Assembly: GCA_902595535.1 (NCBI GenBank)
Contig: CACJQI010000005.1
Location: forward strand, 1 to 64,000
Source: an uncultured Pelagibacteraceae bacterium
GTDB lineage: Bacteria; Pseudomonadota; Alphaproteobacteria; Pelagibacterales; Pelagibacteraceae
DNA length: 64,000 nt
Direction: 5' to 3'
Part shown: positions 1-64,000 of the stretch, one piece after another
Layout of the letters: every line of letters begins with the position of its first letter
How positions within the stretch are numbered: position 1 is the first letter of the stretch
Position numbers and translations under genes: made by a program
Notes under the pieces: model-generated
Seen by the model: the letters and a program-made list of their open reading frames with translations, nothing else
Told to the model about the DNA's origin: nothing
Databases searched by the model: none

Positions 1-1
1 T

Positions 2-499
2 AGTGTTGGAGATAGTCTTTTAGATTTTTATAGTGAGAAAGAAATTTTAGAACAAAAAAACGATACTGGTTTTTTATTTTCTAATAAAAAATACTTTACA
101 GCAAGATTTGCAAGTATTGATAATAGTGTTTATGAAAAGATACAAGTTCAAATCAAAGATAATGATCCTAAATATATAATTTATAGTTTAGAGGGGATTA
201 ATTTTTTTAAAAATATGAATTCTTGCATAGACGATAATAAAAAAATTTCAAAAGATATTAAAAAACTTTTTCCTAATTCAAAAAAAAAAATTATTGAAGA
301 CAAACATAGTGGTGATAAAAGTGGAAAAAGTTTTGTTTATATAACAAAATTTGATCTTAAAAATGGCGCAGCTGTTCTTATTTCTTGTTATGATTGGTCA
401 GATGAGATTACTGCTAACAAAGGTTGGTTAGATAATCTCAAAGTAATCATAGATTCGAAAGAATTTAACTATTGGCTTAATAATGAATCTGACAATTAA
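2..499 (+). CDS. Hypothetical protein, 5'-truncated by window edge
   Basis: The frame stays open from base 2 to the stop at 499, so this is the C-terminal 165 residues of a longer protein rather than a gene starting at the internal ATG at 215. The visible part is rich in Lys, Asp and Asn with no membrane segment. It contains a GDSLLDFYSEKEI stretch near the window edge and ends in a hydrophilic KEFNYWLNNESDN tail. I do not recognise a family. It converges on the permease gene ending at 562. The function is unknown; that it is coding is fairly safe, given the long open frame in such AT-rich DNA. Confidence 0.7.
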   Translation, partial: SVGDSLLDFYSEKEILEQKNDTGFLFSNKKYFTARFASIDNSVYEKIQVQIKDNDPKYIIYSLEGINFFKNMNSCIDDNKKISKDIKKLFPNSKKKIIEDKHSGDKSGKSFVYITKFDLKNGAAVLISCYDWSDEITANKGWLDNLKVIIDSKEFNYWLNNESDN

Positions 500-537
500 T
501 TACACATAAGAATAATAAGCCTGTGTCTAACGGTCTG

Positions 538-554
538 TTTCAATATAATTGAAA
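538..554. terminator. Possible bidirectional terminator hairpin
   Basis: A perfect 7-bp inverted repeat TTTCAAT / ATTGAAA with a 3-base loop lies between two convergent genes. On the plus side it is followed by a T-rich stretch. The stem is AT-only and therefore weak; the position between convergent 3' ends is the main support. Confidence 0.4.
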
Positions 555-561
555 TAAGCTT

Positions 562-1287
562 TTATTTTAATTTTTTTTCAAGCTTTCTTACAAAATATGA
601 AACAATTAAAATAAGCATTAAATATTCTAAAATTAAAAAGGTATAAATTTCTAAAGGCCTATAAGTTGTAACAACTAATTCATTAGCCTTTCTTGTTAAA
701 TCACCAATACCGATTATTGATACTAGTGAAGACATTTTTAACACATAAACAAATTGATTTCCGATTGCTGGCAAAATGTTTTTTATTGCTTGAGGTAAAA
801 TTACGAGTCTTAATCTTTTAAAAAAATTTAAACCCAGTGAGCTTCCAGCTTCCCATTGAGCTTTTTTTATTGAATTTATACCTGCTCTAAAGATTTCCGC
901 CTGAAAAGCACTTTCACTTATTGCTAAAGCAATTATTCCAGAAACAAATGGGCTAAAGCTAATCCCAGTCATTATCGGCAATCCATAATAAATCCACAAT
1001 ATTAAGACTAATAATGGTACAGCTCTAACGATCTCGACATAACCAATATTAATATAAGTTAAAAACTTATTTTTAGCTAAAGAGGGAATTGCAACTATTA
1101 ATCCAAGAAACATAGATATAATAATTGATACTACTGAAATATAAATAGTTGTTGTTAAACCACTTAATAAAAATTTTAAATTTGTTAAACCTTCAATATT
1201 ATTTGGAGAAATAATAAACCAACCCAATTCTTGATCTGAACAAGAAGAGAGTAGAATAATTAAAAGTAAAAAAAATATATTTTTCAC
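562..1287 (-). CDS. Amino-acid-type ABC transporter permease with lipobox-like N-terminus
   Basis: Inner-membrane permease of the polar amino acid (HisM/GlnP) family, 241 residues. The EAA signature for contact with the ATPase is visible around residues 146-168 (EAGSSLGL ... LPQAI), preceded by conserved EIVRAVPLL (85-93) and ESAFQAEIFRAGI (125-137). The N-terminus is odd: a short hydrophobic stretch ends in LLSSC at residue 16, a good lipobox, and is followed by about 25 polar residues before the first permease helix. It follows a binding-protein gene by 40 bases on the same strand. No ATPase gene lies beside it, so an ATPase must be supplied from elsewhere. The substrate is not evident; linkage to sarcosine oxidase suggests a methylated amine or amino acid. 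Confidence 0.88.
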   Translation of the reverse strand: MKNIFFLLLIILLSSCSDQELGWFIISPNNIEGLTNLKFLLSGLTTTIYISVVSIIISMFLGLIVAIPSLAKNKFLTYINIGYVEIVRAVPLLVLILWIYYGLPIMTGISFSPFVSGIIALAISESAFQAEIFRAGINSIKKAQWEAGSSLGLNFFKRLRLVILPQAIKNILPAIGNQFVYVLKMSSLVSIIGIGDLTRKANELVVTTYRPLEIYTFLILEYLMLILIVSYFVRKLEKKLK

Positions 1288-1327
1288 TCTTAAAGTTATA
1301 GAGAATTAAATATTAATATCTAACTGA

Positions 1328-2095
1328 TTATAAGCTTTTAAGATTATACTTGGATAATAATTTTTCAAAAAAACCAGAATTTTTTTTCTTTTCTATCCAT
1401 TTACTTACATAATCATTCCATACAGTATCATTTTTTGGTACCATCATTGCTAAAAAGGCTGGATTTTTTTCACCATCCTGTACTATTGCTAGCTGAGGAT
1501 ATTTAATAACTAATTTATTTGCTTCAGTTGAACTTGTAATATTTCCATCAGCTCTACCTGCTAGAACTTCCTGAAAATCTCTAGCTGGAGCTTCAACAGA
1601 TTTCAATGTTGAATTTGGAAAAAATTCTTTAGCTTTTTGCTCTTGAGAAGTTCCTAATGTAGTAGCTATTTTAACACCATCTTTATTTAAAGAGTCCCAA
1701 GTCGGAAATTTGTTTAAATTTTTTTTAAGAACAAGTGGAACTGTTCCATATTTATAATATGTAGATGTAAAACCAGCTACTTCTGCTCTTTTTGCAGTCT
1801 TAGTAACACTCGTTGAAATGTCATACCTACCTGAAGTAATTCCAGAAACTATTGTTTTCCATTCAGTTGGTACAAAAGTTACTTTAACACCCATATCTTT
1901 TGCTAATTCGCTCATTACATCTATATCAAAACCTTTATATTTATTTGTAGCTGGATCCTTCATTGTCATTGGATCCCAGTCTCCTGTAGTTCCAACTTTT
2001 AATTCACCAGATGCCAATATTTGATCTAATTTTGTTTCTGCGTTAACTGATAGGGGCAAAAGCACTAATAGTGCAAATAAGATTATTTTTTTCAT
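1328..2095 (-). CDS. Periplasmic amino-acid-type solute-binding protein
   Basis: Family 3 extracellular solute-binding protein, 255 residues from the preferred start at 2095. That start gives a clean signal peptide ([19 protein letters not shown], cleavage before ETKLDQ). A longer frame to 2152 would put a charged tail before the signal peptide and is unlikely. Family hallmarks are visible: [12 protein letters not shown] near the mature N-terminus, [13 protein letters not shown], the [13 protein letters not shown] lobe segment, and [10 protein letters not shown]. It resembles the cyclohexadienyl-dehydratase/binding-protein group, so ligand binding is inferred rather than catalysis. It sits 34 bases after soxG and directly before the permease gene, probably in one transcript with the sarcosine oxidase genes. 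Confidence 0.88.
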
Positions 2096-2129
2096 AAAGT
2101 CTTTTAGCTTAAAATTTAGAATTAGAACT

Positions 2130-2693
2130 CTATAACCTTGACGCACTATCATTTATCCATGAGCATAAATGCTCTGAAAATGAACGTCTAACAAATAAAT
2201 TAACTAAGTTTTGATCTTTATGATGAATTAGAACATCAATGTTATTTAGTAATGTTTGTGTTGTAGAACCTTTTTTTTCTTTAAATTCGTTAAAATTAAA
2301 GGGACTACCTGAGGCAAATAATTCAAAAATGTTTTCTCCTTTTAATTCTAGCAATACTAATTGATCAGTTACATCAGTAACTGCTCCTAAATTAGTTTTA
2401 GAAATACTATTATATAACGTATCTTCTAATTCATATATATTGCTATCTTTTTGAACTTTTTCATTTGAAAAGATCATCCATTCATCTGGACTTAACCAGA
2501 TTGAGGTAAGTTTATCACTTGAAGATGAAGTGTTGGCTTCTGTAGGTAGTATCATGTTTAAGTTTTTACCAACAGATGTAAAAAATTCTCTTTTTTTTCC
2601 TCTTAAATTAAGTTTCATAATTGGATAAATTTCCTTAATCGATAAACCATTATGGTTTATCTCTTCTTTTAAAATACTATTATAATTAAGCAT
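2130..2693 (-). CDS. soxG: Sarcosine oxidase gamma subunit
   Basis: Small subunit of the heterotetrameric sarcosine oxidase, 187 residues, similar in length to the family. It shows the SoxG-type pattern of a [10 protein letters not shown] segment around residues 66-75, followed by [17 protein letters not shown] and a C-terminal [12 protein letters not shown] segment. Its start overlaps the end of soxA by 8 bases, which implies translational coupling. Assignment rests on both the sequence pattern and the intact B-D-A-G gene order. Confidence 0.9.
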
Positions 2694-5691
2694 TTAACCT
2701 CTTATTTTCTTCATCAAAAAATACTGGATTAGCTACAGTTACACTAATTGTTTTATCTTCCATTGGAATAAATAATTTTTTACCCATCATATCTTTTCCA
2801 CCTCTAACGACTGCTAAAGCAATAGATTTATTCAAATTTGGACTGAAATAACTAGAAGTTACATGTCCTAACATTTGGATAGGATTTTGATTTAATTCGG
2901 ATACAATTTGAGCACCTTCCTCTAAAATTATATTTGGATTATCAGTTAACAATCCAACTAATTGTTTTCGATCCTCTCTCATTGTATCAGATCTATATAA
3001 AGATCTTTTACCAATAAAATCATATTTCTTTTTACTAACTATCCAATCCATTTGGAGATCAATAGGAGTCATTGTTCCATCTGTATCTTGACCAACTATA
3101 ATGAAACCTTTTTCTGCTCTTAATAAGTGCATAGTTTCTGTACCATACGGAGTAATGTTAAATTCTTTACCTGTTTCTATACATTTTTCCCAAAGAGATT
3201 TTCCAAAACTTGCTTGAATATTAATTTCATAACTATGCTCTCCTGTAAAACTTATTCTCATAACTCTGCATTTTATATTATTGATTTTAGCCTCTTTAAA
3301 TGACATGTGAGGAAAACTTTCATTAGAAAAATCTAGATCAGGAAATATTTTTTTTAGTATTTTTTTACTGTTAGGTCCACAAACACTAGCTGTTGCATAG
3401 TGGTCAGTAACTGAAGTTAAATATACATCAAGTTCAGGCCATTCAGTTTGTAGATAATCTTCAAGTTTTGCTAAAACATTAGCAGCACCACCCGTTGTAG
3501 TAGTCATGAGATAATGGTTTTCTCCTAATCTAGTAGTAACACCATCATCATAAACCATTCCATCTTCGTTAAGCATTAAACCATATCTACATTTTCCAAT
3601 GGCAAGTTTTGACCAGGCATTAGTGTAAACTCTATTTAAAAATTCAGAAGCATCACTTCCTTGAATATCAATTTTACCAAGTGTTGAAGCATCTAATATT
3701 CCAGCACTTTCTCTTGCGGCTTTACTTTCTCTCTGTACCGCTTGATGCATTGTTTCACCATTAACAGGATAGTACCAACCTCTTTTCCATTGACCGACAT
3801 TTTCAAATTCAGCTTTATTTTCAATATGACAATCATTCATTGCTGTTCTTCTAAATACATCAAAATATTCTCCAACATTACGTCCAACAATAGTTCCAAA
3901 AGTTAAAGGAGTGTAGGGTGGCCTAAATGTTGTAGTGCCAAGTTCACCCATTTTAACCCCAGAAGTATCAGCAATTATTCCAAGAGCATGCATATTACCA
4001 AGTTTACCTTGATCGGTACCCATACCAGTTGTCGTATATCTTTTTACATGTTCAATTGATCGAAAACCCTCACGTAATGCTAATTTTATATCTTTTGCAG
4101 TTGCATCATTTTGATAATCTACAAATGGTTTTGTTTTTCCAATAGCTTTATCAGATGGAAGTAACCATATATTCCTCTTTGGAGTTTCTTCCTCGCTTTC
4201 TATAGCAATATTATCAAAATCAGTTTGATCTATTTTTAAAAACTCTTTTAGTTTAATTGACAATTTATTTATTATTTCTTTTAAATTAAAATACCCATTG
4301 CATGAGCCAACACTAATTTGATCTGAAAGATATTTATTAGGTAAAAATACATCATTATCTTCATCAAATTTTAATTTACCACCTGATTGTGTAAATAGAT
4401 GTACAGCAGGTGTCCATCCTCCCGCTACTCCCAAACAATCACATGAAATGTTAATTCTTTTACCAGTTACAGTCATTCCATCATTTGATAATCTCATTAT
4501 TGAAATATTACTAAGTCTTCTATATCCATTGGTATCAACAACCGTATGTGACCAGTAAATTTTTATTCCTGCTTGTTCAACAGCTTTAACAATTTTTGAA
4601 TTTGAGTTATCTCTAATATCTACAATAGCATCTACTTTGATACCTTTATTGTGTAAACATAATGCACTTTCATAAGCACTATCATTATTTGTAAAAAAAA
4701 CATTTTTTTCACCACATTTAACACCAAAGAAATCAGCATATTTTTTTACAGCAGTTGACAAAATTATTCCTGGTCTGTCGTTGTTATTAAAAACAAGTGG
4801 TCTCTCTAAAGCACCAGTTGCAAGAATTACTTTTTTGGCTCTAATTTTTAAAAGTCTTTGTCTTACTTTGTTATTTTTATCTTTTTTTTCTAAATGATCT
4901 GTTAAATTTTCTCTAGCCAATAAATAATTATATCCATGATAAGCAGCCACACTTGTTCTCGTTTTAACTTCTAGATTACCAATATTCTTTAGCTCATTTA
5001 TTTCTTTTTTGATCCAATCAGATGAACTTTGATTATCAATTTTATTGAACTCTCTATTTTGATAAATGGTTGCACCACCTAACTCGTTTTTTTCTTCAAC
5101 CAATAAAGTTTTTAAATTATTTTTAGCTGCATTTTTTGCAGCTAATATTCCTGATATACCTGCTCCAACTACTAGCACATCACAATGAATATTTCTATGA
5201 TCATAAATATCTGGATCTTTCTCGGTTGGTGATTTACCTAAACCTGCTGAGTGTCTAATGAAAAACTCATATTTTTCCCAAAAGCTAGCTGGCCACATGA
5301 AAGTTTTATAATAAAAACCAGCAGGTAAAAAAGGAGAAATGATATTATTTATTCCTCCAATATCAAAATTAACATTTGGCCAACAATTTTGACTTGATGC
5401 CTCTAAACCCTCATAAATTTCAATTTCTGTAGCTCTAACATTAGGTTCTGTTCTATTCGTATTATCATTAACTTGAACAATTGCATTTGGCTCCTCTGAG
5501 CCTGCTGTCATAATTCCTCTTGGTCTATGATATTTAAAACTTCTTCCTACTAAATGAACATTATTAGCAAGTAGAGCTGATGCTAAAGTATCACCTTTAA
5601 ATCCATAATAAGTTTTACCGTTAAACTTAAATGAAATTCTATGTGTTTCATCTATAAATTCACTAGATTTAACTCTTAAATTTGCTGACAT
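2686..5691 (-). CDS. soxA: Sarcosine oxidase alpha subunit
   Basis: Large subunit, 1001 residues, the usual size. Domains in order: an N-terminal ferredoxin-like segment (about 15-75, with GRSFKYHRPRGIM), a dinucleotide-binding domain with GAGISG at 176-181, and a C-terminal aminomethyltransferase (GcvT-like) domain from about residue 630. The last domain carries the tetrahydrofolate site that captures the methyl carbon as 5,10-methylene-THF. With SoxB it converts sarcosine to glycine, methylene-THF and H2O2. One base separates it from soxD upstream. In SAR11-type cells this is the last step of glycine betaine breakdown and a route to glycine. Confidence 0.96.
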   Translation of the reverse strand: MSANLRVKSSEFIDETHRISFKFNGKTYYGFKGDTLASALLANNVHLVGRSFKYHRPRGIMTAGSEEPNAIVQVNDNTNRTEPNVRATEIEIYEGLEASSQNCWPNVNFDIGGINNIISPFLPAGFYYKTFMWPASFWEKYEFFIRHSAGLGKSPTEKDPDIYDHRNIHCDVLVVGAGISGILAAKNAAKNNLKTLLVEEKNELGGATIYQNREFNKIDNQSSSDWIKKEINELKNIGNLEVKTRTSVAAYHGYNYLLARENLTDHLEKKDKNNKVRQRLLKIRAKKVILATGALERPLVFNNNDRPGIILSTAVKKYADFFGVKCGEKNVFFTNNDSAYESALCLHNKGIKVDAIVDIRDNSNSKIVKAVEQAGIKIYWSHTVVDTNGYRRLSNISIMRLSNDGMTVTGKRINISCDCLGVAGGWTPAVHLFTQSGGKLKFDEDNDVFLPNKYLSDQISVGSCNGYFNLKEIINKLSIKLKEFLKIDQTDFDNIAIESEEETPKRNIWLLPSDKAIGKTKPFVDYQNDATAKDIKLALREGFRSIEHVKRYTTTGMGTDQGKLGNMHALGIIADTSGVKMGELGTTTFRPPYTPLTFGTIVGRNVGEYFDVFRRTAMNDCHIENKAEFENVGQWKRGWYYPVNGETMHQAVQRESKAARESAGILDASTLGKIDIQGSDASEFLNRVYTNAWSKLAIGKCRYGLMLNEDGMVYDDGVTTRLGENHYLMTTTTGGAANVLAKLEDYLQTEWPELDVYLTSVTDHYATASVCGPNSKKILKKIFPDLDFSNESFPHMSFKEAKINNIKCRVMRISFTGEHSYEINIQASFGKSLWEKCIETGKEFNITPYGTETMHLLRAEKGFIIVGQDTDGTMTPIDLQMDWIVSKKKYDFIGKRSLYRSDTMREDRKQLVGLLTDNPNIILEEGAQIVSELNQNPIQMLGHVTSSYFSPNLNKSIALAVVRGGKDMMGKKLFIPMEDKTISVTVANPVFFDEENKRLNA

Positions 5692-5692
5692 A

Positions 5693-5968
5693 TTATTCTA
5701 ACGGAGGTTTTTCACCCATTTTATAAACTAATTTGATTTCATCATTAGAAGTGTCTCTGACCATATTGAACCACTTTCTACATCCATGTGCATGGTTCCA
5801 TCTTTCAAACTGAACACCTTTTATATTTTTTCTCATAAATAAATATTCTGCCCATTCGTCATCACTTAATTCTGTAGGTTGTTTTGGTCTTTCTATGTGT
5901 GCTTCACCGCCAGCCTTAAATTCTTGCTGATCTCGCTCTCCACAATAAGGACAATTAATTATAAACAT
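5693..5968 (-). CDS. soxD: Sarcosine oxidase delta subunit
   Basis: 91 residues, the family's usual length. The zinc ligands expected for SoxD are all visible: C6 and C9 in INCPYCGERDQ, and H59 and C63 in NHAHGCRKWF. It has no catalytic role by itself; it is a structural zinc subunit that packs against SoxA. The gene overlaps soxB by one base and precedes soxA by one base. Confidence 0.95.
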   Translation of the reverse strand: MFIINCPYCGERDQQEFKAGGEAHIERPKQPTELSDDEWAEYLFMRKNIKGVQFERWNHAHGCRKWFNMVRDTSNDEIKLVYKMGEKPPLE

Positions 5969-7221
5969 TAGTGAGCAACAGCTGCAGCTCCATGTTCATC
6001 TACAAGATCACCACTAATAAATCTATTTAGATTAAATGCAGCATTAAGTTTATGTGGCTCATCATTTGCAATTGTATGAGCAAATAAATCTCCTGATCCT
6101 GGAGTTGCTTTAAATCCACCGGTACCCCAACCACAATTAAAATATAAACCTTTAATTGAAGTTTTACTTAATATTGGACTAGCATCAGGGCAAATATCAA
6201 CAATACCACCCCATTGTCTTAACATCCTCATTCTACTGAAAATTGGATAGAGTTCTAATATAGCATTAAGTGTACCTTCTACTATTTGATGACTTCCTTT
6301 TTGAGAATAAGAAACATAATCATCTGTTCCTGCACCTATAACTAGCTCGCCTTTGTCAGATTGACTAACATAAGCATGAACAGCATTTGACATTACAACA
6401 GTATCAATGATTGGTTTTACTGGTTCAGAAACTAAAGCTTGTAACGGTTTACTTTCTAGCGGTAATCTTAACCCTGCCATATTAGCAATCACACTTGAGT
6501 GACCTGCAGCAACAACTCCAACTTTATTAGTTTTAATAAATCCTTTTGTTGTTTCAATTCCCTCTACACTGCCACCATTTCTTTTAATTCCTTTTACTTC
6601 ACAGTTTTGAATAATATCAACACCCATCTCATCAGCACCTCTGGCGTAACCCCAAGCAACAGCATCATGTCTTGCAGTACCAGCTCTTCTTTGAAGTGTT
6701 CCACCTAAGACAGGATATCTTATATCAGGTGAAGTATTAATAATTGGGCAAAATTTTTTTACTTCTTCAGTATTTAAATAAACTGCATCAATTCCATTTA
6801 ATCTGTTAGCGTGTGTTCTTCTTTTTAAGTCTCTAACATCCTGTAAATTATGTGCAAGGTTCATAACACCCCTTTGACTAAACATAACATTATAGTTTAA
6901 TTCTTGCGAGAGACCTTCCCATATTTTTAATGCATGATCATATAGACCGGCACTCGCGTCCCATAAATAATTTGATCTAATAATTGTTGTGTTACGTCCA
7001 GTGTTTCCTCCACCAATCCAACCTTTCTCTACAACAGCAATATTTTTCATATTGTGTTTCTTTCCTAAATAGTAAGCAGTTGCTAATCCATGACCACCAC
7101 CACCAACAATTACAGCATCATATTCTTTTTTTGGTTGCGGATCTTTCCATGCTTTTTGCCAATTTTCATGATAGCTAAAAGCATTTTTAATTAGTGAAAA
7201 TATTGAGTATTTGTTTTTCAT
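5968..7221 (-). CDS. soxB: Sarcosine oxidase beta subunit
   Basis: FAD/FMN-containing catalytic subunit, 417 residues, full length. The Rossmann motif [17 protein letters not shown] lies at about residues 37-53, followed by [17 protein letters not shown], the region expected near the flavin. The C-terminal [15 protein letters not shown] segment is the conserved glycine-rich flavin contact. First gene of the soxBDAG run. A 66-base spacer separates it from the divergent tRNA-Ser; that spacer holds a 16-bp palindrome and must contain the sox promoter. Confidence 0.96.
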
Positions 7222-7246
7222 TATTACGCAATAATTACTTTATAAA

Positions 7247-7262
7247 TATTGAATATTCAATA
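7247..7262. promoter_or_regulatory. 16-bp perfect palindrome upstream of soxB
   Basis: TATTGAATATTCAATA is an exact inverted repeat in the 66-base spacer between soxB (minus) and tRNA-Ser (plus). It overlaps a plausible minus-strand -35 (TTGAAT) whose -10 would be TAATTA 17 bases later. It could be a dimeric regulator's operator. Short AT palindromes are common in AT-rich DNA, so function is inferred from position only. Confidence 0.35.
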
Positions 7263-7287
7263 CAATCAGTTATATCAATGTCGCAGT

Positions 7288-7379
7288 GGAAGAGTGGGTG
7301 AGAGGCTGAAACCAGTCGTTTGCTAAATGACCGTGCGAGGAAACTTGTACCGAGGGTTCGAATCCCTCCTCTTCCGCCA
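7288..7379 (+). tRNA. tRNA-Ser (anticodon GCU)
   Basis: Class II tRNA, 92 bases including an encoded CCA. The acceptor stem GGAAGAG pairs with CTCTTCC, followed by discriminator G. The anticodon stem GTCGT/ATGAC encloses loop TTGCTAA with GCT at 7322-7324. There is a long variable arm and a normal GGTTCGAAT T-loop. The CCA ends exactly one base before the stop codon of the convergent transglycosylase gene. Confidence 0.97.
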
Positions 7380-9608
7380 TCAATATAGTGGCTGATCTTT
7401 AAAGAAATTTTTCATAGTTGTAGGTTTTTTTTCTAAAATATATCTATAAACGTTATAGTTTTCTAATACACGCTGTACATAGTTTCTAGTTTCTCTAAAT
7501 TTAATCAACTCAACCCAATCTATATAGTCAATTTGTTTTTTTTGTGGATCTTTATTAATTTTTTTCCAATATTTAACTCTATTAGGACCCGCGTTGTATG
7601 CAGCTGTTGCAAATGGGTACGCACCATCATACTGAAGTATTAATCCTGCAATATAATGAGAACCCAAATTAATATTATATTCTGCATCAGTAGTTAATCT
7701 TGATTTTGAATATGGAAGTTTGGCTTGCTTTGAAACAATTTTTGCAGTGTAAGGCATTAACTGCATTAATCCTTTTGCTCCAGCATGGCTATTTGCACTT
7801 AAATCAAATTCACTTTCTTGTCTAATAATTGATAATATAAATGAACTTTCAGGAATTTTTCTTCCATTAATCATTTTAGGTGTACTTATAATTGGATAGT
7901 TAAATTGATTATGAAATCTTTTTTGATAAGAGGCTATTTTAGAAACTTGAATTGCAAAATCATATCTTTCAATACTGGTAGCTAATTCAGCTGCAAGTAT
8001 CTCACTTCCTTTTTTAATGTTATCATTTGCAAGGTGTCTTAAAATATATTTCGTATATTTATCTTTTTTAAGTTCATCTAGTAAATAAATTATCTTAACT
8101 AGCTCTTTGTTGTAAAAAATATGTCTATATTTATTATCAACCTTCATGTCATCACTAAGTGTAAATTTACCATTTGGATTTAATTTTAAAAACGCTAACT
8201 GGCCATAGTATGTTGTAAGATATTTTGATGCTTCTTGATACCATTTAAGTGATTGTTCTTTATTGCCAAGTTTTTCATAAGTTCTTCCAAGCCAAAAAGC
8301 GCCTCTGGATGTACTAATTGGATAACTGACATTTTTATAAAAATTATGAAAATGATCTTTGGCTATCAATGGATCTTTTAAAAAACTTAAAGCTATCCAT
8401 CCACTCATCCATTCTGCTTCAGCAAATTCAGCACCCGCTGTCATACCGTGCGCACTAGTAATTTTGTAAGCTATTTCATATTTTTTTTTATAAATTAATT
8501 TTCTAGAAATTATTTCACGCTCTTTCCACCATTTTTCTGGCATCACTAAATAATCTTTATCATTTCTAATCTTCATCAAAATTTCAACAGAGGAATCAAG
8601 TCTACCTTTTTTTCTTCTCCATTTTAAGCGATCATAATTTAAGCCAGCATCATTTTTAAATTTTTTTGGAACGTTTTTAATTGCTTGGTCTACCCCATAT
8701 CCTTTGCTCATTAAGATATGCCTTGCAGTATACAAAAGTTCGTAATCTTTAGGTAAATATCTAGTTAATCTCCTCAGATCCCAATATTTATTATTCCAAG
8801 CTAAATAATCTGCTCTTTTAATATAATCATCTGCATTAAGATATTTTTTGAATTTTTTTCTAAAAAATTTTAATTCATTTTTTGATATTCTTGCTGTAAT
8901 CCATCCTTTTTTAATAAGATTTGTTCCTTTTGTTTTTTCACCTATTAATATATAACTTTCTCCTAATATCATCTGCCCATATCCACTAAGTGGATCTTTA
9001 CCAGCAAACCAATTAATTATTTTTTTTGGAGATACTTTTGAAGTTGATAATTTGTGTTCAGCCAAATACCTTAATCTATTAATCCTTGGATATTTACTAT
9101 TACGATCTATAAAAACCTTATAATCATAAAAAGATGCCTGATTTCCTGTTGTTAGCAGGTATCTCCACTTAATAAAATTATATATAGATTTATTTTTTGC
9201 TTTTTTTGCAATTTTTAAAGATGAAGTCCATCTACTTTTCTGCATTTCAGATATAGCTTTTCTTGCAATATTGAAATCTTTTTTGCTGTAGTATTTTGAT
9301 ATTTTGACACTACGTGATGTAGTGACGCCAGGTATAGAAGGTTTTTTTTTTGGAATTTTAAATGAAAGTTTTTTATCTTTAGTACCATTATCTGTTTTTG
9401 TAATTTTTTTTTCAAGGATTTTAGTTTCTTTAATTTTTTTTGGTTTTTTAATTGGTATAAGAATATTTTGTGATAATTTTTTTAATATTTCTTCATCTGT
9501 TAACGATGGCTTTTTTAAAGGAATTAGTATTGATATTTCAGCTGAAAGATTATTAATATTTACTATGACTGATATTATAAAACTAATAAATAATAATTTT
9601 TTAAGCAT
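7380..9608 (-). CDS. slt: Soluble lytic murein transglycosylase
   Basis: Periplasmic enzyme cleaving peptidoglycan glycan strands, 742 residues with an N-terminal signal segment. The catalytic SLT domain lies at about residues 587-700: IIRQESEFD with the presumed catalytic Glu598, then GAKGLMQLMP and ATAAYNAGPNRV. The middle is the helical superhelix typical of Slt70. Residues about 25-100 are unusual, Lys- and Pro-rich with three copies of an IPxKKP-like motif (LIPLKKPS, LIPIKKPK, KIPKKKPS), likely a disordered linker. The stop abuts the tRNA-Ser CCA end. It diverges from dapA across 43 bases. Confidence 0.93.
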   Translation of the reverse strand: MLKKLLFISFIISVIVNINNLSAEISILIPLKKPSLTDEEILKKLSQNILIPIKKPKKIKETKILEKKITKTDNGTKDKKLSFKIPKKKPSIPGVTTSRSVKISKYYSKKDFNIARKAISEMQKSRWTSSLKIAKKAKNKSIYNFIKWRYLLTTGNQASFYDYKVFIDRNSKYPRINRLRYLAEHKLSTSKVSPKKIINWFAGKDPLSGYGQMILGESYILIGEKTKGTNLIKKGWITARISKNELKFFRKKFKKYLNADDYIKRADYLAWNNKYWDLRRLTRYLPKDYELLYTARHILMSKGYGVDQAIKNVPKKFKNDAGLNYDRLKWRRKKGRLDSSVEILMKIRNDKDYLVMPEKWWKEREIISRKLIYKKKYEIAYKITSAHGMTAGAEFAEAEWMSGWIALSFLKDPLIAKDHFHNFYKNVSYPISTSRGAFWLGRTYEKLGNKEQSLKWYQEASKYLTTYYGQLAFLKLNPNGKFTLSDDMKVDNKYRHIFYNKELVKIIYLLDELKKDKYTKYILRHLANDNIKKGSEILAAELATSIERYDFAIQVSKIASYQKRFHNQFNYPIISTPKMINGRKIPESSFILSIIRQESEFDLSANSHAGAKGLMQLMPYTAKIVSKQAKLPYSKSRLTTDAEYNINLGSHYIAGLILQYDGAYPFATAAYNAGPNRVKYWKKINKDPQKKQIDYIDWVELIKFRETRNYVQRVLENYNVYRYILEKKPTTMKNFFKDQPLY

Positions 9609-9651
9609 AATCTTTTAGTATATGAATCTATAAACTATGTTATAAGTATTT

Positions 9652-10533
9652 ATGTTCAAAGGATCAAATGTTGCTTTAATTACTCCATTTAAAAATAATA
9701 GTCTTGATGAGGAAGCTTATATAAAATTAATCCATTTTCATATGGATAATGGAACTAGTGGATTGGTGCCTGCTGGAACAACTGGTGAGTCGCCAACATT
9801 AAGTCATGATGAACATCAAAGAATTATTGATTTATGTATCAAAGAAAGTAAAGGTAAAATTCCTGTAATAGCTGGAACAGGCTCTAATTCAACGGAAGAA
9901 GCAATTTCTCTTACTTCGCATGCTGAGAAAGCTGGTGCAGATGGAGCATTAATTGTAACACCTTATTATAATAAGCCAACTCAGGAGGGTTTATATCAAC
10001 ATTATAAAGCTATAAATGATAAATGTGGAATACCAATCATCATTTACAACATACCAAGTAGATCTGTTATTGATATGTCTGTCGATACAATGGCTAGACT
10101 TTTTGAATTAAAGAATATTGTTGGTGTAAAGGATGCAACTGGAAATTTAGATAGGGTTGATCAGCAATTATTAAAAATGGGAAAAGAGTTTATTCAGATG
10201 ACAGGAAATGATGAAAATGCTTTTGAGTTTAACAAACGAGGAGGAGTAGGTGCAATTAGTGTAACTGCAAATATAGCGCCAAAACTTTGTTCTGATTTTC
10301 AGAAATTTTCAGTTTCTAAAACTGAAAAAGATTTAATAGAAGCTAAAAAATTAGATGATATTTTACAGCCCGTTCATTACGCAATGTTTGTAGAGAGCAA
10401 TCCAAGTCCTATAAAATTTGCAGCTAAATTAATGAATTTATGTGACGATGAAGTTAGACTGCCACTGGTTAAAGTAACTGATAAAACTCAAAAAATTGTT
10501 AAAGAAACGTTGCAGTCTACAAAATTGATTTAA
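9652..10533 (+). CDS. dapA: 4-hydroxy-tetrahydrodipicolinate synthase
   Basis: First committed step of lysine/diaminopimelate synthesis, condensing pyruvate with aspartate semialdehyde; cytoplasmic tetramer. 293 residues, full length. Key residues are present: [10 protein letters not shown] (41-50), Tyr132 in IIYNIPSR, and Schiff-base Lys160 in GVKDATGN. Its stop overlaps the smpB start by one base. A short AT-rich region of 43 bases upstream, shared with slt, must carry the promoter; a TTATAA-like element lies just before the start. Confidence 0.97.
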
Positions 10534-11003
10534 TGAACAAAAAGACCAACCCTGGTTTAAAAATAATCTGTTTAAATAGAAAAGCTAGTTTCAACTATTT
10601 TTTTGAAGATCTTTTAGAGGCAGGAATAGTTTTAAAAGGTTCGGAAATTAAGTCAATCAGAGACGGTAAAGTTAATATTGCAGAATCTTATGCTGTAGAA
10701 AAAAATGGAGAATTGATATTAATTAATGCTCATATAGCCCAATATAAACAGGCAAGTTATTCGAGTCATAATCCAACAGATGAGAGGAAACTTTTACTTA
10801 ATAAAAAAGAAATGAATAAATTGATTGGCAAAATGCAAAGAGATGGTTTTACGATAGTTCCAACAAAAATGTATTTTAAAAAAGGTAAAGCTAAAATTGA
10901 GTTAGCTGTTGCAAAAGGAAAAAAACAATTTGATAAAAGAGCAACAAAAAAAAATAGAGATTGGAACCGTGACAAAGCTAGATATATCAGGAAAACAAGT
11001 TAA
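10533..11003 (+). CDS. smpB: SsrA-binding protein SmpB
   Basis: Partner of tmRNA in rescue of stalled ribosomes, 156 residues, normal length. Conserved stretches are visible: [26 protein letters not shown] (about 24-49), [16 protein letters not shown], and the basic C-terminal tail [15 protein letters not shown]. The start overlaps the dapA stop (TAATG). The tmRNA gene itself is not in this window. Confidence 0.96.
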
Positions 11004-11481
11004 AATAACTTATTTAGGAATAGGCTCTAATCTAGGTAATAAAAGGAATAATATTGAAAAAGCTAAATCTCTTTTAATTGAAAACAATATAAATTTAATT
11101 TCAGTATCAAGTTATTATAATACTCCTTCATGGCCAAATCCAAAAAATCCTGAATTTTTAAACATAGTTGTTAAAGCTATGTGTGCACTTGAACCAGAAA
11201 TATTATTAGACCTATGTAAATCTATTGAGTCTAATTTGGGAAGAAAAAAAACTCCAAAAAATTCTCCACGTGAATGTGACATTGATATAATTGATTTTGA
11301 AGGCAAAATAAGAAGTAGTGGTTTAATCCTACCACATAAAATGATGCATCTAAGAAACTTTGTACTTATCCCATTATTTGAGATTGAAAAGAATTGGATT
11401 CATCCAATAACGAAGACTAACATCAAAAAATTGATTTTTTCCTTAACAAATAAAGACATTAGGTCTATTAAACAAATTTGA
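10969..11481 (+). CDS. folK: Dihydropterin pyrophosphokinase (HPPK)
   Basis: Transfers pyrophosphate from ATP to 6-hydroxymethyl-dihydropterin in folate synthesis. The family pattern is clear: [15 protein letters not shown] at the N-terminus, [17 protein letters not shown], and the metal-site region [10 protein letters not shown] place the start at GTG 10969 (170 residues), overlapping smpB by 35 bases. An in-frame ATG at 10909 would give a long Lys-rich extension inside smpB that the family lacks. The conserved core begins only 14 residues after the GTG. The exact start is uncertain. Confidence 0.85.
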
Positions 11482-11500
11482 ATTAATGCTATAATTAAAT

Positions 11501-13246
11501 ATGCTCAATTCAAATGAATTAATAAATAAAGTAAAAGGGTATAATAAATTTTTAAATCCTGAGAGACTAGATAAAGCTTATAATTTTGCAGTAAAAGCAC
11601 ATCAAAATCAAAAAAGAGCATCTGGTGATCCTTACTCAGTTCATCCAATTGAGGTCGCAAATATTCTTACAGATTTAAAATTAGATAGTGCAACTATCAC
11701 AACTGGGTTATTACATGACACTATAGAAGATACTTTTGCAACCTATGACACAATTAAAACTGAGTTTGGTGATGAAATTGCTGAATTAGTGGATGGAGTT
11801 ACGAAGATATCAGTATTTGAAAATACAGCTGGAGCTAACTCAAAAGTAGAAAATTTTAGAAAATTAATTTTAGCTACATCAAAAGATATAAGAGTTTTAT
11901 TAGTTAAAATTGCTGATCGACTTCACAATATGAGAACGATTAAAGCAATACCTAAAGAGGATAAAAGAAAAAGAATAGCACAAGAAACTATGGAAATTTA
12001 TGCTCCATTGGCTGATAGAATGGGAATGCACAGAATTCGAGATGAATTAGAAGATTTATCTTTTGAAATTTTAAATAACGATGCAAGAAAATTAATAAAA
12101 ATAAGACTTGATGAAATTAAATTAGATAAAAAAGATATTTTTGAAGAACTCTCATTTGAATTAAGTGAAATTTTAAATGACAATCATATCAATGCTGAAA
12201 TTTATGGAAGAGAGAAAACACCTTTTTCAATTTGGAGAAAAGTTCAAAAAAAAAGAGTATCTTTAGAACAAGTCACTGACATAATTGGTTTTCGTATAAT
12301 TTTACAGAATATAGATGATTGCTATAAGACATTAGGTATATTTCATAAAAGATGGAATTGTATACCTGGAAAATTTAAAGATTATATCTCATCACCAAAA
12401 ATAAATGGATATAAATCTATACATACAGCTGTAATAGGCTCAAATAAAAAACCCATTGAAATTCAAATAAGAACAAAGGAGATGCATGAATTTGCTGAAA
12501 GAGGTGTAGCATCTCATTGGCAATATAAATCATCTGAAAGATTTAATTCATTAAGCTGGAAAGAATATGATTGGTTAAAAGATTTAGTAGAAATTATTGA
12601 AAAAAATGAAAATCCTGAGCATTCATATGAATATACCAAACTTCAAATGTTTCAGGAAAATGTATTTTGTTTTACACCCAAAGGTTCTGTAATCAAGTTA
12701 CCAAAGGATGCAACACCGATAGACTTTGCATATGCAGTTCATACTAAAATTGGTAACACTGCAATTGGATGCGAAATAAATGGAAATAAATCTGAGTTGC
12801 AAGATATTTTGAGAAATGGTGATAGAGTTAATATACTTACCTCTAAAAATCAGTCGCCTTCATTACACTGGATACCTACAACAAAGACAGGTAAGGCTAG
12901 ATCAGCTATAAGAAGATACTGGCATGATAAAGGTGAGCAAAAAGAAGAAAGAACAAAAAAATACAATACAACACTCTGGATTTCATTACCTGATCAACCT
13001 GGTCAATTAGGTGATATTAGTTCACTTATAGGAAGTCATAAACTAAACATATCTAATGTTGAGATGGTAGGTAAAAATCCAAAATATATTAATTTTAAAT
13101 TTAAATTGATAATTACTAATCTTAAAAACTTTACTAATTTTATTGCAGAGCTTAAACAAAAGGGTATAAAATTTAAGATAATCAGACACGAAGATAAAAG
13201 AAATGCTTTCACTCAAAAAATCCTTAGATATTTTAAAAAAGACTAA
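11501..13246 (+). CDS. spoT: Bifunctional (p)ppGpp synthetase/hydrolase, short form
   Basis: Stringent-response enzyme. The HD hydrolase domain is intact (H48, H72-D73, E76-D77 in LLHDTIED). It is followed by the synthetase domain with GREKTPFSIWRKV, INGYKSIHTAV and ERGVASHWQYK, a TGS domain (VFCFTPKGSVIKLPKDATPIDFAYAVHT) and a C-terminal ACT domain (WISLPDQPGQLGDISS). At 581 residues it is clearly shorter than typical Rel/SpoT (about 700-750). The helical and zinc-finger (RIS) part between TGS and ACT looks missing. Both catalytic activities should be retained. Confidence 0.94.
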   Translation: MLNSNELINKVKGYNKFLNPERLDKAYNFAVKAHQNQKRASGDPYSVHPIEVANILTDLKLDSATITTGLLHDTIEDTFATYDTIKTEFGDEIAELVDGVTKISVFENTAGANSKVENFRKLILATSKDIRVLLVKIADRLHNMRTIKAIPKEDKRKRIAQETMEIYAPLADRMGMHRIRDELEDLSFEILNNDARKLIKIRLDEIKLDKKDIFEELSFELSEILNDNHINAEIYGREKTPFSIWRKVQKKRVSLEQVTDIIGFRIILQNIDDCYKTLGIFHKRWNCIPGKFKDYISSPKINGYKSIHTAVIGSNKKPIEIQIRTKEMHEFAERGVASHWQYKSSERFNSLSWKEYDWLKDLVEIIEKNENPEHSYEYTKLQMFQENVFCFTPKGSVIKLPKDATPIDFAYAVHTKIGNTAIGCEINGNKSELQDILRNGDRVNILTSKNQSPSLHWIPTTKTGKARSAIRRYWHDKGEQKEERTKKYNTTLWISLPDQPGQLGDISSLIGSHKLNISNVEMVGKNPKYINFKFKLIITNLKNFTNFIAELKQKGIKFKIIRHEDKRNAFTQKILRYFKKD

Positions 13247-13790
13247 TGCTTTATTAGAGGGCCATTTTGTATTATCTTCAGGTCTACATTCTTCGAAATA
13301 TATTCAATGTGCAAAACTTTTAAGTCATCCAAATTTAGCACAAAAAATATGTAAATCATTAGCTCACAAAATAAAAAAAAAATATAGAAAAATTGATCTA
13401 ATATTAGCTCCAGCTATGGGTGGAGTTATAATAGGTTATGAAATAGGAAAACTTTTAAAAAAAGAAACAATTTTTTGTGAAAGAGTAAATGGGAAGTTTA
13501 TTCTAAGAAGAGGTTTCAATATAAGAAAAGGTTCAAGAGTTTTAATTATTGAAGATGTAATTACTACAGGCAAGTCAAGTTTAGAATGTGTTAAATTAAT
13601 AAAAAAAGCAAATGCTAAACTTATTGGTTTTGCTTCTATAATTGATAGATCAACAAAAAAATCATTAAAAATAAAAACTGGAATTATATCTCATATGAAG
13701 ATTGATGTTCCAACTTTTAGCAAAAAACAATTACCAATTAAGCTTAAATCAATTCCTATTTCAACACCTGGGAGTAGATTTATTAAGTGA
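13203..13790 (+). CDS. pyrE: Orotate phosphoribosyltransferase
   Basis: Converts orotate and PRPP to OMP in pyrimidine synthesis. 195 residues; the PRPP-binding loop is at about 113-126 (VLIIEDVITTGKSS), with FVLSSGLHSSKYIQ near the N-terminus. The start overlaps the end of spoT by 44 bases in another frame. The next in-frame methionine would remove conserved N-terminal sequence, so this start is preferred. The spoT-pyrE-pdxJ-acpS order is a known alphaproteobacterial arrangement. Confidence 0.94.
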   Translation: MLSLKKSLDILKKTNALLEGHFVLSSGLHSSKYIQCAKLLSHPNLAQKICKSLAHKIKKKYRKIDLILAPAMGGVIIGYEIGKLLKKETIFCERVNGKFILRRGFNIRKGSRVLIIEDVITTGKSSLECVKLIKKANAKLIGFASIIDRSTKKSLKIKTGIISHMKIDVPTFSKKQLPIKLKSIPISTPGSRFIK

Positions 13791-14506
13791 AAAGATTAGG
13801 CGTAAATATAGACCATATAGCAACAGTAAGAAATGCGAGAGGTGAACATCATCCAGATCCATTTTTTGCAGCCTCTCAAGTTGTTAAAATGGGTGCTGAC
13901 TCAGTAACTATTCATTTACGAGAGGACAGAAGACATATTGATGATGCTGATGCAAAAAAAATTTGTAAATTAAAAAATATTTTCGTTAATCTTGAAATAT
14001 CAATGAATGATAAAATTGTTAAAAATGCCCTAAGAATTAAACCTAACTATATTTGTATTGTTCCCGAAAATAGAAAAGAAATAACTACTGAAGGTGGATT
14101 GAATCTAACTAAAAATAAAAAAAAATTAAAAAAGATAATTGAAAAATTTAAAAAAGTTAAAATTCGTACAAGTTTATTTATAAACCCAACAGTCAAAGAT
14201 ATAAAACTTTCAAAAGAATTGGATGTAGACTGCGTAGAGATACATACTGGAAGAATTTCAAACTTAGTTAAATTAAAAAAGAAATATAGTACTGAATTTA
14301 ATAGAATAAAAAAAAGCTCAATTTTAGCGAATAAACTAAATATCGAAGTTCATGCTGGTCATGGACTTGATTACAAAACGACGAAAATACTTAACAAGAT
14401 CAATGAAATTCAAGAATTTAATATTGGTCATTTCATTATTGGTGAATCTATTTTCTATGGGTTATCTAAAGTTATAAAAAAATTTAAAAAAATATTAAAA
14501 AATTAA
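13787..14506 (+). CDS. pdxJ: Pyridoxine 5'-phosphate synthase
   Basis: Closes the pyridoxine ring from 1-deoxyxylulose 5-phosphate and 3-amino-2-oxopropyl phosphate. 239 residues, full length. Signatures: LGVNIDHIATVRNARGEHHPDP at the N-terminus, TIHLREDRRHI, EVHAGHGLDY and FNIGHFIIGESIF. The GTG start overlaps the pyrE stop by four bases (GTGA), a typical coupling arrangement. Confidence 0.96.
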   Translation: MKRLGVNIDHIATVRNARGEHHPDPFFAASQVVKMGADSVTIHLREDRRHIDDADAKKICKLKNIFVNLEISMNDKIVKNALRIKPNYICIVPENRKEITTEGGLNLTKNKKKLKKIIEKFKKVKIRTSLFINPTVKDIKLSKELDVDCVEIHTGRISNLVKLKKKYSTEFNRIKKSSILANKLNIEVHAGHGLDYKTTKILNKINEIQEFNIGHFIIGESIFYGLSKVIKKFKKILKN

Positions 14507-14509
14507 TTT

Positions 14510-14896
14510 ATGAGAATTGTTGGAATTGGTGTTGATATTATTGAAAATAAAAGAATTAAAAATTCATTAAAAAATTTAAAGTTTAAAAAAAGAATTTATA
14601 GCACTAAAGAATTGGCTCAATCATCTCTGTCAAAAAATAAAGTTAGTTATTTTTCTAAAAGATTTGCTGCTAAAGAAGCCTTTGCTAAAGCTCTAGGCAC
14701 AGGTTTTAGAGACAATCTAAATTTTAAAGATATTGAAATTATTAATGATAAAATGGGAAAACCTTGTTATTTAAAATCTAAAAAAATTTCAAAGATTATT
14801 CACAAAAATTTTAATATTAAAGAATATAACTGTTTTCTATCAATTTCAGATGAAAAAGACTATTCAACTGCATTTACAATAATTCAATCAATATGA
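14510..14896 (+). CDS. acpS: Holo-[acyl-carrier-protein] synthase
   Basis: Attaches 4'-phosphopantetheine from CoA to acyl carrier protein. 128 residues. The metal and CoA site motifs are present: GIGVDIIENKRI (Asp9) and SKRFAAKEAFAKALGTG. Three bases after pdxJ and overlapping lepB by four bases. Confidence 0.95.
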   Translation: MRIVGIGVDIIENKRIKNSLKNLKFKKRIYSTKELAQSSLSKNKVSYFSKRFAAKEAFAKALGTGFRDNLNFKDIEIINDKMGKPCYLKSKKISKIIHKNFNIKEYNCFLSISDEKDYSTAFTIIQSI

Positions 14897-15630
14897 AATT
14901 AGATAAAAAATTTTTTTCAGAAAATATTAAAACTCTTTTTTATGCTTTAATAATAGCAGTTATAATTAGATCTTTGTTAGTTCAACCTTTCTATATTCCA
15001 TCATCTTCAATGGAACCAACATTACTTGTAGGGGATAGACTTTTTGTTACCAAATATTCGTATGGTTATAGCAAACATTCATTTCCATTTAGTCCACCAT
15101 TATTTAATAATAGAATAATCTTTAACTCACCTGAAAGAGGTGATGTAATTGTTTTTAAAACACCTGCCGATAATAGAACTGATTATATTAAAAGATTAAT
15201 TGGACTTCCTGGTGATAAAGTTCAATTTATAGATGCAAATTTATACCTTAATAATAGCGAAATTTTAAAATCAAAAATTTTAAATAAGACTAAAATTTAT
15301 TGTGGCAGTAGAACTATTGATGTTTATAAATTTGAGGAAAAATTGCCAAATAGTAAAAAATTTCACACAGTTTATTTAAAAGATTACTCTTATCAAAATT
15401 CAGATGTATTTACAGTGCCAAAAGACCATTATTTTTTTCTAGGTGACAATAGAGACTGTTCTAAAGATAGCAGATATTTAACAAGCGTTGGTTATGTTCA
15501 TAAAAATAATTTAGTCGGTAAGGCACAATTTATATTTTTTTCTTCCGATAAAAAAATTGGAAGCATGTTTGCATTTTGGAAATGGCATAAATCTATTAGA
15601 TTTAATAGAACTTTTAATAAGATAAATTAA
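14893..15630 (+). CDS. lepB: Signal peptidase I
   Basis: Membrane protease that removes signal peptides from exported proteins. 245 residues, with one N-terminal transmembrane segment (about 13-31). The catalytic Ser is in IPSSSMEPTL (Ser39) and the general-base Lys100 is in DYIKRLIGLPGDK. The C-terminal box FFLGDNRDCSKDSR is present. Overlaps acpS by four bases and abuts rnc by one. Confidence 0.95.
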   Translation: MKLDKKFFSENIKTLFYALIIAVIIRSLLVQPFYIPSSSMEPTLLVGDRLFVTKYSYGYSKHSFPFSPPLFNNRIIFNSPERGDVIVFKTPADNRTDYIKRLIGLPGDKVQFIDANLYLNNSEILKSKILNKTKIYCGSRTIDVYKFEEKLPNSKKFHTVYLKDYSYQNSDVFTVPKDHYFFLGDNRDCSKDSRYLTSVGYVHKNNLVGKAQFIFFSSDKKIGSMFAFWKWHKSIRFNRTFNKIN

Positions 15631-16292
15631 TGAAAAATAATTATCAAAGTTTAGAAAAAAAAATTAATATTAAGTTTAAAAATACAAATTTATTAATTCA
15701 ATCACTTACTCATAAAAGTTATAATTCGCTTAAAAATAATGAAAAAATTGAATTTTTAGGTGATCGTGTTCTTGGATTAATTATAGCTAAAAAACTTTTA
15801 GAAATTTATCCTGATGAAAAAGAAGGCATATTAGATAAAAAATTTGCCTCATTAGTAAATAAGAGAACTTGCTTAGAAATAGCTAAAAATATAAATTTGG
15901 AAAAATATATATTAACTTTTAATCCCAATAATAAAAAAATTAAAATTGAAGACAAAATTATTTCTGATTGTTGTGAGGCTTTAATTGGCGCATTATATCT
16001 TGATAAAGGTTTCAACATTACTGAAAAAATAATATTAAATTTATGGAAAAATCATATTAAAAAAAGTGTAGTAACTCAAATTGATGCTAAGACAAAATTA
16101 CAAGAATTAGCGCTAAAAAATTTTAAGAAACTTCCAATTTATAAATTAATTTCAAATACAGGTCCTCGTCATAAACCATTGTTTAAAGTTGGCGTCAAAC
16201 TTCCCAACACTAAATATTTTATTTCTCTTGGTAAATCAAAAAAAGACGCTGAACAAAATGCTGCAATTGAGTGTCTTAAAAGTATTAAGTGA
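15630..16292 (+). CDS. rnc: Ribonuclease III
   Basis: Double-stranded RNA endonuclease for rRNA and mRNA processing. 220 residues: RNase III domain with KIEFLGDRVLG (Glu41, Asp45) and DCCEALIGALYLD (Asp113, Glu116), then a double-stranded-RNA-binding domain from about residue 150 (DAKTKLQELALK ... GKSKKDAEQNAA). era, which often follows rnc in alphaproteobacteria, is not present; recO begins 7 bases later. Confidence 0.96.
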   Translation: MKNNYQSLEKKINIKFKNTNLLIQSLTHKSYNSLKNNEKIEFLGDRVLGLIIAKKLLEIYPDEKEGILDKKFASLVNKRTCLEIAKNINLEKYILTFNPNNKKIKIEDKIISDCCEALIGALYLDKGFNITEKIILNLWKNHIKKSVVTQIDAKTKLQELALKNFKKLPIYKLISNTGPRHKPLFKVGVKLPNTKYFISLGKSKKDAEQNAAIECLKSIK

Positions 16293-16299
16293 TTGAAAA

Positions 16300-16980
16300 A
16301 TGAATTGGATTGATGAAGGTTTTTTAATAAAAAAAAATAGATATAGTGAAAATTCTTTAATCGTTGAAATTTACACAAAAAAACACGGCAAAGTAGTAGG
16401 TATAATATTTGGCGGAACTTCTAAAAAGATTAAAAATTATCTTCAAATTGGCAATAAGTTACATGTAAATTATAACTCGAAAAATGAAAATAAGATTGGA
16501 TATTTCAAAGTTGAAATTTTACAAGCTTATAGTCCACTATACTTTGATTATAAACAAAAGCTTTCATGTATTACTTCTGCGGTAAATTTGATTACAATTT
16601 TGACAGCAGAGTTTCAAGCAAATTTAAAGATTTATAGAATAATTGAGAGTTTTTTTATGATTTTAAAAGACAATGACTGGCTTAAAAAATATGTATTTTG
16701 GGAGTTAGAATTATTTAAACTTTTAGGGTACGATCTTGAATTAGAAAACCTAGTAGAAAAAGATATAGTTAAAAATGAAACAGTATATTTTGCAAGCTCT
16801 TTAACTGAAAAAAAATATGTTCCAAATTTTTTAATTGAAAAAGATATTGAAGTTAATGATATTAAAATTTTATTAAGTGGCTTAAAATTAGTTGGAGATT
16901 ATCTTAATAAAACTATTTTAAAACCAAATAATTTAAATTATCCTAATAGCAGATTATTGTTTTTAAATTCTTTTAAATAA
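16300..16980 (+). CDS. recO: DNA repair protein RecO
   Basis: Recombination mediator that loads RecA with RecR. 226 residues. N-terminal OB-fold signature DEGFLIKKNRYSENSLIVEIYTK, followed by the helical C-terminal domain with the LFKLLGYDLELE pattern. The zinc cysteines of some RecO proteins are absent, which is common in the family. Last gene of the plus-strand run and convergent with hemB across 8 bases. Confidence 0.88.
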   Translation: MNWIDEGFLIKKNRYSENSLIVEIYTKKHGKVVGIIFGGTSKKIKNYLQIGNKLHVNYNSKNENKIGYFKVEILQAYSPLYFDYKQKLSCITSAVNLITILTAEFQANLKIYRIIESFFMILKDNDWLKKYVFWELELFKLLGYDLELENLVEKDIVKNETVYFASSLTEKKYVPNFLIEKDIEVNDIKILLSGLKLVGDYLNKTILKPNNLNYPNSRLLFLNSFK

Positions 16981-16988
16981 TTATTTTA

Positions 16989-17978
16989 TTATTTTATTAT
17001 TTTATCAATCCTATCTGCGTAATAACTAACAATAGCATTTGCCCCAGCTCTTTTAAATCCTACTAAACTTTCATATATAATATTTTCGTTGACTAATTTT
17101 TTCTTTATAGCATTGGCAATTAAACTATATTCTCCTGATACTTGATACGCAAAAACAGGCATTTTAAATTTTTCTTTTACTGATTTAATAATGTCTAAAT
17201 AAGGCATACCTGGTTTAACCATGACCATGTCAGCGCCTTCCTTAATATCAAGCGCTACTTCCCTTAAAGCTTCATTACTATTTTTAAAATCCATTTGATA
17301 AGTTTTTTTATCACCTTTTAACGATCCTTTAGAACCTACAGCATCTCTAAATGGTCCATAAAAACTTGAAGCATACTTAGCTGCATAAGACAAAATTTGA
17401 ACATCATGATAGTTTGATTTATCTAATGCTTTTCTAATTTTTCCAATTCTACCATCCATCATATCTGAAGGGGCCAATACATCACAACCCATCTCTGCTT
17501 GTAATAAAGATTGATTTACCAAAACTTCTATCGTTTCATCATTTATTATTTGATTTGATTTAATTAATCCATCATGACCATGTGATGTATATGGATCAAG
17601 AGCAACATCGCACATTATCCCTATTTGATTTTTATATTTTTTTTTAATTTCCAGGATAGCTTTGCAAACTAAATTATTTTCATTTAACGACTCTGATCCA
17701 ATTTCATTCTTTAAACTATTTTTAGTTTTTGGAAAAAGAGCAACCATTGGAATACCTATTTTTAATGCTTTATCAATGATTTGAGATAATCTATTGATTG
17801 TATATCTATATACACCAGGCATCGTAGCTATTGATTCTTTTTTATTAGATCCATCAATTAAAAATACAGGCAAAATAAAGTCATTTGCAGTAAGTGTATT
17901 TTCCTGAATTAGTCTTCTAGACCATGACTGTTTTCTAGTTCTTCTTAGTCTTAAGCTAGGATATTTTCCAGTAATCAT
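16989..17978 (-). CDS. hemB: Delta-aminolevulinic acid dehydratase, Mg-type
   Basis: Condenses two 5-aminolevulinate molecules to porphobilinogen in haem synthesis. 329 residues, full length. The metal-site segment reads CDVALDPYTSHGHDG, with aspartates where zinc enzymes carry the cysteine cluster. By family knowledge this points to a Mg/K-dependent rather than zinc enzyme. Active-site lysines are expected in YAAKYASSFYGPFRDA and MVKPGMPYLD. Divergent from the oxygenase-like gene across 73 bases. Confidence 0.96.
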   Translation of the reverse strand: MITGKYPSLRLRRTRKQSWSRRLIQENTLTANDFILPVFLIDGSNKKESIATMPGVYRYTINRLSQIIDKALKIGIPMVALFPKTKNSLKNEIGSESLNENNLVCKAILEIKKKYKNQIGIMCDVALDPYTSHGHDGLIKSNQIINDETIEVLVNQSLLQAEMGCDVLAPSDMMDGRIGKIRKALDKSNYHDVQILSYAAKYASSFYGPFRDAVGSKGSLKGDKKTYQMDFKNSNEALREVALDIKEGADMVMVKPGMPYLDIIKSVKEKFKMPVFAYQVSGEYSLIANAIKKKLVNENIIYESLVGFKRAGANAIVSYYADRIDKIIK

Positions 17979-18051
17979 GTTTTAATTTTCTTCCAAATTG
18001 CGACAAATGTAATATACACATATACAACAAAAAGGGTACAAAGCAATCACG

Positions 18052-18690
18052 ATGAATATAGAAAATACAAAAGTAATTAATCTAAGTCTTAAAAAAGATG
18101 AGAGGGTGTTGGACTTCAGTGACTTTCAAAAACAAGAAATAAAATTTGATATAGATAAACTACAAGAGGCTTATCATCAAATTGTCAAAATTAAAAAATT
18201 TGAGGATGCAGGTGTAACACATTTTGGAGCAATATCATTAACTCAGATTCCTGGAGATCCAGATTCTATAAAAGGCAATAAAGCTCGAGGAATATTTTGG
18301 ACCAAACCTGATAAATCTGGAAAAGAAGTTACTAGAGATGAAACAATTGATGAGTCAGCATATTCAGAGTTTGTAAAGGATTATGAAAACACTTATTTTA
18401 AACATGTGTTTGACGTTTTATCATCAAAATACAAATTAGGTAGAATGAGAATTTTGCTTAAGGAACCTAGATCAACATTAAGTTGGCATAGAGATCCTGA
18501 ACCAAGACTGCATATTCCTATAATTACAAATCCTGGATGTATAATGGTGATAGATAATGTTGCAACGCATATGCCAGCTGATGGATCAGTTTGGATAACT
18601 AATAATACTAAATATCATAATGCGTTTAATGGTGGTGAGGAAAATAGAATTCACTTAGTAGCTTGCGTATTAGACTATAATTTTAATTAA
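18052..18690 (+). CDS. Aspartyl/asparaginyl beta-hydroxylase-like 2OG-Fe(II) oxygenase
   Basis: 212-residue cytoplasmic protein with no signal peptide or membrane segment. The C-terminal half shows a 2-oxoglutarate/Fe(II) facial triad pattern: WHRDPEPRLHIPI with H146 and D148, distal H189 in NTKYHNAFNGG, and Arg199 in ENRIHLVAC for 2-oxoglutarate. This resembles aspartyl/asparaginyl beta-hydroxylase-type cupin folds. The first 90 residues match nothing I know. It stands ahead of rpiB-glyA by one base with its own 73-base upstream spacer. The substrate is unknown; a protein or amino acid hydroxylase is the family-based guess. Confidence 0.68.
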   Translation: MNIENTKVINLSLKKDERVLDFSDFQKQEIKFDIDKLQEAYHQIVKIKKFEDAGVTHFGAISLTQIPGDPDSIKGNKARGIFWTKPDKSGKEVTRDETIDESAYSEFVKDYENTYFKHVFDVLSSKYKLGRMRILLKEPRSTLSWHRDPEPRLHIPIITNPGCIMVIDNVATHMPADGSVWITNNTKYHNAFNGGEENRIHLVACVLDYNFN

Positions 18691-18691
18691 T

Positions 18692-19117
18692 TTGAGAAAA
18701 ATATTCATTGCATCTGATCACGCTGGATTTGATTTAAAAGAGATAATTAAAAAATATTTATCAAAAAAGAAATTAACTTATCAAGATTTAGGACCAGAGA
18801 ATGATAAAAGCGTAGATTATCCTATATATGCACATAATGTCGCAAAAAAGGTAAAAGTTAATAAAAACAATATTGGAATTTTGATTTGTGGGTCAGGAAC
18901 TGGCATGAACATTACTGCAAATAAACATAAAAATATACGCGCAGCTCAATGTTTTAATTTAAAATCAACTAAATTATCAAGATTGCATAATGATGCAAAC
19001 ATCATTACATTGGGTGCGAGATTAATATCAAAAAAAAATGCCTTGAATTTTGTTGGTATTTTTTTAAAAACTAAATTTGAAGGTGGTAGACACTCAAAAC
19101 GAATAAGGAAAATTTAA
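18692..19117 (+). CDS. rpiB: Ribose-5-phosphate isomerase B
   Basis: Interconverts ribose 5-phosphate and ribulose 5-phosphate. 141 residues, family length, starting at TTG 18692, one base after the preceding stop. Conserved segments: [24 protein letters not shown], the active-site loop [16 protein letters not shown] and [16 protein letters not shown]. No ATG gives a complete N-terminus, so the TTG start is well supported. Confidence 0.94.
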
Positions 19118-19119
19118 AT

Positions 19120-20427
19120 ATGTCTAGCGAAAAAAATTACATAAATGATAATTACAAAAGTTTTTTTGAGGATAGTTTATCAAAAAAGGATCCAGAATTA
19201 CATAAAGCTATTCAAGATGAGTTGTTAAGACAACAACAACACATTGAGTTAATAGCTTCTGAAAACATAGTTTCACAAGCGGTATTAGAGGCACAAGGTT
19301 CTGTGCTAACAAATAAATATGCTGAAGGGTATCCAGGTAAAAGATATTATAACGGTTGCGAATACGTTGATGTTGCAGAAGATCTAGCAATAGATAGATT
19401 AAAAAAATTATTTAATTGTAAATTTGCAAATGCACAACCTCACTCTGGTGCTCAAGCTAATGGTGCTGTATTTTTAGCTTTATTAAGTCCTGGAGATACT
19501 TTTATGGGCATGAGTTTAAATTCAGGTGGACATATCACTCATGGACTAAAAATTTCAATGTCAGGTAAATGGTTTAACGCAATAGGTTATGATGTAGATA
19601 AAGATTCGGAACTTATAGATTATGACAATGTAGAAAAACTTGCATTAGAACATAAACCAAAATTAATTATAGCTGGGGGAAGCGCTTATTCAAGAGTAAT
19701 TGATTTTAAAAGATTTAGAGAAATTGCAGATAAGGTTGGCGCTTACCTAATGGTTGATATGGCACATTTTTCTGGTTTAGTAGCTGGAAAAGGTTACCCA
19801 AATCCTTGTGATCATGCTCATGTTGTAACATCTACAACTCACAAAGTATTTAGAAGTGCTAGAGGTGGGATAATATTAACTAATCATGAAGACTTAGCAA
19901 AAAAATTTAATACCGCTGTATTTCCTGGATATCAAGGTGGACCTTTAATGCATATTATAGCTGCAAAGGCTGCTGGATTTTTAGAGGCACTTCAACCTGA
20001 ATTTAAAGATTATATCCAATCAGTTTTAGCTAATGCTAAAATGTTAGCTGAAACATTAAAAAACAATGGCTTTAAAATTTATTCAGATGGAACTGATACT
20101 CACTTAATGCTTGTTGATTTAAGACCTTACAATGTTAAAGGAAATTTGGCCGCTGAGAGTTTATCAAGAGCCAATATAACTTGTAATAAAAATGGTATAC
20201 CGTTTGATACAGAAAAACCCATGATAACATCTGGAATAAGACTTGGCACACAAGCAGCTACTACAAGAGGTTTTGGTTTAAATGAATTCAAAACAGTAGG
20301 AGAGTTAATCACTAAAACATTAAAAGGTTTATCTGAAAACCCAACAGATAATAGTAAAATTGAAGATGAGGTGAGAAATGAAGTTATATCTTTAACTTCT
20401 TCATTTCCCATCTATAAAAATTTATAA
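19120..20427 (+). CDS. glyA: Serine hydroxymethyltransferase
   Basis: PLP enzyme interconverting serine + THF and glycine + 5,10-methylene-THF. 435 residues, full length. Signatures: [31 protein letters not shown], and the PLP-lysine segment [13 protein letters not shown], then [13 protein letters not shown] near the C-terminus. It follows rpiB by two bases, leaving no room for a riboswitch. Functionally it ties to the sarcosine oxidase operon, since both make or use glycine and methylene-THF. Confidence 0.97.
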
Positions 20428-20430
20428 TTA

Positions 20431-20889
20431 ATGATTTGCTCTATCTGCAAAAAAGGTGAGACATCAGTTGTTGACTCACGTCCTACAGAAGATGGAACAG
20501 CCATAAGAAGAAGAAGATTATGTGTTTGTGGAGCACGTTTTACTACATTTGAAAGAGTTCAGTTTAGAGAAATAATGGTTGTAAAAAAGAATGGAAGAAA
20601 GTCATCTTTTGATAGAGATAAATTATCTAAATCAGTTTATATAGCACTAAAGAAAAGACCAATAGACACTGAAACTGCTGAAAAATTTATAAGTAAAATT
20701 TCACGATCATTAGAGGAATTAGGGCAAAGTGAAATTTCTACAAATACTATAGGAACTATGGTTATGGAAGGACTAAAAGAATTAGATCCAGTTGCTTATG
20801 TTCGTTTTGCGTCTGTTTATAGAAATTTTAGGGAAGAAAAAGATTTCGTTCAATTCGTGGACAAACTCGATGTCTACAAAAAAAGATAA
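20431..20889 (+). CDS. nrdR: Transcriptional repressor NrdR with shortened zinc knuckle
   Basis: Represses ribonucleotide reductase genes in response to (d)ATP. 152 residues: zinc ribbon (1-44) then ATP-cone (about 49-139; [16 protein letters not shown] ... [13 protein letters not shown]). The first knuckle C3-x2-C6 is normal. The second reads [12 protein letters not shown], that is C31-x-C33, one residue shorter than the family's CxxC. The rest is well conserved, so this is probably real rather than a sequencing error: a one-codon loss keeps the frame. Three bases after glyA; ribD starts inside its 3' end. Confidence 0.94.
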
Positions 20890-21976
20890 ATTTTCAAAAG
20901 AAGATAAATTTTATATGGATCTTGCTTTAGATTTAGCAAGATCAAAAGAAGGTCTTACTGGGACAAATCCATCCGTGGGTTGTATAATTGTTAAAAACGA
21001 TAAAATAATTTCTGTCGGTCAAACATCTTTCAATGGTAGACCACATGCCGAAGTAAATGCAATTAAGAATAGTATTGAAAATTTAAAAGATGCAACAATG
21101 TACGTAACATTAGAACCTTGTTCTCACCATGGTGTAACAGCTCCCTGTACAAGTTCAATAATAAGATCTAAGTTAAGAGAAGTTATTTATTCAGTTAATG
21201 ATATTGACAAAAGAGTTAAAGGAAAAACATATAAAATATTAAAATCAAAAAAAATCATAGTTAAAACAGGTTTATTAAAAGAAAAAGTTAAACAATTTTA
21301 TGTTCCTTATTTTTTCAATAGAAAAAATAAATTACCATATATTAGTGGAAAAATTGCAATTTCAAAAAATAATTTAATTTATAGTAAAAAAAATACCAAG
21401 ATAACAAATTTAAAATCTGATAAATTTACACATTTTTTAAGATATAAAAACGACTCTATATTAATTTCATATAAAACTTTAAATAAAGATAATCCAAAAT
21501 TAAATTGTAGACTAAAAGGTCTAGAAAAATTCTCACCAAAGAGAATTATTTTGGATAATAAATTAAAAACAAATACAAATAGCTATTTATTTAAAACTGC
21601 AAATAAAGAAAATACTATTTTTTTCTACAACGAAGCCATTAAGACAAAAATTTTAGAGTTTAAAAAGAATAAGATTACGTTGTTAAAATCAGACATTAAT
21701 TATGAAAAAAAATTTAATCCCACATTAATTTTTAAAAAACTTTATAGTTTAGGATGCAGAAATATTTTAGTTGAAGGTGGTGACGAGATAACTAAATATT
21801 TTATAAATAATAAAATTTTTAATCAATTTTTTTTATTTAAAGGTTCTAAAAACTTATCAAAATCATTTGAATTTAAGGAATTCAGTGGATTAAAAATTTT
21901 AAAAAAGAATTATAAAAAAAGGTTGAAAATTAACTCTAATTTTGGAAAGGATACAGTAACATTGTATAAAAATTAA
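20870..21976 (+). CDS. ribD: Riboflavin biosynthesis deaminase/reductase
   Basis: Deaminates then reduces the pyrimidine intermediate of riboflavin synthesis. 368 residues from ATG 20870, overlapping nrdR by 20 bases; an upstream in-frame ATG at 20792 would add 26 unrelated residues. The deaminase zinc site is present: HAE at 59-61 and C84/C93 in [13 protein letters not shown]. The C-terminal reductase domain is more diverged but keeps [10 protein letters not shown]. First of four adjacent riboflavin genes. Confidence 0.93.
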
Positions 21977-21977
21977 A

Positions 21978-22571
21978 ATGTTTAATGGAATTATATATAA
22001 TCAGGGAATAATTGCTAAAATCATAAACAGACCTAAGGGTTTAAATATTTTTGTTAAAAGTGACTTAAAATTAAGCAACAAAGATATTGGATTATCAGTT
22101 GCCTGTGATGGCGTATGTCTTACTTTGATTTCATATAAAGCTAAAATAATGGAATTTTATTTATCTAAAGAAACTATAATTAGATCAAAATTTAAGTATT
22201 TAAAAATAAAAGATCAAATTAATTTAGAATTACCACTTAAATACGGTACCCAAATTTCTGGCCATATTTGTCAAGGTCATATTGATACAGTGGGTAAAGT
22301 TTTAAGTATTAAAAAAATAGATAAATCATATCTTTTTCATTTCGAGCTGCCAAAAAAAGAAAGAAAACATTTAATTGAAAAAGCTTCTATTTGTGTAAAT
22401 GGAATATCTCTTACCATTTCAAAAGTTTCAAAAAAAGGTTTTGAAATTTGGGTAATACCTCACACGTTCAAAGAAACAAATTTATCAAAACTCAAGATAA
22501 CAAATTTGGTAAATATTGAGATAGATATCTTATCTAAATACGTTAGAAATTATTTTAATGAAAAAAAATAA
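21978..22571 (+). CDS. ribE: Riboflavin synthase alpha chain
   Basis: Dismutates two 6,7-dimethyl-8-ribityllumazine molecules to riboflavin. 197 residues with two lumazine-binding repeats: MFNGIIYNQGII ... VACDGVCLTL and GHICQGHIDTVGKV ... ICVNGISLTIS. The end overlaps the next gene by 14 bases. Symbol usage varies (ribE or ribC) between organisms. Confidence 0.94.
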   Translation: MFNGIIYNQGIIAKIINRPKGLNIFVKSDLKLSNKDIGLSVACDGVCLTLISYKAKIMEFYLSKETIIRSKFKYLKIKDQINLELPLKYGTQISGHICQGHIDTVGKVLSIKKIDKSYLFHFELPKKERKHLIEKASICVNGISLTISKVSKKGFEIWVIPHTFKETNLSKLKITNLVNIEIDILSKYVRNYFNEKK

Positions 22572-23658
22572 TTTTTCATCAATAGAAAGCATCATCCAAG
22601 TTGCTAAAAAAGGTGGGATGTTTATTCTGGTTGATGATGAAAAAAGAGAAAATGAGGGAGATCTTATCATTTCAACATCAGACAGTAATGCTAAAAACAT
22701 AAATTTTATGGCAAAGTATGGTCGAGGATTAATATGTTTAGCACTTGATAATGTGCAAGCTAAAAAATTAAATTTATCTTTGATGTCACCTGTTAATCAG
22801 TCCCGAAATAAAACAGCTTTTACTGTATCAATCGAAGCAAAGAAAGGAATTACCACAGGTATTTCAGCTAAAGATAGAGCTAAAACAATTAAAATTGCAT
22901 CAAAAAAAAATGTAAAAAAGAATGAAATTGTTTCACCAGGCCATGTGTTCCCAATAATTGCAAAGGATGGTGGCGTATTAGTTAGAGCTGGTCATACAGA
23001 GGCCTCTGTTGACATATCAAGATTAGCAAAAAAAAACAATTCAGCTGTAATTTGTGAGATAATGAATGAAGATGGATCAATGGCTAAAGGGCAAGATCTT
23101 ATAGATTTTTCAAAAAAACATAATCTCAAGATTGGTAAAATTGAAGATTTAATAGCCTACAGGCTTAAGAAAGAAAAATTAATTAGATTAAAAAAACAAA
23201 GTTTTATTAGTGTTAAAAATCAAAAATATAAGATCAGAATTTACGAAAACTTACTTGACGGTTCAGAGCATTTTGCCTTGGTTAAAGGAAATATTAAAAA
23301 AGGAATTACACCAAGAGTAAGAGTTATTTCTTCTAATGTAGTTCAAAATTATTTGATTAATCAACAATTACCAAACTCATTTAATAAAACTCTAAATTAT
23401 TTTAAAAAATTTAATAATTGTGTTTTGGTTTTCATAAAAGATACAAACCTAAAATCAGTCACTCAAACACTTAAAGATTATAAAAATAAAGATTTTTATA
23501 GAAAAGGTAATGATAAATTAATTAGAAATTACGGTATTGGAGCTCAAATAATTAAAGATTTAAAGATAAAAAATATGACTTTAATAACTAAGTCACCTAA
23601 AAAAGTTATTGGTTTAGATGGATATGGTATAAAGATTACCAAACAGGAATTAATTTAA
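22558..23658 (+). CDS. ribB: DHBP synthase with degenerate GTP cyclohydrolase II-like domain
   Basis: 366 residues. Residues 1-205 are 3,4-dihydroxy-2-butanone 4-phosphate synthase, with VDDEKRENEGDL (25-36), GRGLICLAL, SPGHVFPI and RAGHTEASVD all intact. Residues about 205-366 have the position of RibA, but no Cys-based zinc site (the C...C-x-C pattern of active GTP cyclohydrolase II) is visible, and the sequence is strongly diverged. It is thus a RibB with an inactive RibA-like partner domain, as known in several alphaproteobacteria. GTP cyclohydrolase II activity would need another gene. Confidence 0.9.
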   Translation: MKKNNFSSIESIIQVAKKGGMFILVDDEKRENEGDLIISTSDSNAKNINFMAKYGRGLICLALDNVQAKKLNLSLMSPVNQSRNKTAFTVSIEAKKGITTGISAKDRAKTIKIASKKNVKKNEIVSPGHVFPIIAKDGGVLVRAGHTEASVDISRLAKKNNSAVICEIMNEDGSMAKGQDLIDFSKKHNLKIGKIEDLIAYRLKKEKLIRLKKQSFISVKNQKYKIRIYENLLDGSEHFALVKGNIKKGITPRVRVISSNVVQNYLINQQLPNSFNKTLNYFKKFNNCVLVFIKDTNLKSVTQTLKDYKNKDFYRKGNDKLIRNYGIGAQIIKDLKIKNMTLITKSPKKVIGLDGYGIKITKQELI

Positions 23659-24047
23659 TGAAAAAAAAATATTTGATAGTTATTGCAAACTATTATGAGG
23701 ATATTTCAAAAGGTCTTCTTGATAGTGCATTGAAATTAATCCCAAATTCGAACATTGTTAAAATTATTAAAGTACCTGGTGTATTTGAAATACCCGTTAC
23801 TATTTCAAAAAAAATAAATAAATTTGATGCTTTTTTAGCTTTAGGTTGTGTTATCAAGGGTGAAACACCTCATTTTGATTTTATTTCACAAGCCTCAACT
23901 AATGCAATTATGGATTTGTCAATAAATAGTAAAAAACCCATTGGTAATGGAATTATTACTTGCTTAAATATGAAACAAGCAAAAGCAAGAAAGAAAAAAG
24001 GTGCTGAAGCTGCAAAAGCTGTAATTTCTATTTTATCTCAAAAATGA
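23658..24047 (+). CDS. ribH: 6,7-dimethyl-8-ribityllumazine synthase
   Basis: Condenses the RibD product with the RibB product to lumazine. 129 residues, somewhat short for the family (about 140-160) but with the core intact: KVPGVFEIPVTISK, ALGCVIKGETPHFDFI (catalytic His72) and GNGIITCLNMKQA. Overlaps ribB by one base and nusB by four. Confidence 0.95.
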   Translation: MKKKYLIVIANYYEDISKGLLDSALKLIPNSNIVKIIKVPGVFEIPVTISKKINKFDAFLALGCVIKGETPHFDFISQASTNAIMDLSINSKKPIGNGIITCLNMKQAKARKKKGAEAAKAVISILSQK

Positions 24048-24448
24048 GAACTCATTTTAATCCAAAGAATAATCCTAGGGTAATTATAATTCAAAAATTA
24101 TATGGAAAATTTTATAATGAAGATAATGATTTAGATTTTCCAAAACATAGATTTAAAAAATTTATTAAAGATATTGTATTAGGAACAATTGAAAGAAATG
24201 ATTTGATTCTTTCTGAGTTAGATACTAAATTAGGTAATGAATTTGTCTTTGAAAATTTAGATAAAGTATTTCAAACAATTTTGAAGGCAGCTACATATGA
24301 ATTTCTTTATAAACCAAATGTTTCAATAAATATAATTATTAAAGAATATTTAAACTCATCAAATTTTTTCTTAGAAAATTCTCAAACAAAATACCTTAAT
24401 GCTTTATTAGATAATATTGGTAAAAAATTAAGATCTGACGATGCATGA
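24044..24448 (+). CDS. nusB: Transcription antitermination factor NusB
   Basis: Helical RNA-binding protein of the rRNA antitermination complex. 134 residues. The family pattern is diverged but visible in the N-terminal NPRVIIIQKLYGKFY and the LKAATYEFLYKPNVSINIIIKEYLNSS segment. Position between ribH and thiL (ribH-nusB-thiL is a common order) supports the call. Confidence 0.88.
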   Translation: MRTHFNPKNNPRVIIIQKLYGKFYNEDNDLDFPKHRFKKFIKDIVLGTIERNDLILSELDTKLGNEFVFENLDKVFQTILKAATYEFLYKPNVSINIIIKEYLNSSNFFLENSQTKYLNALLDNIGKKLRSDDA

Positions 24449-25400
24449 ATTTAAATTAATTAAGAAATATTTTTCTAGCATTGTTGAAAAAAATAAATCA
24501 GCATTGAATCTAAATGATGATGTTTTTTTCGATAAGAAAAAAGGTCTAGTAGTATCTATAGACACTTATAATGAAGGATATCATTTTATTGATTTCAAAT
24601 ATCCTGATCTAGTAATAAAAAAGATAATTAGATCATCAATTTCAGATTTAATTTGTAAAGGTGTTGAGCCTAAATTTTATTTTATTGCTGGTTCTGGAAA
24701 TAAAAGATCTTTTTCCAAAAAAAATTTGTCTCTAATGTCAAAATCATTAAGCAATGAACAAAAAAAATATGGTATCTTTTTGTGTGGAGGTGACACTACT
24801 TATTCAAATAAATTAAGTTTTTCAATTACATCAATAGGTTACTCAAAAAATATTATTTATAGAAATAATGTAAAATTAAATGATGATATTTATGTGACTG
24901 GAAATTTAGGTGATAGTTATGTTGGCCTTCAAATTTTAAAAAGAAAAATTAGATTTAATAAAAAAATTAATGATTACTTTGTTAATAATTATTATAAACC
25001 AAATATTCAAATTAATTTTACAAAAGAATTACTTAAATTTGCAAATTCATCTATAGATATATCCGATGGTTTAATTGCAGATTTAGAAAAAATGATAAGT
25101 AATCAAGATTTATCTTACCAAATCAATGAGTACAAAATTCCTATCTCTAAAATTTTAACTATGATAATTAAGGATAATAAACTAAAGAAATCTCAACTTA
25201 TATCTAACGGTGATGACTATCAGATCTTATTTACTGCTAGTCCTAGCAAAGCGAGAATCATAGAAAACAAATCAAAACTTCTTCGAGTCAAGATTACTAA
25301 AATTGGAAAAATCATCTCAGGCTTAAAAAAATCATTAATAATTAATAAAAAAGGTGAGCAAATACTTATTAAAAGCAAAGGTTATACCCATCAATTTTAA
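24441..25400 (+). CDS. thiL: Thiamine-monophosphate kinase
   Basis: Phosphorylates thiamine monophosphate to the active diphosphate. 319 residues. AIR-synthase-like motifs: LNLNDDVFF and LVVSIDTYNEGYHF (metal/ATP site), GGDTTYSNKLSFSITSIGY, SSIDISDGLIADLEKM and SNGDDYQILFT. Somewhat diverged and Lys-rich but complete. Overlaps nusB by 8 bases; the gene run ends here with a 78-base gap before hppA. Confidence 0.9.
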   Translation: MHEFKLIKKYFSSIVEKNKSALNLNDDVFFDKKKGLVVSIDTYNEGYHFIDFKYPDLVIKKIIRSSISDLICKGVEPKFYFIAGSGNKRSFSKKNLSLMSKSLSNEQKKYGIFLCGGDTTYSNKLSFSITSIGYSKNIIYRNNVKLNDDIYVTGNLGDSYVGLQILKRKIRFNKKINDYFVNNYYKPNIQINFTKELLKFANSSIDISDGLIADLEKMISNQDLSYQINEYKIPISKILTMIIKDNKLKKSQLISNGDDYQILFTASPSKARIIENKSKLLRVKITKIGKIISGLKKSLIINKKGEQILIKSKGYTHQF

Positions 25401-25429
25401 AAGTTAATTATTGTCTTTTTTACCTTTTT

Positions 25430-25458
25430 TTGTATTGTCCGTGCTTAAAAATTAATAA
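25430..25458 (+). promoter_or_regulatory. Candidate promoter for hppA
   Basis: TTGTAT (25430-25435) and TAATAA (25453-25458) with a 17-base spacer lie in the only gap of the area, 20 bases before the hppA start. Both boxes are partial matches to the sigma-70 consensus, so this is a weak call. Confidence 0.3.
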
Positions 25459-25463
25459 CCAAC

Positions 25464-25475
25464 AACCTTAAGGTT
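25464..25475 (+). promoter_or_regulatory. Palindrome containing the hppA ribosome-binding site
   Basis: AACCTTAAGGTT is a perfect 12-bp palindrome. Its AAGG (25470-25473) lies 5 bases before the hppA ATG and is the only Shine-Dalgarno-like sequence there. It could form a short hairpin, a dimer-binding site, or simply be chance. The perfect symmetry exactly over the ribosome-binding site is what makes it worth recording. Confidence 0.35.
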
Positions 25476-25478
25476 TAT

Positions 25479-27584
25479 ATGAGCACAACAGTCGAGACTA
25501 TACTATTATACACTATCGCAGCAGGATTCTTATCCATTGTTTATGGATTTTTTACTGGAAAAAATATCTTAAATCAAAGTGCGGGTAATGCTAAGATGCA
25601 AGATATTGCATCAGCTATTCAAATTGGAGCAAAAGCATATCTAGCAAGACAATATAAAACAATTGCAATCGTTGGTGTTGTTGTTTTGGTTATTGTCAGC
25701 GTAGCATTCAGTCCTTTAGTTGGACTTGGTTATCTAATAGGTGCAGCATTATCTGGAATTGCGGGATATGTTGGAATGTTAGTTTCTGTTGAAGCTAATG
25801 TTAGAACAGCTGAAGCTTCAAGAAAAGGTCTTGCTCAAGGTTTGTCTGTAGCTTTTAAATCAGGTGCTGTTACTGGTATGTTGGTTGCTGGTTTAGCATT
25901 ATTAGCTATAGCTGTTTATTATTATTTTCTATTAAGAAACGGCGTTGATGAAAGAGAAATTGTTAATGCGTTAGTTGCATTAGGATTTGGTGCTTCTTTA
26001 ATATCTATTTTCGCAAGATTAGGTGGAGGTATTTTTACTAAAGGTGCAGATGTTGGTGCTGATTTAGTTGGAAAAGTTGAGGCTGGAATTCCAGAAGATG
26101 ACCCTAGAAACCCTGCTGTAATTGCAGATAACGTTGGTGATAACGTTGGTGATTGTGCTGGTATGGCTGCTGATTTATTCGAAACCTATGCTGTTACAAT
26201 TGTTGCTACAATGGTTTTATCTTCAATTTTTTTTCATGGTGATATTAATATGATGATTTATCCACTTACTATTGGTGGAGCATGTATTTTAACATCTATA
26301 ATTGGAACTTTTTTTGTGAAACTTGGTAATGACAAAAACGTGATGAATGCATTATATAAAGGTTTTATAGTTTCTGCACTTGCCTCATTAGTAATATTAT
26401 ATCCAGTTACAGATCATGTTATTGGCTTTACAAATGAGTACACAGTTAATGATAAAACTTTTAATGGTTTAAATTTATATTATTGTGGTGTAATTGGTCT
26501 AATAATAACAGGATTGTTAATTTGGATTACAGAGTATTATACTGGTACAAATTATAGACCAGTAAAATCAGTTGCAGCATCGTCAACAACAGGTCACGGA
26601 ACTAATGTTATTCAAGGTTTGGCTGTATCAATGGAAGCTACAGCTGTTCCTGCATTAATAATTGTTGCAGGAATTTTAGTTACAAATTCTATAGCTGGTT
26701 TATTTGGAATAGCTATCGCAGTCACAACTATGTTAGCTCTTGCTGGAATGGTAGTTGCATTAGATGCATATGGTCCTGTAACTGATAATGCAGGCGGTAT
26801 TGCAGAAATGTCAAACTTAGATAAGAAAGTTAGAAAAACAACTGATGCATTAGATGCAGTTGGTAATACGACAAAAGCTGTTACGAAAGGTTATGCAATA
26901 GGATCTGCTGGCTTAGGTGCGTTAGTTTTATTTGCAGCTTATGTAGAAGATATTAAACATTTTTCTAATGTTGCTGGTTCAAAATTAGAAGACATAGTAG
27001 TAACATTCGATCTATCTAATCCATATGTAGTAGTTGGATTATTAGTAGGTGGGATGCTACCATATTTATTTGGCTCTATGGGAATGCAAGCTGTTGGAAG
27101 AGCCGGTGGTGCAGTTGTTATTGAAGTTAGAAGACAATTTAAGAAATTTCCAGGGATAATGAAAAGAAAGCAAAAACCAGATTATGCTAAACTTGTAGAT
27201 TTATTGACGGTTGCAGCAATTAAAGAAATGATTATTCCATCTTTATTACCTGTGCTATCACCTGTAGTTCTTTATTTTATAATTTTATCAATAGGTGGAC
27301 AGGTTGCTGCTCTAGCAGCTGTTGGAGCCATGTTATTAGGAGTAATTATAACCGGTCTTTTTGTTGCAGTTTCAATGACTGCTGGCGGTGGAGCTTGGGA
27401 TAATGCTAAAAAATATATTGAGGATGGTAATCATGGTGGAAAAGGCTCAGAGGCTCATAAAGCAGCTGTAACAGGAGATACTGTTGGTGATCCGTACAAA
27501 GATACAGCTGGTCCTGCGGTAAATCCAATGATCAAGATTACTAACATTGTAGCTTTACTTTTATTAGCTGTTATCGCTGGCTGA
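25479..27584 (+). CDS. hppA: Membrane-bound proton-translocating pyrophosphatase
   Basis: Integral membrane pump coupling PPi hydrolysis to H+ export. 701 residues, about 16 transmembrane helices. The substrate site is visible as [23 protein letters not shown], followed by [37 protein letters not shown] carries Lys at residue 466, the position that by family knowledge distinguishes K+-independent H+-pumps from K+-dependent forms (Ala there). It overlaps the convergent bamE by 14 bases. In an energy-limited marine cell it would conserve energy from biosynthetic PPi. Confidence 0.97.
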
Positions 27585-28056
27585 TTTCTTTACGTTTTTT
27601 GGCCCTCACACCCAGAGGGTCATTAAGTTTTTGTCTCATACTAGACATAAAATCGTAAATGAATGAATTTTTTTTAAATCCCGCTTGTGTTGTTGCATCA
27701 ACTATTCTGATGTTTTCCATATCATCTTTGTTATAAAATTTTTTGTTTTTAAGAATTCCATACTTATCAATTTCTAAAACAAGTATATCATTTTTGTATA
27801 TTTTCATTCTACCTAAGTTTTTTAGCTCAGATTGTGTCTGTTTTCTTTCAATATAAATCCAAACATCATTATCAAATTTACTAGTTGTTGATGGATTTCC
27901 AAGAATTTCTCTTATATCATTTTTATTTGCTTTATTTACTATTAAAGTTTCTTGTTTTTTTTCTAAAAAAGGCACTCCATGATGTTTTACTACATTTTTA
28001 AAAGAACAATTTGCAACTACTAATGAAAGAAAAATTATATATAATATTTTAATCAT
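27571..28056 (-). CDS. bamE: BamE/SmpA-family outer membrane lipoprotein
   Basis: Component of the outer-membrane beta-barrel assembly machine. 161 residues: signal peptide ending VVANC with lipidated Cys17 (Asn at -1 is unusual but tolerated), then the SmpA/OmlA domain ([26 protein letters not shown], about 45-70). The 3' end overlaps hppA. The start codon overlaps the start codon of the divergent gene at 28055 by two bases. Confidence 0.85.
27601..27621 (+). terminator. Hairpin terminator candidate for hppA inside bamE
   Basis: GGCCCTC and GAGGGTC form a 7-bp stem (one G-U pair) around a 7-base loop, 17 bases after the hppA stop. A T-rich run follows several bases later (27627-27632). It is conspicuously GC-rich for this DNA and sits within the coding sequence of bamE (DPLGVRA region). 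It would terminate plus-strand transcription; the gap before the T-run makes it imperfect. Confidence 0.4.
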
Positions 28057-28522
28057 GGATGAAAAATATCTTTATATTTATAACAATTTAATTAATTACA
28101 CTAGAAATAAAGACTTGTATAAATCTTTAAATAGAGAAGATAATTTTGCTGATAGGCTAACATTTTTTTTATTACATTTTTCTTTTTTTCTTAAAAACTA
28201 TAAAAATGAAGAAAATAAGATTATTTTACAAGAAATCTATGATTTTAATTTCAGACAGCTAGAATTGAGCATTCGTGAAATTGGTTATGGCGATCAGTCA
28301 ATCAATAAAAAGATGAAAGATTATATTAATCTTTTTCATTCAATGGTTTCAGAAATCCATTTTTGGGATAATCTAGACAAATCAGAGAAACTTAAAAAAT
28401 TTTCTATTTTTTTGAGTGATTTTAAAAATATTGATGATTTGCTTGATTATTTTGAAGATTTTAATGAAAAATTATCAAAAAAAACTTTGAATTCTTTTCT
28501 AAAAAGTGTAAGTAACCCGTAA
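28055..28522 (+). CDS. Ubiquinol-cytochrome c chaperone (CBP3-like)
   Basis: 155-residue helical protein of the family related to mitochondrial CBP3/UQCC1, an assembly factor for cytochrome b of the bc1 complex. The family core is visible as [27 protein letters not shown] (about 66-92), with [16 protein letters not shown] before it. The start codon overlaps that of bamE on the other strand, so each gene's promoter must lie inside the other. Three bases upstream of rpmF; bamE next to this gene and rpmF-plsX-ihfA after it is a known alphaproteobacterial order. Confidence 0.78.
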
Positions 28523-28524
28523 TT

Positions 28525-28707
28525 ATGGCTGTACCAAAACGAAAACAAACCCCTTCCAGAACTGGAATGAGAAGAGCAAAAACGATGAAATATTCAACTA
28601 AAAATATAGTTGAAGATAAAAAATCTGGAGAATACAGACTTTCTCATCATCTAGATCTTAAAACTGGCATTTATAAAGGTAGACAAGTTTTGGATCCAAA
28701 AGAATAA
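28525..28707 (+). CDS. rpmF: 50S ribosomal protein L32
   Basis: 60 residues, typical length: [18 protein letters not shown] at the N-terminus and a basic body. It has no cysteines, so it is the zinc-free form. Its 3' end carries a TATAAT (28711-28716 just beyond the stop) that may serve plsX. Confidence 0.96.
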
Positions 28708-28716
28708 TACTATAAT
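28690..28716 (+). promoter_or_regulatory. Candidate promoter for plsX
   Basis: A perfect -10 TATAAT (28711-28716) with TTGGAT (28690-28695) 15 bases upstream, ending 20 bases before the plsX ATG. The spacer is short of the ideal 17. The 29-base gap between rpmF and plsX is larger than its neighbours', which fits an internal promoter. Confidence 0.35.
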
Positions 28717-28736
28717 CTTAAATTCTATCATTTATA

Positions 28737-29738
28737 ATGTCAGATATGATTAAAATTGCTGTCGATGCAATGGGCGGTGATAATTCACCAAAAAAAATAA
28801 TAGATGGTATAATTCATAATCATCAATCTAATAAAGAAGTTTGTTATAAAATTTTTGGTGATCAAAATAAGATTTCAAAAATTATCAAAGATAAAATAGA
28901 TAAAGATTTTTTTGAAATTTTTCATACTGAAGATGTTGTAAAAAGTACTGATAGCCCTTTGGAAGGTGCCAAGAGAGGGAAAAACACGAGCATGTGGCTT
29001 GCCATTGAAAGTGTTAAAAAAAAAGAAGCAGACATTGTAGTCTCTGCAGGGAATACAGGTGCCTTATTAGTTATATCTAAATTGAATTTAAAAATGATCG
29101 AAAATATTGATAAACCAGCTTTATCAGCTTTATGGCCTAACAAAAAAGGTATGAGCGTAGTTTTAGATTTGGGAGCAAATATTGAATGCAGTTCTAAAAA
29201 CCTATTGGACTTTTCAATTATGGGAGCTTCTCTTTACACATCATTATATCCAAATGATAAACCAAATGTAGCATTATTAAATATTGGCTCAGAAGAACTT
29301 AAAGGTAATGAAATCATTAAAGAAACTTACCAAATTTTAAATGATAAAAAATCAATCAATTATGATTTTGCAGGTTACATAGAGGGGAATCATTTAATGG
29401 ATGGTAAAGTTAATGTTATCGTGTCAGATGGTTTTACAGGTAATGTTGCATTAAAAACTGCAGAGGGAACAGCTAACTTTATAACTAGTGAACTTAAAAC
29501 AGCAATGACAGGTTCTTTAATTGGAAAAATTTCATCTTTATTAAACATATCAAACCTAAGAAAATTTAAAAAACGTCTTGATCCAAGACTGTATAATGGG
29601 GCTATTTTTATCGGTTTAGATTCACCTGTAGTAAAAAGTCATGGAGGAACAGATTACATAGGGTTTTCTAATTCACTTGATGTTTGCCATAGAATTGTAA
29701 AAGGGAATTTGATAGAAAAGATTAAGCAAAATATTTAA
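28737..29738 (+). CDS. plsX: Phosphate acyltransferase PlsX
   Basis: Makes acyl-phosphate from acyl-ACP for phospholipid synthesis. 333 residues. Signatures: IKIAVDAMGGDNSP at the N-terminus, VVSAGNTGALL, VLDLGANIECS, VNVIVSDGFTGNVALK and DSPVVKSHGG. In many bacteria fabH follows plsX, but here ihfA starts 4 bases after the stop. Confidence 0.97.
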   Translation: MSDMIKIAVDAMGGDNSPKKIIDGIIHNHQSNKEVCYKIFGDQNKISKIIKDKIDKDFFEIFHTEDVVKSTDSPLEGAKRGKNTSMWLAIESVKKKEADIVVSAGNTGALLVISKLNLKMIENIDKPALSALWPNKKGMSVVLDLGANIECSSKNLLDFSIMGASLYTSLYPNDKPNVALLNIGSEELKGNEIIKETYQILNDKKSINYDFAGYIEGNHLMDGKVNVIVSDGFTGNVALKTAEGTANFITSELKTAMTGSLIGKISSLLNISNLRKFKKRLDPRLYNGAIFIGLDSPVVKSHGGTDYIGFSNSLDVCHRIVKGNLIEKIKQNI

Positions 29739-29742
29739 ATTA

Positions 29743-30042
29743 ATGAGAATAAATTTAACTAAAAAAGACTTAGTTAATTTAGTTTATATGCAACTTGGAT
29801 TTTCTAAACAAATATCAGAAAATCTTATAGAAGATTTTTTATCTACCATAGTTACAAATATAAAATCAGAAAAAAAATTGAAATTATCTAAATTTGGAAC
29901 ATTTTTAATTAGACAAAAAAAATCAAGAATAGGAAGAAATCCAAAAACAAAAGAATCTAAGATTATATCTAGTAGAGATGTTGTTTTATTTAAACCTTCA
30001 AAAGAATTTAAAGATTTTATAAACTTGAAAGATAATGGATAA
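29743..30042 (+). CDS. ihfA: Integration host factor alpha subunit (HU/IHF family)
   Basis: DNA-bending protein of the HU/IHF family, 99 residues. Begins LTKKDLVNLVYMQLGFSK and carries the DNA-arm proline region (IGRNPKTKESKIISSRDVV) then FKPSKEFKDFIN. The alpha assignment relies mostly on position between plsX and a MerR gene, a conserved order; HU cannot be fully excluded from sequence alone. Confidence 0.87.
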   Translation: MRINLTKKDLVNLVYMQLGFSKQISENLIEDFLSTIVTNIKSEKKLKLSKFGTFLIRQKKSRIGRNPKTKESKIISSRDVVLFKPSKEFKDFINLKDNG

Positions 30043-30406
30043 ATCTGATAGCGCTTACAAAACAATAGGTGAGGTTGCTAAAATTTTACAATTAAAATCA
30101 AACAAAAAAGGAATATTGCCAACTCATACTATTAGATTCTGGGAAACTCAATTTAAACAGATTAAACCTAAAATATTAAACGCAAATAGAAGATATTATG
30201 ATGAACGAGCCATTAATTTATTAAAGAAAGTTAAATTTTTATTAAAAGATAAGGGTATGACTATTAATGGTGTTAAAAAGATTCTTAAAGGTGAAGAATC
30301 TTTAGAACTTGACGAAATGGCAAATAATTCTATAAAAGCAGATAATTTAAGAAATAAGTTAAACAAAATTTCGAGCATTATTAAAAACATAAAAAAATTA
30401 AAATAA
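30035..30406 (+). CDS. MerR-family transcriptional regulator
   Basis: 123 residues. N-terminal winged-helix domain: YKTIGEVAKILQL ... HTIRFWETQFKQIKP, then NRRYYDERAINLLKKVKFLL, a typical MerR DNA-binding region, followed by a short helical tail without an effector domain or Cys sensor. Overlaps ihfA by 8 bases. This small regulator commonly follows ihfA in alphaproteobacteria; its target is not evident here. Confidence 0.88.
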   Translation: MDKSDSAYKTIGEVAKILQLKSNKKGILPTHTIRFWETQFKQIKPKILNANRRYYDERAINLLKKVKFLLKDKGMTINGVKKILKGEESLELDEMANNSIKADNLRNKLNKISSIIKNIKKLK

Positions 30407-30407
30407 A

Positions 30408-30599
30408 ATGGCAAAAAAAACACATGTAAAAGTAAGACTTGTTCCAGAGGCAAAACCTGATAGTTCATTTTTTTATTATGTAAAAAAACCAGCCGGTGGT
30501 GAAAAAGCTAAAGTAAAACTTTCAGCAAAAAAATATAATCCCGATACTAGAAAACATGAAATGTTTGTGGAAAAAAAACTTCCACCTCATAGTAAATAA
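30408..30599 (+). CDS. rpmG: 50S ribosomal protein L33
   Basis: 63 residues. L33 pattern MAKKTHVKVRLVPEAKPDSSFFYY, then AKKYNPDTRKHEMFVEKKL. No cysteines, hence the zinc-free form. Slightly longer than the usual 55 residues because of an insertion around KKPAGGEKAK. One base after the MerR gene. Confidence 0.92.
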   Translation: MAKKTHVKVRLVPEAKPDSSFFYYVKKPAGGEKAKVKLSAKKYNPDTRKHEMFVEKKLPPHSK

Positions 30600-30890
30600 T
30601 TATTTTTTTTTAAAATTACGTCTTTCGTAATCAATATAAGACCAGATCATATTTTTCCATATTCGATTTGTTATTTTTGGATCAATATTAAGTTTTTTTG
30701 ATTTGCCCTTAATCTTATTTAAGATGAAGTTTATTCTTTTTTTGTCTACAATTTCTTTTTTAAATTCTTTAAGTTTTAGCACTTCTTTTACAAGAGAAGT
30801 TCTATATTTTATCAGATCAAGCAGTTTATTATCTAATTTATCAAGTTTAATTCTTATTAAATTTAATTTTTTTTTATTTTTTGGCGACAT
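30600..30890 (-). CDS. Chorismate mutase (AroQ class)
   Basis: 96-residue helical protein; converts chorismate to prephenate for Phe/Tyr synthesis. AroQ pattern: LNLIRIKLDKLDNKLLDLIKYRTSLVKEVLKLKE at 9-42 with the catalytic Arg in RTSLV, then KKRINFILNKI and IWKNMIWSYIDYER. Very Lys-rich. Its stop abuts rpmG (convergent, zero spacing) and it diverges from ctaA. Confidence 0.85.
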   Translation of the reverse strand: MSPKNKKKLNLIRIKLDKLDNKLLDLIKYRTSLVKEVLKLKEFKKEIVDKKRINFILNKIKGKSKKLNIDPKITNRIWKNMIWSYIDYERRNFKKK

Positions 30891-30933
30891 TTAATTTATT
30901 GGATTAATTAATAATTATTATATTTATTTATAT

Positions 30934-31965
30934 ATGTACAGTCAGAATAGTCATTTAAATTATCAACTGAAGATTTGGTTATTTTTATTATTAGGGTTAG
31001 TTATTTTGATAATTCTTGTTGGTGGATTAACTAGACTAACAGATTCAGGTTTATCAATTACAACATGGGAATTATTTGTGGGTCTTGTACCTCCACTATC
31101 TAATGAAAAATGGATTAATTATTTTAATCTTTATAAAACAATACCAGAATTTAGTGAACAAAATTTTAATATGACATTAAATGAATTTAAAGTAATTTTT
31201 TGGTGGGAGTGGATTCATAGACAATTAGGAAGATTAATTGGATTAACTGTATTGCTGCCATTAATTTATTTTACAATTAAACATGGTTTATGGATTCTAA
31301 GAAGATATGGAATAATTTTTATACTAGTTTGTTTTCAAGGGTTTATAGGATGGTATATGGTTTCAAGTGGTTTAATAGATCGAGTTGATGTTAGCCATTA
31401 CAGGTTATCATTACATTTAGTTACTGCTTTCATTATATTATCAGTGATATTTTGGAAAATTCTTCAAATCAAAAATATACAAAAAACTGAAATTTTAGTT
31501 AGATTAAATCTCATTAAGTTTTTTCTTTTACTATTATTTTTACAATTAATAATTGGTGCATTTGTATCAGGTATGGATGCTGGTACTATTTATAATACAT
31601 GGCCTTTAATGGGAACTTCATATTTCCCTGACGATAGTAGAATATTGGAATTTTTAAATATTTCTTTTTTTGATAATCCATCCATAGTTCAATTTATTCA
31701 TAGAAACTTGGCTTATTTAATTGTTATAATTTATTTCTATTTATTATTTCAAGTTATTAAAGAAAATGATAAAATATTCATAAAACCAATTTTATTAATT
31801 GGTGTAAGTCTTTTGTTACAAGTTATTTTAGGTGTGATGACGCTTTTATCTGGAGTAAAAATTACCTATGCATCTTTACACCAGATAAATTCAATTTTTA
31901 TTATACTAACAACTCTATATTTTCTTTATATTTCTAAATATAAAAAATTAACCAACAGCTTTTAA
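30934..31965 (+). CDS. ctaA: Haem A synthase (CtaA/COX15)
   Basis: Oxidises haem O to haem A for aa3-type cytochrome oxidase. 343 residues, about 8 transmembrane helices. The haem-ligand histidines are visible in WEWIHRQLGRLIG, HYRLSLHLVTAF, FIHRNLAYLIV and SLHQINSIF. N-terminal GGLTRLTDSGLSITTWE is the family signature. Its end overlaps the convergent metY by 18 bases. Confidence 0.95.
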   Translation: MYSQNSHLNYQLKIWLFLLLGLVILIILVGGLTRLTDSGLSITTWELFVGLVPPLSNEKWINYFNLYKTIPEFSEQNFNMTLNEFKVIFWWEWIHRQLGRLIGLTVLLPLIYFTIKHGLWILRRYGIIFILVCFQGFIGWYMVSSGLIDRVDVSHYRLSLHLVTAFIILSVIFWKILQIKNIQKTEILVRLNLIKFFLLLLFLQLIIGAFVSGMDAGTIYNTWPLMGTSYFPDDSRILEFLNISFFDNPSIVQFIHRNLAYLIVIIYFYLLFQVIKENDKIFIKPILLIGVSLLLQVILGVMTLLSGVKITYASLHQINSIFIILTTLYFLYISKYKKLTNSF

Positions 31966-33276
31966 ATTAGTTTTTGAAGATTTATTCAAAGCTTGATCTA
32001 AATCATCAATAATATCATCAATGTGTTCAATACCTATACAAAGTCTGACATAACTTTGAGTAACACCTGACGCTGCTAATTCTTTTTCATTTAATTGACT
32101 ATGAGTAGTACTTGCAGGGTGAATTGCTAAACTTCTAGCATCACCAATGTTTGCAACATGGTAAAACATTTTTAAAGACTCAATAAACTTTTTACCAGCT
32201 TCAATACCACCTTTTAATTCGATACCTACCATTGGTCCATTTCCACCTTTAAGATATTTAGAAGCTCTATCAGCTATTGTTTTTTCATGCTCTGTCGAAT
32301 AAATTACCCTTGTTACTTCATCATGTGTTTTTAAGAAATTAACTACTTTTTGAGCATTTTCACAATGTTGTTTCATTCTAAGAGCAACAGTTTCGAGACC
32401 TTGAATAATGGTAAAAGCATTATCTGGAGCAAGTGCTGAACCTAAATCTCTTAATAAACAAACTCTTGCTCTAACAGCAAAAGGTATGTTTGCCCCAGTT
32501 AATTCTGGAACAATTTTTCCCCAAATAGCACCACCATAACTTGCGTCAGCTTCGTTAAATAATGGTTGTCTTTTTGGATCAGCTGTCCAATCAAAATTTC
32601 CACTATCAACAATACTCCCAGCTACAGCAGTTCCATGTCCACCTATATATTTTGTTAAAGAATGAATTACTATAGCCGCACCATGTTCAATTGGTTTACA
32701 AATAACAGGAGAAGCTGTGTTATCCATAATTAATGGAATATTATATTTTCTACCTATATCAGAAACCTCTTTAATCGGAAAAACTCTTAAATAAGGATTT
32801 GGTAATGTTTCACCATAAAAAGCTCTAGTTTTATCATCAACCAATTTTTCAAAATTTTTAGGGTCACTTGGGTCTGCATATCTTATTTCAATTCCTAATT
32901 TGCTTAACGTATGATTGAACAAAGATACTGTTCCACCGTATAGATCAGTTGAACTAATGATATTATCTCCTGCTTGAGCTACATTTAAAATTGCAAATGT
33001 AGAAGCAGTTTGACCCGAAGATACAGTTAGACATGCCAAACCACCTTCTAATGCTGCAACTCTTTTCTCTAATGCATCATTAGTTGGATTCATTATTCTT
33101 GTATAAATATTTCCAAACTCCTTTAATGCAAAAAGATTAGCTGCATGTTCTGTGTTAGCAAACTCATAAGATGTTGTTCTATATATTGGTACTGCAACAG
33201 CATTAGTTGTTGGATCGCTTCTGTAATCACCACCGTGAATAGCAATTGTCTCTGGGTTGTTACGTTTTGTACTCAT
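31948..33276 (-). CDS. metY: O-acetylhomoserine sulfhydrylase
   Basis: PLP enzyme making homocysteine (or methionine) from O-acetylhomoserine and a sulfur donor. 442 residues, full length: N-terminal ETIAIHGGDYRSDPTTNAVAVPIYRTTSY, YTRIMNPTNDALEKRVAALEGG, PLP-lysine segment IHSLTKYIGGHGTAVAG and C-terminal SYVRLCIGIEHIDDII. The strong AAGGAG ribosome-binding site sits at the end of a SAM-V-type aptamer, with a SAM-II-type aptamer before it, so SAM feedback control is expected. Confidence 0.96.
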   Translation of the reverse strand: MSTKRNNPETIAIHGGDYRSDPTTNAVAVPIYRTTSYEFANTEHAANLFALKEFGNIYTRIMNPTNDALEKRVAALEGGLACLTVSSGQTASTFAILNVAQAGDNIISSTDLYGGTVSLFNHTLSKLGIEIRYADPSDPKNFEKLVDDKTRAFYGETLPNPYLRVFPIKEVSDIGRKYNIPLIMDNTASPVICKPIEHGAAIVIHSLTKYIGGHGTAVAGSIVDSGNFDWTADPKRQPLFNEADASYGGAIWGKIVPELTGANIPFAVRARVCLLRDLGSALAPDNAFTIIQGLETVALRMKQHCENAQKVVNFLKTHDEVTRVIYSTEHEKTIADRASKYLKGGNGPMVGIELKGGIEAGKKFIESLKMFYHVANIGDARSLAIHPASTTHSQLNEKELAASGVTQSYVRLCIGIEHIDDIIDDLDQALNKSSKTNLKAVG

Positions 33277-33278
33277 TT

Positions 33279-33339
33279 TAACTCCTTTTTTAGTGCTTTA
33301 ACTTTATGTAAGGCGCACAATACAGTTCAAATGCCTACC
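33279..33339 (-). ncRNA. SAM-V riboswitch upstream of metY
   Basis: On the minus strand the leader just before metY has the SAM-V pattern: GUAGGCAUUUGAACUGUAUU, then GUGC GCCUUAC, then AAAGUUAAAGCAC, ending in UAAAAAAGGAGUU. Two pairings fit: GUA-GGC with GCC-U-UAC, and a pseudoknot GUGC with GCAC. The AAGGAG ribosome-binding site lies inside the 3' end, 5 bases before ATG, so SAM binding should hide it and block translation. SAM-V is known in front of metY in Pelagibacter; I recognise the sequence from that class. Confidence 0.9.
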
Positions 33340-33355
33340 GATTATGTTTTGAAAA

Positions 33356-33402
33356 TTCCTTTTTAGCAGTTTTACGCCCGCAATAGGATCAAATCGGCTT
33401 TT
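33356..33402 (-). ncRNA. SAM-II-like riboswitch, first of a tandem pair
   Basis: Upstream of the SAM-V element the minus strand reads AAGCCGAUUUGAUCCUAUUG, CGGGCGUAAAACU, GCUAAAAAGGAA. This matches the SAM-II layout: a P1 stem (GCC/GGC), the conserved GAUUUGA loop start, UUGC, a GUUAAA-like GUAAAA, then GCUAAAAAGG. P1 is short. Only about 17 bases separate it from SAM-V. A tandem SAM-II/SAM-V leader is described for Pelagibacter metY, with SAM-II proposed to act on transcription. I see no strong terminator stem between the two. Confidence 0.75.
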
Positions 33403-33445
33403 ACTTTTTATCAGATTAGACTTGTTTTACAAGGCAAATATCAAA

Positions 33446-33473
33446 TTGACTTTGTAATTAATAATAGTATTAA
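33446..33473 (+). promoter_or_regulatory. Candidate promoter for rplM
   Basis: TTGACT (33446-33451) and TATTAA (33468-33473) with a 16-base spacer lie just before rplM. The start site would fall a few bases from the ATG at 33484, giving a near-leaderless mRNA, which agrees with the absence of a Shine-Dalgarno sequence there. A CTTGT-TTT-ACAAG inverted repeat (33421-33433) lies just upstream, on the metY side. Confidence 0.4.
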
Positions 33474-33483
33474 TCCTGGCACA

Positions 33484-33942
33484 ATGACTAAATTTGTAAA
33501 AAAAGACCAATTAAACTCATCATGGTATGAAATAGATGCAACAAATGCTGTTGTTGGAAGACTAGCTACAGTTGTTTCTAAGATTATTAGAGGAAAAAAC
33601 AAAACTACTTATACACCTCATATGGATCATGGAGATTTTGTTGTAGTAAAAAATATTGAACAAGCAAAGTTTACTGGTAAAAAATTTCAAGACAAAAAAT
33701 ATTATAGACACACAGGTCATCCAGGTGGGATTAAAGTTGCAACACCTGAAAAATTACATGAAAAAAAACCAGGTGAAACTCTAAAACTTGCTGTAAAAAG
33801 AATGTTGCCAGGTGGTGTATTAGGAAGAAAACAATTAACTAAACTTAAAATTTATTCTGGTAATGACCACCCTCATTCAGCTCAAAATCCTCAAGTGATT
33901 GAACTTGATAAATTAAATAGCAAAAATCTAGTAAGAAATTAA
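33484..33942 (+). CDS. rplM: 50S ribosomal protein L13
   Basis: 152 residues, full length. Conserved core: WYEIDATNAVVGRLATVVSKI, GDFVVVKNIEQAKFTGKK, YYRHTGHPGG, and VKRMLPGGVLGRKQLTKLKIY with GNDHPHSAQ. Followed after one base by rpsI, the universal pair. Confidence 0.97.
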   Translation: MTKFVKKDQLNSSWYEIDATNAVVGRLATVVSKIIRGKNKTTYTPHMDHGDFVVVKNIEQAKFTGKKFQDKKYYRHTGHPGGIKVATPEKLHEKKPGETLKLAVKRMLPGGVLGRKQLTKLKIYSGNDHPHSAQNPQVIELDKLNSKNLVRN

Positions 33943-33943
33943 A

Positions 33944-34381
33944 ATGGAAAATACTCAAACAACATCAAAATCACCTAAATTAAAACTAGACTTTAAGGAT
34001 AGTAAATACGCAACTGGAAGAAGAAAAACTTCAATAGCTAAAGTTTGGTTAAAAAAAGGTACCGGAAAAATATATGTTAATGGAAAACTTTTTAATGAAT
34101 ATTTTTCAAGTGAATTCCATCATCTTCAAATAACTAGACCGTTTGATATCATTAATCAATCTACAGAGTACGATGTAAGATGTAGTGTTAGCGGTGGTGG
34201 TCCTACTGGACAAGCAGGAGCCATGGTCCATGGAATTTCAAAAGCTTTAGTAATGTTCGATGAAAGTTTAAAAACTACATTAAAGACTGAAAAGCTTACT
34301 ACAAGAGATTCGAGAGCTGTTGAGAGAAAGAAACCAGGCAGAAGAAAAGCTAGACGAAGTTTCCAATTCTCTAAAAGATAA
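33944..34381 (+). CDS. rpsI: 30S ribosomal protein S9
   Basis: 145 residues. Core: YATGRRKTSIAKVWLKKGTGKIYVNGK, then GGGPTGQAGAMVHGISKAL and the decoding-site tail DSRAVERKKPGRRKARRSFQFSKR, ending in the conserved Lys-Arg. The first 20 residues are a non-conserved extension. Confidence 0.97.
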   Translation: MENTQTTSKSPKLKLDFKDSKYATGRRKTSIAKVWLKKGTGKIYVNGKLFNEYFSSEFHHLQITRPFDIINQSTEYDVRCSVSGGGPTGQAGAMVHGISKALVMFDESLKTTLKTEKLTTRDSRAVERKKPGRRKARRSFQFSKR

Positions 34382-34403
34382 TTTTTTTTTAAATTTTAAC
34401 TGT

Positions 34404-34409
34404 TATAAT
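34404..34409 (+). promoter_or_regulatory. Perfect -10 element before argC
   Basis: TATAAT 5 bases upstream of the argC start codon in a 33-base gap that begins with a T-run (possible end of the rplM-rpsI transcript). No -35 match is visible 17 bases upstream (T-run only), so this is a weak call. Confidence 0.3.
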
Positions 34410-34414
34410 AAAAC

Positions 34415-35434
34415 ATGCCTAAGCTTAATGCATTAGTTGCTGGATCAAATGGTTACATCGGTATTCAATTAATAAAATTATTAGTTAAACATAAATATAT
34501 TAATATAAAACATTTATGTGGAAATACCTCTGTTGGTAAAAAAATTACTTATTATGAAAAATCATTATCAAATAAAAGATTACCTACAATTATTAAATTT
34601 CATAAAAACCTTTTAAAAGATATAGATGTAATTTTTACAGCTCTTCCAAATGGAGAAGCTCAAGATATTTCAAAATATTTAACGAAAAATATTACTTTAA
34701 TTGATTTAGCTGCTGATTTTAGATTAGAAAAAGCATCTGAATATCTTAAATGGTATAAGCAAAAACATAGAGCAAAAAATTTAATAAAAAAAAGCATATA
34801 TTCTCTTCCAGAAATTAACGGCAAAGAATTAAACAAGTTTCAAATTATTTCATGCCCAGGATGTTATCCAACATCAATATTGTTACCCTTAATACCTCTT
34901 TTTGAAAGTAATTTAGTAAAAGTAAAAAACATAATTATAGATTCTAAATCAGGTTACTCAGGTGCTGGAAGAGGAGTTCATAAAAAATATAAAGATAAAA
35001 ATCTTTATGAATCTTTAAGTGCCTATGGTGTTGGATTTCATCGTCATAATTCTGAAATAGATCAAATGTTAAAAAAATATACTAAAAAAGAAATTAATTT
35101 TAGTTTTACACCTCATCTAACACCTATGTTTAGAGGTATCTTAAGTACCATTTATATAGATTTAGAAACTGGTGTTACACAGTCAGATATTGTTAAAAAA
35201 CTCTCAAGATTTTATCAAAAAGATAATTTTGTTAAGATTTTAAAACAAAATAATTTAATCAGTACTAATGATGTGATTAATACAAACAATTGCCATATAT
35301 CAGTTTGTAAATCAAAATATAAAAATAAAATTGTAATACTTTCTGCTATTGATAACCTGATTAAGGGTGGTGCAGGTCAAGCTGTACAAAATTTAAATAT
35401 GAAATTTAATTTTCCGTTAAAAACTGCATTGTAA
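34415..35434 (+). CDS. argC: N-acetyl-gamma-glutamyl-phosphate reductase
   Basis: Third step of arginine synthesis, NADPH-dependent. 339 residues, long-form ArgC. N-terminal VAGSNGYIGIQLIKLL nucleotide fold, LIDLAADFRL, active-site Cys150 in ISCPGCYPTS, SKSGYSGAGRG, and HRHNSEIDQML. Complete. The stop overlaps the start of the next small gene by one base. Confidence 0.95.
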   Translation: MPKLNALVAGSNGYIGIQLIKLLVKHKYINIKHLCGNTSVGKKITYYEKSLSNKRLPTIIKFHKNLLKDIDVIFTALPNGEAQDISKYLTKNITLIDLAADFRLEKASEYLKWYKQKHRAKNLIKKSIYSLPEINGKELNKFQIISCPGCYPTSILLPLIPLFESNLVKVKNIIIDSKSGYSGAGRGVHKKYKDKNLYESLSAYGVGFHRHNSEIDQMLKKYTKKEINFSFTPHLTPMFRGILSTIYIDLETGVTQSDIVKKLSRFYQKDNFVKILKQNNLISTNDVINTNNCHISVCKSKYKNKIVILSAIDNLIKGGAGQAVQNLNMKFNFPLKTAL

Positions 35435-35661
35435 TGAAATTTATTTTTATTTTATCTTTATTCTTTATTTTATGTAATTGTTCACTGAATAAAGATTCTA
35501 AATATTGGACAGAAGATGTAGAAAAAAGAAAAGATAATCAAAAAAAATTATCTAAGATATTAAAAAAGACAGACGATATAACAACTATGACACTTGAGGA
35601 ATATAAGATTTATATAGATGACCATACAAAAAAAAGTAAATATCCTGATTTAAGCCAATGA
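35434..35661 (+). CDS. Small lipoprotein-like protein of unknown function
   Basis: 75 residues. Hydrophobic signal segment (3-13) ends in FILCNCS, giving Cys14 or Cys16 as the lipidation site, followed by a short charged region (KYWTEDVEKRKDNQKK, LEEYKIYIDDHTKKS). Such small lipoproteins are typical of lean marine genomes. Overlaps argC by one base and hom by four, so it is co-transcribed with amino acid genes without an obvious functional link. Confidence 0.72.
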   Translation: MKFIFILSLFFILCNCSLNKDSKYWTEDVEKRKDNQKKLSKILKKTDDITTMTLEEYKIYIDDHTKKSKYPDLSQ

Positions 35662-36950
35662 AAAATATAATTAATATTGCCGTAGTAGGTTTGGGTCAGG
35701 TTGGAATTTATCTTTTAAATGAATTAAATTTAAAAAAAAAAGATATTGAGATTAAAACTGGAAAAAAAATAAATATCGTAGCTGTTTCTGCAAAAAATAT
35801 TAATAAAAAAAGACAATTCAGATTTGATAAAAAAAATTTTTTTAAAAATCCTTTAGAAATTTTTAATAAGAAAAAAGTTAATATTTTATTTGAAGCAATC
35901 GGACAATCCGATGGTGTTTCAAAAAAAATTGTTGAAACAGCTTTGAAAAATAAAACACATGTAATTACACCCAATAAAGCATTAATATCTAAACATGGAA
36001 ATAATTTAGCAACACTTGCTGAAAAAAATAACGTTAACCTTGAATTTGAAGCATCTGTAGCAGGTGGAATTCCTGTATTGAGATCTATTAAAGAGGGACT
36101 TGCAACAAACAAAATATCAAAAGTTTATGGAATTTTAAACGGTACATCTAATTATATTCTTTCTGAGATGGAAAATTCAAATCTCAATTTTTTAGATGTT
36201 CTTAAGAAAGCCCAAAAACTTGGTTATGCAGAGCCTGGCAATCCTAAATTAGACTTAAATGGATTTGATGCTTTTGCAAAAGTTAGAATTCTATCTGCTT
36301 TAGCATTTCATAGTAAAATTTCGTCATACAAATGTCTAATGGAGGGAATAGAAAAAATTGAATTAAAAGATATTAAAATAGCAAACCAATTAGATTTAAG
36401 AATTAAATTATTAGGTATTTCTGAGTTAAAAAATAATCAACTTTTTGAAACAGTTCATCCATGTCTTGTAAGTAAAAAATCTTATATAGGAAATGTTAAT
36501 GGTGTAATGAATGCGGTTATAATTGAAGGGAAACCAGTTGGTGAAAGTATATTACAAGGGGAGGGTGCTGGACCCGGACCTACATCTTCAGCCTTATTGT
36601 CTGATTTATTGTCTATCTTAAGAGGCAATATTAAAAAACCATTTGGTGTCAGTACTTCAAAGCTTAAAACTTTAAAACCATATAATTTAAATAATTATAT
36701 TAATTCTTTATATTTAAGATTTGAAGTTAAGGATAAACCAGGCGTATTATCTCAAATTACTAATCGTTTAGCTAAGTATAAAATTTCAATAAAAAGAATT
36801 ATTCAAACTCCAGATAAAAAAAATAATAAAGCCACTATAGTTATAATTTCACACAAAACGACGGAGCTAAATTGCAATAATTGCTTATCTATTTTCAAAA
36901 ACAATAAGAATATACTTAAAAATCCAACATTGATTAGATTACTTGATTAA
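35658..36950 (+). CDS. hom: Homoserine dehydrogenase
   Basis: Reduces aspartate semialdehyde to homoserine, precursor of threonine and methionine. 430 residues: NAD-fold VVGLGQVGIYLL, the catalytic domain with VAGGIPVLRSIKEGL, LNGTSNYILSEME, GYAEPGNPKLDLNGFDA, and a C-terminal ACT domain (LYLRFEVKDKPGVLSQIT) for feedback control. In many alphaproteobacteria glpX and recJ follow hom; here they lie about 8.5 kb away on the other strand. It supplies the substrate pathway for metY in this window. Confidence 0.96.
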   Translation: MKNIINIAVVGLGQVGIYLLNELNLKKKDIEIKTGKKINIVAVSAKNINKKRQFRFDKKNFFKNPLEIFNKKKVNILFEAIGQSDGVSKKIVETALKNKTHVITPNKALISKHGNNLATLAEKNNVNLEFEASVAGGIPVLRSIKEGLATNKISKVYGILNGTSNYILSEMENSNLNFLDVLKKAQKLGYAEPGNPKLDLNGFDAFAKVRILSALAFHSKISSYKCLMEGIEKIELKDIKIANQLDLRIKLLGISELKNNQLFETVHPCLVSKKSYIGNVNGVMNAVIIEGKPVGESILQGEGAGPGPTSSALLSDLLSILRGNIKKPFGVSTSKLKTLKPYNLNNYINSLYLRFEVKDKPGVLSQITNRLAKYKISIKRIIQTPDKKNNKATIVIISHKTTELNCNNCLSIFKNNKNILKNPTLIRLLD

Positions 36951-36952
36951 TA

Positions 36953-37855
36953 ATGGATTTATATATTAAACTTTTTGAAGTTTTATTTCCTGTTTTTTTT
37001 GTTGTTGGGATTGGTTACTATCTTGGAAAAAAAAATCCAAAAATAGATACAACATTCATAACAAATTTTGCTGCTAATGTAGGTACTCCTGCAATGATTA
37101 TTTATGCATTAACAGCTACCGGAACATCATTTGAAATTTTCAAAAATTATTTTTGGTATTACTTGATTGCAATTATAATTTTTTCTTTAATTGGCGTAAT
37201 CTTTTTATTTTTACTTAATACTAAAGATATTATTCGTGAATTGCCTCCATTTATAATGCCAAATACTGGTAATATGGGTTTACCTATATGCTTATTTGCT
37301 TATGGATCACAAGGTTTAGGTGTTGCAGCTGCAATCTCAGCTTTGATAATATTAAGTCATTTCACATTAGGTATATTTCTTGCAGCTAGAAAATTTAACT
37401 TTGATGTAATCGTTAAAAGTCCTCCTTTCTACGCAATCATTATTTCAGTGCCTTTACTTTATTTTGAAATCAAAACTCCAGTTTTTATTGAAAACACAAC
37501 TTTTTTATTAATGTATGCAACTATATTTTTAATTTTAATGTCATTGGGAATTGCACTTACTCGATTTAAAGTTTTCTCTTTTAAAAAAGCTTTATTCTCA
37601 TCAATTGGTAGAGTTATTCTTGGTCCTATAGTCGGCTTTTTATTAATAAAATATTTTGATTTAACAGGATTTGCAGCGGGTGTTTTACTTATTCAATGCT
37701 CAATGCCATCAGCAGTGTTAAATTATCTTATAGCATCGGTTTACTCACCAAAAAAAATTGTTGATAGTGTTGCTAGCACAATTGTAGTTTCAACACTAAT
37801 GTCATTTATTACAATACCTATTGTAGTATTCTTTGCTTTAAAGTACTTCAATTAA
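36953..37855 (+). CDS. AEC-family transporter
   Basis: 300-residue inner-membrane protein with about 10 helices of the auxin efflux carrier/malonate transporter family. Pattern: GIGYYLGKKNP near the N-terminus, FVANVGTPAMI-like FAANVGTPAMIIYAL, PNTGNMGLPICLFAYG in the middle and LLIQCSMPSAVLNYLIA near the C-terminus, the expected broken-helix regions. The substrate is unknown. Two bases after hom. Confidence 0.88.
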   Translation: MDLYIKLFEVLFPVFFVVGIGYYLGKKNPKIDTTFITNFAANVGTPAMIIYALTATGTSFEIFKNYFWYYLIAIIIFSLIGVIFLFLLNTKDIIRELPPFIMPNTGNMGLPICLFAYGSQGLGVAAAISALIILSHFTLGIFLAARKFNFDVIVKSPPFYAIIISVPLLYFEIKTPVFIENTTFLLMYATIFLILMSLGIALTRFKVFSFKKALFSSIGRVILGPIVGFLLIKYFDLTGFAAGVLLIQCSMPSAVLNYLIASVYSPKKIVDSVASTIVVSTLMSFITIPIVVFFALKYFN

Positions 37856-37872
37856 ACTGTATTTATTGGCTT

Positions 37873-38724
37873 ATGAAAGCCATTATTTTTAGTTTACTTG
37901 GATGGATGTTTTTACCTGTCATGGATGGTTTTGCTAAATTTTTGAGTGATGATCTTCCAATATTACAAATAACTTGGGCAAGATATTTTTTTACGGTTGT
38001 CTTTACACTTCCAATAATGATATTTTTTTTTAAAAAACAATTGGTATGGTCTGATAAACCTAAATTACAAATATTAAGGGGTCTGATATTGCTATCAGCC
38101 AATATTTGTTTTTTTTATTCAATATCTATAATTTCTTTAGCAAAAGCATTAACTTTGGCTTTTGTGGCACCTTTAATTGTAACTGCATTTTCACCTGTTT
38201 TGCTTGGAGAGAAAGTTGGTTTTAGAAGATGGACAGCTGTTGTTGTTGGTTTTATCGGTTCTTTAGTGGTGATTAGACCGGGTTTTGTTGAGTTAAATTT
38301 TGCTAGTTTGGCAGCTTTAGGAACAGGCATTCTTTACGGGTTTTATTTAATAATAACTAGAAAATTAAGCACTTCAGATAATCCACTTCTTACGCTTTTA
38401 ATGACTGGAATGGTAGGGGCCATACTTGTTTCTGCAATTATTCCTTTTTATTGGGTAAAACCATCACTTAATCAATGGTCTTTAATGGCTGGTATAGGCA
38501 TTTTCGCCTGCATAGGACATTTATTTTTGATATTATCCCTCAAATATGCTGATGCCTCTAAATTAGCTCCTTTGGGCTATACTGAGATAATCCCAAATGT
38601 ACTAATAGGGTATTATTTCTTTAGTGAAATACCAGATAACTGGACTTATTTAGGGTTAATAATTATAATATTGAGCGGCTTATATATTTCTAGAAGAGAA
38701 TATTTACTAACTCGTTCTAGTTAA
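37873..38724 (+). CDS. EamA/DMT-family transporter
   Basis: 283 residues, ten hydrophobic helices in two EamA repeats. First repeat: MDGFAKFLSDDLPILQITWARYFF ... SLAKALTLAFVAPLIVTAFSPVLLGEKVG. Second: ALGTGILYGFYLIITRKLS ... KYADASKLAPLGYTEIIPNVLIGYYFF. Exporter of small metabolites by family; the substrate is unknown. Last gene before the long gene-free gap. Confidence 0.88.
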   Translation: MKAIIFSLLGWMFLPVMDGFAKFLSDDLPILQITWARYFFTVVFTLPIMIFFFKKQLVWSDKPKLQILRGLILLSANICFFYSISIISLAKALTLAFVAPLIVTAFSPVLLGEKVGFRRWTAVVVGFIGSLVVIRPGFVELNFASLAALGTGILYGFYLIITRKLSTSDNPLLTLLMTGMVGAILVSAIIPFYWVKPSLNQWSLMAGIGIFACIGHLFLILSLKYADASKLAPLGYTEIIPNVLIGYYFFSEIPDNWTYLGLIIIILSGLYISRREYLLTRSS

Positions 38725-39259
38725 TAGTAAACAAATAGTTACTAATATATAATGTATTACATTAATAAATAATTATAAAATATTGTAATTATTATATTAT
38801 TACATTTTAAATATATCGATAAATAAATATAATCTATTCAATTTATATAAGAAAATAAACAGTTAAAAACTATAAATTATAATAGTTTAAAGACAAAGTT
38901 GGAAAATTTTTATAGAAAATTAACATAAGTAATTAAAAGTGTTTAATATCAATGGTTTTTTAAGCTTATTATTCATAAAATACAAAATTTATACTTGCTT
39001 AAGTGAGTAGGAGAACAAAAATTTATAAAAATTGATTGAAATTGGACACTAAAATTAGCCTTTGTATCATTGAAAAGTAGAGCAATGCAGTTATTGAATA
39101 TATGTTTTAAACGGTCATAGAGGTGCTTTATTTTAGTTTATCTCGGTATATAGTATGAACTGAAGGGTGCAAAACACTATTTATACTTAAATGCGCCTAA
39201 ATACCCAAAAATTGTTGATTTTACTGGTGTTTTTACCTTAAAATAAGCATAAAAAGATA
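38725..39259. other. 535-base gene-free gap at the edge of the accessory region
   Basis: By far the longest non-coding stretch in the window; most other gaps are under 100 bases. The first ~270 bases are extremely AT-rich with no sizeable frame. The second half is less AT-biased and contains scattered short frames with stops but no gene I can support. No tRNA, hairpin plus T-run, or direct repeat stands out. An imperfect palindrome (ACTTGCTTAAGTGAGT, 38993-39008) is the only symmetrical element noted. It may be gene debris from recombination, or a non-coding RNA. Confidence 0.6.
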
Positions 39260-39529
39260 CTAAATATCAACCTTTTCGGATCTCAATAAACGTAGCTTTC
39301 TCTTAATTCCGCCTCTTCCTGAGTAGCCACCAAGAGCTCCATCAGATCTAATTACTCTATGACATGGTATTTTGGGGGCGTATGGGTTTTTTCCACAAGC
39401 ATTAGCTACAGCACGGGCTGCTTTTGGGCTTTTTATTCCAATAGCTACATCTTTATAGGTTTTTACGTATCCTTTCGGTATAGTTTTAAGATATTTCCAG
39501 ACTTTTAATTGAAATTTAGTCCCTTTCAT
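39260..39529 (-). CDS. ogt: Methylated-DNA-[protein]-cysteine methyltransferase, short form
   Basis: 89 residues, only the C-terminal DNA-binding/catalytic domain of O6-alkylguanine methyltransferases; the usual N-terminal domain is absent. The helix-turn-helix region is KGTKFQLKVWKYLKTIPKGYVKTYKDVA, followed by AARAVANACGKNP and the active site IPCHRVIRSDGALGGYSGG-like segment. Cys is retained (PCHR), so it is not an alkyltransferase-like protein with Trp. I choose ATG 39529, whose A is also the last base of the preceding microprotein's TGA stop; a longer frame to 39556 is possible. Confidence 0.88.
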   Translation of the reverse strand: MKGTKFQLKVWKYLKTIPKGYVKTYKDVAIGIKSPKAARAVANACGKNPYAPKIPCHRVIRSDGALGGYSGRGGIKRKLRLLRSEKVDI

Positions 39530-39699
39530 CAATAAAATTTTAAAATAATAAAGCAAATTATAAAAAAAACAGCTAAAATTGATAAGTATATTGTTTCTAA
39601 CGTTTTTCCTGTTTTTTTATATTGAATAAAACTCAAAATTATAAAACCAATAGAAGTTATTAGGAAATATATTGGTTCAATTACTCCGTCTATGCCCAT
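39529..39699 (-). CDS. 56-residue two-helix membrane microprotein (paralogue B)
   Basis: A 56-residue frame from ATG 39699 to the TGA that overlaps the ogt start by one base, implying translational coupling. It has two hydrophobic helices (about IEPIYFLITSIGFIILSFI and ETIYLSILAVFFIICFIIL) joined by a short basic QYKKTGKTL linker. It is clearly homologous to the 67-residue product encoded at 39777-39980: PIYFL, SI-F--LS, Y-K-GK--ETIYLSI and FF-ICF--L align. Conservation between the two copies strongly supports that it is a real gene. Function unknown. Confidence 0.75.
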   Translation of the reverse strand: MGIDGVIEPIYFLITSIGFIILSFIQYKKTGKTLETIYLSILAVFFIICFIILKFY

Positions 39700-39758
39700 A
39701 CTTAAATCTTATTTCATCATTATTACGTTCGCAATATCATTAATTAGGCGAGTATTAT

Positions 39759-39775
39759 TAACTATTTAATAGTTA
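39759..39775 (-). terminator. Inverted repeat after the 67-residue microprotein gene
   Basis: TAACTAT / ATAGTTA form a perfect 7-bp stem with a 3-base loop immediately beyond the stop of the 67-residue gene. The stem is AT-only and no T-run follows, so it could be a weak transcript end or an operator for the downstream microprotein gene. Confidence 0.3.
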
Positions 39776-39776
39776 T

Positions 39777-39980
39777 TCATCGATGGATCAAATAAAATTC
39801 AATCCAACCTAAGTTAATTAAAACTAAAAAACAAATCAAAAAAAATATTGATATTATTGATAGATAAATTGTTTCTTTCGATTTGCCTGATTTCCCATAT
39901 TTATAAGCAGCCGATAACATAAATATTATTGATATAAGTAAAAAATATATAGGGTTAATAATTGATTGCCATTCTGCCAT
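39777..39980 (-). CDS. 67-residue two-helix membrane microprotein (paralogue A)
   Basis: Two predicted transmembrane helices (about 9-27 and 39-58) flank a basic loop YKYGKSGKSKE. It is a tandem paralogue of the 56-residue frame downstream at 39529-39699, sharing NPIYFL/EPIYFL, YGKSGKSKETIYLSI/YKKTGKTLETIYLSI and FFLICF/FFIICF. Paralogue A has a longer C-terminus (LGWIEFYLIHR). It diverges from the recombinase gene across 80 bases. I do not recognise the family. Toxin-like peptides, membrane regulators or phage-type small proteins are all possible; there is no direct evidence for any. Confidence 0.75.
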   Translation of the reverse strand: MAEWQSIINPIYFLLISIIFMLSAAYKYGKSGKSKETIYLSIISIFFLICFLVLINLGWIEFYLIHR

Positions 39981-40022
39981 ATTTTTAATTTTATACTATT
40001 GACACAAAATATAAATTAATAT

Positions 40023-40051
40023 ATTGCTAACGATAATTAATTGTTATCAAT
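40023..40051. promoter_or_regulatory. 29-bp imperfect palindrome upstream of the recombinase
   Basis: From ATTGCTAACGATAA through the centre TTAATTG to TTATCAAT, 11 of 14 symmetric pairs match. It ends 10 bases before the recombinase ATG in the divergent spacer to the microproteins, and a perfect -35 TTGACA (39999-40004, plus) lies 18 bases upstream of it. It could be an autoregulatory operator or a recombination core/arm site. Confidence 0.4.
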
Positions 40052-40060
40052 AGTAATTAT

Positions 40061-41014
40061 ATGAATGAACTTACTACAGACTTAAAATTGTTGCATGAAG
40101 CAACTTTAAATAACCTAAAAAGCTCTAAAGCAAATAACACACTGAGAGCTTACAAATCAGATTTTAAAGATTTTGGAACTTTTTGTGCTAAGCATGGTTT
40201 AAATTCTCTACCATCAGAGCCTAAAATTGTTTCTTTATACCTAACACACCTTTCCAAAAATTCAAAAATTAGCACTTTAAAAAGACGATTGGTGTCAATT
40301 AGCATGGTTCATAAGTTAAAAGGGCATTATTTAGATACAAAACATCCTATCATTGTTGAGAATTTAATGGGAATAAAAAGGGTTAAAGGAAGCATTCAAA
40401 AAGGAAAAAAACCATTATTAATCAACCATTTAAAATCAATTATTAATGTAATAGATGAAACAAAAATAGAGTATATCAAGAAGTTAAGAGATAAGACAAT
40501 TATCTTAATAGGTTTTGGAGGTGGTTTTAGACGAACCGAACTGATTTCAATTGACTATGATGATTTAGAATTTGTAACTGAAGGTCTTAAAATTACTATC
40601 AAAAGATCAAAGACCGATCAATTCGGTGAAGGGATGATTAAAGGACTACCCTACTTCACTAATGAAAAATATTGTCCAGTAGTCAATTTAAAAAAATGGT
40701 TAGAAATATCAAAAATTAGCTCAGGGCCAATTTTTAGAAGGTTTAGCAAAGGTTCATATTTAACAGATAAAAGATTAACAGACCAATCTGTAGTATTATT
40801 AATGAAAGAATATCTAAATTTAGCAGGCATAGAAAATAAAAATTTTGCTGGTCATAGCTTGCGATCAGGTTTTGCAACAGTTGCAGCAGAGTCAGGAGCT
40901 GATGAAAGAAGCATAATGGCTATGACAGGTCATAAAACAACACAAATGGTTAGAAGATATATAAGAGAAGCAAATATCTTTAAAAATAATGCATTAAATA
41001 AAATTAAGATTTAA
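40061..41014 (+). CDS. Tyrosine recombinase/integrase
   Basis: 317 residues. N-terminal SAM-like core-binding domain (about 10-110; SKANNTLRAYKSDFKDFGTFC), then the catalytic domain with the full set of residues: Arg157 in GFRRTEL, Lys184 in KRSKTDQ, His265 and Arg268 in GHSLRSGF, His291 in GHKTTQMV, and nucleophile Tyr300 in RRYIREAN. All present, so it is presumably active. It resembles mobile-element recombinases more than chromosomal XerC/XerD. No excisionase or transposition genes flank it. It points to the minus-strand glycosyltransferases, whose 3' end is 3 bases away. Confidence 0.93.
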   Translation: MNELTTDLKLLHEATLNNLKSSKANNTLRAYKSDFKDFGTFCAKHGLNSLPSEPKIVSLYLTHLSKNSKISTLKRRLVSISMVHKLKGHYLDTKHPIIVENLMGIKRVKGSIQKGKKPLLINHLKSIINVIDETKIEYIKKLRDKTIILIGFGGGFRRTELISIDYDDLEFVTEGLKITIKRSKTDQFGEGMIKGLPYFTNEKYCPVVNLKKWLEISKISSGPIFRRFSKGSYLTDKRLTDQSVVLLMKEYLNLAGIENKNFAGHSLRSGFATVAAESGADERSIMAMTGHKTTQMVRRYIREANIFKNNALNKIKI

Positions 41015-41017
41015 AAA

Positions 41018-41920
41018 TTATATATTCCAAACTTTATAAACTACTTTATATAACAGCGTAACGTATAAAATAATTGAAATTAGTCTCAAAAAATTTTTGT
41101 ATGACTTCTTTGGCTTGAAGATTATTAAATTAATAATAAAACGCTGAAAATAATCTATAAAATTTTTAATTACATGAAAAATTAAAAATCTAAAATCATT
41201 ATTTTTTTTAAAATAGATATAAGAAGAGACTTTATGGATAATTGATAATTTGGTGTCTGTTAAAAAATTTTTTTTTGAGGAAGAATTTTCTAAATGAATA
41301 AATTTTGATGAAGGAACCTCCATAATGTATTTTCCTTTCTTTAAAGTACGATCGCATAAATCATTATCTTCAAAATACATAAAAAAATTTTTATCAAATC
41401 CACCTAATGAATTAAAAAAATCTTTACGCATAAAATAGCAACAACCCATTAAAAATTTACAGCAAGTGTTATAAGATGGAATATTATTCGATAAATTTGA
41501 AACTTTAACACCATTTAATTGATCTAAATATGAAATTGTTCCATTTGTTCGTTTGTTCATATTTTCGTCATATAGTGATGGACCTAATATTCCTATATTT
41601 TGTGGGTCATTTAAAAAGTTTTTAAAAAGTTCACAAATAGCATCTTCATTTATTAATATATCAGGATTAATAATTAAGATAAAAGGTGTAGTTGCTTTAG
41701 ACACACCTAGATTGTTAGCAACACCATAACCTAAATTTTTAGAAGATTTAATTAAATCAATATTTTTATAATTCAAAATAATTTTTTCTAATTCATCAGA
41801 GTTAGAATTGTCAATTATTACTACTGGAAATTTTTTTAATACTTCTAGATTTTTCAAAATGAGGCTCTCGCTTCTGTATGTAACAAGAATCAATGTAATA
41901 TCTTTATAAATATTTGTCAT
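41018..41920 (-). CDS. Family 2 glycosyltransferase (rhamnosyltransferase-like)
   Basis: 300 residues, GT-A fold. N-terminal ILVTYRSESLILKNLEVLK, KNLGYGVANNLGVSKAT (nucleotide-sugar region), the DXD-like INPDILIN (Asp87), then GGFDKNFFMYFEDNDLCDR, the WbbL-type acceptor/catalytic segment. A hydrophobic basic C-terminus suggests membrane association. Likely adds a sugar to a surface polysaccharide or LPS. Last of three glycosyltransferase genes in a row. Confidence 0.9.
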   Translation of the reverse strand: MTNIYKDITLILVTYRSESLILKNLEVLKKFPVVIIDNSNSDELEKIILNYKNIDLIKSSKNLGYGVANNLGVSKATTPFILIINPDILINEDAICELFKNFLNDPQNIGILGPSLYDENMNKRTNGTISYLDQLNGVKVSNLSNNIPSYNTCCKFLMGCCYFMRKDFFNSLGGFDKNFFMYFEDNDLCDRTLKKGKYIMEVPSSKFIHLENSSSKKNFLTDTKLSIIHKVSSYIYFKKNNDFRFLIFHVIKNFIDYFQRFIINLIIFKPKKSYKNFLRLISIILYVTLLYKVVYKVWNI

Positions 41921-41928
41921 AATTTGAA

Positions 41929-42903
41929 TTATAATTGTTTTAAAAGATTAGAAGCTACATTCTGCCATTTTTTAGAACCTCTTAATTTTAATAAATTATT
42001 ACGAAGTTTTTTCCATAAGTCATAGTTATTAAAAATATTTAGAGTAAAATCTGCAAATTCATCATTATTTTTTGCAATAAATCCAGTAACACCATGTTCA
42101 ACACGCTCAGATAGAGATCCAATACCCAAAGTAATAATTGGTATACATAATTCTCTGGCTTCTTCAGCAGCTATACAAAAAAGTTCACCTTTATGACCAG
42201 GTACTAATAAAACTTTAGATTTAAGCATATCTTTGACCATTAAAGTCTTATCCTCAAAATCTCTAGAATATATATTAAATTTATTATCAATTAACTCACT
42301 AGGTGTAGCAAAAAGTTTAATAGATTTATTTTTTGGAAATATTTTTTTTTTCCATATATCAATCAAAATATCTAAATTTCTATCTCTTCTTGAAGTAAAT
42401 ATAGCTCTATTTTCGATATTAGACTCATTAACTTCTGTTTCTAAAAATAACGGATCAACAGCCCATTGTAGATTAATTTTTCCAAATATTTTCAACAAGA
42501 AATTTCTATTATTATCATGATATTTACCCAAAAGAATTACTTTTGGTTTATATTTTAAAAAACTTAATAATTGACCCTTACGAATAAATTTTTCTATTGA
42601 TTGAATACTGTGTGAAAAAGCAATGTAGTTTTTTGCTGAGATTTTATTAAAAAGTCTAATATCATTATTTGTGAATGCATAATCAAAAACATTTTCTTTA
42701 TTAGTATTATTAATATTAGTCCATTTTACATTATCAAAAATTTGATTTGCTGAATTATTATTGAAAACCTCAACATAATTATTAAGTTTTGCAAGTTCTT
42801 TTGATATATGGATTATTACATTTTCACCACCTCTAATATCTTTAGAATTCAAATCATTCGCTGTGTATGGAATAGGCGAATTATCTAAAAAACAAATTTT
42901 CAT
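41929..42903 (-). CDS. GT4-like glycosyltransferase
   Basis: 324 residues, GT-B type, diverged. N-terminal DIRGGENVIIHISKELAKLNNYVEVFNN is the usual GT4 acceptor-domain start. C-terminal segment VLLVPGHKGELFCIAAEEARELCIPIITLGIGSLSERVEHGVTGFI carries the E-x7-E-like nucleotide-sugar motif (EEARELCIP). Overlaps the preceding gene's stop by one base. Donor and acceptor unknown. Confidence 0.85.
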   Translation of the reverse strand: MKICFLDNSPIPYTANDLNSKDIRGGENVIIHISKELAKLNNYVEVFNNNSANQIFDNVKWTNINNTNKENVFDYAFTNNDIRLFNKISAKNYIAFSHSIQSIEKFIRKGQLLSFLKYKPKVILLGKYHDNNRNFLLKIFGKINLQWAVDPLFLETEVNESNIENRAIFTSRRDRNLDILIDIWKKKIFPKNKSIKLFATPSELIDNKFNIYSRDFEDKTLMVKDMLKSKVLLVPGHKGELFCIAAEEARELCIPIITLGIGSLSERVEHGVTGFIAKNNDEFADFTLNIFNNYDLWKKLRNNLLKLRGSKKWQNVASNLLKQL

Positions 42904-45029
42904 TAAAACAAATTAGTTTTTTTGCCTAACGATACATCAATTATATATTTTGCAATTTTATTTCCATCAAAAAGTTTAAAATATTTTGCTTTACCACTTT
43001 TTGCTATTTTTTTTCTTAATTTATCATTTTTAGCATAAAATTTAATTTTTGAGGCTAAGTCATCAATATCGTTATAAAATATTACCTCTTTATCATTTTC
43101 AAAAAAATCACTTAGTTGTGTTTTTTTATCTATAAATGTAAGTAATCCATTACCTAATATGGAGGCAATTCTATTGCTAGTATAATACTTGGTTGGTGAT
43201 CCTCTACTTAAATTTAACCCCATCTTAGAATTAATTAATGCATTATTAAAATCATTACCCCAGATAGGTTGTATATTATTGAATCCATGAAAATCTAAAT
43301 TCAAATTTGGAATTTTCTTAATAAGTTTTTCTAAAAAATTAATTCTATTGTCTTCAAATCCTTTTTTTAAAACACCTCTGTTTACCCCATGACTCATTGC
43401 ATAGAATATATCATTTGTTGGTTTTAAGTTATAAACACTAAATTTTTCAATATTTCTATCTACTGGAACAAATAAGAAATTAAATTTTTCATTTTTGAAT
43501 TCATTTTTTAAAATTGAAGGATGTGTAGTTATAAAATTATGATCAACTAAAGATACATAAGGTTTAATATTTTCAATATTTTTTTTTGAAAATTCAAGTC
43601 CTGACATAAGAGGATCTTCATTCCATTGAGATATAATTAATCTGTTGTTATGTGACCTTATTTTATCAATAGTTGATAATTTTATATTATTTGTATGTCC
43701 AAATAAAAACAAATCAGGATTATAATTCTTTACTACCTCAATCAAATGTTTTTGAAAAATATTTATATTTGATTCAAAATTTAATAAATTACGACTATTT
43801 TTGATAAAATCTCGATCACTAATTTCTAAAACATCATGATTATTTCTAATAAAACCATTTGTAAATTTTTTTCCTAACGAAATATTAAACAATCTAAAAT
43901 TAGATTTTTGTCCCTGATTGAATAAATTAACTATTTTTAATCTATTTTTTATAAAATTTAATTGAAATTGTGGATAAACACTTTTTCTCATTAAATCAAC
44001 TTTTCTAGTATTTTTATCTATTAGGTGATTAATATTCTTTCTAGATAAATTTTGGATTTTTTTTCTTTTTATATTATTTATTATTAATTCTTTAATATTT
44101 GTATAGAGCTTTTGGTAATCAATTTTATCAATAGAAATTATATGATTTGACGTCTCTAATAAGCCACCCTTTTTAGATGTTATAGTTGCGCATCCTGCTG
44201 CGGTTGCTTCCAATGAGACACGACCAAAAGGTTCTTCCCATCTTGAGGGAACAACAGCAATTTCAGATCTGTCTAATACATCAAAGGTTTTTTTGTGATT
44301 TAAAAAACCAAGTTCCTTATGATTTTTGTGATTTATATATATACTTCTTCTACTTTCATCACCTATAGATAAGGCATGCCATTTTGGAAATTCATTAAGA
44401 ATTTTAATAATTGCATCTTTATATATATCATATCCTTTTGAATGATTAAGTTTTCCAACAAAAACTATCTGATTAGTTTTTATTTTTTTCTTTCGTTTAT
44501 TTACACTATGATAAATTATTTCTGTTTTATGTTTTGAAAAATTATCTAAATCTTCAAAAAATCTTTTTTTTACCCAATTACTTATAAAAACTAATTTATC
44601 AACTTTTTTTAAAATTTCTTTTCTTTCCGAAACTAATTTTGATCCAGACATAGACAAAGGATCATTATGATAATACATAATAAATTTAGTATTAATTTTT
44701 TTAAAAAGTTTAAATAAAACTAATGGTCTATTATGTACTTCAACAATATCAAATTTTTCTTCAATAATTTTTTTAGATAATTTTTCAATATATTCATTTG
44801 ATGTACTTCTGAATTTTAATCCAATATTTTTTAGAGGTATATTTATATAATTTTTAGTTAGAAAATTTTTTGAGTTTGCATTACCATATATATAATTACT
44901 ATTTTTAAATGATGATTTATTAAAAAATTCTGAAACCCAAAGAGATACAGCGGAAGCATGTTCTCGAGTATAGCTTTCTTTATAAGGTAAAATGGTTGCT
45001 ATCTTAAGGTTTTTTTTTTTTAAAATCAT
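42903..45029 (-). CDS. Double-domain glycosyltransferase (GT4 + CgeB-like)
   Basis: 708 residues, about twice the size of a single enzyme. Residues 1-350 form a GT4 enzyme: IVFVGKLNHSKGYDIYKDAI and SEIAVVPSRWEEPFGRVSLEATAAGCATI with the E-x7-E motif. Residues about 365-708 are a second GT-B-like unit related to CgeB/DUF3880 proteins: YNPDLFLFGHTNNI, FFAMSHG-like IFYAMSHGVNRGVL, and NLSRGSPTKYYTSNRIASILGNGLLTFI. Probably two sequential sugar transfers by one chain. The first 26 bases overlap the GIY-YIG gene. Confidence 0.88.
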   Translation of the reverse strand: MILKKKNLKIATILPYKESYTREHASAVSLWVSEFFNKSSFKNSNYIYGNANSKNFLTKNYINIPLKNIGLKFRSTSNEYIEKLSKKIIEEKFDIVEVHNRPLVLFKLFKKINTKFIMYYHNDPLSMSGSKLVSERKEILKKVDKLVFISNWVKKRFFEDLDNFSKHKTEIIYHSVNKRKKKIKTNQIVFVGKLNHSKGYDIYKDAIIKILNEFPKWHALSIGDESRRSIYINHKNHKELGFLNHKKTFDVLDRSEIAVVPSRWEEPFGRVSLEATAAGCATITSKKGGLLETSNHIISIDKIDYQKLYTNIKELIINNIKRKKIQNLSRKNINHLIDKNTRKVDLMRKSVYPQFQLNFIKNRLKIVNLFNQGQKSNFRLFNISLGKKFTNGFIRNNHDVLEISDRDFIKNSRNLLNFESNINIFQKHLIEVVKNYNPDLFLFGHTNNIKLSTIDKIRSHNNRLIISQWNEDPLMSGLEFSKKNIENIKPYVSLVDHNFITTHPSILKNEFKNEKFNFLFVPVDRNIEKFSVYNLKPTNDIFYAMSHGVNRGVLKKGFEDNRINFLEKLIKKIPNLNLDFHGFNNIQPIWGNDFNNALINSKMGLNLSRGSPTKYYTSNRIASILGNGLLTFIDKKTQLSDFFENDKEVIFYNDIDDLASKIKFYAKNDKLRKKIAKSGKAKYFKLFDGNKIAKYIIDVSLGKKTNLF

Positions 45030-45267
45030 TCAATATTCTTAATCTCTCATTTTTATCTTTTTTTAATTTGTATTCAAATGAAAGAGCTTTATTTTTAGAA
45101 TAAAATCTTTTTTTATAAATAACTTCCCATTTATATCCTCTAGTAGACCTAGCACCTAAATTAGAATTATGTTTATTAAGCCTTTTTTCAATATTATTTG
45201 TAAATCCTACGTATGATTTATTTAAAAAACCATCTAAGGTTTTTATTAAATATACATAGTAAACCAT
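45004..45267 (-). CDS. GIY-YIG nuclease domain protein
   Basis: 87 residues, the single-domain YhbQ/UPF0213-like type. VYYVYLIKTLDG plus KSYVGFTNNIEKRLNKHN is the GIY-YIG core with the catalytic Arg in EKRLNKHN; ARSTRGYKWEVIYKKRFYSKNKALSFEYKLKK follows with the conserved Glu. Starts 17 bases after the tRNA-Glu 3' end on the same strand. Biological role of this family is poorly known. Confidence 0.9.
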   Translation of the reverse strand: MVYYVYLIKTLDGFLNKSYVGFTNNIEKRLNKHNSNLGARSTRGYKWEVIYKKRFYSKNKALSFEYKLKKDKNERLRILNDFKKKKP

Positions 45268-45284
45268 AATAAGTTATGTTTATT

Positions 45285-45359
45285 TGGCGGTCCCTGGGGG
45301 AATCGAACCCCCCTTTGCAGGATGAAAACCAGCTGTCCTAACCGATAGACGAAGGGACC
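45285..45359 (-). tRNA. tRNA-Glu (anticodon UUC)
   Basis: 75 bases with encoded CCA on the minus strand. Acceptor GGTCCCT pairs with AGGGACC, discriminator G; D-arm GTCTATCGGTTAGGAC; anticodon loop TTTTCAT with TTC; T-arm GGGGGTTCGATTCCCCC. It lies between recJ and the GIY-YIG gene. tRNA genes often serve as integrase targets, but I see no copy of its 3' end elsewhere in the accessory region. Confidence 0.97.
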
Positions 45360-45400
45360 ATGAGGTGATCTTTTATTTTAAAAGTCTAAATTTATCAAGT

Positions 45401-47104
45401 CTAATTAGGTTCAATTAAAAGATCTTTTATATTTAATTGCAAATACTTATTATTATTCCAATAATTTTCATGAATTTGAGCAATAACATGAACTTTCTTT
45501 TTATAAGACAAAAGATATTTTCCAATTTTAGTATTTAATGAATTAAAGCATATTGATTTAATTGATTTACCAACTCTTGGTTTAAAAATAACATTAATAT
45601 GTTTATTATTAATAGTTGTTACTTTAATAATTTTTAAATTTTTAATTAGAAAAGTAGGAATAGGATTACCATTACCAAATGGTCCTAATTTATTAATTTC
45701 GTTTGTAAAATCATTATTTATTGCACTAGACGAGATTTCTGCATCAAAAGTATTATTCAAAATTAGTTTTTTATTTTTAAGTACATAATCTTCTAAAATA
45801 AAATCTTCTAAATCTTTAAGTTTATCTTTTTTCATTGAAAAACCAGCAGCCATATTGTGTCCACCACCCTTTTCAATCAATTTTTTATCAATTAGTTTTT
45901 TAATAACACTACCAATATTATAATTAGTTGTAGATCTAGCTGATCCTTTAAGTTTATCTTTGGATGCTGTTATTACTATTGATGGTTTGTTAAAATAATC
46001 TTTTAATCTTGAAGCGATAATTCCAATAAGACCTTCTTTAATTTTAGAGCTATAATATATAATAACATTTTCATTTTCTTTTTCTAATTTTTCAAAATTA
46101 ATTTCATTTAGTATTTTATTTTCAACATCTTTTCTAATTTTATTAAGTTTAATTAATTCTAATGATTTTTTTTTAATAACGAGAAAATTTTCAGAAATTA
46201 ATAAATCAGCAGAAATTTTTGGGCTAGATATTCTACCACCTGAATTAATTATTGGTCCAATAAAAAATCCTAAATCATCAATTGTAAGATTATTTTTTTT
46301 TTCACATAATTCATATAGTGTTTTAAAAACAACGTTATCTTTTATATTAAAATTTTTGATTATATATAAAGCTATGTATCTATTTATTTTTCTTAATGGC
46401 ATTATGTCACAAACTAAAGCTAACAAAACATATATTAAATAATTGGAAAGATTAAATGATGATTTAATCTTTTTAATCATTATTTCTAAAAAGAAATAAG
46501 TTAGTGTTGTTGCACAATAATATTCTTTAGATGGATTATTAATATTCTTTTTGAGATTAATAAGAACATTAGTTTTTGGATATGGTTTATTTATTTCATG
46601 ATGATCTATTATTATTGATTTAATTTTGTTAGAATTTAAATAAGCTATTGATTGATTAGATGTAGATCCACAATCAACCATTATTATTAGTTTGGGTTTT
46701 TTTATAATCAATTTCTTAAATACTGATATACTAGGACCATATCCATCGCGCTCCCTATCTGGTATATAAAAAAAGTATGGATGCTTAATATGATCAAAAA
46801 ATTTAGCTAATAAAGAAGTAGCTGCTGTTCCATCAACATCGTAATCGCCAAAAATACATATAAGTTCTTTTTTATTAATAATTTTCTCTAAAAGTATTGT
46901 AGCTTCAATAAAATCTTTATCTTTTTTAAATTCATTTGTTATAATAGATGGATTTTTAATACTATTAATCTCACTATGATCAAAATTTCTAGAAATTATT
47001 AATTTAGAAATAATTTCGCTAAAATTTAAATCTTGTTTAATTTTCTCTATAGAATTTTTATTAATTTTTTTCTCAATCCATTTTTTCCCCGAAACAGATA
47101 TCAT
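45401..47104 (-). CDS. recJ: Single-stranded-DNA-specific exonuclease RecJ
   Basis: 5'-3' ssDNA exonuclease of recombination and mismatch repair. 567 residues, full length. DHH-family metal motifs: FGDYDVDGTAATSLL, MVDCGSTSNQSI, IIDHHE, then the DHHA1 region KGSARSTTNYNIG and KGGGHNMAAGFSM. Overlaps the glpX stop by four bases (ATGA). 41 bases separate it from tRNA-Glu downstream. Confidence 0.95.
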   Translation of the reverse strand: MISVSGKKWIEKKINKNSIEKIKQDLNFSEIISKLIISRNFDHSEINSIKNPSIITNEFKKDKDFIEATILLEKIINKKELICIFGDYDVDGTAATSLLAKFFDHIKHPYFFYIPDRERDGYGPSISVFKKLIIKKPKLIIMVDCGSTSNQSIAYLNSNKIKSIIIDHHEINKPYPKTNVLINLKKNINNPSKEYYCATTLTYFFLEIMIKKIKSSFNLSNYLIYVLLALVCDIMPLRKINRYIALYIIKNFNIKDNVVFKTLYELCEKKNNLTIDDLGFFIGPIINSGGRISSPKISADLLISENFLVIKKKSLELIKLNKIRKDVENKILNEINFEKLEKENENVIIYYSSKIKEGLIGIIASRLKDYFNKPSIVITASKDKLKGSARSTTNYNIGSVIKKLIDKKLIEKGGGHNMAAGFSMKKDKLKDLEDFILEDYVLKNKKLILNNTFDAEISSSAINNDFTNEINKLGPFGNGNPIPTFLIKNLKIIKVTTINNKHINVIFKPRVGKSIKSICFNSLNTKIGKYLLSYKKKVHVIAQIHENYWNNNKYLQLNIKDLLIEPN

Positions 47105-48048
47105 TCATTAATAAAATTAACTTTTTTAATTATTTTTTTAAAGTTTGAGCTTTTATGAGTAACTAAAGTCTCAGACATAATTTCATTATTATTAAATTTA
47201 ATACCATTTAAAATAATACTATCAGTAATTCCTGTGGCACAAAAAATTGAGTCGCCTTTAACTATTTCTTTTAATTCATACTTTCTATTAAGATCATCAA
47301 TTCCCATTTTTTTTGCCTCTTGAATGTCATGATTATTATCAAATATAAACCTTCCTTGAAAATGACAATCATATGCATCCAATGCAGATGCTGCTAAAAC
47401 TCCTTCTGGACCACCGCCAATACCAAGAAATATGTCAACATCATATTTTGGATCAGAAACAAAAAGAGCTCCAAGTACATCACCATCGGTAATAAATTTA
47501 ATTTTTACATTTAAGTCTTTAAGCTGATCAATTATTTTTTTATGTCTTGGTCTATCCAAAATACAAGCAGTAATAGATGACATGTCTTTATTTTTAAAAT
47601 CAGATAAATTTTTTATATTTTTTTCTATTGTAAAATCTAAATCAATTAAACCTTTATCAATTTTACCGGTTGCAATTTTGTTCATATATGTTTCAGGAGC
47701 ATTGAAAAGATTATTTTTTTCAGCAATTGCTAATACAGCTATACCACCTGGTAGGTTGTTTGCTACAAAGTTTGTCCCTTCTACGGGATCTACAGCTATG
47801 TCTAATGCAGGTCCTGTTTTACTTCCAAGTATTTCCCCTGTATATAACATGGGTGCCTCATCAAGAGAACCTTCACCAATAACAACTTCTCCAGTCATAT
47901 CGATTTTATTTAGCTCAGATCTCATTGAGTCAACTGCTGCTTGATCAGCGGCATTTTTATTTTTTTTGCCTACTAAATTATATGCTGCACTCGCTGCTTT
48001 TACTGTAACATTAACAAATTGATTAATAAATTTTTTATCAATTGCCAT
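47101..48048 (-). CDS. glpX: Fructose-1,6-bisphosphatase class II
   Basis: Gluconeogenic phosphatase, 315 residues. GlpX motifs: KNAADQAAVDSMR, GEVVIGEGSLDEAPMLYTGE (metal site), DIAVDPVEGTNFVANNLPGGIAVLAI, DGDVLGAL, and GIGGGPEGVLAASAL. Upstream gene of the glpX-recJ pair. In related bacteria hom usually precedes it, but here it does not. Confidence 0.95.
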   Translation of the reverse strand: MAIDKKFINQFVNVTVKAASAAYNLVGKKNKNAADQAAVDSMRSELNKIDMTGEVVIGEGSLDEAPMLYTGEILGSKTGPALDIAVDPVEGTNFVANNLPGGIAVLAIAEKNNLFNAPETYMNKIATGKIDKGLIDLDFTIEKNIKNLSDFKNKDMSSITACILDRPRHKKIIDQLKDLNVKIKFITDGDVLGALFVSDPKYDVDIFLGIGGGPEGVLAASALDAYDCHFQGRFIFDNNHDIQEAKKMGIDDLNRKYELKEIVKGDSIFCATGITDSIILNGIKFNNNEIMSETLVTHKSSNFKKIIKKVNFINE

Positions 48049-48060
48049 TAAGGTTTTTCA

Positions 48061-49068
48061 TTAATTGTTTTTCTCATCAAAATTAATAAGTTCTACATAA
48101 TTAAGTTTAGCTTCAAATTCACTTAATCTTTTCCAGACGGATATTAATTCTACTATAATAGTCCAAGAATTTACTAAAAATTGAAAAGATGTCTCTACTT
48201 TACCAAAAGCTCTAATTATTCCTTGAAAAAGTCCAAGAGTTAATCCCCCAGCTACTATTGATGGACCTAATGCAATATAAGGTACCATAACTCCAAATTG
48301 TAAATAACTCCATTTACCGACATCAAAATACATGTAGTGAAAAAATAATCTAAAATAATTTTTTCTTACTTCACCAAAGAATTTGGTAACAGAAAATGGA
48401 TCCGCTCTCTCGGGGTCGTCCTCACCATAAACTAATTCTTTTCTATATCTTGCCTCAACTACTTGATTTTTATATTGTAAACCTGGTAATTTATAGCCTA
48501 GTAATGCTAAGCCTACAGTTCCAGCTAATGCAAATAAAATTGCAAGATAAACTAAACCATGATTCACTTCTCCTACTAGAGGGAATGTAGTTATATTTTT
48601 ACTGTAATCCCAAAGAAGAGGCATAAATGCTATTAGTGTCATAATTGATCTCATAAAATTAACACCTAAAGATTCCATTATAGAAGCAAATAACCTAGTG
48701 TCTTCCTGAACTCTTTGTGATGCTCCTTCAGTTAAACGAAGTTTTTGCCAATTTTCATGTTTCATATAAAAATCATTCATAGATGTACGCCATCTAAAAA
48801 TATAATGTTTTATAAAAAAATCTAAGATTACTGCAATTGTAACGTATAAGGCTGCAATTTTTACAAAAGTAAATATTACTACATAATATTTTTCTAATGA
48901 AATTTTTCCTGGTGATTTTAAGGCTTCTTCAATTAAATTATAAAATTCCTCAAACCATCTATTAATATCAACATCTAACTGGACTTTATACCAAGTAGTA
49001 AATAGAATTAAAATAGACCCAAGTATACTCCAGCCAAACCACTGTTTTTGTGTAAAGAATTTAAACAT
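48061..49068 (-). CDS. SbmA/BacA-family peptide transporter
   Basis: 335 residues, about 6-7 transmembrane segments. Resembles SbmA/BacA proton-driven peptide importers rather than an ABC exporter: no ATP-binding domain, with the family features WYKVQLDVDINRWFEEFYNLIEEAL, FRWRTSMNDFYMKHENWQKLRLTEGASQRVQEDT, and the C-terminal FQFLVNSWTIIVELISVWKRLSEFE. Such proteins take up antimicrobial peptides and other oligopeptides. 12 bases upstream of glpX and 3 bases after the complex I subunit gene. Confidence 0.88.
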   Translation of the reverse strand: MFKFFTQKQWFGWSILGSILILFTTWYKVQLDVDINRWFEEFYNLIEEALKSPGKISLEKYYVVIFTFVKIAALYVTIAVILDFFIKHYIFRWRTSMNDFYMKHENWQKLRLTEGASQRVQEDTRLFASIMESLGVNFMRSIMTLIAFMPLLWDYSKNITTFPLVGEVNHGLVYLAILFALAGTVGLALLGYKLPGLQYKNQVVEARYRKELVYGEDDPERADPFSVTKFFGEVRKNYFRLFFHYMYFDVGKWSYLQFGVMVPYIALGPSIVAGGLTLGLFQGIIRAFGKVETSFQFLVNSWTIIVELISVWKRLSEFEAKLNYVELINFDEKNN

Positions 49069-49071
49069 TTT

Positions 49072-49353
49072 TTATTTTAAGAAATTATCAGCATATGATT
49101 TTTTAACTATTTTTCTTTTTTTAGGTTCAATCAATTCAAAATCTATTTTCTTTTTTTTTGCATAATTAATAGCAAGTTCTTTAGATGAGAATTCTAATTT
49201 TAATTCTGTTAAGGTATCTGATGAACTTTCCCATCCCATTAATGGATTTTTTGTTGGATCTTTTGTTTTAAATTCTAAAATCCATTTATCACTTTTAGCT
49301 GTTCCTGATTGCATGGGGTTTTTATTTGGAATGTAAATAATCGCTTTTTTCAT
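49072..49353 (-). CDS. NDUFS4-like NADH dehydrogenase accessory subunit
   Basis: 93 residues of the ETC complex I (NDUFS4/AQDQ) family found in alphaproteobacteria and mitochondria. Pattern: IYIPNKNPMQSGTAKSDKWILEF, PLMGWESSSDTLTELKLEFSSKELAINYAKKKKIDFEL. The start codon lies only 6 bases after the CCA end of tRNA-Pro on the same strand, so its mRNA probably arises by tRNA 3' processing and would be nearly leaderless. Confidence 0.92.
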   Translation of the reverse strand: MKKAIIYIPNKNPMQSGTAKSDKWILEFKTKDPTKNPLMGWESSSDTLTELKLEFSSKELAINYAKKKKIDFELIEPKKRKIVKKSYADNFLK

Positions 49354-49359
49354 AAATGA

Positions 49360-49436
<77 letters not shown>

Positions 49437-49440
49437 AACG

Positions 49441-49459
49441 ATGTACTATTACAGTACAT
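49441..49459. promoter_or_regulatory. Inverted repeat just upstream of tRNA-Pro
   Basis: ATGTACT / AGTACAT, a perfect 7-bp inverted repeat with a 5-base loop, lies 4 bases from the 5' end of tRNA-Pro. On the minus strand a TTGAAA ... TAATAG pair (16-base spacer) overlaps it, so it is in the promoter position. It may instead serve the divergent zinc-ribbon gene. Confidence 0.3.
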
Positions 49460-49530
49460 TTTAATTATTTCAAAGTGTAAAGATTAGTAAAAATCAGGTT
49501 TTTTTACAAAAATCTGTTATATAAGAGGAA

Positions 49531-50022
49531 ATGATTATCACTTGTCCTTCTTGTAATAAAAAATTTAAAATTCAAGATGAATTAATTCCATCTAAAGGCC
49601 GTAACCTTCAATGTGGTTCCTGTAATCATAATTGGTTTTATAAACTTGAAAATAAAATTGTTGAACCACTTAACTTAGGTGAAAATAGTAAAGAAAAAGT
49701 TATTGAACACACTCAAGATAATCCATCAAATTCAGATAATTCTGAGTCATTAAAATCAAAATTAAACCATGAAATAGATAAAGATATTAAGAATGATAAT
49801 ACTATTAAAAAAAGTGACTTACCTAAAAAATCTAAAAATATTACATTTACTAAGTTTTTATCATATATAATTGTTTCAATTATCTCATTCGCTGTTTTTG
49901 TTATTTTAATTGATACAATAAAAACACCATTAATTGATATTTTTCCTAGATTAGAAATCCATTTATTCAACCTTTTTGAAACATTGCAAGATATCAAACT
50001 ATTTATTATAGACCTATCTTAA
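49531..50022 (+). CDS. MJ0042-type zinc-ribbon membrane protein
   Basis: 163 residues. N-terminal zinc ribbon MIITCPSCNKKFKI ... LQCGSCNHNWFYK with two CxxC knuckles (residues 5-33), a long charged low-complexity middle (about 50-105), then one transmembrane helix (about 112-133) and a short C-terminal part. A cytoplasmic zinc ribbon tethered to the membrane is common in alphaproteobacteria; its role is unknown. A good AGAGGA ribosome-binding site precedes the ATG, unlike most genes here. Confidence 0.85.
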   Translation: MIITCPSCNKKFKIQDELIPSKGRNLQCGSCNHNWFYKLENKIVEPLNLGENSKEKVIEHTQDNPSNSDNSESLKSKLNHEIDKDIKNDNTIKKSDLPKKSKNITFTKFLSYIIVSIISFAVFVILIDTIKTPLIDIFPRLEIHLFNLFETLQDIKLFIIDLS

Positions 50023-50028
50023 TTAAGT

Positions 50029-51210
50029 ATGATTAACTATTTATCAAAACCTTTTAGGTGGTTTTTTAAACTTGAAGCAGCAAGTGGACTAGTATTGTTA
50101 TTTGCTGCAATAGTTGCTTTGGTTATAAGTAATTCGGATTTAGCAGAATTATATTTTTCTACTTTGAATGAATATCTATTTATAGGAATAAATAATTTTG
50201 GATTAAAATTATCTGTATTGCACTGGATAAATGATGCCTTGATGGCTATTTTCTTTTTTTTTGTTACTTTAGAAATAAAAAGAGAATTTTTACAAGGTGA
50301 ACTTTCTAATATTAAACAGGCTTTATTACCAATAATAGCTGCTGTAGGTGGTATGCTAGTGCCTGCATTATTTTATGTTTTCATAAATTTAGGTGATAGC
50401 GAAACTTTAAATGGTTGGGCAATACCATCTGCTACCGATATCGCTTTTTCTTTAGGTGTTTTATCTTTGCTTGGTAAAAGAGTTCCACTATCCTTAAAAG
50501 TTTTTTTAACTGCTCTAGCAATAATTGATGATTTAGGAGCAATTGTAATAATAGCCCTTTTCTATTCAGGAGATTTAAGCATAAAGTATTTAACTTTAAT
50601 GTTATTAGCTTTTATTATTTTATTAGTAATTAATAAGTTTAATATTAAAAAGTTCTTACCTTATTTAATTGTTGGAATTTTCCTTTGGGATTTTACTCAT
50701 AACTCAGGTATACATGCAACTATAGCAGGTGTTTTATTAGCTATGACAATCCCCCATAGAAAAAAAGAAAAAGATTTTTCTTTATTAATTAAAGTAGAGC
50801 ATGCCATTAGTCCTTATGTTGCTTTTGGTATAATGCCTTTATTTGCCTTTGCTAATGCGGGTGTTTCTTTGGAAGGTTTATCTTTTGCTTCATTATTAGA
50901 TAAGGTTCCCCTAGGTATAGTACTGGGATTATTCTTAGGCAAACAACTGGGTGTATTTATATTCTCTTATGTATCTATAAAATTAAAAGTAGCTCAAATG
51001 CCTAACAACACAAGTTGGTATAATTTTTATGGTGTTGGTGTTCTTACTGGTATTGGTTTCACAATGAGTTTATTTGTTGGAAATTTAGCTTTTGCTGAAA
51101 ACATGCAATATATGGATGGTGTGAAAATTGGTGTATTAACAGGATCATTATTATCTACTTTATTTGGTTATTTCTTAATATTACTTACTCCAAATAAACC
51201 CAATCAATGA
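50029..51210 (+). CDS. nhaA: Na+/H+ antiporter NhaA
   Basis: 393 residues, about 12 helices, inner membrane. The ion-binding pair is visible in LAIIDDLGAIVIIALFYSG (equivalent to Asp163/Asp164 of E. coli), with SATDIAFSLGVLSLLGKRVP before it and VGVLTGIGFTMSLFVGNLAF near the C-terminus. Important for sodium and pH balance in seawater. Six bases after the zinc-ribbon gene; overlaps the peroxidase gene by four. Confidence 0.96.
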   Translation: MINYLSKPFRWFFKLEAASGLVLLFAAIVALVISNSDLAELYFSTLNEYLFIGINNFGLKLSVLHWINDALMAIFFFFVTLEIKREFLQGELSNIKQALLPIIAAVGGMLVPALFYVFINLGDSETLNGWAIPSATDIAFSLGVLSLLGKRVPLSLKVFLTALAIIDDLGAIVIIALFYSGDLSIKYLTLMLLAFIILLVINKFNIKKFLPYLIVGIFLWDFTHNSGIHATIAGVLLAMTIPHRKKEKDFSLLIKVEHAISPYVAFGIMPLFAFANAGVSLEGLSFASLLDKVPLGIVLGLFLGKQLGVFIFSYVSIKLKVAQMPNNTSWYNFYGVGVLTGIGFTMSLFVGNLAFAENMQYMDGVKIGVLTGSLLSTLFGYFLILLTPNKPNQ

Positions 51211-51749
51211 AAAAAATAGTATTTTTATTATTTATAGTTATGTTTTTTTTTAAAACACAAGCAACAGCAAATTATGAAAAAAAGTTTTATGATTTCAGTA
51301 TAGAAAGTATAAGCGGTGAAAAAATTAATTTTAAAGATTACAAAAATAAAGTTATTTTAGTTGTAAATACTGCTAGTTATTGCGGATTTACAAAACAATA
51401 TAATGAATTACAGGAATTGTGGGATTTATATAGAGAAAAAGGATTAATTGTTCTTGGTGTTCCATCTAATTCGTTTAATCAAGAAAAAAATAACAATAAA
51501 GATGTTAAAGAATTTTGTGAGGTGAACTTTAATATTAACTTTCCACTTACAGCAATAACTGAGGTTAAAGGTAAAAATTCACATCAACTTTTTAAATGGG
51601 CAAAAGAAAATCATGGTAAATCAGCTGAACCTAAGTGGAATTTTCATAAAATTTTAATTAATAAAGATGGTAAGGTTGAAAATACATTTGCATCTTTTAC
51701 AAAACCTTTATCAAAAAAATTAATAAAGGCTATAGAAAATATCTTATAA
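51207..51749 (+). CDS. Exported glutathione peroxidase-like protein
   Basis: 180 residues. An N-terminal signal segment (about 1-20, ending TQATA) precedes the GPx fold: VILVVNTASYCGFTKQYNELQ with peroxidatic Cys59 (cysteine, not selenocysteine), GLIVLGVPSNSFNQE and the Trp in PKWNFHKILINKDG. Probably a periplasmic thiol peroxidase. Overlaps nhaA by four bases and the convergent hydrolase by six. Confidence 0.92.
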   Translation: MKKIVFLLFIVMFFFKTQATANYEKKFYDFSIESISGEKINFKDYKNKVILVVNTASYCGFTKQYNELQELWDLYREKGLIVLGVPSNSFNQEKNNNKDVKEFCEVNFNINFPLTAITEVKGKNSHQLFKWAKENHGKSAEPKWNFHKILINKDGKVENTFASFTKPLSKKLIKAIENIL

Positions 51750-52520
51750 GTTTATAGTTAATCCATCATAAGCTGGAATAACTTTTTTAGGCAATAATTT
51801 TTTCAGTACTTTGTAGTCAAGTACTGGAGAAAGATTAGTTAAGATAGCTTTTTTTGGTTTAAGATAATTTATAAGATCTAAAGACTCTTCTAAATTTAAA
51901 TGAGATGGGTGAAAATTATACCAAAGACAATCTATAATAAGATATCTTAAATTTTTAAAATATCTTAAGTCTTTTTTTAAAATCTCACTAACGTCACTTA
52001 TATAAGCTAATTCTCGATTTATGATGTAACAAATTGAGTTAACATTGCCATGTGTAACTGATATTGGTTTTACATTAATCTTTTTTAAAGAACTAGAAAT
52101 GAATAAATTGTTTTTTTTATTAATTTTATTTAAGTTTAATGTTGCAGGATACTCCTTTGAATAACTTTTAAAACAATAAGAAAAATTATCTTTTAAATAT
52201 TGCGATGTTGAGTTATCAGCAAAAACATCGATTGGTTTTTTATTTTTAAGGTAAAAAGATCGTAAGTCATTTATACCGTGAGTTTGGTCAGCGTGCATAT
52301 GAGAGTAAAAAACTTTATCAATTTTTTTTATTTTATGTCTTAGTAATTGCTGACGTAAATCAGGAGAAGTATCTATAAGAATATTCTCTTTGTCAGTTTT
52401 AATAAGGGCACAACATCTAGTTCTATAATTTTTTTTTTCATTAGGATCACAGTTACCAAAATAACCATCTGGACGTGGAACTCCCATTGAACTACCACAT
52501 CCTAAAATTATAAATTTCAT
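51744..52520 (-). CDS. PhnP-like metallo-beta-lactamase fold hydrolase
   Basis: 258 residues. LGCGSSMGVPRPDG at the N-terminus, metal motif YSHMHADQTHGINDLRSF (HxHxDH), a further His in VTHGNV and Asp in AYISDVSEI, typical of the PhnP/RNase Z-related phosphodiesterase group. It follows tatD and metG in the order conserved in alphaproteobacteria (holB-metG-tatD-hydrolase). Substrate not known. Confidence 0.9.
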   Translation of the reverse strand: MKFIILGCGSSMGVPRPDGYFGNCDPNEKKNYRTRCCALIKTDKENILIDTSPDLRQQLLRHKIKKIDKVFYSHMHADQTHGINDLRSFYLKNKKPIDVFADNSTSQYLKDNFSYCFKSYSKEYPATLNLNKINKKNNLFISSSLKKINVKPISVTHGNVNSICYIINRELAYISDVSEILKKDLRYFKNLRYLIIDCLWYNFHPSHLNLEESLDLINYLKPKKAILTNLSPVLDYKVLKKLLPKKVIPAYDGLTINL

Positions 52521-52527
52521 TTTAAAA

Positions 52528-53289
52528 TCAATTAAAAAAAAGATTGTTAAAATTGGAAGTTGTGATTTTTACAAGTTCTTCTTTTGGAATTCCTTTAATT
52601 TCTGCTAATTTTTTTGCTGTGTGATCAATAAATGAAGGTTCATTTTTCTTACCTCTATTAGGCACAGGTGCCAAAAAAGGACTATCTGTTTCAATCAAAA
52701 TTTTATCTAACGGTAATGATTTAAAAGTGTTTTGTAAATCTAAAGAATTTTTAAATGTAATAATTCCACTTGCAGAATAATAGGCATTTAGAGATTGAAG
52801 TTTATTTGCAAATTCTAAAGATCCTGTAAAACAATGCATCAGTATTTTAAGATTTTTATTTTTATATTCATTTAAAATTTCAAATGTTTCTTTTTCTGCA
52901 TCTCTTGAATGAATTATTATAGGAACATTTGACTTCATAGCGGCTTCAATATGTTTATAAAAACTTTTTATCTGTTTATCTTTATCACTATTATTATAGA
53001 AAAAATCTAGGCCAGTTTCACCAATACCTATAATTTTAGGATTTTCATTTAAATTTTTAACAATTTCATCTGAAGTAATTATATCGCTGTCTGCTTCATG
53101 AGGATGTATACCAATAGTTCCATAAATAATATTATCAAGATTTACGATATCTTTAACTCTATTAAAACTTTCAAAAGAAGTGGAGATGGTTAATAATTTT
53201 TCTATACCAATATTTTTAGATCGCTGTATTACATTTGGTAAGTCGCTAATAAGTGGTTCGTGATCTAAGTGACAATGTGAATCAATCAT
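52528..53289 (-). CDS. tatD: TatD-family deoxyribonuclease
   Basis: 253 residues, TIM-barrel metal hydrolase. MIDSHCHLDHEP (His4, His6), IGIGETGLDFFYN (Glu ligand), PIIIHSRDAEKETFEIL, MHCFTGSLE and LIETDSPFLAPVPNRGKKNEP are all present. 3'-5' DNase/RNase roles are known for the family. Overlaps metG by 8 bases. Confidence 0.94.
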   Translation of the reverse strand: MIDSHCHLDHEPLISDLPNVIQRSKNIGIEKLLTISTSFESFNRVKDIVNLDNIIYGTIGIHPHEADSDIITSDEIVKNLNENPKIIGIGETGLDFFYNNSDKDKQIKSFYKHIEAAMKSNVPIIIHSRDAEKETFEILNEYKNKNLKILMHCFTGSLEFANKLQSLNAYYSASGIITFKNSLDLQNTFKSLPLDKILIETDSPFLAPVPNRGKKNEPSFIDHTAKKLAEIKGIPKEELVKITTSNFNNLFFN

Positions 53290-54823
53290 TATTTTTTTCT
53301 ATTTTTTTAAAAAGAATATCTATTTTATTGATATTACCTCCTTTTACTAAAAAATCGTTATTTTTAATTGATGAAAAATTAATATCTTTTTCAGTTAAAT
53401 TAAAGATCTTTAAAGCCTTTAATGAAGAATTGGGAATTATTGGGAATAATAAAAAACTTATCTTTCTTACAATTTCTAATGTTGTGTAAACTATAGTATC
53501 TAATCTAAGTTTATCATCTTTTTTTTTCCATGGTTCTTGGTCATTAAAATACTTATTAGCTTCAAATAATGAATTGATAATATAATCAATATAAAAGTTA
53601 ATATCTTGATTATCAATTTTTTCTCTAATATTATCTAAATTATTCATATATTTATTAAGTATTTCCAAATCTTCTTTTTTGAAATCTATTTGTTTGGGAA
53701 TTTTACTTTCACAATTTTTTATTGCAAAAGTTGTTACACGTTGACATAGATTACCAAAGTTATTAGCTAAATCACTATTTATACAATCTTCTAATCTTTC
53801 TTGAGATATATTTCCATCATTACCAAAAGAAACTTCCTTAATTAAATAATATCTTAAAGGGTCTAAGCCATATTCTTTAATTATTTCTAAAGGATCAAGT
53901 ATATTACCTTTTGATTTAGACATTTTTTCATTATCAGAGAGTATCCAACCATGACCATATACTTTTGAAGGTAATTCAATTTTAGCAGCCAGTAAAAAAG
54001 CTGGCCAATAAACAGCATGAAATCTAAGTATATCTTTACCTATCAGATGAATTGATGCTGGCCAAAAATTTTTAAATAACTCATCATTTGCTTTTGGAAA
54101 ATTTAATGCGCTTAAATAGTTAGTTAAAGCATCTAACCAAACATAAATTACATGATCATTGTTATTTGGAACTTTTATACCCCATGAGAAACTTTTTCTA
54201 CTAACGGATAGATCTTTTAAGCCACTTTTAACAAAACTTATTACTTCATTCCTTCTTGATTCAGGAGCAATGAAATTAGGATGTGATTGGTAATAATCAA
54301 GAAGCGGTTTTTCCCATTTTGATAAACGAAAAAAATAAGATTCCTCCTCTATCCATTCAACTTTTGATTTTGAAGAGATTGCAACTTTATTTCCATCAAT
54401 TGTCTCGATTTCATCATCATTATAAAATGCTTCATCAGATACCGAGTACCAACCTGAATATTTTGATAGATAAATATCGTCATTTTTCTCAAGTTCTTTC
54501 CATAAATATTGAACCGTTTTTTTATGTCTTTCCTCAGTAGTCCGAATAAAATCTGTGTTAGTTAAATTAAGAGTTTTTGATAAATCTCTGAATGTTTGAC
54601 TTATTTGATCACAAAATTTTAAAGTATCAATATTTTGTTTTTCTGCAGCTCTTTGAATCTTTAAACCATGTTCATCCGTTCCAGTTAAAAAATAAACATT
54701 AAAATCATCCATTTTCTTAAATCTTGCAAAAAAATCAGCAATAATACTTGAATAGGCATGACCCATATGAGGTTTTGCAGAAGGATAATAGATAGGTGTA
54801 GTTATATAGAAATTTTTATCCAT
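53282..54823 (-). CDS. metG: Methionyl-tRNA synthetase
   Basis: 513 residues, the short form without the C-terminal tRNA-binding dimerisation domain. HIGH-type motif PSAKPHMGHAYSSI (about 14-27), TGTDEHGLKIQ, and KMSKS in DNEKMSKSKGN. The zinc-domain cysteines found in some MetG proteins are not visible in this copy, as is usual for the alphaproteobacterial type. Overlaps holB by 8 bases. Confidence 0.96.
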   Translation of the reverse strand: MDKNFYITTPIYYPSAKPHMGHAYSSIIADFFARFKKMDDFNVYFLTGTDEHGLKIQRAAEKQNIDTLKFCDQISQTFRDLSKTLNLTNTDFIRTTEERHKKTVQYLWKELEKNDDIYLSKYSGWYSVSDEAFYNDDEIETIDGNKVAISSKSKVEWIEEESYFFRLSKWEKPLLDYYQSHPNFIAPESRRNEVISFVKSGLKDLSVSRKSFSWGIKVPNNNDHVIYVWLDALTNYLSALNFPKANDELFKNFWPASIHLIGKDILRFHAVYWPAFLLAAKIELPSKVYGHGWILSDNEKMSKSKGNILDPLEIIKEYGLDPLRYYLIKEVSFGNDGNISQERLEDCINSDLANNFGNLCQRVTTFAIKNCESKIPKQIDFKKEDLEILNKYMNNLDNIREKIDNQDINFYIDYIINSLFEANKYFNDQEPWKKKDDKLRLDTIVYTTLEIVRKISFLLFPIIPNSSLKALKIFNLTEKDINFSSIKNNDFLVKGGNINKIDILFKKIEKNND

Positions 54824-55745
54824 TTAATACTTTATCTTCAAATTCCATTAAAAGTGTTTCTTCATCCAAATTAAACTTTTTTGTATCATTAATTTTTTTT
54901 AAAAAATAATCTTTTATATTTATTAAACTTATATCATCAACTGAAATTTTTGATCTTAAATAAAACTCTATCAAAGAATAGATGAGTTCATTAATGATAA
55001 AATCTTTTTTATAATGTTTATTTTTTATAATAAAAAATATTAAATCTTTTAAATTCATTTCTTTAAGGTTTAAGTCAAATTGATTTTGTAGATTGATTAA
55101 ATTGAATAATTGTCCAGGTGTATTATAATGATTTATTAAATCTATATTTAATAAATTATAAATGTCATTATTTAGAATTTTATTTATAGTATTAATTGAT
55201 TGTTTGAAGTTTAATTGAATCTTAAAATTTAAACATCTTGATTTTAGGGTAGGTAAAATTTTTTTATTACTATTAATTAATATAAAATTAATATTATCAT
55301 TAGGTTCTTCTAGAATCTTGAGTAAAGCATTTACAGAATTTAAATTTAATAATTCAATATTATCTATTAATACAATTCTAGGTTTGTTGTTAAAGCAAGA
55401 TTTATTAAGTGATGCAATTAAATTTCTGATTTGATCTATATCAATATTTTTTTTATCAATAGAAACATCAATTAATATAAAATTTGAACTTGATTTATTT
55501 TGAACTAATTTGAATGACTTATTTTCTGAATTTATTTGAAGATTTTTATCATCATAAGAATTTTCTTCACCAAGTGATAGTATGTAATTGATTACATGAT
55601 AAGCTAAAGTACATTTACCAATCCCTTTTTCTCCTGAAAAAAGTATTTTATTGGGCAGTTTTTTTTTAGAATATAGTTTTGTTAAACTCTCAAATTGTTC
55701 TTTATGAGAAAATAATCTGATTTGATTTGCGGGTTCTAATTTCAT
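54816..55745 (-). CDS. holB: DNA polymerase III delta' subunit
   Basis: 309 residues, AAA+ clamp-loader subunit. P-loop GEKGIGKCTLAYHV (about 38-51), the DNA-ligand segment IVLIDNIELLNLNSVNALLKILEEP and SRCLNFKIQLNF. Only the RuvB-like N-terminal part is well conserved. Position between tmk and metG, standard in bacteria, supports the call. Confidence 0.9.
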   Translation of the reverse strand: MKLEPANQIRLFSHKEQFESLTKLYSKKKLPNKILFSGEKGIGKCTLAYHVINYILSLGEENSYDDKNLQINSENKSFKLVQNKSSSNFILIDVSIDKKNIDIDQIRNLIASLNKSCFNNKPRIVLIDNIELLNLNSVNALLKILEEPNDNINFILINSNKKILPTLKSRCLNFKIQLNFKQSINTINKILNNDIYNLLNIDLINHYNTPGQLFNLINLQNQFDLNLKEMNLKDLIFFIIKNKHYKKDFIINELIYSLIEFYLRSKISVDDISLINIKDYFLKKINDTKKFNLDEETLLMEFEDKVLNG

Positions 55746-55749
55746 TTAT

Positions 55750-56367
55750 CTAAAAAATTAATTCATCTATTTTTTTTAAGATTAATTTTTCATTTAATTT
55801 TATATCCATGTTAGAATTTATTATTTGATATGATTTTATTTTTTGATTAGCTAATTTTAAAAAACCATTTTGAACTTTATTATAGAAACTCATATTAAAT
55901 TTATCATATCTATTTAATTTTTTTCTTTTTTTTAATCTTAAATATAAATTTTGTTTATTAACCAGATTCAAAAAAGTGAAGTTAACAGATATATTTTTCA
56001 ATAAATATCTATTAATTAATTTAATTATTTTGATATCAACGCCCATTCCATAATGTTGATAAGCTATTGTTGAGTCTGTAAATCTATCTATTAGTATAAT
56101 CTTCTTTTTATAATACTTTTTAATAATTTTTATGTTTTCACTTCTAGCCGCTAAATATAAAAGTAAATCAGTATTTTTATCAAAATCAGATTTATTATTA
56201 AGTATAAGCTTTCTAATCTTTTCAGAACTTGGGTTTCCACCAGGCTCTCTAATTTTTATATAATCTATTTTTTTTTTATTTAAATATTTTGATACAACAG
56301 ATATATGGTGACTTTTACCACTACCTTCTATGCCTTCAAAAACAATAATAGGTTTTTTAGACATCAC
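55750..56367 (-). CDS. tmk: Thymidylate kinase
   Basis: Phosphorylates dTMP to dTDP. 205 residues. P-loop FEGIEGSGKSHHI (9-21), REPGGNPSSEKIR, and LIDRFTDSTIAYQHYG with the DR(Y/F) motif. Very Lys- and Asn-rich in the second half, as usual for this genome. Overlaps dacA by 11 bases. Confidence 0.95.
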   Translation of the reverse strand: MMSKKPIIVFEGIEGSGKSHHISVVSKYLNKKKIDYIKIREPGGNPSSEKIRKLILNNKSDFDKNTDLLLYLAARSENIKIIKKYYKKKIILIDRFTDSTIAYQHYGMGVDIKIIKLINRYLLKNISVNFTFLNLVNKQNLYLRLKKRKKLNRYDKFNMSFYNKVQNGFLKLANQKIKSYQIINSNMDIKLNEKLILKKIDELIF

Positions 56368-57508
56368 CCCAAATTAGGTAATTTATAGATTTAAATAATC
56401 TAGTTAAAAAATTAACCTTTTTTACTTCTTTTAATGATAATAAATCATATTCACCTATTAATTCATCATTATAAACAACTTTTAATGTTGCAATTTTTTC
56501 ATCTTTTTTTATTGGTGCTTCTATGGGGCCATCATATTTAACAGAAACTTTTAATAATTTTTTTTTAGCTTTTTTTATAGTTTTGTAAATATCCTCTTTT
56601 GTGTAGGATTGAACATAATTTTCCTTGCCTAGCCAAACATCGATTTTGTGAAAAGGTTGGTTAGCCTTTGTTATTTGAATCAGATCATAATTTGTAAGTC
56701 CATATGTAAGTAGTTTTATACTTTCTCTTGAACGAGAATTTTTGGAATTAAATCCACTTGCAACAGCGATAAGTCTTCTACCATTTCTATTTATTGAGGA
56801 CGCTAAGGAATATTTTTCATAAGATAAATATCCAGTTTTTATTCCATCAGCACCTAAATTTTTATAAAGTAATGGATTTCTATTTCCTTGAGTAATTGGA
56901 TCACCACCTGTCCTATCCCAGGTAAATTTTTTTTCTTTAAAATATTTATAATAATTAGGATAGTTTTTTATCAAATATTTAGACATAATCATTATATCTC
57001 TAACTGTTGAAAGATTTTCTGGTGAATTAATACCTGATGAATTTGAAAAATTAGTATTTTCCATACCGATTTCTTTTGCTTTTTCAGTCATCAAAATTGC
57101 AAATTCATCTTCCGTACCAGCTATGCCTTCAGCTAAAGCAACACAGGCATCATTACCTGATGAAATTATTATTCCTTTTAATAAGTTTTCTACTGAAATT
57201 TGATCCCCTACCATTATAAACATTGATGAATATCCTGACTCAGATAATCTCCAAGCATTTTCTGAAACTATAAACTTATCATCAAGATTAAGTTCACCGT
57301 TTTTAATTAAATCAAAAGCAATTATTGCTGTCATAATTTTAGTCATTGATGCAGGAAAAATTTTTCTATCAGCATCTTTCTCATATAAAATTTCACCCGA
57401 ATGGTAGTCTAACAATATTGCTGTTCTAGCTTTTACATCAAAGTTTGCATAAGAAAAACTAGCATAGTGAAAACATAAAATTATATAAATTAATATTTTT
57501 TTAAACAT
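56357..57508 (-). CDS. dacA: D-alanyl-D-alanine carboxypeptidase (PBP5/6 type)
   Basis: Periplasmic serine DD-carboxypeptidase trimming peptidoglycan stem peptides. 383 residues: signal peptide (1-21), SxxK motif ASMTK (Ser54, Lys57), SGN motif in IISSGNDACVALAEG, KTG in DGIKTGYLSYEKYS, then a beta-rich C-terminal domain (GPIEAPIKKDEKIATLKV). No clear amphipathic C-terminal anchor beyond a short hydrophobic end. Third in the mltB-rlpA-dacA cell-wall run. Confidence 0.95.
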   Translation of the reverse strand: MFKKILIYIILCFHYASFSYANFDVKARTAILLDYHSGEILYEKDADRKIFPASMTKIMTAIIAFDLIKNGELNLDDKFIVSENAWRLSESGYSSMFIMVGDQISVENLLKGIIISSGNDACVALAEGIAGTEDEFAILMTEKAKEIGMENTNFSNSSGINSPENLSTVRDIMIMSKYLIKNYPNYYKYFKEKKFTWDRTGGDPITQGNRNPLLYKNLGADGIKTGYLSYEKYSLASSINRNGRRLIAVASGFNSKNSRSRESIKLLTYGLTNYDLIQITKANQPFHKIDVWLGKENYVQSYTKEDIYKTIKKAKKKLLKVSVKYDGPIEAPIKKDEKIATLKVVYNDELIGEYDLLSLKEVKKVNFLTRLFKSINYLIWGDV

Positions 57509-58262
57509 TTTTTAAAATTTCTAAATTTTCAAAATTTAATGATTTCATTTCATTAAAAGACTCTTCAATTTTTTTTATATCATTAAATGGACCTAATAAT
57601 ACCCTATATTTAGTATTTGATAATTTTTCTATAATAGGATTTTTTAAATTAGTTTCATTCCTAATTCTTTTAATCATACTTTCTGCTGACTCTTTGTAAT
57701 AAAAGTCTGCAATTTTTATAGAATACGAAAATTTCACAACGTTTATTTCCTTTTTTTTCTCTATTTTTGTTCCTAAATTATCGATCTTAATTCCATCTAC
57801 AGGAACCTTTTCAGCAACCTTTTTTTCTGCCTCAAATGTTTTTGCTTTTTTTGCAATAAAAGTAGAATTTTTAGATATTAAAACTAAATTGATATAGGGT
57901 TCATCTAAGTTAAGAGATAATTCTTCAGCTATTCTATTTGTTATAACTGAGTTATAAAACTCAGAAAATTTTACATTATTTGAAATAACTTTTGCAATGA
58001 TTGTTTTTTTATTTGATGGATTTGTAATTTTAACAAACGAATCTTTTTTTAGGTTCTTATGAAATATTACTAAAGCCCTATCATCAATTTTTTTTGAAAT
58101 CTTTTTTTCTTTTATAAGTTTATTATTATAAACTAAAGCAAATCCTTTATTTTTATATTTTTGCTCAGAAATAATATTTATTTTTTCATCTTTATGAAGC
58201 TCTTGATTACATGCTGATAAAATAAATAAAGTAATTATTAATAATAAAAATTTAAAATTCAT
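57501..58262 (-). CDS. rlpA: RlpA-like lipoprotein with SPOR domain
   Basis: 253 residues: lipoprotein signal ending ILSAC (Cys18), a diverged double-psi beta-barrel region (about 30-140; ALVIFHKNLKKDSFVKITNPSNKKTIIAKV), and a C-terminal SPOR domain (about 175-250; FSYSIKIADFYYKESAESMIKRI ... YRVLLGPFNDIKKIEESF) that binds denuded glycan strands. The barrel lacks the usual strongly conserved RlpA motifs, so lytic activity is doubtful. The gene overlaps dacA by 8 bases and mltB by 11. Confidence 0.78.
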   Translation of the reverse strand: MNFKFLLLIITLFILSACNQELHKDEKINIISEQKYKNKGFALVYNNKLIKEKKISKKIDDRALVIFHKNLKKDSFVKITNPSNKKTIIAKVISNNVKFSEFYNSVITNRIAEELSLNLDEPYINLVLISKNSTFIAKKAKTFEAEKKVAEKVPVDGIKIDNLGTKIEKKKEINVVKFSYSIKIADFYYKESAESMIKRIRNETNLKNPIIEKLSNTKYRVLLGPFNDIKKIEESFNEMKSLNFENLEILKNV

Positions 58263-59253
58263 TTTTAATTTTATCCTTTAAAGTACATACGGCTAATGAA
58301 AATCTTAAAGATCTATTCCATTGAAGAATAATTTCATAGTTATCAAAAACTATATATGCAGGACTTAAATTTTCTGCATCAGGAATAATATCTTTGTCTG
58401 GTGTAATAATTGCTACATTTAAATCATCTAATTTTTGATTTAAAAAAGAATCATCATTTATGAAATTTCTAAAGTATTTTAATTTTTTCTTATTATGAAG
58501 ATTTTTAGCTGATACGTTAAGATATTTTTTTGGAATATCATTTGATAAATCTATTTTATAAAAACATGGTTGATCAATTTTCCAGCCTATTTTTTTTAAA
58601 TAATTTGCCGCAGACGCATATGCATCAATATTATTTTTAAGATCTATGTAATTATTATTGTCATAATCTATGGCATAATTTTTCATAGTTGAGGGCATAA
58701 ATTGAAAAAAGCCAAATGCACCAGCCCATGATCCATACAAGGTTTTATAATCAATTTGTTTTTTTTCTATTAAATTTAGTAATATTAATAATTCATTAGT
58801 AAAAAATTCCGATCTTCTTTTGTCATAACTTAGAGTTGCTAATGATGACAGTATGTCCATTTTTCCAACATAAGTACCATAATTGGTTTCGATACCCATT
58901 AAAGATAAAAGTAATTCTTTCTCAATATTAAATTCTTTTTCAATTGAATTTATTAGATCAATATTTTTTTTATAAAGAATTAATCCTTTAGAAACTTTTT
59001 TATCTGATGTTCTTTTTGATATGTATGTTTTGGTATCTTCATAAAATTCAGGTTGATATCGATCATACTTAATTACATTTGGTAAAAATTTAGTATTAGC
59101 CATAACTGTATCAAATGTTTTTTCAGAGATATTATTTTGTAGAGCAACTTTTTTAAAATTTTTTTTCCAAATTTTAAATTTTAAATTTTCATCTGAAAAT
59201 GCTGGTATAAAATTTATTACAATCAAAATTACTATTGAACTAATCAGTTTCAT
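58252..59253 (-). CDS. mltB: Membrane-type lytic murein transglycosylase B-like
   Basis: 333 residues with a signal peptide (1-20; no lipobox Cys, so probably soluble periplasmic). MltB/SLT2 domain: IEKEFNIEKELLLSLMGIETNYGTYVGKMD with the presumed catalytic Glu, SLATLSYDKRRSEFF, YGSWAGAFGFFQFMPSTMKNYAIDYD and SAANYLKKIGWK. Overlaps the EamA gene upstream by 14 bases. Second lytic transglycosylase of the window. Confidence 0.93.
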   Translation of the reverse strand: MKLISSIVILIVINFIPAFSDENLKFKIWKKNFKKVALQNNISEKTFDTVMANTKFLPNVIKYDRYQPEFYEDTKTYISKRTSDKKVSKGLILYKKNIDLINSIEKEFNIEKELLLSLMGIETNYGTYVGKMDILSSLATLSYDKRRSEFFTNELLILLNLIEKKQIDYKTLYGSWAGAFGFFQFMPSTMKNYAIDYDNNNYIDLKNNIDAYASAANYLKKIGWKIDQPCFYKIDLSNDIPKKYLNVSAKNLHNKKKLKYFRNFINDDSFLNQKLDDLNVAIITPDKDIIPDAENLSPAYIVFDNYEIILQWNRSLRFSLAVCTLKDKIKNEF

Positions 59254-60118
59254 ATAAGTCTTTTAAATATATAATTACAGCAATCCAAATAAAAATAAAG
59301 CTAACTAATTTTGTTATAGAAAAAGGTTCTTCGTAATAAAAAAAACCAAGTAAAAACTGAAGAGTTGGAGTGATATAAAAAATCATCCCAGTAGGCCCTA
59401 GCCCACTTAATTCAACACCTCTTACATATAAAAATAATGGTATCACAGTCATAGGACCAGCAAGGAATATGAATAACATCATTGGTGGACTCGATAATTG
59501 AAAATCATTATGATTATTTTCAATAATCAAATAAAAAGCTAATAATGCAAATGGTAGAATATAAAGACTTTCAATTAGCAAACCAATATCTGTATCAATA
59601 TTTATTTTTTTTCTTATTAGATTATAAAAACCCCAGCTTAGAGCTACAATTAAACCTACCCAAGGTAATGATTTAAAGCTTACTAATATTAAATATAATA
59701 TTGAAAATATAACTAGCATAATTGAAAATATACGTTTCTTATTAAGTTTTTCTTTAAAGAAAATATATCCAAGTAATACACTTAATATCGGCATCATAAA
59801 ATAACCGAAGCTTGCATCTATTATTCTATCTGTTGCAATTGCATATATCCATACAGCCCAATTGATAAATATAAGCAAACCTGAAAAAAATAGATGAATT
59901 AAATATTTTTTGTTTTTGATAGTACTAAAAAAAATACCCCATTTAGAAAAAAGAAAAGTTGATATTACTAATGTAAATGTAGTCCAAAGACATCTGTGTA
60001 CAACAAGTTCTATATGACCAATATAAGCAATATATTTAAAATAAAGTACACCAATAAACCCCCACCAAAAAGAACCAAAACCAGCTAGGAATAACCCTTT
60101 GTTAAAATCTTTATTCAT
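59240..60118 (-). CDS. rarD: RarD-like EamA-family transporter
   Basis: 292 residues, ten hydrophobic helices. RarD group features: GFGSFWWGFIGVLYFKYIAYIGHIELVVHRCLWTT at the N-terminus, INWAVWIYAIATDRIIDASFGYFMMPILSVLLGYIFF in the middle, and the second EamA repeat ending GLGPTGMIFYITPTLQFLLGFFYYEEP. Substrate unknown in the family. Overlaps mltB by 14 bases. Confidence 0.9.
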   Translation of the reverse strand: MNKDFNKGLFLAGFGSFWWGFIGVLYFKYIAYIGHIELVVHRCLWTTFTLVISTFLFSKWGIFFSTIKNKKYLIHLFFSGLLIFINWAVWIYAIATDRIIDASFGYFMMPILSVLLGYIFFKEKLNKKRIFSIMLVIFSILYLILVSFKSLPWVGLIVALSWGFYNLIRKKINIDTDIGLLIESLYILPFALLAFYLIIENNHNDFQLSSPPMMLFIFLAGPMTVIPLFLYVRGVELSGLGPTGMIFYITPTLQFLLGFFYYEEPFSITKLVSFIFIWIAVIIYLKDLYETD

Positions 60119-60204
60119 TGGAAACTTATTGTCTATTAATAATAGCTTTTATTAGACTATTTTATGGTTGAATTAAATAATTATAATAATAAAACCTGTT
60201 GCAC

Positions 60205-60294
60205 GGAGAGATGGCTGAGCGGTTGAAAGCACCGGTCTTGAAAACCGGCAAAGGGGCAACTCTTTCCTGGGTTCGAATCCCAGTCTCTCCGCCA
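60205..60294 (+). tRNA. tRNA-Ser (anticodon UGA)
   Basis: Class II tRNA, 90 bases with encoded CCA. Acceptor GGAGAGA pairs with TCTCTCC, discriminator G. Anticodon stem CCGGT/ACCGG around CTTGAAA with TGA at 60239-60241; long variable arm; T-arm CTGGGTTCGAATCCCAG. It converges on sdhE with 4 bases between the CCA and that gene's stop. Confidence 0.97.
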
Positions 60295-60298
60295 GATA

Positions 60299-60568
60299 TC
60301 AATCTTCATTATTATATTTAAAATTTTTAAATAATTTGAGTACATTGGTTTCATCAAATTTAATCTCGTTATCAATACCATTAAATAAATTATAGAGACT
60401 TGTGTCATCAATATCTAACAATTTTTCCAAATCTATTAATTCATCTTGTTTTAATTGATTAATATATTTTTTTGTGAAAGCGCCTAAAAGTTTATCCATT
60501 TCTTTAGTTCCTCTATAATTGGATCTGTAAATAATTTTTTTTTTTAATTGATCTATATTGAAAGTCAT
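60299..60568 (-). CDS. sdhE: Succinate dehydrogenase assembly factor SdhE
   Basis: 89 residues of the SdhE/SDHAF2 (DUF339) family, which helps attach FAD covalently to the SdhA flavoprotein. The key RGxxE motif is visible in YRSNYRGTKEMDKLLGAFTKKY (about 14-35), followed by LIDLEKLLDIDDTSLYNLF. Divergent from recG, which starts 22 bases away; sdhE-recG divergent pairing is common in alphaproteobacteria. Confidence 0.93.
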   Translation of the reverse strand: MTFNIDQLKKKIIYRSNYRGTKEMDKLLGAFTKKYINQLKQDELIDLEKLLDIDDTSLYNLFNGIDNEIKFDETNVLKLFKNFKYNNED

Positions 60569-60590
60569 AATTAGAATATATTAGTTGAAT

Positions 60591-62642
60591 ATGAATAATA
60601 AAAGTAATTATCAATATTTATTATCAGATTTAACTGCTTTAAAAGGTGTAGGAATTAAAACTACTAATTTACTCAAGAAAAAAAACATAAATAATATATT
60701 TGATTTATTGTGGAAATTACCAAAATCATCAACAGATAGAAGTTTTTCTACTAAAATTGTAGAACTTCGTATTGGTGTTGAGCAAACAGTTACAATTATT
60801 CCTCAAAAATATTCATTTCCCAGAATTAGAAATCTACCAAATAAAGTTTTGTGCAAAGATGAAACTGGAGAAATAGATTGTATTTTTTTCAATAGTTATG
60901 AAGGGTATGTCAAAAAAATTCTTCCTATTGGCAAGGAGATAACAGTAAGTGGTAAAATTGGTTTTTTTAGAAACAGATATCAATTAACTAATCCAAAATA
61001 TATATCAGAAGATGCGTCTCTTATAAAGCAATCTCACAATAATTACTCCCTTACAGAGGGTATATCTGAGAAAATATATAATAAAATTATAAATCAAATT
61101 ATTGAAAATTTACCTATCTTAAATGAATGGCATACCAAAAGTATATTGAAGAAATTTGATAATATTAGCTGGAATGACTCAATAAAAGCTCTTCACAAAC
61201 CAGATAATATAGGTGCAATTAAAAAAAATTTTTATCAAAGACTTGCTTTTGATGAAATATTTTCCACTTTTTTAGTTAATTCTGAAATAAGAAAAAAAAT
61301 AAAAAAAAATAAAAAATCAAATAAAGTTCTAAATATTCAAAAACAAAACAATATTATCAAAACATTAGATTTTTCTTTAACAACTGATCAAATTAAATCA
61401 TTAAAAGAAATTAATAATGATTTATGCTCTTCTAATAAAATGTTTAGACTTTTGCAAGGTGACGTTGGAAGTGGAAAAACAATAGTATCATTACTAGCTG
61501 CATATAATAGTGTTAATGCAGGATTTCAGGTTGCAGTTATGGCTCCAACTGAAATTCTAGCAAGACAACATTTTAATTTGGCAAAAAAAATTTTTTCGAA
61601 AAATTTAAAATTAGAATTAATTTCTGGTAAATCTATATTAAAAGAAAAAAAAGTTATATTAAATAATCTTTGTAATCATAAAATAGATATAATATTTGGA
61701 ACACATGCAATATTTCAGAAAAAAATAAATTTTAAAAAACTTGGATTAATTATTATTGATGAACAACATAAGTTTGGTGTTAATCAAAGAAAAAGATTAT
61801 CTGATAAAGGTGGTGATGACTGTGATGTTTTATTAATGACAGCAACCCCTATTCCCAGAACATTGACAATGACTGTGTATGGAGACATGGACCTTTCAAT
61901 TATACGTGAAAAACCTCAATCAAGAAAACCTATAAAAACATACAGCAAATTAGAAAGTAAAGTTAATGATGTTATTCAATTTATAAAAAAAGAAATCAAA
62001 TTAGGAAACCAAATATTTTGGGTGTGCCCATTAATTGATGAGTCTAAAAAGATTGATCATTCCTCAGCAATTAAAAAATTTGAATTTTTGAAAGAGAAAT
62101 TTCCGAATAAAGTATCTTTATTGCATGGAAAAACAGATACTGAAGAAAAAGAAAAAATTTTAAATAATTTTTTAAACAAAAAATTTGATATATTAGTTTC
62201 AACTACAATAATTGAGGTAGGTATTGACTTCCCTAATGCCAATGTAATTATCATAGAAAATGCTAATAAATTTGGATTATCACAATTACACCAACTAAGA
62301 GGTAGAGTTGGTAGAGGTGATAAAGACTCAACATGTATATTAATGTTTAAATCTAACTTAAGTGAAAATGCAAAAAAAAGAATTAATATTTTGAAAAAAA
62401 ATAATGATGGCTTTATAATATCTGAAGAAGATATGAAAATCAGAGGTTTTGGAGATATTTTAGGATTTAAACAAAGTGGTATTAAAAATTTTAAGTTAGC
62501 TGATCCTATTCATAATAATGATTTATTTCTTTTGGCAGAAAAAGAAATGAGAAGAATTGAAAAATCAAATGAAGATATTTCTAAATATAAACCTTTACTA
62601 AAATTATATGATAGAGCTGATATAATTAACGATTTAGCCTAA
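60591..62642 (+). CDS. recG: ATP-dependent DNA helicase RecG
   Basis: Branch-migration helicase rescuing stalled forks. 683 residues from ATG 60591 (a TTG two codons upstream at 60585 is possible). N-terminal wedge/OB domain (about 60-150), then helicase motifs: QGDVGSGKTIVSLLAAY (Walker A), MAPTEILARQHF, IIDEQHKFGVNQR (DEQH box), MTATPIPRTL, STTIIEVGIDFPNA and QLRGRVGRG. Complete. Overlaps the convergent DUF502 gene by four bases. Confidence 0.96.
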   Translation: MNNKSNYQYLLSDLTALKGVGIKTTNLLKKKNINNIFDLLWKLPKSSTDRSFSTKIVELRIGVEQTVTIIPQKYSFPRIRNLPNKVLCKDETGEIDCIFFNSYEGYVKKILPIGKEITVSGKIGFFRNRYQLTNPKYISEDASLIKQSHNNYSLTEGISEKIYNKIINQIIENLPILNEWHTKSILKKFDNISWNDSIKALHKPDNIGAIKKNFYQRLAFDEIFSTFLVNSEIRKKIKKNKKSNKVLNIQKQNNIIKTLDFSLTTDQIKSLKEINNDLCSSNKMFRLLQGDVGSGKTIVSLLAAYNSVNAGFQVAVMAPTEILARQHFNLAKKIFSKNLKLELISGKSILKEKKVILNNLCNHKIDIIFGTHAIFQKKINFKKLGLIIIDEQHKFGVNQRKRLSDKGGDDCDVLLMTATPIPRTLTMTVYGDMDLSIIREKPQSRKPIKTYSKLESKVNDVIQFIKKEIKLGNQIFWVCPLIDESKKIDHSSAIKKFEFLKEKFPNKVSLLHGKTDTEEKEKILNNFLNKKFDILVSTTIIEVGIDFPNANVIIIENANKFGLSQLHQLRGRVGRGDKDSTCILMFKSNLSENAKKRINILKKNNDGFIISEEDMKIRGFGDILGFKQSGIKNFKLADPIHNNDLFLLAEKEMRRIEKSNEDISKYKPLLKLYDRADIINDLA

Positions 62643-63256
62643 GATTTTTTTGTAGATGTTCCTGCTGAAACTATAAATTTAGAAGCTTCTTCAAAACTCA
62701 TATTTAGATAAATTACATCTTCTATTGGAAACATTAGTAAAAAACCACTAGTAGGATTTGGTGTCGTTGGTACAAAAACATTTATTAATTTTTTGTTGGT
62801 TTTTTCCGCCATTTCACCTGTATTTTCTTTAGTAGCAAAGCCAACAGCCCAAACACCTTTTCTTGGATATTCAACCAAAACTACACTTTTTTTATTATCA
62901 TCCTTTTTAGAAAATGTTTCTGTCATTTGAACAATTGCCGAATAAACAGTTCTCAAAAAAGGAATTCTTTTAAAAAGATCATCAATTAATTTTAAAATTC
63001 TTCTTCCAAAAAAAGATAAAGAAATACCACCAACAAAAGTTATAAAAATTATTGAAATAACAATTTCAACTCCAGGTATGTTAAAAGGTAAATAACTATT
63101 AGGATTTATATTTTTAGGAATTAAATTTGAAGATATGCCTATTAAAATCTTACTGAGATAAAGTGTAAATCCAATTGGTATTAAGACAACTACACCCGTT
63201 ATAAAATAATTTCTTAGAGTTAATGATATAGATTTTTTATTTGTATTTTTAGCCAT
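62639..63256 (-). CDS. DUF502 family membrane protein
   Basis: 205 residues from ATG 63256. Two transmembrane helices (TLRNYFITGVVVLIPIGFTLYL near residues 12-33; VVISIIFITFVG-like EIVISIIFITFVGGISLSFFG at about 60-80), then a conserved soluble part with VYSAIVQMTETFSK, VVLVEYPRKGVWAVGFATKE and VFVPTTPNPTSGFLLMFP. The family has no defined function. A start at 63298 would add 14 residues before MAKNTNKK and is less likely. Confidence 0.9.
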   Translation of the reverse strand: MAKNTNKKSISLTLRNYFITGVVVLIPIGFTLYLSKILIGISSNLIPKNINPNSYLPFNIPGVEIVISIIFITFVGGISLSFFGRRILKLIDDLFKRIPFLRTVYSAIVQMTETFSKKDDNKKSVVLVEYPRKGVWAVGFATKENTGEMAEKTNKKLINVFVPTTPNPTSGFLLMFPIEDVIYLNMSFEEASKFIVSAGTSTKKS

Positions 63257-63260
63257 AAGA

Positions 63261-63338
63261 TCAATTAAAACTTGTGTAAATAACAAAACTAATAGCAATA
63301 ATAAATAGAACTAATAAAATTTTATTATTAAGATTCAT
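63261..63338 (-). CDS. Possible 25-residue membrane microprotein
   Basis: A short frame from ATG 63338 gives MNLNNKILLVLFIIAISFVI then YTSFN and TGA, 4 bases before the DUF502 start. It looks like a single signal-anchor helix with a basic N-terminus. It is the only frame in an otherwise non-coding 113-base divergent spacer. No conservation can be judged from one sequence, so it may be chance. Confidence 0.3.
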   Translation of the reverse strand: MNLNNKILLVLFIIAISFVIYTSFN

Positions 63339-63369
63339 TTTATAATGTTATTATCAATTTTATACAAAA

Positions 63370-64000
63370 ATGAATAGAAGAAAATTTTTAACATACTTGG
63401 GTTGCGGTTGTTGTGGTTTCGTTCTTCCCTCTTGTACAACAGCTCCAATAACTGAACGAAAACAATTGAAGATTGTTTCAGAAGCTAATTTAAACGCCCA
63501 AGCTGCCAGAATATATGAAAAAATTAAAGAAAAAGAAAAAATGAGTGATGACACAAAAACACTAAATGAAATTAAGGAAATTGGAAAAAGGATGGAAGAT
63601 TCTATTTCAGAATATTTTGATAGAGAAAATTTAGATGACCCTACAAAAAATTTTAATTGGGAGTACATTTTAATAGATAAAAAAAAAGTACGTAATGCTT
63701 GGTGTATGCCAGGGGGAAAGATTGCTGTGTACACAGGTATTTTAGATGTAACCAAAAATACAGATGGTCTTGCTGCAGTAATGGGTCATGAAATTGCTCA
63801 TGCTGTTGCAAAACATTCAGTTGAAAGAGCTAGTAGAGGAACCTTATTGAAACTTGGAACTAGTATTATTGATATAGCAAGTGGCGGGATTTTATCAGAT
63901 ATTAATAGAACTACTAGACAAAATACTGTTGGTTTACTTACTCAACTTGGAATTTTAAATCCATTTAATAGAAAACAAGAGAGTGAAGCAGATTTTTTAG
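63370..64000 (+). CDS. M48-family metallopeptidase, Tat/lipoprotein signal, 3'-truncated by window edge
   Basis: 210 codons visible from ATG 63370, still open at the window end. N-terminus MNRRKFLTYLGCGCC has a twin-arginine motif (RRKFL) and a later LPSC lipobox-like site. The Zn-protease core is present: WCMPGGKIAVYTGIL, then HEIAH (HExxH) in AAVMGHEIAHAVAKHSVERAS, and at the edge ESEAD, the third ligand helix. Resembles periplasmic BepA/LoiP-type outer-membrane quality-control proteases. Confidence 0.88.
   Translation, partial: MNRRKFLTYLGCGCCGFVLPSCTTAPITERKQLKIVSEANLNAQAARIYEKIKEKEKMSDDTKTLNEIKEIGKRMEDSISEYFDRENLDDPTKNFNWEYILIDKKKVRNAWCMPGGKIAVYTGILDVTKNTDGLAAVMGHEIAHAVAKHSVERASRGTLLKLGTSIIDIASGGILSDINRTTRQNTVGLLTQLGILNPFNRKQESEADFL

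Follow-up and report, generated by a model that had tools for sequence, protein, structure and literature searches.

How does a SAM-binding element act when it lies upstream of a second one and is followed by no terminator? The question is raised by the leader of metY in an uncultured Pelagibacteraceae bacterium (GenBank assembly GCA_902595535.1), where it lies on the minus strand between the divergent genes rplM and metY. We analyzed positions 1 to 64,000 of contig CACJQI010000005.1, a stretch that we call the window. A first-pass annotation, made from the letters of the DNA alone, had placed two SAM elements back to back before metY without naming the strand. Both are present, on the minus strand, and there is indeed a gap between them, although it measures 19 nt up to P1 of the second element (33355-33337) rather than the 17 or so that had been estimated. 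We refer to the first element as E1; all features are collected in Table 1.

Table 1. Features of the metY leader and its surroundings, numbered by position in the window
Feature	Positions	Strand	Remarks
rplM	33484-33942	+	TIGR01066
Predicted extended -10 promoter (TGA TAAAAA)	33405-33413	-	Inferred from motifs at fixed positions; predicted transcription start near 33398
E1, compact SAM-II-like H-type pseudoknot	33356-33399	-	R1 model 70.1 bits, E 3.7e-15
E1 P1 5' strand GCC	33396-33398	-	Pairs with 33376-33378; paired in 42/42 rows
Alternative helix 5' strand GCCGAUU	33392-33398	-	Start of E1; G-U closing pair; excludes P1 and the third strand
E1 third strand U U U	33391-33393	-	Equivalents of SAM-V U8 U9 U10; invariant in 47/47 rows
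E1 P2 5' strand (UCC, then UUGC plus G)	33379-33388	-	Pairs with 33357-33369
E1 P1 3' strand GGC	33376-33378	-	Partner of 33396-33398
E1 P2 3' strand (C, bulge, GCUAAA, GGA)	33357-33369	-	Pocket bases U A A A at 33365-33362
Linker strand AAUCGGU	33337-33343	-	Directly abuts SAM-V P1 (33336-33333)
SAM-V aptamer	33279-33345	-	RF01826 81.7 bits, cut-off 41, E 6.4e-12; first positions overlap the linker
SAM-V P1	33336-33333	-	Linker strand adjoins
metY Shine-Dalgarno core GGAG	33282-33285	-	At SAM-V 3' end; read from the sequence
metY (O-acetylhomoserine aminocarboxypropyltransferase)	31948-33276	-	TIGR01326 567.1 bits, cut-off 495.1

A standard SAM-V aptamer and a divergent element upstream

By its sequence the second element is a full, standard SAM-V aptamer, and the window copy is predicted to bind SAM. 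It is the only RF01826 match at E ≤ 1 in its own genome. In an alignment of 47 rows, P1, P2 and P3 of SAM-V are paired in 98.9, 100 and 79.4% of cells, and changes on both sides of the helix are seen in all three, while the outermost P3 pair is open in 29 of the rows. The first-pass annotation had the element ending in the metY ribosome-binding site, and GGAG does lie at its 3' end (33285-33282), ahead of the metY AUG at 33276. The metY SAM-V of Pelagibacter binds SAM, and its published model is occlusion of the Shine-Dalgarno sequence (PMC6061858).

The first element is harder to classify. The first-pass annotation had proposed a covariance-model search for both elements, and the outcome was divided: SAM-V was recovered at 81.7 bits, but E1 scored below the cut-off with both SAM-II models, RF01726 (17.9 bits, cut-off 44) and RF00521 (12.0 bits, cut-off 36), and also with RF01826 (18.0 bits). 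When RF01726 was run over the bacterium's own genome, E1 came eighth in a list of 15 sub-threshold matches. The top match (32.9 bits, C3:77709-77768) is a canonical SAM-II before a gene that we labeled metX-like by eye; this locus (L044, C3:77705-77779), in which the 3' end of P2 enters a U-tract, is itself below the Rfam cut-off. On the Rfam evidence alone, E1 would be unproven and would fail the check that the first-pass annotation had set for it. The cut-off is nevertheless an unfair and insensitive test, because the bhmT SAM-II of HTCC1062 fails it too: a search of that leader with the Rfam SAM-II models up to E 5 gave no match, although this aptamer has a Kd of 1.2 µM as cited in PMC5069961 and is treated in the literature as experimentally validated. 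Of 20 SAR11 leaders, that of HTCC1062 bhmT among them, 14 reached the Rfam gathering cut-off with SAM-V and none did so with SAM-II.

We measured E1 with two further models. R1 is an E1 model built from homologous leaders, and since the window copy is one of its 42 rows, the R1 score in Table 1 is in part built in; with R1 the SAM-V aptamer next to it scores 14.2 bits. R1 also matches some canonical SAM-II aptamers, with 24.8 bits for L050 (E 8.9e-5), 22.6 for L093, 18.7 for L138 and 15.0 for the metX SAM-II of the same genome (L044, E 0.02), where SAM-V copies in that scan reached at most 14.8 bits; no R1 match was reported for the bhmT SAM-II of HTCC1062 (L041). The second model is a sequence profile made from 33 terminator-type SAM-II aptamers of SAR11, with no E1-type element included. 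Its single match in the 64-kb window is E1 (33362-33398, 13.5 bits, E 0.0039), aligned across positions 3-46 of 52. The profile finds E1 weakly, ranking it third in its own genome (E 0.084) and detecting 3 of 19 further E1 loci when E ≤ 1 is allowed; a stretch of the same genome, C5:111012-111042 on the minus strand, scores 15.6 bits.

Kinship judged by sequence alone is thus weak. E1 belongs to the SAM-II/SAM-V group, and it resembles a SAM-II that is short in L3 and is missing the outer pairs of P1. Like SAM-II/SAM_alpha (RF01726, RF00521), it has a pseudoknot layout, a GAUUU..AUUGC..GCUAAA core and no P3; it differs in the absent outer P1 pairs, an L3 about 6 nt shorter, scores below the Rfam cut-offs and the lack of a classical expression platform. 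With SAM-V (RF01826; 6FZ0, PMC6061858) it has the pocket bases UUU, UU, G and UAAA in common, whereas it lacks P3, has a lower P2 of 2 bp plus a third pair over a bulge, and has a short L3; moreover, in the window no start codon stands directly behind the GGA of E1. We conclude that E1 is real, although standard Rfam searches miss it.

E1 among relatives and its conserved pocket

An order-wide search found SAM-V in 190 of 397 genomes. We examined the 150 best-scoring places, which have metY and mmuM among their genes: E1 precedes SAM-V in 120, a canonical SAM-II plus terminator in 29, and the only locus outside both patterns is truncated where its contig stops, though E1 can still be seen there. 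The first 130 loci had given the impression that SAM-V is never alone. This was refuted by 19 weaker SAM-V loci, read by eye in genomes chosen mainly for the absence of an E1 match, of which 10 carry a SAM-II with its terminator, while in the other 9 SAM-V is the sole element ahead of metY. These lone, divergent copies (L364, L367, L372-L375 and L377-L379) are from other Pelagibacter genomes, and 8 of the 9 score above the SAM-V cut-off.

R1 has a match at E ≤ 0.01 in 178 of the 397 genomes of the order, the weaker matches including canonical SAM-II. In a sample of the class, R1 reaches E ≤ 1e-4 in 6 of 385 genomes, and 3 of these 6 fall outside the order (32-34 bits; L345 is one such locus). 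The exact E1 pattern occurs in at least 120 stretches of genome_contigs, which overlap with the genomes of the order-wide set, and all 80 titles among the matches listed are Pelagibacteraceae, Pelagibacterales or Pelagibacter. For the 118 stretches that are uncut, a motif test assigned 116 to metY or mmuM and left 2 uncalled; SAM-V is present in 115, and the 3 without it are mmuM leaders. The final set holds 137 E1 loci, namely 103 metY leaders with SAM-V, 29 mmuM leaders with SAM-V and 5 mmuM leaders without it (L182, L184, L186, L187 and L221). The exact pattern had no match in viral_contigs. One viral-listed contig end (L141, IMGVR_UViG_3300020474_000285) has a single 39-residue match that is 97% identical to the MetY of the window, and may be host DNA.

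Several related leaders depart from this picture. In another genus, a metY leader (L191, G388:C10) combines a short-P1, E1-like aptamer with a terminator-like stem (CCGCC..GGCGG plus a U-tract) and a SAM-V of 63.1 bits, and may stand midway between the two kinds of tandem. In other genera of the family, four metX-like loci (L194, L195, L198 and L203) have a compact SAM-II-like element and then a hairpin beside the AUG with no clear U-tract, for example AAAUCGC AAA GCGAUUU, and this hairpin is in part complementary to L1; the genes and hairpins were assigned by eye, and these are perhaps translational SAM-II elements. In genus g3, L204 and L208 have a SAM-II-like element before a methyltransferase-like gene that by eye resembles metW.

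P1 of SAM-II is usually about 5 bp long. It has that length in the 33 canonical SAM-II aptamers, while in E1 it is below normal, at 3 bp (GCC/GGC, with pairing kept in every one of 42 rows), so that the first-pass annotation was right to call it short. P2 is made up of UCC/GGA, UU/AA and GC/GC, with a third pair over a one-base bulge. In SAM-V, U8, U9 and U10 line the ligand site (ligand-site numbering from PMC6061858). The ten E1 equivalents of SAM-V U8, U9, U10, U19, U20, G21, U47, A48, A49 and A50 do not vary in any of the 47 rows, and the motifs that bear the pocket, AUUU, AUUGC and GCUAAA, are kept in all 137 E1 loci, the selecting pattern having allowed up to two mismatches in its first part and up to one in GCUAAA. 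Given these pocket-like bases, E1 is probably a SAM aptamer.

Compensatory changes are few but present in both helices. The third pair of lower P2 (33379/33369, alignment columns 22-33) is G-C in 31 of 42 rows, U-A in 5, A-U in 3 and unpaired in 3; a pair of upper P2 (columns 12-45) is U-A in 34, A-U in 4 and other in 4. P1 is G-C in 41 rows and A-U in one, the mmuM leader of HTCC1062 (L043), where both sides have changed to give ACC/GGU. The covariation score of the whole structure is 0.090, a value that none of 500 shuffles reached (mean 0.040), but the structure slid by +1 still scores 0.061. The count of pairs changed on both sides (3) was matched by 245 of the 500 shuffles, and kinship among the rows raises such counts. 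An extra pair, 11-46, was rejected, being unpaired in 37 of 42 rows.

The same data bear on a different reading of E1, namely that it is a decayed SAM-II that has lost SAM binding and is kept merely as the sequence at which the transcript starts. A short P1 and sub-cut-off Rfam scores are what decay might leave, and the SAM-II of the bhmT tandem is reported to be inactive in the full-length RNA (PMC11508383). The invariant pocket equivalents, the compensatory changes in P1 and P2 and the retention of E1 on its own before mmuM all argue against decay, which we consider improbable.

E1 does appear to lie at the very start of the transcript. Among 96 unique metY upstreams, 78 have a TGNTAW whose first base is 15 or 16 nt ahead of P1, and in 35 metY upstreams the motif is seen at offset 45, too; over 33 unique mmuM upstreams there are 29 matches to TATAW 12-15 nt before P1. 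The 78 and the 29 are raw counts over loci related by descent, and a scan for TATAAT (5 of 6) found 25 in 129 upstreams where shuffles gave 24.7. From these fixed-position motifs, the mRNA probably begins no more than a base or two away from the first base of E1. If the predicted start is right, E1 occupies the first 45 nt or so of the transcript, which would account for the short P1.

A linker complement in place of a terminator

Tandem SAM-II/SAM-V leaders are known. One review counts 149 and states that in the original 120 the SAM-II always lies before a terminator (PMC9481103). In alphaproteobacteria SAM-II has been named as controlling metX, metY and metA (PMC4239095), and divergent variants of SAM-II are on record (PMC2864571). 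For HTCC1062, a tandem is described at bhmT, and in the accessible text metY and mmuM are both listed with SAM-V only (PMC5069961, PMC2704228). We found E1 in both of these HTCC1062 leaders, at 63.0 bits for metY and 52.2 bits for mmuM with R1. The genome (G011) was taken as HTCC1062 by its SAM-V copies at 1127359, 1005818 and 732787, which fall within the intergenic regions given for bhmT, metY and mmuM in Table 1 of PMC2704228.

The first-pass annotation assigned the window leader to this established class, in which SAM-II ends transcription and SAM-V blocks translation. Such tandems are published and make up 29 of the best 150 SAM-V loci. A pattern scan for intrinsic terminators found no site in the window leader, in agreement with the earlier remark that no clear terminator stem is seen; furthermore, a U7 tract occurs in none of the 120 E1 loci, as against 28 of the 29 classical SAM-II loci. 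On these counts E1 leaders lack an intrinsic terminator, and the dual transcription/translation reading is very improbable. What E1 leaders have in place of a terminator is a linker complementary to the first aptamer, so the metY type differs in architecture from the published bi-mechanism tandem.

The two types do share features. The bhmT-type tandem (PMC9481103, PMC11508383) likewise has a SAM-II-type aptamer, then SAM-V, then a methionine gene, and in it too a linker opposes the SAM-II fold, as reported by SHAPE, and in vitro keeps this domain blocked (PMC11508383). The bhmT leader (L041) differs in that its P1 is GCGC, its terminator stem comes with a U-tract, and one of its loops can pair with the 3' strand of P2 (GCUAAAGCG). 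In the metY/mmuM type, P1 measures 3 bp, a terminator is absent, and the linker complements the 5' strand plus L1. Our literature search found no terminator-free first element at metY or mmuM; most subscription papers, as well as the founding SAM-V paper (Poiata 2009), were outside its coverage, and the novelty of the arrangement is provisional.

Evidence for the linker helix comes from conservation and co-occurrence in related genomes. Of the best 150 loci, 115 of the 120 with E1 have UCGG or UUGG no more than 9 nt ahead of the SAM-V core, versus 0 of the 29 with a terminator. In mmuM linkers UCGG is found in 2 of 34, and 29 of 34 instead carry AUCAA, complementary to UUGAU of E1 L1; metY and mmuM linkers thus differ in sequence, yet in the partition function both pair with the E1 5' strand. 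In a pseudoknot-free calculation, at least 4 linker/E1 5' strand pairs are expected in all 137 loci, with means for the three classes of 8.3-8.9 pairs versus 3.7-4.0 when the linkers are shuffled. In alignment A1, 91.8% of cells in the helix can pair, versus at most 46.5% when it is slid; two-sided covariation was seen in 0 of its 7 pairs, and column shuffles do as well. As a side observation, the linkers of three lone-E1 leaders (L184, L186 and L187) carry GAUCAAAU, the exact complement of AUUUGAUC in E1.

Energy calculations gave a more mixed result. For the first 60 of the 103 metY loci, the duplex of the linker with the 5' segment of E1 has an energy of -9.9 kcal/mol, as against -1.9 to -3.3 elsewhere, and the difference is less distinct for mmuM leaders with SAM-V (-7.1 versus -3.2 to -6.0). 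A dinucleotide-shuffle test of the duplexes was weak, with p ≤ 0.05 for 40 of 90 metY, 6 of 17 mmuM and 4 of 5 lone-E1 unique linkers and p 0.17 for the window, perhaps because the shuffles tend to preserve CGG. The minimum free energy of E1 plus linker in the window is -15.7 kcal/mol with the linker helix included (z -1.93, a modest value), and that of the whole leader is unremarkable (z -0.62). By eye, no downstream partner for a freed linker was seen.

The complement might instead be an operator, since ACCGATT...AATCGGT is an inverted repeat in the DNA as well and need not form an RNA helix. The spacing between the GCUAAA of E1 and the core of SAM-V varies from 23 to 33 nt in the 110 loci measured, and the mmuM linkers pair with the E1 5' strand in spite of their different sequence; we therefore give the operator very little credence.

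Proposed mechanism and its consequences

The first-pass annotation left the first element's mode of action open, and we agree; the mechanism that follows, with its exchange of two folds and its OFF effect of bound E1, is one that we infer. We think it somewhat probable that the metY leader is a terminator-less E1 switch and a translational SAM-V in tandem, with linker exchange governing E1. The metY mRNA would open with two SAM aptamers, E1 and then SAM-V, and SAM-bound SAM-V would hide the Shine-Dalgarno sequence. Without SAM, the AAUCGGU linker would pair with GCCGAUU of E1, destroying P1 and removing the third strand of the pocket; if SAM were bound during transcription, E1 would be locked and the linker free. 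Bound E1 would then be an OFF state, the freed linker acting on SAM-V folding, on mRNA abundance, or on both. Since all 137 E1 loci stand ahead of metY or mmuM, both of them genes for making methionine, bound E1 should lower expression.

In metY the linker helix ends where P1 of SAM-V begins (33337/33336), which suggests that the two are coupled. A stacking link to SAM-V may not be general, because the complement in mmuM linkers is mostly AU-rich and lies apart from SAM-V. The mmuM leaders, and the five in which E1 stands alone, would require an effect that does not need SAM-V, such as one on mRNA stability, and the leaders lacking SAM-V hint that E1 may be able to work by itself as well.

An alternative reading is that E1 is a SAM aptamer that works on mRNA abundance only: when bound, it would leave the AU-rich linker unpaired and open to RNase E or Rho, independently of SAM-V. 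Under sulfur limitation in HTCC1062, metY mRNA rises 7.14-fold and mmuM mRNA 6.08-fold, while MetY protein rises 2.24-fold (PMC5069961); a purely translational SAM-V gives no direct prediction of such a rise in mRNA. The 5 of 137 loci with E1 and no SAM-V, all before mmuM, and the absence of a terminator fit this reading as well. However, the mRNA induction could come about through translation-coupled decay instead, by which SAM-V alone can shift the mRNA level, and the UCGGU strand of metY abuts P1 of SAM-V, suggesting a link with it. We regard an action on mRNA abundance alone as rather unlikely.

Starting from the tandem with linker exchange, we put forward a broader proposal tentatively. 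E1 may represent a SAM-II-like switch at the mRNA 5' end that uses neither a terminator nor a Shine-Dalgarno sequence, its platform being a linker that pairs with the 5' strand of the aptamer itself; it would work alone before mmuM and coupled to SAM-V before metY, and could give a steeper or two-level response to SAM across Pelagibacter.

Bacteria of the SAR11 group, which are very abundant in the ocean, carry many RNA switches at their methionine genes. If the mechanism is true, the metY and mmuM leaders that have been described as single SAM-V leaders would be two-sensor leaders in most of the loci sampled. A mode of action that requires no terminator would be added for SAM-II-type aptamers, and two-sensor leaders could explain why both mRNA and protein rise under sulfur limitation.
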